Below are positions 1-64,000 of a stretch of 64,000 nt of DNA, piece after piece (position 1 is the first letter of the stretch; each line of letters starts with the position of its first letter). The translations under genes and the position numbers were made by a program. This DNA is from Antedon mediterranea (lineage: Eukaryota > Echinodermata > Crinoidea > Comatulida > Antedonidae), in NCBI RefSeq assembly GCF_964355755.1, contig NC_092670.1:16491201-16555200 (forward strand), given 5' to 3'. The notes beneath the pieces were generated by a model. The model searched no databases. It worked only from the letters and a program-made list of their open reading frames with translations, and was not told the origin of the DNA.

Positions 1-3000
1 TGGTATGCATTCAGTAAATCAATGCATGTAGAATTGTTTTCACATGGTGATCCAGCACATTCATTAACCTCTCGTTCACACAGGAAACCAGTGTAACCTG
101 CTACACATTCGCATTGGAATGCATTATCCAGGTCAACACATAAAGCTCCGTTTGCACATGGACCACTTCCACATTCATTGAAGTCTGTAAAATAAATTAG
201 ATTTTACATATTTTGTATTACTCCTTTTTATTTTTATTTGCTTAATTTTTATACTGTATTCTTTTAATTTCTATAATTATAAAAAAAACACTTACTTATT
301 TCACAATGGACACCAATGAACCCATCTGAGCATGTGCAGACATATTGATTGACAAGATCTTGGCAAGTGCCACCATTCAAGCAAGGGTTACTTGAACACT
401 CATTCAATTCTATAAATAAAAATGTACGGAAAAAATTAATCAATGTTATTATACAAAATATCAAAACACTACAAGTGAAATATCAGCATGTCATATGATT
501 TGTAATACAGTACTTACCAATTTCACAATTGGTCCCTGAGTATCCTGCAGCACATTGGCAGAGATAAGCATTTACTTTGTCTTCACATACTGCACCATTA
601 AGACAAGGATCACCAATACATTCATTTATGTCTGAAATTTAAAGGTTAGTGTTGAACAAAAATAATGATAATTAGAACCGTCAATAGCAAACTTTACATA
701 ATAAAGTGGTCGTTTACTAACCTTGTTCACACCGACTTCCCATATACCCTGCCACACATTGACACTGAAATGCGTTGACCTCATCAAGACATAAACCCCC
801 ATTCACACATGGATTGCTTTCACACTCATTGATGTCTACAAAGTAAAAAGAAAATCACATATTCATGTATAAAACTGTATGAGAATAATATATACGATCA
901 ACCCCATTCCCTCTCTTCTTTTCTCTATTCCTTGATGTAAAATCACATATTCATGTATAAAACTGTATGAGAATAATATATACGATCAACCCCATTCCCT
1001 CGCTTCTTTTCTCTATTCCTTGATGTACTTTAACTCTGAGATTTGGTCAGCTTACCTGTAGCACACTGAGCTCCAGTAAATCCTGCACTGCACTGACATG
1101 CATACGCATTATCAAGGTCAAGACACAAGGCTCCATTCAGACATGGACTGCTCAGACACTCGTTGGATTCTGAAACAACATATTTTAAAAAAGCATATAG
1201 TATAAAATAACATGGTAGTTCCGAATAATGTGATACACATATCAACATCCCCACATAAATCCTTTAAACAGATACATTTAGTCATACCTGTCTGGCAGTT
1301 GGTTCCTTGAAAGCCTGCATTGCACACACATGTATATGCATTAACCCTGTCAATACAAAGTCCACCATTGAGACATGGTGCTGCTGCACACTCATTGACA
1401 TCTACGGTATAACAAAAATATAACTAATGTAATATAGTGCGTGTTGAGGTACTGACTTGTAATGAAGACTCTTACTCGCTTAACTGTCGTAACACATATA
1501 TTGTTTATTCAGTATAATACTTGATGATACAATAATACTTCAGTACAATATACAACTATAACTAAGGATAAGAAACAGAGGATCAGTGATGCTGTCGGTG
1601 AGATGTGAAGTGTGTAGGTCTGCTTCTGGAGAAGTGGCTGTGAGGTGTAGATGTTCTTCTGAAGAAGTGGCTGTGAGGTGTGTCTGGGCTCTTCTGAAAC
1701 TTGGGGGTATATTGGCTTCGGTTCATTTGCATATGTCAATACGTAATCTCAGAGGTTACTGATTGGTCTTAAGTTGATCCAGGGGTGTTTAAGTAGAAGT
1801 GATTAACGGTATAATAAGGTATTTCTATGATGGATGACACTGTCAAATCTGTACTTAAATAGTGTCAATCTCTCCTGGTTTAACGATGGGAGAGGTCACA
1901 AAGTTAAGCTAAGTGTTTTCTTTAGGGATTCTATTATAAACTAAATGGACTTTTAAAACATCTGGACAAACTCTCCTCTGGACTTTCTGGGCCAAGTTTG
2001 TGAACTTATTTGAATTCTAATACAAAGGTTGAATTCTAATACAAAGGTTGATTTCTTAATTATAAAAGTATATCATTATATTACACTAAGTAGTAAAGAA
2101 ATATTTCAATGGTCAAAGAAAAGAAACCAACATTCATATCTACCTCCATATAAGGAAACTTTATTTATTTATTTTATTGTATAAATTTCTGTAAGCGGGA
2201 AAAATGATCTTTAACTATGGCTCTTTGACAAATAATATTTCTATAATATGTGACAGTACTGTACCTGATTCACATCTGGTTCCAGTATAGCCAGCTGTAC
2301 ATGTGCACTGAAAACCATTGACATCATCCTGGCATGCTCCATTATTTTCACAGGGGTTACTTTCACACTCATCAATGTCTGTAAAACACAGTGGTAAAAT
2401 CATTATGTTATAAATAGACATGTAATTAATTAGAATTTCACCCTCACTGACAAGTGTCTTAACCACAATTTTCTTACCTGTTTGACAAGAATCGCCTGTG
2501 AAACCTGACGTACATGTACAACTATATGCATTTAATTGATCTTGACAAGTTCCACCATTCTGACATGGACGGGTAAGACATTCATCCACCTCTGTATAGT
2601 AAAAAGATATAACAAGAAATAACATGGTTTCTGTGTATATGCAAGAAAAGGAAACACATAACAGTTTGACAAATCACATACACATGATCATCATCTGCAA
2701 TCTCTCCTTCAGGTAGGTATATAGTAGGCCTACCTGCCTTCTGGATGTTACTAACAGCAATTCAAAATTATGCCATGGCAATGAGAGTAATAAACTGGTC
2801 CACTGTTGTACACTAATGATTTTTCTATATATTTCACTTACAAATAGTATGAACTGTATGATATAAAACACTTTACCTGTTTGACAAAGATCACCAAAAT
2901 AACCAGGAGCACATGTGCATTGAAAGTTGTTTACTTGATCAGTACAGAGGGCACCATTTCTACAAGGGTTAGTGGCACATTCATCAATATCTGAGCGGAA

Positions 3001-5305
3001 AACGAAAGTAATGCATCAATAAAGCAGCACAATAAACAATATAATTGCATCTGGGACCAACATTGTGGTGATTGTGTCACCATATACAGGCAGAAATCTT
3101 AAGACAACTAGATATTGCAGTAACTGTTAGTTTACCTATATTGCAATTTGTTCCTGTATAGCCACTAACACATTGACATCCAAATCCATTCACTAGATCA
3201 ACACAAGTTGCTCCATTCTTACATGGCCCTGTTGCACACTCATCAATTTCTGTTGAAAAGAAAAACAAAATGTGTTATCAGAACAGCTAATATGTTGTAG
3301 TATAATGCTTTTGTTGAAGAATCAGATCATTAAAGATGACAAAGAAAATATTCAGATTATAGAAATTCAGGGTAAAGCTCTCTGTGATATGCCCATATAT
3401 GGACATGATGATGTCATATCACTACTATATGTGGGAATATCACTACCATATTTGGGCACATCACACTTTTTTGTCAAACTAGTTTGATAGTGTGACATCT
3501 GAAGTGCAGTTTCAAGTTTTTCCAAACAAGATGACAAAGCAACCAATGAGTAGTATCAAGACGAAATAAAAAAATGAGATTTATCAATAAGATTAGCTTT
3601 AACAGGTTCCTGTGACCGGAAAGAATTAGAAATATGACACCGTAAGAGTATTCCTATTATGAAATAAGTTAAGAAAAACAAGCTGAAAAACGAAGAATAC
3701 AAGAAAAAATTGTAAGATATTATCAAGAGAGAGAACGTGAGGAAACATTGGATAGTTCCTGTGACAGAATGAAAAATATGAACTAAAGTTGAAACCAGAT
3801 GAGTATATCGATGAATTAGGTTACCAGTTTGGCAGCGTCCTCCAACATATCCAGAAACACACTGACATGTGTAGGATGATGATGCACCTACACATACTCC
3901 ATTGTTTTGGCAAGGATTACTGCTACATGGGTCTGAAGCTATAATATATGGAAAACCACGTAATTAATATACTACGTTTATGTAGGTTGAAGAAGTAATT
4001 ATACTACCATTGATATTATTTATACATATTATTGTACATACTTCTAAAATGAAACAGTTGAAGGAATTTAGACAAGGCAGCTCCAGGCCAAATAAGTTAC
4101 TGTATACAGTATATAAGATTCAGAAACCATGTTAAAATTATTCTATTTTTGCATAGAGATATTAATATCTCTATGATTGCAGTAATTATACTACAAAAAG
4201 ATAGTGATAGTTCACTATAATATCTCTATGATACAAGCAACTATCTTATAGACCTACTGCTGTAGTAAGACAATTGAAGACGTTAGAGGTTGCTCCATGC
4301 TAATGGAGTCAAATATACAAGAACACCAGAAGATAGTACTTAGAGGCTCCATATCAGTTGAGCACCGTAAGAATACAAGAATGAGAAATTATTCATGAAA
4401 TAACTGACTCAAATGAAACAGGCCTAAAAGGATCAAAGGTTACATATCAATCAAGGATGCCATCAAAATGAAATTTGTAATATTACATTTCTGGCATTTC
4501 CTTCCAGTAAAGCCATCTTGGCATTGACATTTAAAGCGGTCGATGAAATCTAAACACACCCCACCATTTTGACACGGAGCACTTGCACATTCATTTACTT
4601 CTACATATCAAAAACAAATCAGTTTTGTTGAAATACAAAAATCTATAAAGCAATGGCTATGTTTGGTTTAAAAAACTTGGTTTTCATGACGAACAATCTA
4701 TGTGTGGGGTCATTAATTTGATTTTTTTGGGGATTTTTGTATGTATGTTTTCAGAAAAAGAAATTAAAGTGCATATATTTAACATTATACTTTTATTCAA
4801 AGTGTAGGATATCACTCTCTGTACGTGACAATGAGTTATATTAAAATTCTGTATATAAATATATATATCTCAATTTTAACAAAAACAAACCAGTTTCACA
4901 TCGTTCTCCTGTGAATCCATCGGCACATTCACAAGTAAAGTCTGTGGAAGAACTCACACAAACTCCATCATTTTCACATACAGCTTCAATACAAGGATCG
5001 GTAGCTGAAATCATAAAACAGAAACATTGAGTAGATTTAACCATCAAGAACGTCATCATCAATGTTGTCATAAATCATCCATCCAATCATGCATTTTATT
5101 AATGTCATCATCAAAGTTATCTTGAATGACACCATTATCAACATCATCTTTGATGCCATAATGATTAATGTCATAATTTTATTTATACCTATTTCACAGG
5201 TGTCTCCAGCAAATCCTGGACCACAATCACAAGTAAAACCATTGACTGCATCTACACATACTCCGCCATTAAGGCAGGTCACTTCTTCTGGGCAGTCATC
5301 TATAT
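1..5305 (-). CDS. Exons 19-32: further EGF modules, continuing past position 1
   Basis: Exons are 5189-5305, 4891-5004, 4487-4600, 3825-3938, 3136-3249, 2877-2990, 2478-2591, 2265-2378, 1288-1401, 1056-1169, 722-835, 518-631, 296-409 and 184 to below 1. All but the first (117 nt) and the last are exactly 114 nt and hold one EGF each. The final exon differs: it encodes one full EGF and runs without a splice site into a second ([13 protein letters not shown]). The exon at 4891-5004 uses a GTTTGT donor, and that at 4487-4600 ends AAAT/GTAATA. Most modules carry calcium-binding starts (EIDEC, DVNEC). Confidence 0.87.
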
Positions 5306-8300
5306 CTATAAACAAAACAAAAACACATTGTATGCATCAAGTAGAATAAGTCTGTATCTTGCAAAAGCTTGACACGCTCATTCAAACTTTCACTATCATA
5401 GTGCTGTACCTTGCAGCAGCAATGGCACGTTCATTGAAACTTTCATTATTGTAGTGCTGTACATTGCAGCAAGTATGGCACACTCATTCAAACTTCCATT
5501 ATTGTAGTGCTATACACAGTACCTTGCATCAGCTATGGCACACTCATTCAAACTTCCATTATTGTAGTGCTATACACAGTACCTTGCATCAGCTATGGCA
5601 CGCTCATTCAAACTTCCATTATTGTAGTGCTGTACACAGTACCTTGCATCAGCTATGGCACGCTCATTCAAACTTTCAGCAGCTATGGCACACTCATTCA
5701 AACTTTCATTTTTGTAGTGTTGTCCATACCTTGCAGCAGCTATGGCACGCTCATTCACAGTTTTAGTATTGTAGTACTGTACCTTGCAGCAGCTATGGCA
5801 TGCTCATTCAAACTTTCAGTATTCTATCATCTTTTGAAATTCCAGACAGGCACTTTATAAGGAATCACATAGTCCCTCATGTCTGTGGTTGTACCAGGGA
5901 GTTGTAGAATAAACAACTCCCTGGTTGTACTATATTAACTTGTACTTACTAATTTCACAATTATCCCCTGTAAAGCCAGATGAACATATACAGTTGTAAC
6001 TATTTAACAGGTCCAAACAAAATCCATTATTTTGACATGGGTTACTAGCACATTCATTGACCTCTGAAAAGAAAAGGATTGGTTATACAATATAATATCC
6101 AAAGGAACTCATTTTTATGAGGGTGTCATGAACATGTCTCCTGTCTATCTCTATTATAGGTATATTATGCCAGGGCAATTGAAAATACATTCTTTACAAA
6201 TTTTTTCTGTATACTTAAATGCATATTGTTTGAAGGTTTGCATGGCAAAATCAATTCTCACCCATTATATATATAATGATCGGAACTTCAAGAAACTCAA
6301 CAAATTATTTCAGAACTAAATATGAAGTTATAAAACAAACTTGATACCAACATAAATGTATATTCAAATGTACTTTTATGCAAACAACTTACCTGATTCA
6401 CAATTTGTACCAAAGAATCCACTTAAACATGTACAGGTATACGATGCCAACCCATCTGTACAATCCCCTGCACCACACGGATCAGGGACACAGTCATCAA
6501 TATCTGAAATTGATACAGCACAATTGATCATTACATTTTAAATTCTTGTTATTACCTAAGTGTTGTCTATAAGCAGAACATATTGTAATGCTCTGTCTAC
6601 ACTATCAAACTTTATGTAACAAAATAAATGTGATGTGCCCATATATGGACATCACCACCATATTTGGGCACATCACATTTTTTTTAAAGAAGTGCACTGA
6701 AGGCCTTTAAAAAAAAAAAAGTGAGAAATGAACAGTGTAAAGCGTGTAAGCTAGAAGCCTCTTGTTCTAAGACATTCATACACGTATAGAGGTATGCATA
6801 AGTTATACCCACGTCTTTATGAAAAACGGCAATGTGTCAATATAAATGAATAAACAAATTAAGTCCATACCTTGATCGCAGATATCTCCTTCAAAGCCCT
6901 CTGTGCACTCACACCAGAAGGCTTCTGTATTTTCATCGCATCGAGCCCCATTCTGACATGGTTGAGATAAGCAAAGTGCAATTGCTATAGAGCAAAAGAT
7001 AAGTATATGGAAATTAAATGAATTAATCAAAATCATACATCTATCTAAAGCTAATTTAAATGCTTTGTCTGGTCTGGTCTAAATTAGTAAGTATATCTAA
7101 TAATAGATATAAAGAGTGAGTGTTCAATGGCGCTGTTTCATGTTCAGAATCACAGTAATTGTCTTAAAAATGTTTTTTTATGGGAAAAGAACTATTTAAC
7201 GATCGTTAAATGGTGTGTACTATTGCATGCCATGTGACCCACAATTGTCCAATGAAATGATAAGAATTTATTTAGGTGTTATATAATATTCATTATGAAA
7301 TCATAAAGACAATTTAAAAATGTTGGTTCTAAACACGATAAAGTGTAACAAGAATTACTAAACATTCTGATGGCATATTATAATACATTTTCAGAGAGTT
7401 GGTGATATAAGCAAATTCACCAATCGCACTTAAAAGTAAAGGATTTGTAGTATTCACTTAGATGTTATTTGTGAATACAGGCACAAGTACTTACCAGTTT
7501 GACATGATAAGCCTACAAACTCTGGAGGACAAGTACAAACATATTGACCAATTTGATCTTCACAAACACCTCCATTCAAACAGGGATCAGCTGCACATTC
7601 ATTTATGTCTGCAAATACATATCATTTAAATTAATGATTATACATATACATATTATCATACACATATAATGTTTATAGAGTTTTACCTAAATTACAATAG
7701 TAAAGTAGTAGTACATGTATGATCAATTACCATTCTTTCATAGAGAATTACTGTAGTAAATGAATTCATATAAGGTGAATTTTGGTACTACAATATTATG
7801 GGATAAGGGTGATTTGATATACAGTGGTGGATCCAGGATTTGAAATAGGATGGGAAGGGGTCCTTAACTTGGATTCGCCTATGGTATTAGTAGCTAATTT
7901 AAACATTCTATTCTCACCTAATACATTATATACAGTTTCCCTCTAAAAGTGAAAAACTTTTAGAAACTTTTAATCATACATATATTGTAACAAATTTGAT
8001 TTTAATATTGTACATTTATTTTTGTAATTCTTTATTTTATTTTGCTTGTATGTCTGGAGTTGGAGAGACAGGCCCTTTGGTGATAGTTGTCTTTGACAGC
8101 TCCTGTCTCTCCTCAGCGCTCCCTTTTTATGTTTCACTGAAAGGAATAAATCAAATAAACAAAACAAAAAGTACACTACCTATTTCACAATCTGAACCTT
8201 CAAATCCTGCTAAGCATTCACAGGTATATAGCGCCAAGCCATCAGTGCATTCACCGCCATTTTGACACGGATCATTTCTACAGTTGTTAGGGTCTGTTCA

Positions 8301-11300
8301 GATAAAAACAGGAGTTGTAAGAAAAACAGATACTATGTTCAGATAAAAACAGGAGTTGTAAGAAAAACATATACTATATTTTCATATGTGGCATAAATTA
8401 CAATTCAATGTACATTAAATGTTAGGCAGTGCATGTGAGCATACTTATATGGTTTGGAATACACTCACTATTTCTACAGCGACCTCCTGTATATCCTAAA
8501 ATACAAGTGCAATGGTAGCCGTTCACACGGTCTTCACATGTAGCGCCATTCAGACATGGGTTGTTCGCACAGTCATCAATATCTGGAAAAAAATGTCCCA
8601 AATAAACTTCATATAGGAAAAAAGCTCTGTCAACACTATCAAACTTTATGTGACAAAAAATGTGAAGTGCCCATATATGTACATGATGATGTCATATCAT
8701 CATCCCATATTTGGGCACATCACACTTTTTTGTCAAACTAGTTTGATAGTCTAGACAAGGCTTAATACCAGTTATTGCTTTGTAAGCAAATGAATCTAAC
8801 ATGAGAATGGTGTAAAACACTATACTCTTTTGCAAACTAATCTTGTGTTAAAAGGAAAAATTCAGTTCCTGCATATTAAACTTGTTGGATTGTTCTCACC
8901 GTACTTTGATTATTAAACTCATTTACCTTCTTCACACTGGAGGCCTTGGTAACCATCGGCGCATTCACAAACAAAACTGTTTACTGCGTCAACGCACACA
9001 CCCTCATTCTGACATGGACTTGAGCCACATTCATCAATATCTGAAAAGAAAAAAGTTTCAAATCCTCTCAATATATCACTACTACTACTCTTATACATCA
9101 ACATTCCTCTTAAATTAGGTTGGTTAAATGTTTTAGAAATAATCATAATAGCGAGAGAGTGAACTAGGCAACAGTGATATCAAATGGTTATGACCTCTTA
9201 ATGGTGAAATGCTTTGTAAGCTGTGATTGTGTTGAAGTACAGTAGACCGTCTAGTTCTTATAAAGGCCAACTAGCGTTGTATAACGAGGCCTGACGAGTC
9301 ATCTCTTCGGGAAAAAATTAAACTTGTTCGAAGTTCTCGCAACGACCTAATAATTACGCCTGATGATATCTCAATACAACTCGTCTTGTTGGGATTCAAC
9401 TCATTCAAATGACAGTCTAGGCCTTTATATGTATATAAAAACTGGTAAGTTCAGGTATAGTTTCTAAATATTAACATCAATAACTATCTTTTTTCTGGCT
9501 ATATGTGTTTTATTTATTGTAAACATTAAAATCTACATTTAAATGACATTATATTTCAACATACCAATTTGACAATGAGTACCCTCAAACCCATCTAGAC
9601 AATTACATGTATAACGATTATCTGCTTGGACACACACCCCATTGTTGAGACAAGGATCGCTTGCACATTCATTTAATTCTGAAAGTAAACAATTTATAAG
9701 CAAATAATATCTAAATAGTAAGTTTTATAGTATAATATTGACTTAAATCAGTAACCTCAGTTTTAAGGCGATACATACTATAATTGAAATACTTCAATCA
9801 ATTTAAAGTAAATACAATGACTTTTAAATAAAAAATATATCATCACGCCCATATATGGAAACAACATGTGAATTCATTTCTTTACAACCATATAATAATG
9901 ATGTTTCTATATATGGTAAACTTACCTAATTCACAATGATCGCCATCAAAACCGTCCACACAATTGCAGGTGTATGAATTGTGTCCATCAAAGCAGGCTG
10001 CTCCATTCTGGCATGGGTTACTTCCACACTCATTCACAGATGATACAACTAAAATAACAAATTAAGTTAAAGATGTATTGTCCCTTTGACTAATTCCAAA
10101 CAATTTTTTATAAAATTTTTCGAAAAAAAGTTGGTAATTTTGAAGCATCATACTATTTATTACCTTTTAACCAAAAATTATTCGAAAAAAAATCATTTAA
10201 CTGAAAACTCAAAGTTTTTGATCAAAACAAATCTCATGATGCAATGCGCCTGTTTGGCTACTCTGTATGCATAATCATAAAACTTAGGGTTCCTAAACCA
10301 GGAGTCCCAGGCCTTTGCGTTACACCACTGATTCTGGTATTACTTGGCAGATAGAACACAGAATAATTAAATTATAAATATTTAGGCTTTCCTATTAAAA
10401 GTCTAGGGAGTAGATTTCGATACTTACCAACTTCACATGTAGTGCCAGTAAATCCATCGGCACATGCACAATCAAACCCATCAATATGGTCAATGCATTC
10501 ACCACCATTCATACATGAAATACCACTACAATCATTTACATCTGAAACAAATATTATCCCATAAATTGTTTAAACATTTTCCTCTGGTTTTGAAGTAGTA
10601 TATTTAGAAGTAGTTTACTGATTGTAAACCAGTATATATTTAACTTGCGTTTCAAGACAGTTTCGTCAAGCTGTCCACATACAACTGACAAAGTTTAGCT
10701 GATAGCTTGACGAAACTGTCTTGAAACGCAAGTTAAATATATACTGGTTTACAATCAATGAACTACATATCAATATCCCATAAATTGTTTAAAAGTGACT
10801 TTCATATCACAAAAGATAGTAAAATACTGGTAAACATTATTAAAACTCAAACAGGTTTTCTTTCTTACTTGATTGACAATTTTGTCCACTAAAACCTGGT
10901 GCGCAGTTACAACTGTACGCATTTCCTACCGTTAGACAAGCGCCTCCATTAGTACATGGATTCACCTCACATCCAAGTGCTATGAAAAAAATACAAAAAT
11001 GTTTTTCACCACAAAATGTTGTAAACTAGAAATTATTAATATTTTTTTATGAAAATGTCTTTTTGTTTACTATTTGTATCATAAAAACTAAAGCGACAGT
11101 AAGTCTAAAAACAATTCAGTATGTTTCCAATACATATTTGTTTTCTTACGTGTTGTAAGATACACTGCACTTGACGTATATTCTGAACCATCAACAAGAG
11201 CAGACACACTAAAAGAATATGCTGCTCCAGGTGTCAGGCCATCAATGGTAGTGCTTCTAGCTTCTCCATCTGCCACAGCAACCTGTTGGCTTCCGCCACC

Positions 11301-14300
11301 ACCATCGCCACCACCATCCTCCGAACTGTACCGGATGAAAAACGAGTCTGGTGTTGGCCCTTGGTAATCCCACATGACATTGGCACTGGTGGATGAGAAT
11401 TCTGTGACCTCACCAGCCTGTGGCGAACTGACACCTAATGATACAAAAATGTTATTATTTATTTAAGCCTTGTCTACACTAATTTGACAAAAGATGTGTG
11501 ATGTGCCCACATATGGTAGTGATATGGCCAAATAAGATGTCATCATGTCTATATATGGGCATATCACATTTATTGTCACATAAAGTTTAATAGTGTAGAG
11601 CGAGCTTTAGTTTACTTTAAGTATATTTTGTATAGTACATACTCTGGCCACTAGCCGAATCATAACTTGCATAATTAGAAGCAAATTCATCTCCATCTCC
11701 TGTTACCACGGCTACACGGAATTCATAGTTTTCTCCGACAACAAGGTCATTAACAATTGCGCTTCTCTCTGACCCGGCAACTGTCATTGTCTGCTCTGTT
11801 GCACTGCCCTCTTGTCTGTAGCTTATAATAAACGAATCTGCGTTGTTGCCATCATAGTCCCACTGTAACTGGGCACCGTTGGAACCTGATGATGTGATTT
11901 GTTGTAGAAAGGGAGAGTCTTCCGCTGTTTGAAGGTAAAAATAAACGTGTTAATAAACTGCATTAGAATTGTGTATATATCCAGCGATATTATAAATACA
12001 TAGGCAGAATCAGCCGGCCTTTCTCATTGGATCAGGTTCAGCACTTCACTTTACAATTTTTAGGCTCTATTAAAATCCTGGAACCGCAACTGTCTCTAAA
12101 GTTTGTATCTTCATAAAATTATATAAGAATTAAAACAAAGGGCACAATTTATTTGGATTAGCTTCTGTGTTTATTGTTGCTCAGCACAGACCTTAAAATA
12201 TTCATCCTCTATGTACTTGGTTGAAGTAGTAGTATATGTGGAAATAAATTGAATTGAATTGTTGCTACAGATTTAAATTTAAATAGATCGAATAATAGAT
12301 TAATCATTTACCAGATCCAACAGCTGAATTAAAATTGACTTGATTTGAATGAGCCTTGGAGCCATCAGTTTGACTAACAGAAGAAACACTAAATGTGTAG
12401 CTTTCTCCTGGGGTCAGGTTTTCAAACATAAAACTTCGTGCGGATCCATCGACAGTCTGTTCATTGATAGAACCATCTGACGCTGCTTGATAACGGACAA
12501 TAAAACTGCTAGCGGATCCACTGTACGACCATTCAAGACCAGCATATGTAGAGTCGAAGTTTGTGATTGGATGCAAATATGGTCCAGCAAATCCTATAAA
12601 AAAAAAAATAATACTATACAATTAAACTCTAATAATAAGAGGAAAATCATGATTAAACAATCTTTTTATTTATCATCATCAGGAACAATTTTACAGTTTG
12701 AAGCCATAAAAATGAATGTACTGTATAATAATAAGCAAAATTGCTATCATGAGGCAATGTATCACAAAGATTCATTGTTCTCACTATTAAACAAATGGAG
12801 TGCTAAACCTAATATAAAGTCCTATGTCTTACATTGGAACTTCTTGAATTTACTAAGGCAATCTAACAGACAGGATGCTGAGCTCCGGAGATCAAAGGGT
12901 TTATCTGGTGGCTGCAACACGATCAGTTCCACGCCCCTTAACCGACACCGTGAATATGTACATAGTACAGTACTGTGGTATTTGTCGCAGCCAGACATAA
13001 GATCAAAGGACTGTACGAGTTCCTATCTTGGCAAGGCGAGCTTAGTGCCCTGTCATTAGATTACCTTGAATTTTTTAGAAACAAAACTGCTTTAAAGTAT
13101 GAACAAGAGAGAAACAATGATAAAGGATGCTGATAAAGCAGAAAAGGTAAACTTACTGAGATCAAGCATCTCAATGTTACTTTCAGTCTCCTCATCCATA
13201 AACACAGATATGACCTGAAATGTGTATATTTGACCTGGGTTCAAATCAGCCACATATAACTCAAAGTCTGACATTCTACTCACTGTCCCAGACATCTCCA
13301 CATTGTCTACATCACCAGAGTACATCACAATGAAATACTCTACAGGTACAAACTCTGAAAAGCGCCATTGAGCATTTGCCCAGGATTCTCCATGGTCTGT
13401 GATTGGAAGAAGAACTGGCGGGCCTTCAACTGAAAATAATTGACAATGAGAAATTCTTTTATTTTCTTTGTATATTATACTAAATAATAAAAATACAAAT
13501 AACAACTCTAATTGTTGTTAGTTATTGTGTTAATAGTTATTGAATAATTAAAGAACTCCATTAGCATAATAAGTACAATATTTAAAATAAAAGATCAATT
13601 CTTCAATTATATAGCTACACATACAGTACTCTTAAAACTGTGTTTGTAACATAATTGTATTGAATATCATCACCATCATGACTAGCACTTAAACAGCTTG
13701 TTATCTTTTATATATTTCCAATGACAGTAGAATTTTCAACAATATTCACTATTACTCAAATGATTTGTTCTCAATTAAATATACAGTACTGACTTCAAGT
13801 ATCATTTTTTATTGTTGGTTTATTTTTTATTTATTTATTTTTTTTATTTATTGCTCATTCATGAAATACAATATTACAAATACATATACAAATGACAGGA
13901 TGAGAGCAAGAGGATAACCATATAAGCTCTAGAGCTTGTTTCCATAGCGGTCAAATATTTGGTTAATATTTGTTAATTTGTGTAATACATAGTTATTCTA
14001 ATATTGTTCATTGTCGTTGTCGTGACATGGTACTGAAAAAACAACATTCGCCTTTCTGTCGCCAAATGCTTCAATCAAGGTCACATCGGCGTAAAATACA
14101 AACAGTTCATTAAAAAATCAATCACAATAAACAAAGTCAAAAAGAATAACTAAAACGATTATCGATTGGTATAGAGTTAGTTAGCACATATTGAATTACA
14201 TCACCATGTCAATTATAGTTAATTTACTAAGGTCCTATTAATAACAATCAAAACCTATATTCAATTCAATTCAATTCAATTCAAAATTCTTTAATCATCC

Positions 14301-17244
14301 CACACGGGGCAATTCAAATAAAAAGGTCTGGATTAAAATGATCTTACAAAATATACAAAATATCACAATACACAGAACAAAATAGAAAAAAAGTCAAGTC
14401 AAGGTTCAAGAATTTAAGAGTCGAATAGCCACTGGCAAAAACGAATTCCTTTTCCGGTTTGTTCTACATGCCGGGCATCGAAAGCGACGCCCATGAGGCA
14501 TGAGCTCGAAATCACTGAACAAGGCGTGGTTAATATTTTTTATTTTTATATTGACATTTGGGTTGCATTAAAGGTACACAAACTTCCACAATACCAATTT
14601 AAAAAATGCAACTAACTTAAATTCTTTCTACTTCTAGAAAAAAAAAATATTTTAATGGTGTTATTGTTGCCTTGAGGAAGACAAATTTTAAATCATTATA
14701 TTTTAATTATATCTTGTATCTTGAATATTTACCGTTACGTTTTAAATTATAAGCCTGTTAAATTATGAAATACAGTATATTTTATCAGCTAGCATTCGAT
14801 ACCTCACTTAATTGTCAAAATTGATTTCTATATAGGACAGAAATTATAATATAAAACATCACTTGGGTTATGAAATTAAAACGTCTTAATTAATGTATCA
14901 AATTGATTAATTTAAGCTTTTAATTCTGTGCAAAAACTTGAGGACGATAATAAATACCTATTACCATCTGTATTTTTATAAATCTGTAGATTTTTTAACA
15001 TTACCTACTGTATATTTTTATACAACTTTTAACTTATTTTTAAATTTCTTTTAATAGTGTTATTGTTGCCTTGGGGAAGACAAATTTTAAATCATTATAT
15101 ATTTTTGATAAAGTTATCTTGAATCTTGAATATTTACCAATAAGTTTTAAATTATAAGCCTGTTAAATTAAACTATAGTGTTATGAATATAGTATAATTT
15201 TAATTACCTGAAGTGTATTTTATGTGCCACCCCTGAAACACTAGATTTCTATCGGTGTTCCAGATAAAAAACACTTGATTTGACTCAACTTCCAGTGGTG
15301 GCGGAACCTCATGACCTTCCAAGTAAACAACATCTGGCAAATCGTAGTCTGCAAGTGGCCCTGCGCCAATTTCTAATGAGTCTTTAAAATCTTCAACATC
15401 AAAGACTGAAAAGTTTAAAACTACGTGGGAGGCAGATGGAACCTTGATAAAGTAGAGGCAGTTGTCACGACTGTCATAGGGTTCTGGAAAATTAGGCGAA
15501 AATAACTCGCCAACTTCACCATAGTGACTCTCTTGACATTCAGTAACTGAAAATTAAGTTGTAATATTATTAATATATAACAAAATAAAAACAATTTTTT
15601 ACTGTAAACTAGATCTGCACCCATAGATGCCACGTCCCCTCTCCTCCTCCACAGATCTTTCTTTGATAATCACATCTTTTTATTATATTTTATTGTGATG
15701 TTATTGTTAATAAATTAATAATGATTTACACACCAACTCAATTGAAGACCGTGTTTTGGTAAATATGGGCTAGGCTACTACTGGTTACCCCTACTACTAC
15801 TATTACACCTTTTTCACCAGGCCTCTAGGCTAGGCCTAGCCTAGCTAGCCTAGTTAGGGCCTAGGCCTAGGCCTAGCTTATTAGAGTAAGAGTACTGCAA
15901 CTCTGGGTGAATACCTACCCAGGCTAGATATATTCATCTCTACTCTAGCCCAGGCCTAGCATAAAGTCCACAGTATTTTATAAAATTTATTCCACTATAA
16001 GGGGAAAATAATCTAACATTAAAAAATATAAGAATTTTGCTTTTCATGTAGCTGCTGTCCTCCTCCTGTGTGGTATATCCGAGAGGCCAAGAAACCAAAG
16101 TGATATTGATGACGTAGAACACTTAGATAACAGTTTGTGTTGTTTTAATTGGATAAGCGGACATTAAGAAACGAATTATATTTCTGATTGGTAGATGGTT
16201 TAAGGAGACCGGCACAAGATTAGATTTGGCCAATCAGAAAACAAGTATTGGTAACACTTTTAACCAATCAGTAACCCGACTTAATACAATGTTATCTGTG
16301 TTCGTTCTTACAGTACAGTAACCAAACGTTTATACTATGGTTTGTTGTCTACATTTTTATTTATATAAATCAATACATTTTTCTAATAAAAAAGTAATTT
16401 GGCCTTAAAGAAAAAATGTTGCCTACATGAGTTTTCATCACAATTTTGGCCGTGAAATCCGACTGGACATTTACAAATATAGCCTGGTTCATGGATTGCT
16501 TCTAAACACTCAGCATCGTTCTGACAAGGATCAGGTGAGCAGCCTAGAAAAAATTAAAATATATCCTATCAACTTCTAAACAATATTTATCTGATTAACA
16601 GTTAAATACATCATAATATTTTATTTATATTTTATTTTATTCCATCGAAACCAACAGCGATAAATACCGCCACTAACAGGTTTGATACAAACAAAACCAG
16701 AACTGTTTAAAGCACCTTGATTGGTCCTAACATTGAAAAATGGCTTCTCTCGTCCAGTGTCCACCTTGACCAGAGGAAAGGCATTAGCCAATACGTCTGA
16801 GGCAGATACTAGATACAGGGGCTGCCATAAGAGTCAGCAATGCTGATTTCAAATGCCTAACGGGACCCCAGCTCCATATACAGCAATATGATGTATTTAA
16901 CTTGTTAGATAAATGTTTTTCAAGCAATGTTATGATGATATTAATTGATGTAAAACGCCGCGGTGAAATGTGTTATGTTTTATTTGTGAAGATACATTCA
17001 ATCAGTCGAAATGAAGGTACATTATGATTTGATGGTATCAATGATGATTTGGGACGATAATTGACATCGCCAATGTGCAAATAACGCTAAAAATATTAGT
17101 ATATACAAATCAGCACGTGCGTCGTGACACTAACGAAATGTATTAGTACTTACTTGCATTTACACAACATGAATGAAGGCACGAAACCAGCAAGATGAGT
17201 AACCTCCAATTGTTGAGCACATTCAACTGATTATATCCAAACAT
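1..17244 (-). CDS. Fibropellin-like secreted CUB-FN3-EGF repeat protein (C-terminus outside window)
   Basis: Thirty-two coding exons can be joined on the minus strand. Every junction is in phase 1 and every complete internal exon is a multiple of three. About 1531 residues lie in the window: signal peptide (1-30), EGF (31-69), CUB (70-182), four FN3 domains (183-556), then a run of EGF modules. The start is the ATG at 17242-17244, the only one opening onto a hydrophobic leader. CUB plus long EGF arrays is the layout of sea urchin fibropellins, extracellular proteins of the apical lamina. The FN3 block is not part of fibropellin as I know it. The last domain type (avidin-like, transmembrane or other) cannot be seen, so secretion versus membrane anchoring is open. 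A Notch-like or SNED-like relative is the alternative. Individual exons are given in the block entries. Confidence 0.85.
851..1026. repeat. 88-bp tandem duplication
   Basis: Two nearly identical copies (851-938 and 939-1026) start AAAATCACATATTCATGTAT and end CTATTCCTTGATGTA. It lies between EGF exons. Confidence 0.9.
3372..3500. mobile_element. Palindromic MITE, AGCTCTGTCTACACTATC family, copy 1
   Basis: The copy has the family core GATATGCCCATATATGGACA ... TTTGGGCACATCACACTTTT and a right arm reading CAAACTAGTTTGATAGTGT. The left terminus is decayed. Confidence 0.7.
5365..5830. repeat. 60-bp tandem array in an EGF-gene intron
   Basis: About seven units of ACCTTGCATCAGCTATGGCA ... CATTCAAACTTCCATTATTG repeat with a period of exactly 60 in the middle copies. 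Outer copies vary and one is shortened. It lies between EGF exons 5189 and 5950. Confidence 0.9.
5894..5924. mobile_element. Ultra-short palindromic insertion, copy 1
   Basis: A 31-bp palindrome has 12-bp perfect arms (CCAGGGAGTTGT / ACAACTCCCTGG). It is flanked on both sides by TTGTA (5889-5893 and 5925-5929). Confidence 0.7.
5950..10979 (-). CDS. Exons 8-18: eleven EGF modules, one per exon
   Basis: Exons are 10869-10979, 10428-10541, 9926-10048, 9565-9678, 8927-9040, 8469-8582, 8180-8293, 7495-7608, 6871-6984, 6393-6503 and 5950-6063. Lengths are 111-123 nt, mostly 114. Each encodes six cysteines, usually as C-x4-C-xNGG/A-x-C...C-x-C-x2-G(F/Y)-x-G-x2-C. Several start with DVNDC, ELNEC or DIDEC, the start of a calcium-binding EGF. 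The module at 6871-6984 lacks that start (IALCLSQPC). All are phase 1-1, so exons could be skipped without breaking the frame. Confidence 0.88.
6589..6690. mobile_element. Palindromic MITE, AGCTCTGTCTACACTATC family, copy 2
   Basis: The left TIR GCTCTGTCTACACTATCAAA is intact and the core TGATGTGCCCATATATGGAC is present. The right arm is cut short after the poly-T. Confidence 0.75.
8618..8763. mobile_element. Palindromic MITE, AGCTCTGTCTACACTATC family, copy 3
   Basis: Both arms are present (AGCTCTGTCAACACTATCAA and TTTGATAGTCTAGACAAGGC). It lies in an intron of the EGF-repeat gene. Confidence 0.8.
10619..10757. repeat. Perfect foldback: 54-bp arms, 31-bp loop
   Basis: The left arm 10619-10672 and right arm 10704-10757 are exact reverse complements as far as I can read (GATTGTAAACCAGTATATAT ... 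CAGTTTCGTCAAGCT). A 19-bp direct repeat (ATCCCATAAATTGTTTAAA) flanks the structure at 10556-10574 and 10775-10793. It is in an intron of the EGF gene. Confidence 0.85.
11150..13429 (-). CDS. Exons 4-7: four FN3 domains
   Basis: Four exons (13157-13429, 12312-12593, 11643-11924, 11150-11434; 273, 282, 282 and 285 nt) each encode one FN3-like domain of 91-95 residues, all phase 1-1. Each has the conserved Trp of strand B/C (AQWRF, LEWSY, LQWDY, VMWDY), a Tyr in strand C (FIVRY, FIISY, FFIRY) and the L-x-PG-x-x-Y-x-F/V signature before strand F ([18 protein letters not shown]). The third has LVVGENYEF. The fourth carries a Gly-rich loop (GGGDGGGG). One domain per exon with symmetric phases fits tandem exon duplication. 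Confidence 0.82.
11465..11609. mobile_element. Palindromic MITE, AGCTCTGTCTACACTATC family, copy 4
   Basis: The arms start AGCCTTGTCTACACTA and end TAATAGTGTAGAGCGAGCT. Both ends are flanked by TTA. It is in the intron between the third and fourth FN3 exons. Confidence 0.8.
12855..13067. mobile_element. MITE with TIR AAGGCAATCTAA, copy 1
   Basis: The left end AAGGCAATCTAACAGACAGG and the complement of the right end AAGGTAATCTAATGACAGGG form 30-bp imperfect TIRs. The inside (CACGATCAGTTCCACGCCCC, GTCGCAGCCAGACATAAG) matches the copy at 26934 in opposite orientation. Confidence 0.75.
14260..14535 (-). mobile_element. 5'-truncated LINE with (TTGAA)n tail
   Basis: On the minus strand a frame ending at stop 14406-14408 reads [20 protein letters not shown] then [12 protein letters not shown]. 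That is the usual end of CR1/L2/Jockey-type reverse transcriptases (R-N-S-F-x-P-x-x-I-R-L-x-N-S). About 120 bases of 3' UTR follow, then a perfect (TTGAA)n tail at 14260-14284. Only the last 40 or so residues remain. It sits in the intron between the CUB exon and the first FN3 exon. Confidence 0.75.
15208..15546 (-). CDS. Exon 3: CUB domain
   Basis: A 339-nt phase 1-1 exon encodes 113 residues with CUB features: an opening Cys, [14 protein letters not shown], an LNFSVFDVE core, and a closing VFFIW...GWHIKYTS strand. Only two cysteines are present (ECQ and DNC), so the second disulfide pair of a typical CUB is missing. CUB domains bind proteins or carbohydrates outside the cell. The Asp/Glu residues (FDVEDF) could form a calcium site, which is inference. 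Confidence 0.85.
15770..15960. repeat. GGCCTA-rich cluster
   Basis: AGGCCTAGCC-type words are repeated irregularly next to TACTACTACTA. A similar patch lies at 57460-57560 by the CCDC166-like first exon. No coding frame is seen. Confidence 0.7.
16427..16543 (-). CDS. Exon 2: N-terminal EGF-like module
   Basis: A 117-nt phase 1-1 exon encodes one EGF module with six cysteines spaced in the usual way ([12 protein letters not shown]..., [12 protein letters not shown]). It stands alone before the CUB exon, as in fibropellin. Acceptor and donor are CTAG and GTAGGC. It lacks the D-V-N/D-E-C start of calcium-binding EGFs. Confidence 0.85.
17154..17244 (-). CDS. Exon 1: signal peptide of the CUB-FN3-EGF gene
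   Basis: This 91-nt coding exon starts at ATG 17244 and encodes about 30 residues with a hydrophobic core ([15 protein letters not shown]) typical of a secretory signal peptide. The donor GTAAGT lies at 17148-17153. It ends in phase 1, matching the next exon. No in-frame ATG upstream was preferred because the hydrophobic stretch begins a few residues after this one. Confidence 0.8.
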
Positions 17245-18500
17245 TATCTTGATATAAAACAAAATCGGTGGTTAGAAAATAAATCTCTTTTTCAATGCTT
17301 GACGTTAAGTTCCAACTTTTGATCGTCCCTTGCTCAAAATAAAATTCTCAACTTACAGTTAAATATGTAGTACATTCCTAATGCCGTTCCTAAATTAACA
17401 TTATCTTCTCAAGCAAACTGAAGTTGTTCATGTTATATTTGCCCAAATAAATATATATAATAATTCAATTTCACATCCCAGCCGATGTTTTGGTACGGTA
17501 AAACGAAATGAACAATGTGAAGATTTGAGTGATTTGGCCATTAGGTAAAATCAATAGAATTAACGCCTATTAACAATAACCATAAATCTGCTATTTTCCA
17601 AGCATTGTCATCAATGTTATGTTTGTAAATACCATGAACCTATAGGTCCATGGAAATACAATCAATATTAAATGACTGATGATAAATTAAAATATTCTAT
17701 TTAAACTTGTGCAATGAAATTTAAGTTAAAAGGAAATTCAAAGAAATTGATTAGTTAGGCCTACATGACCAATTAACAACACTGAACATTATTTCATTCC
17801 TGAACAAATTCCAAAACAAATTACGCGCGCGCTTAAACATTGATGAAAATGGTACCGTTTTTGTATGCGCGCGTCGATTTTTCGTGCGTCGATTTGCGTA
17901 AATAGTGTATATTTTTAAAGAGAGGACAGCAATTATTCAAAAAAATGTTCGTTAATTCTAATCGATTTGAATATATCGGACTTGTGATATCGATACCAAA
18001 CAGTGTTGAGGTCCATTCAGGTACACGCGTGTCCATTACACGATGTCCTAACAATACTGGACAACAAAATGGTCAACAACTAAACATCCCATTGACGCGA
18101 ACTGGTGGAATTCATTAGACGACACACACAGCGGTAAATAAATTGATTTCCGGTGTTAACTTTTTACTTTGGTTGATTGTTTTCTAAAAGCTTAATCCAA
18201 AAGCAAAGCAAGGCGATATCGATATATAACAGATAGGTGATACGTTTTTTAGTCAAAGTGAACGTAACATAACACGGACTGGAGACAGTAGACTGACCCA
18301 ACAGACAGGTGAACCATCGATCCGAAATCAAAACGCTATTGTTAATGTTACTTCACGAGCACGGCAGATTGAACTACAACCCACAGGTTTAATCATTATC
18401 AACCACCGACCCAACTCCTTCCAAACACCCTACATTATGCCGACTCCCCTATGGGAACACTTTTATGATTATGACCAACCCCTATTCCGAGGACAACCTT
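17245..18500. other. Intergenic: 5' flank of the CUB-FN3-EGF gene
   Basis: No exon was found. It contains an alternating GCGCGCG stretch near 17825 and 17868 and should hold the promoter and 5' UTR of the minus-strand gene. A short minus-strand frame at 17833-18054 has no recognisable domain. Confidence 0.5.
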
Positions 18501-18622
18501 ATTAACACTAGTTTGCCAAAAAACGTGTGATGTGTACCCAAATATGGTAGTGATATGTTTAAATATGGTAGTGTATGACATCGTCATGTACATGGGCACA
18601 TCACATTTTTAGAAAAAGCTTT
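18501..18622. mobile_element. Palindromic MITE, AGCTCTGTCTACACTATC family, copy 5 (decayed)
   Basis: The core GTGTGATGTG ... AAATATGGTAGTGATATG ... GGGCACATCACATTTTT is clear. The outer arms are degraded or cut. Confidence 0.65.
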
Positions 18623-18779
18623 AATGGGAAACTTTGTTGGGTCCCTAAGGTGTTCCCTCAATTGGGGTTCTACAACATAATAAGATTGTGAAAATATTAA
18701 CACTTAAATATGTTCAGAACACTCAACCATGTTCCCCTCTTATTAAAAATTAAAACCAAAACTACAACCACATACACTT

Positions 18780-20124
18780 TAAAACGTTTTATTAACACAC
18801 ACAAATATAAACCATGTTTAATACATTAAAATTGTTAGCTGAATATTTGCATAAATTCAAATACAAAATGCTATTTACATGCTAAATGAGATTCCTTGTA
18901 CATAACATAGGATATTCAATTATTTAGAACATTTTACCATATTATATTATTGAAACTCTTCACTGTTAATTCACAATGTAAAGGTAAAAATAAACTCGTT
19001 TTTTGTGGCTCACTGCAAACAAGTTTTTTACAAGACATTGCATACCTTAAACTATGATTAACGTTGCAAAACCATTAAAAGAACGTAACGTTTATGTAAT
19101 AATGAGTTATTGCACTTTATGATTTTCATTGTGGATTCACAGGCCTACAAGAAATTTCCTCTATGCTCTTGTAGAAATTGATTAGATTATATAGTGCATT
19201 TTTATTTTTGATATAAAATGCAAAACCATACAAAAACATCATTATTCATCTGTATTTGTATCAATTTAAAAAAAAAAGATCTTGGTAAGAAAGACAATTT
19301 TAAAATCTATTTATTATCTATTATTATCTATTGGCACAAAATGGTAAAAATTAAAAAAAGTTTTATCTATGAATATAAAAAATGTAAGGCACAATCGCTA
19401 TTAGTAAGTTCTAACTTTCATACTAATTGAAATGCTATGAAGTAAAACTTGAAACTGACCTTTCTAATACCCATCTAACATGTTTGATGGTACACTTATT
19501 TTACAGTAAACGTGTTAGACTTGAAACTCAACCTGTAGAAAACTAAAATAATACCTGGATAAATTAGAGAAGCAGATCAGGAAGAATGTAAGCCTTGTGT
19601 TCATTACTTATCCAGCAAAAAGCACAGAACTGTCAACAACAAGACTAGTACTGAGTGCTTCAAATCACTTAACCAGGAAAACATCTACCTCTGATACTAG
19701 TGGTCACACACAGTTGTTCAAGAGCAACTTTTAAATATCTTGAAGTTGTCAATGCTTGGGAGGTCCTCATGTTCATCAGCCTACTTATGAGCTTTCATTT
19801 GGCTGAACACCTTTTGGAAGTTACCATTCTTTAAAATAAATTCTATCTACTATACCTACAGTGTTTTGGCAAGTTTGAGGTTGCTCTTCTTATTAAAGTA
19901 CTATCAATATGTACTATGATCACATTGACTACTTTTTGAAAGTTACAACCTTTTGGTGTTTTTCACAAACAACTTCACTACAATATTCTGTAATTTTGGT
20001 AACATTAATTTAGTTACACTAAAGTGTTAAGTAATTACTTTTTAAGGAAATACTTTTTTGACTTAACCTATTTGATAAACACTTACACTGTACCATATCA
20101 AGTTGATAACATTCTTTATTGTCT
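18780..20124 (-). other. Probable 3' UTR of the membrane-protein gene
   Basis: The stop TGA lies at 20125-20127 on the minus strand. The next 1.3 kb is AT-rich with no convincing coding frame. A minus-strand AATAAA (plus tttatt at about 18788) lies just before the sequence changes, a plausible cleavage signal. Extent is inferred from that signal only. Confidence 0.4.
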
Positions 20125-23100
20125 TCATATTAATGCACTTTCACTGTGTGCTTCTTGTGCTTCTTTGAAATATGATTCATCTTTTGACTCGATCCACATG
20201 GTCTTGGTGACCTCTGGGGTCATCCCTTTCCAGTCTTCTCCACGCTTGGCAATCTAAAAAATAAATATCAATAAAATATCTTTACTAAAAAAAGGTTAGC
20301 AAGAACAATAGTGAAATTATTAATATTTGTTAGAGATAAATATTATGTAATTTGATATATTTTTATTGACTGTATATTTGTTGCACATCTCATTGAGACG
20401 GTGTCTGATATAAAAGAGATACAATAATTAGTTTAGACAATGTTAAGGATAGGAGATGACAATGATGACAATAATAATGAGTTGAAGATAATAATGATGA
20501 GATGACGATAATAATGAGGTAAAGATAATAATGAGGTGAAAATGATAATAATGAGGTGAAAATGATAATGATGAGGTGAAGATAATAATAATGAGGTGAA
20601 AATGATAATAATGAGATGAAGATGATAATGATGAGGTGAAGATTGAGGTGAGGTGAAAATGATAATAATGAGATGAAGATGATAATGATGAGGTGAAGAT
20701 TGAGGTGAGGTGAAGATTGAGGTGAAGATAATAATGAGGTGAAAATGATAATAATTAGGTGAAGATGATAATGATGAGGTGAAGATTGAGGTGAGGTGAA
20801 AATGATAATAATGAGATGAAGATGATAATGATGAGGTGAAGATTGAGGTGAGGTGAACATTGAGGTGAAGATAATAATGAGGTGAAAATGATAATGATGA
20901 GGTGAAGATAATAATAATTAGGTGAAGATGATAATGATGAGGTGAAGATAATAATTAGGTGAAGATGATAATGATGAGGTGAAAAATGATAATAATGAGA
21001 TGAAGATGATAATGATGAGGTGAAGATAATAATTAGGTGAAGATGATAATGATGAGGTGAAGATAATAATAATGAGGTGAAAATGATAATAATGAGGTGA
21101 AAATGATAATAATGAGGTGAAGATGATAATGATGAGGTGAAGATAATAATAATGAGGTGAAGATAATAATGAGGTGAAAATGATAATAATGAGGTGAAAA
21201 TGATAATAATGAGGTAAAGATGATAATGATGAGGTGAAGATAATAATGATGAGGTGAAGATGATGATGATGAGGTGAAGATGATGATGATGAGGTGTAGA
21301 TGATGATGATGAGGTGAAGATTGAGGTGAGGTGAAGATTGAGGTGAAGATAATAATGAGGTGAAAATGATAATAATTAGGTGAAGATGATAATGATGAGG
21401 TGAAAATGATAATAATTAGGTGAAGATGATAATGATGAGGTGAAGATAATAATGAGGTGAAAATGATAATAATGAGGTGAAGATGATAATGATGAGGTGA
21501 AGATAATAATAATGAGGTGAAGATAATAATGAGGTGAAAATGATAATAATGAGGTAAAGATGATAATGATGAGGTGAAGATGATGATGATGAGGTGAAGA
21601 TTGAGGTGAGGTGAAGATTGAGGTGACGATAATAATGAGGTGAAAATGATAATAATTAGGTGAAGATGATAATGATGAGGTGAAAATGATAATAATGAGA
21701 TGAAGATGATAATAATGAGGTGAAAATGATAATAATGAGGTGAAGATGATAATGATGAGGTGAAGATGATGATGATGAGGTGAAGATTGAGGTGAAGATA
21801 ATAATGAGGTGAAAATGATAATAATGAGGTGAAAATGATAATAATGAGGTGAAGATGATGATGATGAGGTGAAGATTGAGGTGAGGTGAAGATTGAGGTG
21901 AAGATAATAATGAGGTGAAAATGATAATAATTAGGTGAAGATGATAATGATGAGGTGAAAATGATAATGAGATGAAGATGATAATAATGAGGTGAAAATG
22001 ATAATAATGAGGTGAAGATGATAATGATGAGGTGAAGATGATGATGATGAGGTGAAGAAAGATGATAATGATGAGTTGTAGAAAGATGATAATGATGAGG
22101 TGAAAATGATAATAATGAGGTGAAAATGATAAAGGTGAAGTTGAAAATGATGATGGTACCAAAAATAATTGAGAATATGATAATGATGATGATGAAAATC
22201 ACTTCTTACTTGATGGCATTCTTCATATTTTTTCATGGAGTTTGTTGCCCATCGGAGCAGCTCATTTCCATCTGGAGGCATTTTGATATCACTTTCTTTC
22301 TTGTTAAGAATAAACAGCACACGTGACAAGTCTCTTATGACATCCCTAATAGAAAAAAAAAATAGAAAATCAAATCAGGGAAGCTTGAATTATTTTCCAA
22401 ACTATTGTGGTACATTCTAAAAAGTTATACACAGTTCCCAACATGACAACAATTTAAATATTAGGATAATTTGTAAAAGCATAGCCAAACAAGAGAGGGT
22501 GCTGTAACAATTTGAAAAATACATCAAACATTATACTGTAGTACAGTAATAATAAATAAGCCACGAACTTTCAAGGCATGTTTAGAAACAACTAGTGTTT
22601 AGTTACAGAGCCAAAATAATACATTTATAAAGTAAAATTTCTCCTTCGAGGGAGCTGGGAAAAAGACTTAAAATATCAAGAACTTCGCACAATTATTCGG
22701 AAGCCATGGACTTACTTGAAAGTGTCGATCCTTGGATTACCATGCTTAGAATTATCTACTAAATGTTTGACCTCATTAGACATGGCAAGGAATGTTGTAG
22801 CTGATGGTTTTAGGGTTGTTATCTGTTGTAGAAACATGTCACGCTTCACTTTCTTCGGTGTCGTCAGATACAGAGACTCAATCTCACCATCTATATCATC
22901 GCTCTTCTGTGTAACATCCATATTCTCTTTTAAGCTACTCTTCTCCTGCACCGTTTCCTCTTGATCTTCTTCTTCTAAAAATATCATTTTATAATATTAA
23001 GAAACAAATTATTAACATTAAAACTTAAATACTTCAGTAAACCATTGCCTCAGTGAATAAACAAGAAAATAAATCTTAATATTAAAATGTATTTTATTGA

Positions 23101-26100
23101 CTTTATTTGATGCCTGATTTTCTTGTTTAAAAAAATAGTTAGCATATTCAAAGCAAGGGATATCGGACTGAGAGTGCATGGTACTATATATGATAAGGTA
23201 TATTGGACTACTGTAACATGCACAGTAGACATGTATGTGACATACTGCTTGTATCGTTAGGTAAGTTACTCTCATTTCCTTCACTAAAGCAGTTGGTCCT
23301 ATGGACATTACTACATTGATCAAAACGAGTAGAGTATCGGTCCCCAGTGTGCTGACCATTGTCCTGTACTGGTTCCTAGGTTCCTATGAGAGAACTGTCT
23401 TGTACTGAAAAGGCCACATAGAATGAAGAAAAGGGGTATACTAACCAAAATCACTGTCTCTCTGTGAGACTGTTTGCATTTCCAGGTGATGGTGTTGAAA
23501 GTCACTCGTCTTCTCTGTATCTCTTTCAGTTGACGGACTTGAGAGAGCTAAAGCGTAATTTGTGTGATCCCTAAACACAGAAAAATTTGTATAATCAGTA
23601 TACACGTAATTGGTGACAGTGGCTTAGGCTGCTTTTGTGCTTTCTTGGCAGCTAGTGACTATGATTTTATATTTTACCATATGAAAGTCCATATATTACT
23701 GCACACTAGTTATGAATTACTCTACTTACTTATTCCTCCTATAAATAATGCAGCAGATGATAGTGAGAAAAACGGTTGATGTGATTGTAAACACTATTGC
23801 AATGAAGATGATCGCAAATGTTGTCAATCCTCCCCCTCCCTCATCAACATTGGCTAAAAATGAAAATGAGATTATGAATAAAACTTATATAACATATGAA
23901 AAATAACAACATTGTGTTGATATCAAGTTTGCGGTACACCACGTATTAATTCTGAAAATAACTGTTGAGTTCAACAATGCTCTTCTATAGCTAGTTTCAA
24001 TCTCTCCCCCTATGAACTTGCTATTGTTTTTAGCTTTTACACAAGTTCTATCCTATTTTGCTTATATTCCCAGTTTCCTGGAATTTCTGCATTCTCACTT
24101 CTGAGGACGATCAAAGCATATTGATCGAAACGTCGAGAAACACAACATTTATTTTCAGGACGTGTTGTACCGCAAACTTTATATCAACATTTGATTTTTA
24201 TTTGCCATGAAAACCTTCAAACACCAACATCATGTTATGCTTAACTATCTTAAATGATAATAAAAAATGAAGCTGCAATTGTGTCGCATACTGTAGATGA
24301 AACATCTGGATTGATGGATAAAAAATATGACATTCTGATAACCTGAATCAACTTTGTAAAATGTTAACATAAACCAAAATGACTCATCTTAAGTTTTGGC
24401 TCTTTTCTTTGCAAAATAACATAAGAAAACCGTAAGAATATTTAGAAATCAATAATTTTTGGGTGAAAATACTAAATTAAAATCTTAACTGCCTCGATGA
24501 ATGAAAATATTGAATACAATACAAACGTTGACAGTCAACTCTAGCTATAAGCCTTAAAAATATATTTTATATACTATACTCTAAATATTACTTTTTGGAA
24601 GGCATTCTAATTATAAGAAATTTTGAAACGTAAAAGATATTCCAGTTATCCGAGAGTCTTGGATCTGACTGAAATGACTGTACAAACTGTAAACAGCAAG
24701 ACAACATGCATGGAAAACAATAACAGCAGCATTTCAAGGAAGTATAAACAACGAAATATGCACATAAGTAAGTCAGTTTTATGAATACCTTTTGTTATAG
24801 GTGTACAAGTACTATTATCTTCTGTTAGTTGGAAACCCTCGAGACAAGAACAGCTTCCACTTACACAACTTGAATTGATCAGCGTTGAACAATTAGAGTT
24901 AGTATCACATACACCTTTAAAAGAAAAATATGCTGCAATACTATTTTTGTGGAATGAAAAAAACTTGAATTGGATTTGGTGTATTTTACTGTAATGGCTC
25001 TGCTATAAACCTGTCTTCGTCCAGCCTAGAATGTTGGCCTAAACAAGGAGATTGCCTATACAGTAATACACAGAATACATAAAATTTAGGGGCTTTCTCT
25101 CAAGATATGTATTAATATAGTAAGGTCATTTCGATAGACGGAGGAGACAGTATTATTGAATGCAATATATATTATTCTATGTGTTTAAGCCAACTATACA
25201 CTGTTTGTTCATTATCATAACTGGTTGATTTAACGTTAGAATACTTTGTACTTGTCATCCCAAAACAAAAGCTCACTAATACTAGAGTCGATACACTATC
25301 TATTTTTTTGGTGAAATCCACATGTTAGCCATCTCCACCTAAAATGAAATTTAAACTCAAAAGTTTTAATTTTTATTAATGAAGATTAGTAAAGATGAGT
25401 AACATTAAAAGAAATAGAAATAGTGATTTAAGCAATATTAATCTGTATTGATGCTTATTTTATTTCATTTATGTACAGTTGTGTAACAAAATATTGTCTA
25501 ATAAATCTACTGTATCATTGTAGTTATACCTTTTTAATTAAAATATATCATTTATATAATAATTGCACTGAAAAATTTAGTATTACTGAATTATTATTAT
25601 ATATTTCTGGCTGTTTTTAACGTTTCTAATTTAGCTTTTTACTTATTTTATTTTTACCTGAAATCCAGCCGTTATTACTCTCTATGTAATTTGCCTTTGG
25701 ATTTATATCATATTTAAATATATATAATACAGTTTAAATGATGTCTATTTAGAACTTTATACATATTTATCGGTCTATATACAGTGTCGCCTTACTAATA
25801 TATAGTCAATTTATTTCTGTTTTGATTCTACTCAAGTCTTCTCTACTTACAGTATGTACTCAAAATCATACTTCAATCTAAAATGTGGTTAATAAATTAT
25901 AAATGACTACAATTACTGTAAGGTAAGCTTATTTCAACTTATATACCGTTGAGAATAATTATTTAGTATTCAACAATTATTTGGTTAACTAAATTTGACT
26001 AATTTGAACTGATGGTTGGCTTTATATCAAACGGCAGTCCGGCTTATAATACTACGGGTAATCCCACACATATGCAACTTCCCATATCAAGATCCTTTGG

Positions 26101-26235
26101 GAGAAACAGAAACCTTTTCGACGGAAGACTAGTACTTCCTATGCTTACTATTTGTAAATATAGTAACGACAACAGGGAGAGATTAATTCTGCTCTTTGAT
26201 TTACTGCTTTGTGCAGAGATGTACGACATATCCAT
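20125..26235 (-). CDS. Single-pass membrane protein with EB/EGF-like module and unrecognised cytoplasmic domain
   Basis: Eight exons fit in phase: 26149-26235, 25658-25694, 24789-24914, 23730-23853, 23446-23570, 22716-22974, 22210-22345 and 20125-20253 (1023 nt, 340 residues). The first two are weaker calls; the other six are firm. The model reads: leader with hydrophobic INLSLLSLLYLQI; Cys-rich EB/EGF-like module (about 42-83, CDTNSNC...CVSGSCSCLEGF); Gly-rich linker; one transmembrane helix (about 96-121, AIIFIAIVFTITSTVFLTII); acidic segment; then a compact block (about 195-320) with DVIRDLSRVLFILN and PPDGNELLRWA. I do not recognise this block. Type I orientation is inferred from the Cys-rich side being outside. 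The last intron carries a 1.7-kb satellite. Confidence 0.68.
20430..22140. repeat. Purine-rich satellite of GATGAGGTGAA(G/A)ATGATAAT units
   Basis: About 1.7 kb of short variant units (GATGAGGTGAAGATGATAAT, AATAATGAGGTGAAAATGAT, GATTGAGGTGAGGTGAA) show a strong purine bias on the plus strand. The long minus-strand frames reading HLIIIIFTSLLS are products of this repeat. It fills the last intron of the membrane-protein gene and begins 70 bp after the exon at 22210. Confidence 0.95.
23916..24189. mobile_element. Inverted-repeat element carrying a CTGAGGA hairpin GAAACGTC motif
   Basis: The arms (23916-23975 and 24132-24189) are inverted copies starting GTTGATAT(C/A)AAGTTTGCGG. Inside, 24101-24134 reads CTGAGGA, a 7-bp stem with a 6-base loop, then AAACGTC. 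Such motifs occur at the ends of some retroelements. It lies 60 bp from the transmembrane exon of the membrane-protein gene. Confidence 0.6.
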
Positions 26236-26933
26236 ATATTAAGTCGAAACAAAACTTGTTTGTGTGCAATGATATGGCAAGATGTTTTTACATTAAAAGC
26301 ACATTAATTTCAATGTTATTTTGAAGTAAATGATTTTTACCTAATAAGGACATTAATTATTAACAATATTGTTTTGCAATGTTATTTCTGGAAACTTGTT
26401 ATCGTAAACTTTGTATAGTTTACAGTAAACATTATTACTATTTTATAGTACCACCAGGATTCGCATATGTCTTGGTCAGAATACTACTGTATGCCCTTAT
26501 TCAATTTGATATATAATTTTAACCATAATTATTAATACATTTCAATGTATATTTTTAGATGAACATGTCCATCACAATGTTATTTTGGGACGACGACACA
26601 AACATGTTTACATTCACATTACGACTAATAGTTTGATATGTAATGTTATATCGAGGTAGCGCCAATGTGCTTGCCGTAGAACTATGAAGTTTTATTTATG
26701 CAATATTAATCATGCTAAAGTGAAGTATTTTGAATTGCCTATTAGTATTTGATGTACTGTAATGTACTGATTTATAAGGTGTTAATTATTGATCATATCA
26801 AAGAATATAAAATGAAAATGAGCAAAACAAATTTTGCATACCTGAATAAATAAATAACATAGGAGAAAAACAACACTCAGTGGTTTAGAAAATTATTACA
26901 ATACATAAGAATTACGGTGTTCATTTATTGAAG

Positions 26934-27159
26934 CAAGGCAATCTAACAACAGGACACTGAGCTCGCCTTGCCAAGATAGGAACTCTGAAACAGTTCTTTG
27001 ATCTTATGTCTGGCTGTGATAATATTAACAGTATTGTACAATGTACATATTCTTTGTAGCGTGTGGTGTCTGTTAATAATGGGCATGAAACTGATCGTGT
27101 CGCAGCCACAGATAAACCCGTTGATCTCCAAAGCTCAGCATTCTGTTGTTTGATTGCTT
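26934..27159. mobile_element. MITE with TIR AAGGCAATCTAA, copy 2
   Basis: This copy is inverted relative to copy 1. It shares the termini (CAAGGCAATCTAACAACAGG) and the internal GATCGTGTCGCAGCCA and CGCCTTGCCAAGATAGGAAC blocks. The short reading frames over both copies come from the element and are not genes. Confidence 0.75.
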
Positions 27160-28801
27160 ATAATTTTGATTAATCAAATCATCTGAAAAGTGAAATGATA
27201 CAAATATATATACTTCAAAACGGTAACATAAAATTTGAATACTTCATATAGTACTGGGCAGGAATATTTATCATTTTCATTGTTGAGAAAAAAACAACTA
27301 GTTACACTGGTTATTCAATTGTGTACATAAAGTATTGTTCTTTATGAGGTTAGACCTGCATTATTGTTAAACATAAAGTAGACCAATTAATAACACATAG
27401 GTGAGTTTGTACAGAAACCTTATTCAAGGCAATGGAGCATATATAACTTATTCTTGGGAAAGAAAACAAAAAAGCATGAAAAAAAACCCTGTCAAACAAA
27501 GTACTAGATTTGTGGTATTTTGATTATAAGCAGAATAATATTCAGGACACTGAGTGGAAAGCGTAATGTCGGAAGACGGAAAACGTTAACAAAACAAAAA
27601 AAAAGAATAATATGGGATCTGTTTTTCATGACATTTCAAACTATAAGTTTTTCTAGATAGATATAAATATTATGACAACAATTTATTAAATCAAATTCCT
27701 CTTAAACTTTTCTATTCATATATTTTTTGGTTATGGTCTTTTCAAGAACAATGAAATAAAACAGACTGATCTGGCTGTGTATGATTATTACTTTAGTTAC
27801 TTGAAACAGTTTCTTTTGTTGGTAAACTAATTGTTACCAATTTACTTGTTTTTACCTACTTTACTTGTATTTACCTAAATTGAAATGTTTTTAACTAATT
27901 TATTTGTTTTAACTACTGTAATTCACAAATTTCTGCAAGCACATTATAATAATTTTTATAACGCAGTACAATTACTGATTTTCAAAGACAAAAACTAAAT
28001 TTTAATTTATTTTTATTATTTTTAATTATTACTATTATTAATATTATACAGTATATAATATTATCTAATTATTATAATTTTGGTGATCATTACGTATTAA
28101 AAAGTCATTAAACAAATTTGTTTATGCAAACTATTATTAAGTCTTTAAATATTTTAATGCTTACAAATTGTTGACATTCTTATTAATCACTAAGTTTTAT
28201 GACTTACAGACCAAATATGTAGTCGATTGTTTCTAGAATTATAACCTTTTGACAGCCAGCCTACAATTTCCTTATATTATTTTATGTGGGTGATTGCATT
28301 CAAACAATTCAACTTTCAATGAACAACTTCCTTTCAAAAAAGTTCATTATTTAAAATATGGTTTTATTGACAGTGGTATGGAAGAGATTGAATGTACAGT
28401 ACTGTAGAGTACAAACTATGTTACATTGTACAGGACGTTTCAACCCAGGGATGACTGTTCGGTCCGGGAAGCGTCAGCCTGGCAAATTGTTGCCCCTGAA
28501 AATAATGTTTTGGCCTATTTTGAGGTCCACTAACATATACTTTCTAATTATTCCTTAAATGTCATTGTTGCATACATATTATTTTTACAATACATATTAT
28601 AATCACTTCACATTTATTTGGTAGGACAGAAAGAATAGACAATAATATAGACAATGAAAAGGGGAACTAGACACTATAAGTATGTACTTAAATAACAAGT
28701 CCAAAGTATCATAGACCAGTTTAAATAAACTACAGTATGGTAGTATCTAATTCAATACTATACTGTTACAAACAGTTACAATACAATACAGTAGTTAAAA
28801 A

Positions 28802-28857
28802 ATATGGTATCACATTTTTCTGTCACATAAAATTTTATAGTGTAGACAGAGCTTTAG
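28802..28857. mobile_element. Palindromic MITE, AGCTCTGTCTACACTATC family, copy 6 (right end only)
   Basis: Only the right arm remains: GGTATCACATTTTTCTGTCA followed by ATAGTGTAGACAGAGCT and TTA. Confidence 0.65.
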
Positions 28858-29835
28858 TTATATTTTTTTTTAAAGAAATAATCAGAAAGAAATGAAGGAT
28901 GCCAAAGAAAACAAACAAATACTAGAGATAAACCAGCTGATGTGTAGAAAAACATTGAAAGAATGTTCAGGCGAAGTTCTTGAAAGTATACAACAAAGAA
29001 GGTTATTCTATATAGGAGAAAAGTAAAATATTGTAAAGTGTTTACATTTCTCTTAGAGCACAAAAGAAATTTCAACAGTTAGTTTAGAAAATCAGAAGCA
29101 CAGTAAGTTGTTATCTATGAAAACAAAATGATGAAATGACGATGCTATAGTAGGATGCAATGTTTTCAGGAAAATAAATTCCCAGAGCTGTAAAAACTTG
29201 ATATTAAATAATTATATTAATAGTACCACCACGAGAAGAATACACGCATGCACAAGGTAACTGACGAACCAATCATGCAAATGGCATTTTAATTGATCCA
29301 AACACTCATGGGACATTACCTGTACTGTAGCGAGCGGCGGAGGTTAGATGGATAAATAGGGCGATTTGCATGATATTGATGTTCCAACCCATACTTAAGC
29401 TAATCAGTCAATGGCGGCATACCTAGATGTAAAGAAATAATGCATTTTCAATTGGATAGAAGCTGTTAGTGTGATTTAAAGCTGAAAGTAATCACTGGTA
29501 AATGGATAAAAAAATAAGTAGTTTAAGAGATAATGTACTTTGCATCAGTTAAAACAAATAAAAAGGCAAGCAGGGTATAATAGTTAATGTGTATTGTGAA
29601 TTTAAATGCAACAAAGTTATACTAAAATTATTACGTTGCTATATTCATTCATTCAATTCAATCTTTTATTTCAGAAACTCTGGATAGAAAGTAAATTGCA
29701 TATAAATGAAATAAATAAAATAAACAAAATTACTACTACTCATCTCAGGATGGCATTCCATCTGGAGAGCATCTTCGACTTAACTAAGACGTTGCTTATA
29801 ATATACTTTTAGTCCAATGTTTTAGTTTAGTTATT

Positions 29836-29980
29836 AAGCTAGTCTGTCTACACTATCAAACTACTTGACAAAAAAAGTGTGATGTGCCCAAATATGGTAG
29901 TGATATGACATCATCATGTCCATTTAAGGACAATCACACTTTTTTTCGTCACATCAAGTTTGATAGAGTAGACAGAGCTT
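29836..29980. mobile_element. Palindromic MITE, AGCTCTGTCTACACTATC family, copy 7
   Basis: Both arms are full (TCTGTCTACACTATCAAACT and GTTTGATAGAGTAGACAGAG). The internal CATCATCATGTCC is kept. Confidence 0.82.
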
Positions 29981-30802
29981 CAGTAATCGTCATAACAAAA
30001 GTATCTTTTCCTTTAAATTATTCAACATTCCTACTGCAATCCTCCCATATAATATAATCTGCTTCTGAAATTATAATTTTTTTCATTTTTAGATGACAAA
30101 TGATAAATTGTAACACTGGACAATTGATATGGCTGTGAGGCTTAGTTTCACTCATAAACAAGTATAGTACTACGCAATGCAATAAAAAGTTATTTTTAGA
30201 GTTTTTACGTTTTGTTCTTTTTGGTAGTTTGCTTTAGAATCAAAGATACTACATCAGACATAACTACTTGTTATTAATGTTCTATTAAAAGAAAAGTTTA
30301 GAAAAACTGCAATCTCTGTTTGAAATAAACAAGTTGCAGGTACTGTATAGTTATAGAGGTGGTCACAGGTGTGGAGAAGCAGATGATACTACTTACTAAC
30401 TACAGTAATAATATGGCAGATATATATTATATTAGTCTAGATAAAATATTATTGAAAATTAATCAAATGTTATAAGAATCATTTAGTTGGTTCATTCTAC
30501 ATAACTACTACCTACAATCCAACTGTTACTAGTAAAATATACACTTCGGAACTACAGAAACATATATGCCCAGGCTGGTTGGATGTGATCTGTGATAATA
30601 AGTTCACGTACTCAGCGTCTTAATTAAGCCACAGCTGCTACAAAACAAGTCTAAAGTTATGCGAGGAGGGCCTAGCCCAAACGTTCGGAACAAACACTAA
30701 TTAGATCTGCTTAAGTGGAACTAAATAACAACTAGCAGAGGTAAAGTGAAGTTTATCTATCCCATTATTAATTTTATAAATAAACTGGGTTTTACTTACC
30801 TT

Positions 30803-30960
30803 CTCAATGCATCGATTCTAGTTGAATGAAGTGAAACTTTCCCGGTCAAAACAACACTTCAGCAACTACAACAACATAATCTAATGAAGCAAAGCACTGC
30901 AATTTTGAGGTGACGAGTTGTAGCGGAAATACGTCACGCCATATTGGCCCTCATGCGGTG
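30803..30960 (-). promoter_or_regulatory. Possible 5' non-coding exon and promoter
   Basis: A strong minus-strand donor (GAGAAG/GTAAGT at 30797-30802) ends a stretch with no usable ORF: its one ATG is stopped one codon later. Just upstream on that strand is a less AT-rich patch with a CRE-like ACGTCA and a GCCATATTGG box. This would suit a first exon of the membrane-protein gene, whose first coding exon may lie 4.5 kb downstream. The link is inference; cDNA is not available. Confidence 0.35.
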
Positions 30961-33057
30961 GTGTGTAAACATTGTGATGGGGCGCCATGAGCAACAAAAT
31001 TAAGTAAAATAAAATATATAAAATACAAAATATATTCGACAAAATATTAAACTGCCGTAATAGTGTCTTTATTACCGACTGAAAATTAGACTACTTGTAA
31101 CATTAATGTTGTACATAAATATATTACAGCTTATTGTCAAAATGCATCTACTGAAATTGCTGCAGTAAAGTAATTTGATTACTGCAGTAATTTTTTTAAT
31201 GCACTGTTATAACAGTAGTTTTAAAATCTTTCATATACACTTGCAGAGTAAAGCTGTGACCAACACAATCTCACCTAATATGGTCATATAGGAACAAGAA
31301 GCAACTTATAGTTGTAAAACAATGAAAATCGTTTACTGCATTACATGAAATATCTGCAGAAAACGTGTTAACAGCGATTGATAGTGCTTAATTATAAAAA
31401 GCAATGCTATATTATAAATGTATAAAACATTGTTTGTGGGCAGCAGACTAGTTATCAAGCACCATGTCTTAGTAGCTATGGCATTGTGGGATTAGTGCTT
31501 ATTTTTATTACTATTCTCATGATGTATGTTCATTATTACCAAATACTAATGTTGAATTACCTGACTATTCTAATTTTAACCTATACTAGCTAGCACACTA
31601 TTCAAAATAAGCTTCATACACGTATGTACGTACACACACACACACACGCCCGACTAATACTCCCACACGTATGCAGGCACCATCCATGTATACCCTGTCA
31701 TTCAAATTCTCACTCACACAAATTGTATACGTACACACAAACTACACATATTCTGCATGATCCAATCACCAATATACAGTATATATCTTGTTAAAACCTT
31801 TACATGTAGCTAGATAGAGAAAAGATATTATATATAAATTAACTAAGAATACATTAAATAAGGGGCAATTAGATACAATGTCTCTCTTTTAAATCCGTAA
31901 ACTATTGATACAAAATTTGAATTGCTTAGCAAAGAACGACGATATAGCTTATTATAAGCAAGTTCAGTAATATACATACAGTTCCTATTACCTTCCACGG
32001 CATATGTTTCAATATTTTTACATTGTGATGGTAACTTTGTACAAAACTATCTTGATATCCTTCTTAAAAAAATCTTCCAAAACAGTTGTAACAATCAATA
32101 ACTAATACATTACATGTAATAAACAACTTCCACTACTGTACCTCAAAATACTATACAATTAAATTCTATCAAATTATTTCTGTAAATATACACACATCCT
32201 TGACTACAGAAGTATTGCGTGTCAAGATATAACACAGTTTTACGTTATGTAGACAGCAACCATTATAAAATCCAGAAACGCATATAACAGTGTTTTCCCT
32301 TTGCAAGCATTTGATTGGTGCTGACATAACTTCTTAAAGATAAGTCACTGTATGTGCTTGTATCATGTCATGAATTTAGATAACCCAATCAGAATACTTT
32401 AGTTTATATAAATATAAATTATATATAAACACAGGTGGCCAAACAACATGCAAATGAGCATAGAAACTTAAGCAAATACAGTATACATATGCGGAATTGT
32501 TGATCAAATATGATCAAATGTGTACATTATGTGCAAGACGTTTACAGTATACATGATTATATTTATAGTTACAGATAAATGTTGGTGCATGATTTTCTCT
32601 ATACAAATAATAACAGACATTCCTACATGGTAGACACAACCACATGTATGCAAATTACCTAGTTAAAAAGCAATAACTATGAAAATAAATAATAATTCCA
32701 ACAATATTAAGTAAGAAAACTTTAAATCATTTCAGTTTTCCTTCTTGGAATTTCCTCTTCATCTTTTCGAAAAACATTATCTCCTCTTGTAGAAAAATGT
32801 ATACAGGAAGGCTTACATGTTAGTGATAGTAGTTGTAGTCTCAGAAGTTACAGAATTTAGGTGGTCATTTGGCCCTGTCAAATAGGTTTGCAAACATCTT
32901 TCATTAACCTTGTTACCATTAAAATCAATGCAGCAACAATAGTTGCATAAAATAGTCTAACCAAACTGCTCTTTTGGTCACACGTTCACTGCATCAATAT
33001 CTAGTATTCAAATTTTTGCAGTATGAGAAGGTATTGATTGGTTGATAGTGCCCATGT
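30961..33057. other. Spacer plus Smurf 3' UTR
   Basis: The Smurf stop codon is at 33058-33060 and overlaps an AATAAA hexamer on the minus strand. Other minus-strand AATAAA hexamers lie near 31503 and 31068, so the 3' UTR may run 1.5-2 kb. No other gene was found here. Confidence 0.45.
31636..31652. repeat. Short (CA)n microsatellite
   Basis: A run of about eight CA dinucleotides lies in the spacer downstream of Smurf. Confidence 0.8.
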
Positions 33058-53692
<20,635 letters not shown>

Positions 53693-55192
53693 TATATGAT
53701 ACGTGATAAACTATAGTATTCCTGTGTGGTGTGCCAAAAACGAGTCTAAAAAACCATCATTTCGTAGAGAGCTTTCAGGAAATCCCTGTGTGTATCAACA
53801 GAAAATGGCCACTTTGACTGACCTTAACGTCATCAGCCAGATTGCTTAGTTTCCATACAGACGTAAAGAAAAAGGAATCAACTAGATTGGCTAGTCCATT
53901 TTTATAGAGGTATACCTACAACATACCAAGCAAGTACCTCGTTTTTATTCATATAATCAATTTGATTAATCTTTAATATTATATATTCATAAAAGAAATT
54001 GAATATGCTAAAATTAAAAAAAATAATCATTTTAAATTCTATTGGATATCATTCATTGCAGTAATTTACAAATTACACCTATAAAATAAGTAGAAGACCC
54101 AATGCGCCTACCGTGAGTCTGGATATTGTAGACAGGATATTTATTGTCTGGGTCAATGACACAAAGAAAGTTTTTGTATTTTTGTACGAAAAAAAGTTGT
54201 TTCATTTTTACGAATGTTTACACTTTACAGTACTCGAAAATTAATAATTTATAACTAGTCGTTTTTCCACCATGATTTGAAACAGTACACGTCAACATTG
54301 TAGGAAAAATGCGTCGACTAGACCCTGATTTTGAATGAAACTTTTATAAATGTCGGAAAATTCTCTGGAACCGAAAAAGCATGATTTATTGCGATCCATT
54401 ATTGTTAATTTTTTTCGCACTGCCATGTTGGAGTTATTATAACTATGAAATGATTTAATACAACCACTAGCCACAAGACTAATATACTATCTGATAAAAC
54501 AGATAGGACATTATTATTATTATGAAATATCCTCACGTTTGACTAATTGAGTTTATGAAGAATTAAAGATGTATTGTCCCTCTGAAAAATTAATTCTTAA
54601 ATAAATTTTGGTTAAATATATGCCATTTTAAAATTCCACATAATAGTTATTCACTTTGACCAAAAATTGGATTAGAAAAAAATAAATATTTACCTGAAAA
54701 AACTGTATTTTAATGCAAAAAATAGTCAAATTGGCTGCCAGCCAATGGGTTTTTGGTTGAACTTAAAAATTTATTTTGTCATTTTATAAGTGAAAACATT
54801 ATTTTTGTTTCGTTTTTTTTCTATGCACGTTTTCAAACTTATTAAAACTACAAAATGGCCTATTTAAACTTCATTTTTCATATTTTTGGGGGATACCGTA
54901 GTTTTTGTTTCAACCAAAATAGCCTGGGGTCTTCTGCGTACTACCTCTGATATGATAAATGTCACAGCGAGTGAAATGTAATTGTCAAATATTACGTATT
55001 TAAATGCACAGAAGAAATGGAGTTTTTTTTGTGAAAAAAAGTTAAAACTATTTTTTTTTTAATAGAGGGCTCACTTCTAATTTCTTTAGATTTGATATAA
55101 ACGTAAAACCTTGTAAAATAAAATTCGTACACTCAAATTTCTATTTCTCTGACTTAGATAAAATGCTGACAAAGTCTTAATAGTTGGTTAAA
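53693..55192. other. Spacer between Smurf and the CCDC166-like gene
   Basis: It holds the Smurf 5' UTR and promoter. A diverged repeat near 54560-54930 starts AAAGATGTATTGTCCC, a word also found at 10069. No coding exon was seen. Confidence 0.45.
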
Positions 55193-55512
55193 TTGAATGT
55201 TCAATTGGATAAACGAAATTTAATTCTAAAATAATTAATTACATAATGAAGTTTATGATACTTGAAACCAAACAATAACTGAATATATTTGTGAACATAT
55301 TGTACTTAAAATTCACCTTCAGGAAGTGTTTTTATAAATCAAAAATAAGAATTTGAATGTTCAATTGGATGAACGAAATTTAATTTTAAACAAATTAATT
55401 ACTTAATGAAGTTTATGATACTTGAAACCAAACAATAACTGAATATATTTGTGAACATATTGTACTTAAAATTCACCTTCAGGAAGTGTTTTTATAAATC
55501 AAAAATAAAAAT
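55193..55512. repeat. 160-bp tandem duplication
   Basis: The units 55193-55352 and 55353-55512 share long exact blocks (GAAGTTTATGATACTTGAAA, CACCTTCAGGAAGTGTTTTT). It lies just downstream of the CCDC166-like stop codon. Confidence 0.9.
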
Positions 55513-55649
55513 CAGTCGGGACAGGCCTTAAATGTACAACTGAATTATATGTTTTGTATAAATTTTTAAAAAAGATTATTTCATACAACAGTGAGTATAT
55601 TTAAAAAAACAGTAACTTTTCAAAAGTTTTTAAAAGCAGTTCAAAAGTT

Positions 55650-57703
55650 TTATTTTGAAATATTTTCTTTGTCAAGAAGTCCAAATGATGTCAGGACTTG
55701 GTGTTGTCTTGTGTTTCGTAATTGTTTCAGATCCTCTGCATATTGTTTCTCGCGTAATAGTTGTCGTTTCTGTTCTTCAAGGTCTGTTTTGTGTTCTTGC
55801 AATGCACGTGATCGACGGATTAATTTCAGAAGCTCATGCCGAAGTTCTCGGTTTTCTTGCTTTATTTTGTTGGTGTGATCTTGTAGACAAATTAGCGCTT
55901 CCTGAAAATAAAAACATATAGAAAATTCTTTCTTTTAAAATGTTGTGTATCAGTAATATCAGGTGAAGTTGACTTGGCTAGGTATTTTAGTCATAAGGGC
56001 AACATTATAATAAAAAAAAAAAAGTTCTACTAAATTTACCCTATTAGCCTGTTGTGCAACCTGTTGAATTTTTCCATCCGATTCCTGTTGGAAGTCACGT
56101 TTCTCAGCAAGAAACTTGGACTTAAGTTTCTGAATTGTGTCAGTGTGTTTGCCACGCATACGCATCACTTCCTTTTCAAGGTCACGAATACGCTTCACTT
56201 GATCAGCTTGAAGTTTCTATAGTAACCAAAGAAGAAATGTTTTTTCTACACACTATCAAATTAGTTTGACAAAAAAGTGTGATGTGCCCAAATATGTCAC
56301 ATCACATGTTTTTGTCATAAAGTTTGATAGTGTAGAAAGAGATTTAAAGACAACATGATCACTACTGATGATTGTATGTCTAGACTGTGTACAGCCTCTA
56401 TAACAAAATAGTAGATGATGATGATAAAACAAATCGACTAGAGAACACGTATTTATGCATACCTTGTATTCATCCAATTCCTGCAATTCTTTATTTGTTT
56501 TTGCAAGTTCAGAGTCCTTCTCCATCAATTCCTCACGCAAAACTACAGAAAATACACAGACAAGGTATTAAAATGATGCCCCAGTAAACAGACATTTGAA
56601 TTTAGTTCAAATTCCATGGATGTGAGATTAGTATTGGAATGAAATGCAAGCTGATCCTTATAATAAGAACTGTTAAACCAAGATTGACCTTTTTTCTTGA
56701 CCTCATATTCACGTAACATAGACTCTTTCTGTTGGTTTATCTGACGAATCTCTTCTTGGTTCTGGTCGCTCAGTGTGATGATCGTAGTCTGCCGTTTGTG
56801 AGCTTTCTTTGCCATGTATGACATGTACTCATGCTGGTGAGAAAAGTTGATATATGTTATACACACTGTATCTAATATAACTTTACCGTTCGCTGGGCCT
56901 AGATATTGTGCAGGTCACGTTTTACATTTTAATTGTATTGACTAATGAATGATAATGAGGATGGTAGTATTGCATGTTTATCATGATTTTTATACTCACA
57001 CTTTCAACGCGTGTTTTATGCGCTTCCTCTTGCAGCCATTCATTTTCCCGACGACTTTGTTAAATTTAAGAAACTTCACAAAACAGATTGTGTATAATTT
57101 ATAATTGATTTTCATTTGGCATATTGAAAACCCAAATATTAAGCTGCGATTGATTTTTCAATAGAAGCCTATAAAATAATATATCTTTAATGTTATTATA
57201 TCTTTATTAGAAAAATGAGAAAAAGTTTTAGTAATACGATGAAATAGTTCAAATTGGAGTTGTTTAATTATAGAATTTCACATTTTTATACTTTTTTTTG
57301 TCTACATATCAAAGGATACAGTTCGTCAACCCTTTTCTTCAAACCAGCAAGTTCATCAGTTAGAGAATCAAGTCTGAAAAGTAAACAAAAATGTGCACTG
57401 TGACTATAAGTATAATAAATAAAGTGTCATTTTAATTGTATTTAAAAGAAAATTAAAAATAAGGCCTAGCCAACATGCACTCGGCAATACTGGCCTAGCC
57501 TAATATTAAGAGGCCTAGAGCCTAGTAGGCCTAGCTAGGTAGGCTAGTAGTAGTAGGCCTAGCAATTGTTAAATGAGAAAATTAATGTACTCTCGCTTAA
57601 GAAGTATTTCTTTCTCAGTAGCTTGAGCCGGCTCTTCCACTTCTCCTTCAGCGTCATCTTTAGGTTTATTTTTTCCCTTTCCTTTGCCCTTTTTAGGTGG
57701 CAT
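55650..57703 (-). CDS. CCDC166: Coiled-coil protein of the CCDC166 / DUF4515 type
   Basis: Seven exons join in phase to 291 residues: 57591-57703, 57320-57373, 57000-57054, 56689-56833, 56463-56542, 56040-56216 and 55650-55901. The start is ATG 57703, giving a Lys-rich head (MPPKKGKGKGKNK) like other family members. The rest is almost wholly helical with heptads and no membrane segment. Landmarks shared with vertebrate CCDC166 as I recall it, in the same order, are Y-x-S-Y, L-x-x-QN, QEL-x-x-YK, RIR-LE-E and ENRELRHELL. Family members are linked to cilia and basal bodies in places, but this protein's role is unknown. It is head-to-head with LSM11 across 178 bp. BBOF1 or CCDC121-like is the alternative. 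Confidence 0.8.
56240..56346. mobile_element. Palindromic MITE, AGCTCTGTCTACACTATC family, copy 13
   Basis: The arms are TTCTACACACTATCAAATTA and GTTTGATAGTGTAGAAAGAG. It is in an intron of the CCDC166-like gene. Confidence 0.78.
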
Positions 57704-57881
57704 TTTTAATTTTATTAAGATTATAAATTTCAGATTCTTGTGTTAGGTGTTGTCAAGTGGTTGGTGGTTGAAAGGTCAATAAACTCTTCTTCGTAGTAGT
57801 AGTACAGAGAGAGCTTAGGAGGCTCGTCTACTTTGTTTGTATGCGAAAAAGTCATTTAAAAAAAAATCATACATTTTCAAA
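57704..57881. promoter_or_regulatory. Shared divergent promoter between CCDC166-like and LSM11
   Basis: The two start codons are only 178 bp apart and point away from each other, so both 5' UTRs and the core promoter must fit here. I see no TATA box at a clear position and no long CpG run. The segment is less AT-rich than the introns around it. Bidirectional use is inferred from geometry. Confidence 0.55.
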
Positions 57882-60173
57882 ATGGACGCGCCCGCCGAAC
57901 AAGACGTGGATCCCGAATTAGATCTATGTTCATCAAACTTTAATCCACTCAAAGCCTTATATTCTTCAGAAGTGGAAATACCATGCCCATCTGCGGAAAA
58001 ATCGCAATCACTTGATGAGTACGATGTCGATGGGAGGAAATCAAAAGCTCAGGTGTGCAACGAAAAGCTAGGCCCCACCACCACTCGTTTAGTAGAGTAG
58101 GCCCTCTATCTAGCTTTTTTGATGAGCAGATTCCGGGGCTTTTGTGGGTGATGGGAGAACACCACATGCCTAGCCTCAAGATCGAACAAGTCCTGCTGCA
58201 TGCTGTGTATGGAGAGGATTTTCATAGAAATGAAAAATAATTTTCACAATAATAATGACAAGAGAGATTTAATTAGTTGATTCTTCGTTTTTATGTTTTT
58301 TTAAAGGTTTTCCATCCCCCAGCCAGCTGGAGGAGGATGAAGCCTGGTTGATTTTTATCTGGAAGATTACCTCCTCCAGCCAGTTATTATGCCTCCAGCC
58401 CCGGGCCCCACCCAATATACGGACCTAGTGTCAGTAGTACTATTTAGAACAAAAACACCACCTATTTTGGCTTATATCTTTCATTATATTTTTATTAGGA
58501 AAAGGAAAAGACTGAAAATGTGGAAAAGGTTAAGAAAAAAATTCTTTTAGAAGAATACTTGCTTCCAGTCCAAAGTAAAAAGAAAGTAGAAATCAATGTG
58601 TTGTCGCGTATGCAAGGTACAGTTTACACAAATAATGCTCATTTCTTGTAGAAAATTAAACATTTTAAATTCTGTCTAGCCTAGTGGAAATAGCCTTATA
58701 ATGAAATGGCCTAATTTATTTTAAATGGAGATAATACTATAGTACTTTAAATTTCTCAAATACAATTTAAAAACATGAATAAAAAAATGTTGATAAAAGT
58801 ATATAAATAAATAATATATATATAATTCCAGAGAGCAAACATTTTTTTTTTCTCTTTTTAAATCAGATCCAATATCCGGTCATATGGAAGTGTTACATGA
58901 ATGCTTACAGAAAAGAATACGTGTACGCGTTGTAACTCGGTCATTTAAAGGGATCCGTGGAGTCTGTATCGGTTATATTGAAGCGTTTGATAAGTTTTTC
59001 AATTTGGTAAGACAATACATAAACTGCTGTACTTGTAATATTATGTAACGTCTTTGAACATTGTTAGATTTTCAGCTACGTAAAACAAACTCACCTTACA
59101 CAGTTGTGTTTTTTTTTCATGGCAACCATCATTATTTATGTTAATACAGGTTTTGCGAGATGTCGATGAAATCTACAGAATACCTTCAAAAGGTCAAAGG
59201 TTCTACCATGAAGAAGCTTTAACAGTTTGTAAGGTACAGTAGGTTTGTTCTTGGACTAAATGTTTGTCTCTAGAAGATATGATCGTTGATATTTTTTATT
59301 GATTCTTGTCATGGTAGAGCAATTCTTTTGACATAACACACTTAATGTTTCTTTTTATTTTAGATTCTAAATTTCAGTTCACAAATTCCCGTAAGAACAA
59401 AAAAAGAAAGAAATGAGATGAAAAAGCATCATTATACAAAAACAAAGCGATCACATGGTCCAAAAAGGTCAATTAGTTTAGAAAAAAAGAAAGGTGAAAG
59501 TTCATATTCGAATGACCCTGGAACAACTAGGGATGACCCTGGAGACAGATTAGAAGATAAAGAGACTGATGACACAAAAGATGATGATGAGGATAAACAA
59601 GGGTTAGAAACGCTAGAAGAGGAACTGAAAAAAATGCATTATAAACTTGCGATCGAGGAGGATTCTGAAGGTGAGGTAAAGGAAGCAGACGATGACCTTT
59701 CTGGTCTTCAGGTTAGACTCGCTTTGTTGCAAGAACAACTTGAAACAGAGGAACAATTGGATGTTACAAAAGGTCAAAAAGAAAGTGTCAAAACTGACAC
59801 GACGTTAGAAATATCACAAACTGATGCATCAAAAAACAAAAATTCTAAGGAAAATTGTAATAAAATTCAAACAGTAGACAATATAGAAAAAGAAGCAAAG
59901 ACATTAGATAAAAAAGATAAAGATACATCAGAAAAACATGATGTAAATTCCAAAAAACATGATGTAAATTCCAAAAAAGATTTGTCAAAAAATCAACCAA
60001 TCAGTGAACAACCAACAGGAAAGAAAAAAATGAGGGCAGCAGACCACCAATGTGGTAAAATTAAATTCAAACCAGAGGACTTTTTGAGACGGCATGCAAA
60101 TCAAATGTTTGTAAGAGGAGATAATATTGTACTTGTTTCTGTGAATTCATCATTATTGGCGGCAGACTACTAA
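57882..60173 (+). CDS. LSM11: U7 snRNA-associated Sm-like protein LSm11
   Basis: Five exons join in phase to 440 residues: 57882-58052, 58499-58616, 58867-59006, 59150-59233 and 59364-60173. LSm11 replaces SmD2 in the U7 snRNP ring and helps recruit the complex that cuts histone pre-mRNA. The N-terminus has the family's F-x-PL-x-ALY motif (FNPLKALY). The Sm1 part is HMEVLHECLQKRIRVRV...GVCIGYIEAFDKFFNLVLRDVDE (about 102-150). The split Sm2 part is at the C-terminus (ANQMFVRGDNIVLVSV). Between them is a long acidic, Lys-rich insertion (about 185-400), which makes this protein longer than human LSm11 (360). An in-frame ATG at 57837 would add 15 residues; 57882 (MDAPAEQD) is preferred because it fits the family's acidic start. 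Confidence 0.93.
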
Positions 60174-60214
60174 AAGGAATAATACAGAAGTTCTAAGTTT
60201 TAACAAAAGTTTTT

Positions 60215-60248
60215 TATTTTAATAAATAAAACATTTAATAAATAAAAC
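60215..60248 (+). terminator. LSM11: Polyadenylation signals of LSM11
   Basis: Overlapping AATAAA hexamers lie at about 60221, 60225, 60238 and 60242, 48-69 bases after the stop codon. They give a very short 3' UTR. The exact cleavage site cannot be read from sequence. Confidence 0.6.
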
Positions 60249-60381
60249 TGTGTTTAAGTGCTTATTTTATGTACTGTATTTAATATCCATACAGTAAAAA
60301 TGAATGAATGAAAGTTGAAAACATGAAAGAGAGGTTACATTAATTAGTTTTCATTTTCAATAAACATTGATTTATACTCTT

Positions 60382-60481
60382 AAGCTCTGTCTACACTATC
60401 AAAAAAAGTGTGATATGCCCAAATATGGAAGTGATGTGACATCAACATGTCCATGAAGTTTGAAAGTGTAGATAAAGCTTT
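60382..60481. mobile_element. Palindromic MITE, AGCTCTGTCTACACTATC family, copy 14
   Basis: The arms are AGCTCTGTCTACACTATCAA and GAAAGTGTAGATAAAGCT. TTA stands at both ends. It lies just downstream of LSM11. Confidence 0.8.
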
Positions 60482-60831
60482 ACAAAAACTAGTTAAAACA
60501 ATTTGACTAAGTTATTTAATTCCAACTTGCTTGTTGGATTGTACACGAACATAATTTATTTTAAAATAAAAACAACATAAATAAAAGAAGTGAATACTTG
60601 TCGTCAAATTAATATGAGCAATAACAATTATTTTTTTAATTTATCAATATTTTCAGCTTAAGAAGTAACAAAATATACATATTAGTGTATGACTGTGCTT
60701 CTCAAGTTTTTAATTATTCATCTCAATGTGAAGAATACAACACCATGTTATAAAAATCAATTAAAATTTACTGCATAATTCTAAAATCTATTACAAACAC
60801 TTATTTAACAAAATTACATGATTGATGATAG

Positions 60832-61855
60832 TACTGTATGTACTACTGTACTGTATGTACACAGTACTGTATGTACTACTGTACTGTACGGTACACAGTA
60901 CTGTATGTAGTACTGTACTGTATGGTACACAGTACTGTATGTACTACTGTACTGTATGGTACACAGTACTGTATGTACTACTGTATGGTACACAGTACTA
61001 TATGTACTACTGTACTGTATGGTACACAGTACTGTATGGTACACAGTACTGTATGTACTACTGTACTAGTACTGTATGTACTACTGTACTAGTACTGTAT
61101 GTACTACTGTACTAGTACTGTATGTACTACTGTACTGTATGGTACACAGTACTGTATGTACTACTGTACTGTATGGTACACAGTACTGTATGTACTACTG
61201 TACTAGTACTGTATGTACTACTGTACTGTATGGTACACAGTACTGTATGTACTACTGTACCAGTACTGTATGTACTACTGTACTGTATGGTAAACAGTAC
61301 TGTATGTACTACTGTACTGTATGTACTACTGTACTGTATGGTAAACAGTACTGTATGTACTACTGTACTGTATGTACACAGTACTGTATGTACTACTGTA
61401 CTGTATGGTAAACAGTACTGTATGTACTACTGTACTGTATGGTACACAGTACTGTATGTACTACAGTACTGTATGGTACACAGTACTGTATGTACTACTG
61501 TACTGTACGGTACACAGTACTGTATGTACTACTGTACTGTACGGTACACAGTACTGTATGTACTACTGTACTGTACGGTACACAGTACTGTATGTACTAC
61601 TGTACTGTACTGTACGGTACACAGTACTGTATGTACTACTGTACTGTATGTACTACTGTACTGTATGTACTACTGTACTAGTACTGTATGTACTACTGTA
61701 CTGTATGGTACACAGTACTGTATGTACTACTGTACTGTATGGTAAACAGTACTGTATGTACTACTGTACTGTATGGTACACAGTACTGTATGTACACAGT
61801 ACTGTATGTACTACTGTACTGTATGGTACACAGTACTGTATGTACACACTAATAG
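60832..61855. repeat. Minisatellite of GTACTGTATGTACTACTGTA units
   Basis: About 1 kb of units of 23-36 bp combine GTACTGTATG, TACTACTGTACT and GTACACA. Each unit is largely self-complementary (GTAC, TGTACA), so many hairpins are possible. Long frames rich in Tyr, Cys, Thr and Val in this segment are repeat products. It is in the spacer between LSM11 and H1. Confidence 0.95.
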
Positions 61856-62612
61856 TACACTCAATATATATACTGACTATCAAAACATACAGTAAAATCC
61901 ATATTAGAAAGTCACTTTTAAGTCATAATTTTAAACCCCACATTCAAATCACAGGAAATGGTCCTATGAATAGGGGTGTTAGGAAAGGGTCACATGATTT
62001 TATAATACATCATGATGCATGTCAAATAAATAAAAATGGTGTAGAATGAAAATACAAGGTTACATTTAAGTTATATAAACAATACACAGAGGGGTTCTCT
62101 GTATTCAACATATGAAATTTAATTTGAAAGTTTATCAATTAAATTAATAACGCATACATTATACATGTATTAAACAATTTAATAAACTTGATTAAAATAA
62201 ACCAATTGTCTAAGTGAAATCTTATTCATACTTTTTTTTGTGAAAAGTAACATTAAATTATATTGATATGATATAATCAGTATCGTCTAACTATGGAGGT
62301 ATGAAATATACTGTATATATTATTTTTATATCTCCATGATCTAACATATTTATAAAAAACTAAAACAGGTTCGTTCTGTATGCCATTTTTGCAACCGGGT
62401 ATCAATAAGCAATACTTCAACAATAATAATATACAATATTGAATAAAAATGCTGAAAATAACATATAAAACATTGCATCCACATAATTACCGGTGACAGT
62501 AAATAATGTTCTAATTTCTAATAGTACTTTAAGCAACAATCAAGCATGCTAAGGAATTACAAACATTTAAAAATAGAGCAGCTCAGTTTACTCTGGTTCC
62601 ATTTAAAGTTAG
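61856..62612. other. Spacer and 3' flank of the H1 gene
   Basis: AT-rich, with no exon. No canonical histone stem-loop or purine-rich downstream element is seen after the H1 stop codon. Confidence 0.45.
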
Positions 62613-63272
62613 TTATTTAGCTTTTTTAGGTTTAGGGCTAGCTTTAACCTTTAACGTAGCTTTGTTACTTGGTCTTGTCTTTTTTCTCTTCTTAGAACCA
62701 CTCTTCCTTGATTTTTTGCTTTTCCCCTTTTTGTCATTCTTTTTTGTACTGTTACTTCCCTTCTTTTTTGGGCTTAATCGTTTCTGCCGCGAGGTTGGTT
62801 TATATGAAGTTGTCGACGCATCTGGTTTTTTCCCAACTTTAAAGCGACCATGAGCTCCACCCGATTCATCACCTTTAGGTCTTACAAACACTCCAGTTTG
62901 GAGACCTTTAGTAAGCGCTGTTCGTACCATATAATTCACCATGTCTGGCCTAACAGTTTCGTATGTGGATAAAATGTACTTTTTTATAGCCATTCCTGAA
63001 CTGCCTTTACTTTCCTTTAAAGATTCAATTGCCTCTACACACATTAAAGTTGAGTTTGGATGAGTAGGCTTCCATTTTGCTTTCTTTTTCTTCTTTATTT
63101 CTGTAGTTTTAGTACTACGAGGTCTAGGCCTAGTATTCCTACCAGTTACTGCGCCTGCTTCCCCTTCTTCTCCAGGGTCCTCTTTTTGTGTCTCTTCGGC
63201 TGCAGCAGCATCGTCGACTGCCTCCACATTATCTTGCTTTATATTGTCCTCTTTCTGATCCCCGTCTGACAT
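62613..63272 (-). CDS. Linker histone H1
   Basis: A single intronless frame encodes 219 residues. The acidic N-tail (MSDGDQKEDN) is followed by a basic patch, then the winged-helix H1/H5 globular domain (about 70-147: HPNSTLMCVEAIESLKESKG, SSGMAIKKYIL, MVRTALTKGLQTGVFVRPKG, HGRFKVG), then a Lys/Ser/Pro-rich tail ending SPKPKKAK. It binds linker DNA at the nucleosome dyad. The frame opens 14 codons earlier at 63314, but MSDGDQ is chosen because H1 proteins usually start M-S/A. No canonical histone stem-loop is seen within 100 bases after the stop, so it may be a polyadenylated replacement or testis/oocyte H1. The acidic N-tail is longer than in somatic H1. Confidence 0.93.
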   Translation of the reverse strand: MSDGDQKEDNIKQDNVEAVDDAAAAEETQKEDPGEEGEAGAVTGRNTRPRPRSTKTTEIKKKKKAKWKPTHPNSTLMCVEAIESLKESKGSSGMAIKKYILSTYETVRPDMVNYMVRTALTKGLQTGVFVRPKGDESGGAHGRFKVGKKPDASTTSYKPTSRQKRLSPKKKGSNSTKKNDKKGKSKKSRKSGSKKRKKTRPSNKATLKVKASPKPKKAK

Positions 63273-64000
63273 TTTTAAATGATTATTAAATAATTTAAAA
63301 CGTGTACAAACCACAGGGAACGATATTTTTCTTAAATAAATATAAAATATCTCAAATTAAATTGTTTAATGCACAGCTTATTTCGACGTACCTCTACAGA
63401 AAAACTAAACAAAGACAGGTATAGGCCTAGTCGTTTGAGGGCGCACTGATCGATGCTACATTTTTTTTTCGTTTGGCGCCACCTAAAGTTTACTTTCGCT
63501 GAGTATCAAGATAGTGAACTGAGTACAATATTTGGTAATCTAGAACAAGTATACCCGTTTTTAAGGCCCATTTATACTAGGACGATAGACGATCGACGAT
63601 GAATAAAATAATAAACATATATTTTTCATCCTAGAACTATTATGATAAAATTATGCTGTATTTTTAACAAATAAAAATATTGTCCAGCGGTAGATTGTGC
63701 ACTAAAACAATCAGATATTTATCCAATCCAATAATTATCCAATCCGATATTTGTCTAGTTATGTTTTTAAAGAAAATGTTCAAATGGTTTTTCAAAGGAA
63801 CGTAACCATCAAATTCCCTTTATTACTAGTCAGGTTAAACCCATATAAAAATTCAAATGCAAGTTACTAAAAAAAATACAATTCTGTCAGTGACTAAAGG
63901 GATTTCAATGGAGATACAAAATAAGCAAAAAGCTAAAGTAAAACGATAAAGTAAAACCAGGGAGTTGAACAATTCCCTGGTAAAACAGCCAGAAAAAATT
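63273..64000. other. 5' flank of the H1 gene
   Basis: It should contain the H1 promoter. I see no clear H1-box or CCAAT/TATA arrangement at expected spacing. A possible repeat end (AAGGCCCATTTATACTAGGA) starts at 63563. The third ultra-short palindrome is at 63957. Confidence 0.45.
63957..63980. mobile_element. Ultra-short palindromic insertion, copy 3
   Basis: A 24-bp form has arms CCAGGGAGTTG / CAATTCCCTGG. It is flanked by TAAAA (63952-63956 and 63981-63985). Confidence 0.65.

Follow-up and report, generated by a model that had tools for sequence, protein, structure and literature searches.

Results

Palindromes in the Window

The window, meaning the whole stretch of 64,000 nucleotides analysed here (Antedon mediterranea, NC_092670.1, positions 16,491,201 to 16,555,200), contains open frames in which EGF-like, WW and histone H1-like sequences were recognised by eye. 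The frame similar to linker histone H1 lies at 62613-63356 on the minus strand, approximately 600 bp from the third of the palindromes described below. Two long imprecise tandem arrays are also present, one at 20471-22132 with a 20-bp unit of ATAATAATGAGGTGAAGATG and the other at 60831-61845 with a 17/34-bp unit of GTACTGTATGTACTACT.

A previous sequence-only reading of the window had pointed to three short palindromes, and these were confirmed at 5894-5924, 47914-47944/5 and 63957-63980. All of them (n = 3) have the form CAGGGAG...CTCCCTG. When the ends are set at these motifs, the palindromes and the target-site duplications (TSDs) that flank them are as follows, where no feature is assigned to a strand.

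5888..5894, no strand: left TSD copy of scar 1, GTTGTAC, 7 bp
5895..5923, no strand: putative excision scar 1, CAGGGAGTTGTAGAATAAACAACTCCCTG, 29 bp, with a 5-nt filler between 12 nt from each element end
5924..5930, no strand: right TSD copy of scar 1, GTTGTAC, 7 bp
47908..47914, no strand: left TSD copy of scar 2, ATTAAAC, 7 bp
47915..47945, no strand: putative excision scar 2, CAGGGAGTTGTTATCTAATAACAACTCCCTG, 31 bp
47946..47952, no strand: right TSD copy of scar 2, ATTAAAC, 7 bp
63951..63957, no strand: left TSD copy of scar 3, GTAAAAC, 7 bp
63958..63979, no strand: putative excision scar 3, CAGGGAGTTGAACAATTCCCTG, 22 bp, with one substitution in the right arm
63980..63986, no strand: right TSD copy of scar 3, GTAAAAC, 7 bp

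The junction of scar 2 consists of 14 nt of one end and 17-19 nt of the other, with a microhomology of 2 nt. An identical junction was found at C1:2816765-2816795, where the TSD is different (GTCAAAC).

Genome-Wide Distribution

The genome-wide search proposed in the sequence-only reading was carried out on the 354-Mb assembly, where the strict pattern gave 97 matches per strand and the reversed control gave 0. The looser pattern CAGGGAGTTGN{0,30}CTCCCTG gave 741 forward and 727 reverse matches in the same genome, and again 0 for the reversed control. These matches correspond to approximately 930-1,000 places, a number which was estimated from the fraction of listed places seen on one strand versus both strands and which includes some mutual copies carried within larger repeats. 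The absence of control matches against hundreds of matches to the pattern excludes a chance origin of the palindromes.

At G000:C3:297727-298577, a tandem array is composed of 45-61-bp units, each with a CAGGGAGTTGTAAAATAAGATTATCTTACAACTCC-like scar, so that a scar has become a small satellite there. Another palindrome, CTGAGACAACAAATAAATAGTTATTGTCTCAG, occurs together with a shorter form on many chromosomes; its interior is constant, unlike those of the scars, and it is probably carried in another repeat family.

Target-Site Duplications

The sequence-only reading had described perfect direct repeats of 5-6 bp, specific to each site. Their presence and site specificity held, whereas their length did not; the repeats are perfect over 7 bp (GTTGTAC, ATTAAAC and GTAAAAC), and the 5-6-bp repeats are the inner portion of these duplications. 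Perfect 7-bp repeats at the fetched loci and in the window comprise 35 distinct sequences with a consensus near GTTWAAC, a set in which a few entries either read a single site in a different way or come from copies inside an element.

An unselected sample was formed from 20 places at the top of the looser-pattern list, with the flanks ignored in choosing. The 7-bp flanks agreed at 6 or 7 positions at 12 of the 20 places, compared with 4 of 380 mismatched flank pairs. The remaining sites in this sample, approximately 40%, show no clear 7-bp TSD, which is attributed to decay, end loss or secondary rearrangement. A duplication of 8 bp, as is known for hAT or classical P elements, was mostly rejected, as the eighth position is not generally common to both flanks, although 8 bp would seem to fit a few of the repeat copies.

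Parent Elements of the CAGGGAG Family

A full transposon whose terminal inverted repeat (TIR) begins with the palindrome end, as the sequence-only reading had envisaged, is present in the same genome. The end sequence continues in some copies as the 28-bp TIR CAGGGAGTTGTTATTAGATGGAGTAACA. In intact copies, this TIR is identical at both ends and is flanked by perfect 7-bp TSDs, for example, ATCAAAC/ATCAAAC and ATCATAC/ATCATAC. The sizes of the intact elements range from 2.5 to 11.6 kb (2.5 kb for L066-L070, 4.0 kb for L071 and 11.6 kb for one copy, L072/L073), and the aligned 2.5-kb copies are approximately 97-98% identical to one another.

The 4.0-kb element L071 encodes a piece of a P-type transposase (TNP-like_RNaseH_C, PF21789, E = 1.7e-8). 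Only this RNase H C-terminal part of the transposase was found in the CAGGGAG family, in broken frames. An intact autonomous member of the family did not appear in the sequence read, which covered L066, L071 and a minor part of the 11.6-kb copy; L066, a 2.5-kb element, has no long frame, and the frames of L071 are broken. In the P-like elements of this genome, two genes converge, one for the transposase and the other a second open frame read from the other strand. Such a pair is seen at L033:1881-4265 (plus strand) and L033:4365-5336 (minus strand), and likewise in L071 and at other loci. The second frame of L033 encodes 323 aa with no Pfam match, and at several loci, relatives of the second frame of L071 adjoin PF21789 matches that lie on the other strand.

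Intact TIR ends number 18 genome-wide, because of which the ratio of scar places to intact elements is approximately 100:1, where all the subfamilies with the common outer 10 nt are set against the one subfamily with a known full TIR. Inside the 2.5-kb elements lie similar but older scars (L066 769-797 and L067 1579-1592, with the 7-bp TSDs GCCTAGC and GTCTGTG), whose number has since grown as the host element transposed. In the empty-site comparison among the fetched loci, no pair aligned across a scar except for loci fetched twice and the copies of the 2.5-kb element. L066 was considered as an empty site and rejected, as most of one internal scar had gone through deletion.

The TAAAATAAG subfamily also produced many scars, and its full-length parent was not found in the genome. 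An extension that recurs in this subfamily, ACAATATTTTTATTGT, has an outer flank common to the fetched copies and therefore goes back to a single event that was copied as part of a larger repeat.

Second P Family

A second family of P-like elements has the TIR CTGAGACAACAATCAAAGAGATTGG / CTGAGACAACAATCAAAGAGATTGGAAACGC and a 7-bp TSD, and three copies are 99.4-99.5% alike. It contains an open transposase frame of 794 aa (PF21787, E = 3e-26; PF21788, E = 6.5e-18), which matches the structure of the Drosophila P transposase (PDB 6p5a, E = 1.5e-14). The TNP-like RNase H with a GTP-binding insertion, which characterises P/THAP9-type transposases, is thus found in this family. It has also left short palindromic scars, such as CTGAGACAACAATCAATTGATTGTTGTCTCAG.

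L023-L025, the P-like elements that came to light first, were examined as the source of the palindromes and rejected, as their TIR is CTGAGACAAC... Since this TIR differs from the palindrome ends, these elements were used as an independent control family.

Retained TIR Length and Junctions

The retained length was determined for the listed copies in which 17 nt or more of the TIR remain, 100 in total, consisting of 16 intact ends and 84 non-intact copies. Among the 84 listed non-intact copies, 17 nt were kept in 17, 18 nt in 43 and 19 nt in 22; none kept 20-22 nt, and 2 kept 23 nt. A stop at 17-19 nt in 82 of the 84 listed copies has p ~1e-46 under evenly spread breakpoints. Some of the values of 18 and 19 may reflect chance agreement or microhomology, and the cut is therefore placed at 17-18 nt. 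In the second family, among the copies with at least 15 nt, the non-intact ends stop at 15-17 nt except for one diverged full end.

When both arms of 29 scars were measured, the kept length ranged from 6 nt to a maximum of 19 nt, and 18 nt was the most frequent value. The reference for the TAAAATAAG subfamily in this set is only 19 nt long and no parent TIR is known, so its upper limit of 18-19 nt is not an independent test.

The sequence-only reading had treated the palindrome as one shared insert of 24-32 bp. This description did not hold, as both the interiors and the lengths vary by site (14-63 bp), and the many copies of one unit expected of a MITE were not seen. The junctions comprise microhomologies of 1-2 nt, blunt joins and fillers of 1-23 nt, where the fillers are often built of local repeats, for example, ATAATAATAAT.

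Discussion

Excision Model

An excision footprint is recognised by a TSD on both sides, retention of no more than approximately 17 nt per end and variable end-joining junctions. All three were found here, with 7-bp flanks agreeing at six or more of seven positions at most of the unselected sites and with a retention limit of 17-19 nt (mode 18) in the CAGGGAG family and 17 nt in the second family. The source elements have a 7-bp TSD, in line with the 7 or 8 bp of the P superfamily, and, as in that superfamily, TIRs common to both ends. Each palindrome is thus very probably the donor-site footprint of an excised DNA transposon of the P superfamily (THAP9/P-transposase type).

In the proposed process, an element with the TIR CAGGGAGTTGTTATTAG|ATGGAGTAACA, or one of a close subfamily, would insert and duplicate the 7-bp target; this step is shown by the intact copies with perfect 7-bp TSDs. 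The transposase would then make a long staggered cut, in which one strand is cleaved at the element 3' ends and the opposite strand 17-18 nt within the TIR, and 17-18 nt of each TIR would be left as single-stranded chromosomal tails. The retention limit suggests this cut, in agreement with established P-element biochemistry, where the P transposase cuts at the element 3' ends and, on the opposite strand, 17 bp into the TIR (PMC7776569). Single-stranded TIR tails of 17 nt then remain on the donor chromosome. The tails would be rejoined by end joining through microhomology of 1-2 nt, blunt joins or short templated fillers. These junction classes are observed directly, and the probable involvement of polymerase theta is suggested by analogy with Drosophila. 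The product would be an inert scar, in which a part of the left TIR is followed by a part of the right TIR with a TSD copy on either side; its palindromic appearance stems from the inverted orientation of the two TIR copies. The varying interiors, the arms of 17-19 nt out of a 28-bp TIR and the microhomologies or fillers together form the signature of excision followed by end joining.

Comparison with Known P-Type Elements

Repair junctions of Drosophila P{wa} have an 8-bp TSD on either side; between the two copies, each end contributes no more than 17 nt, and the ends meet in a microhomology, a blunt join or a templated (T-nucleotide) filler (PMC2895639). The palindromes here are similar in the TSD on both sides, the limited retention of each TIR and the microhomology, blunt or templated-filler junctions, the last exemplified by TTATTATTATTA. 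However, the TSD here is 7 bp instead of 8, the TIR sequence is unrelated and retention stops at 17-18 nt (at most 19). The P{wa} footprints are laboratory events, whereas those here occupy approximately 1,000 natural genomic places.

Galileo, which belongs to the P superfamily, shares the 7-bp TSD and a preference for palindromic targets (GTAGTAC, compared with the GTTWAAC-like sequence here), but its TIRs are long and foldback, in contrast to the 28-bp TIR of the present elements (PMC2775673). In the passages on zebrafish Pdre2 / THAP9 (PMC10983969), a non-insect P-like element with TIRs and an active transposase relative is described, as in the present case. The TIR given there is 13 bp and the TSD 8 bp, compared with 28 bp and 7 bp here, and a genome-wide scar record was not found in those passages.

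Alternative Explanations

The sequence-only reading had interpreted the palindromes as a minimal mobile element made of two fused TIRs. The transposon ends and the TSDs of this interpretation are retained, whereas the mobility of the palindrome is not, as the interiors vary and the arms stop at 17-19 of 28 nt. For a palindrome of 24-32 bp that transposes whole and is mobilised in trans, one end sequence at hundreds of sites with TSDs would be expected and is indeed seen, and a few exact interiors, such as CAGGGAGTTGTTAACAACTCCCTG, do repeat. These repeated interiors are explained by a recurring microhomology (TA) or by duplicated flanks (L085/L087 and L086/L091), and the sharing of interiors is largely no more than these two causes predict. 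Some scars are just 14 bp long, and the arms end within the reach of a P-type cut. In addition, the P transposase requires internal binding sites (PMC7776569), which are absent from the palindromes. Independent transposition of the palindromes is consequently considered highly improbable.

Another alternative to full excision is shrinkage of P-like elements by interrupted gap repair, through synthesis-dependent strand annealing and end joining. Products of gap repair are common after Drosophila P excision (PMC2895639), and the two copies that keep 23 nt, as well as some fillers with repeated TIR stretches (L051 and L065), are of the type that such internal deletion could give. However, internal deletion would be expected to leave TIRs and interiors of varied length, in contrast to the stop at 17-19 nt in nearly all the listed copies. 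The second-family limit at 17 nt is likewise against it, and the sharp step at 17-18 nt fits the simple joining of cut tails, so that internal deletion is very unlikely to account for the palindromes. Conserved functional hairpins of non-transposon origin, for example, RNA or protein-binding palindromes, would agree with the near-perfect palindromes and their shared arms but are scarcely credible in view of the 7-bp TSDs, the unrelated flanks, the variable loops and the arms, which are identical to the ends of intact transposons.

Significance of the Scar Record

With excision followed by end joining as the preferred explanation, the scars are ordinary products of a mechanism that is already known, unusual in their number, and their record is unusually clean. 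The novelty lies in the families themselves and in how large the natural scar record of the germline is. Among the papers searched, which took in a minority of the subscription journals, none was found to describe P scars as a natural, genome-wide phenomenon.

No other feature of P-element chemistry is as unusual as the long staggered cut, which is established for the Drosophila enzyme. There is about an even chance that the scars constitute a usable fossil record of jumping, that the CAGGGAGTTGTAAAATAAG-end subfamily is apparently represented by scars only and that the cut at 17-18 nt is ancestral beyond flies. Because scars outnumber intact elements by approximately 100 to 1, a single genome could show directly how many excisions took place, how old they are and by which route they were repaired. 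The scar set supplies hundreds of natural germline end-joining junctions and lets transposon families known only by their scars be recognised. It also calls for caution in annotation, as a short palindrome with a TSD is not necessarily a MITE. The sharp limit at 17-18 nt, seen for two families in one animal genome, provides independent evidence for a cut common to the superfamily. If the reading as a fossil record is true, P-type transposases outside flies would share the 17-18-nt staggered cut as an ancestral trait.
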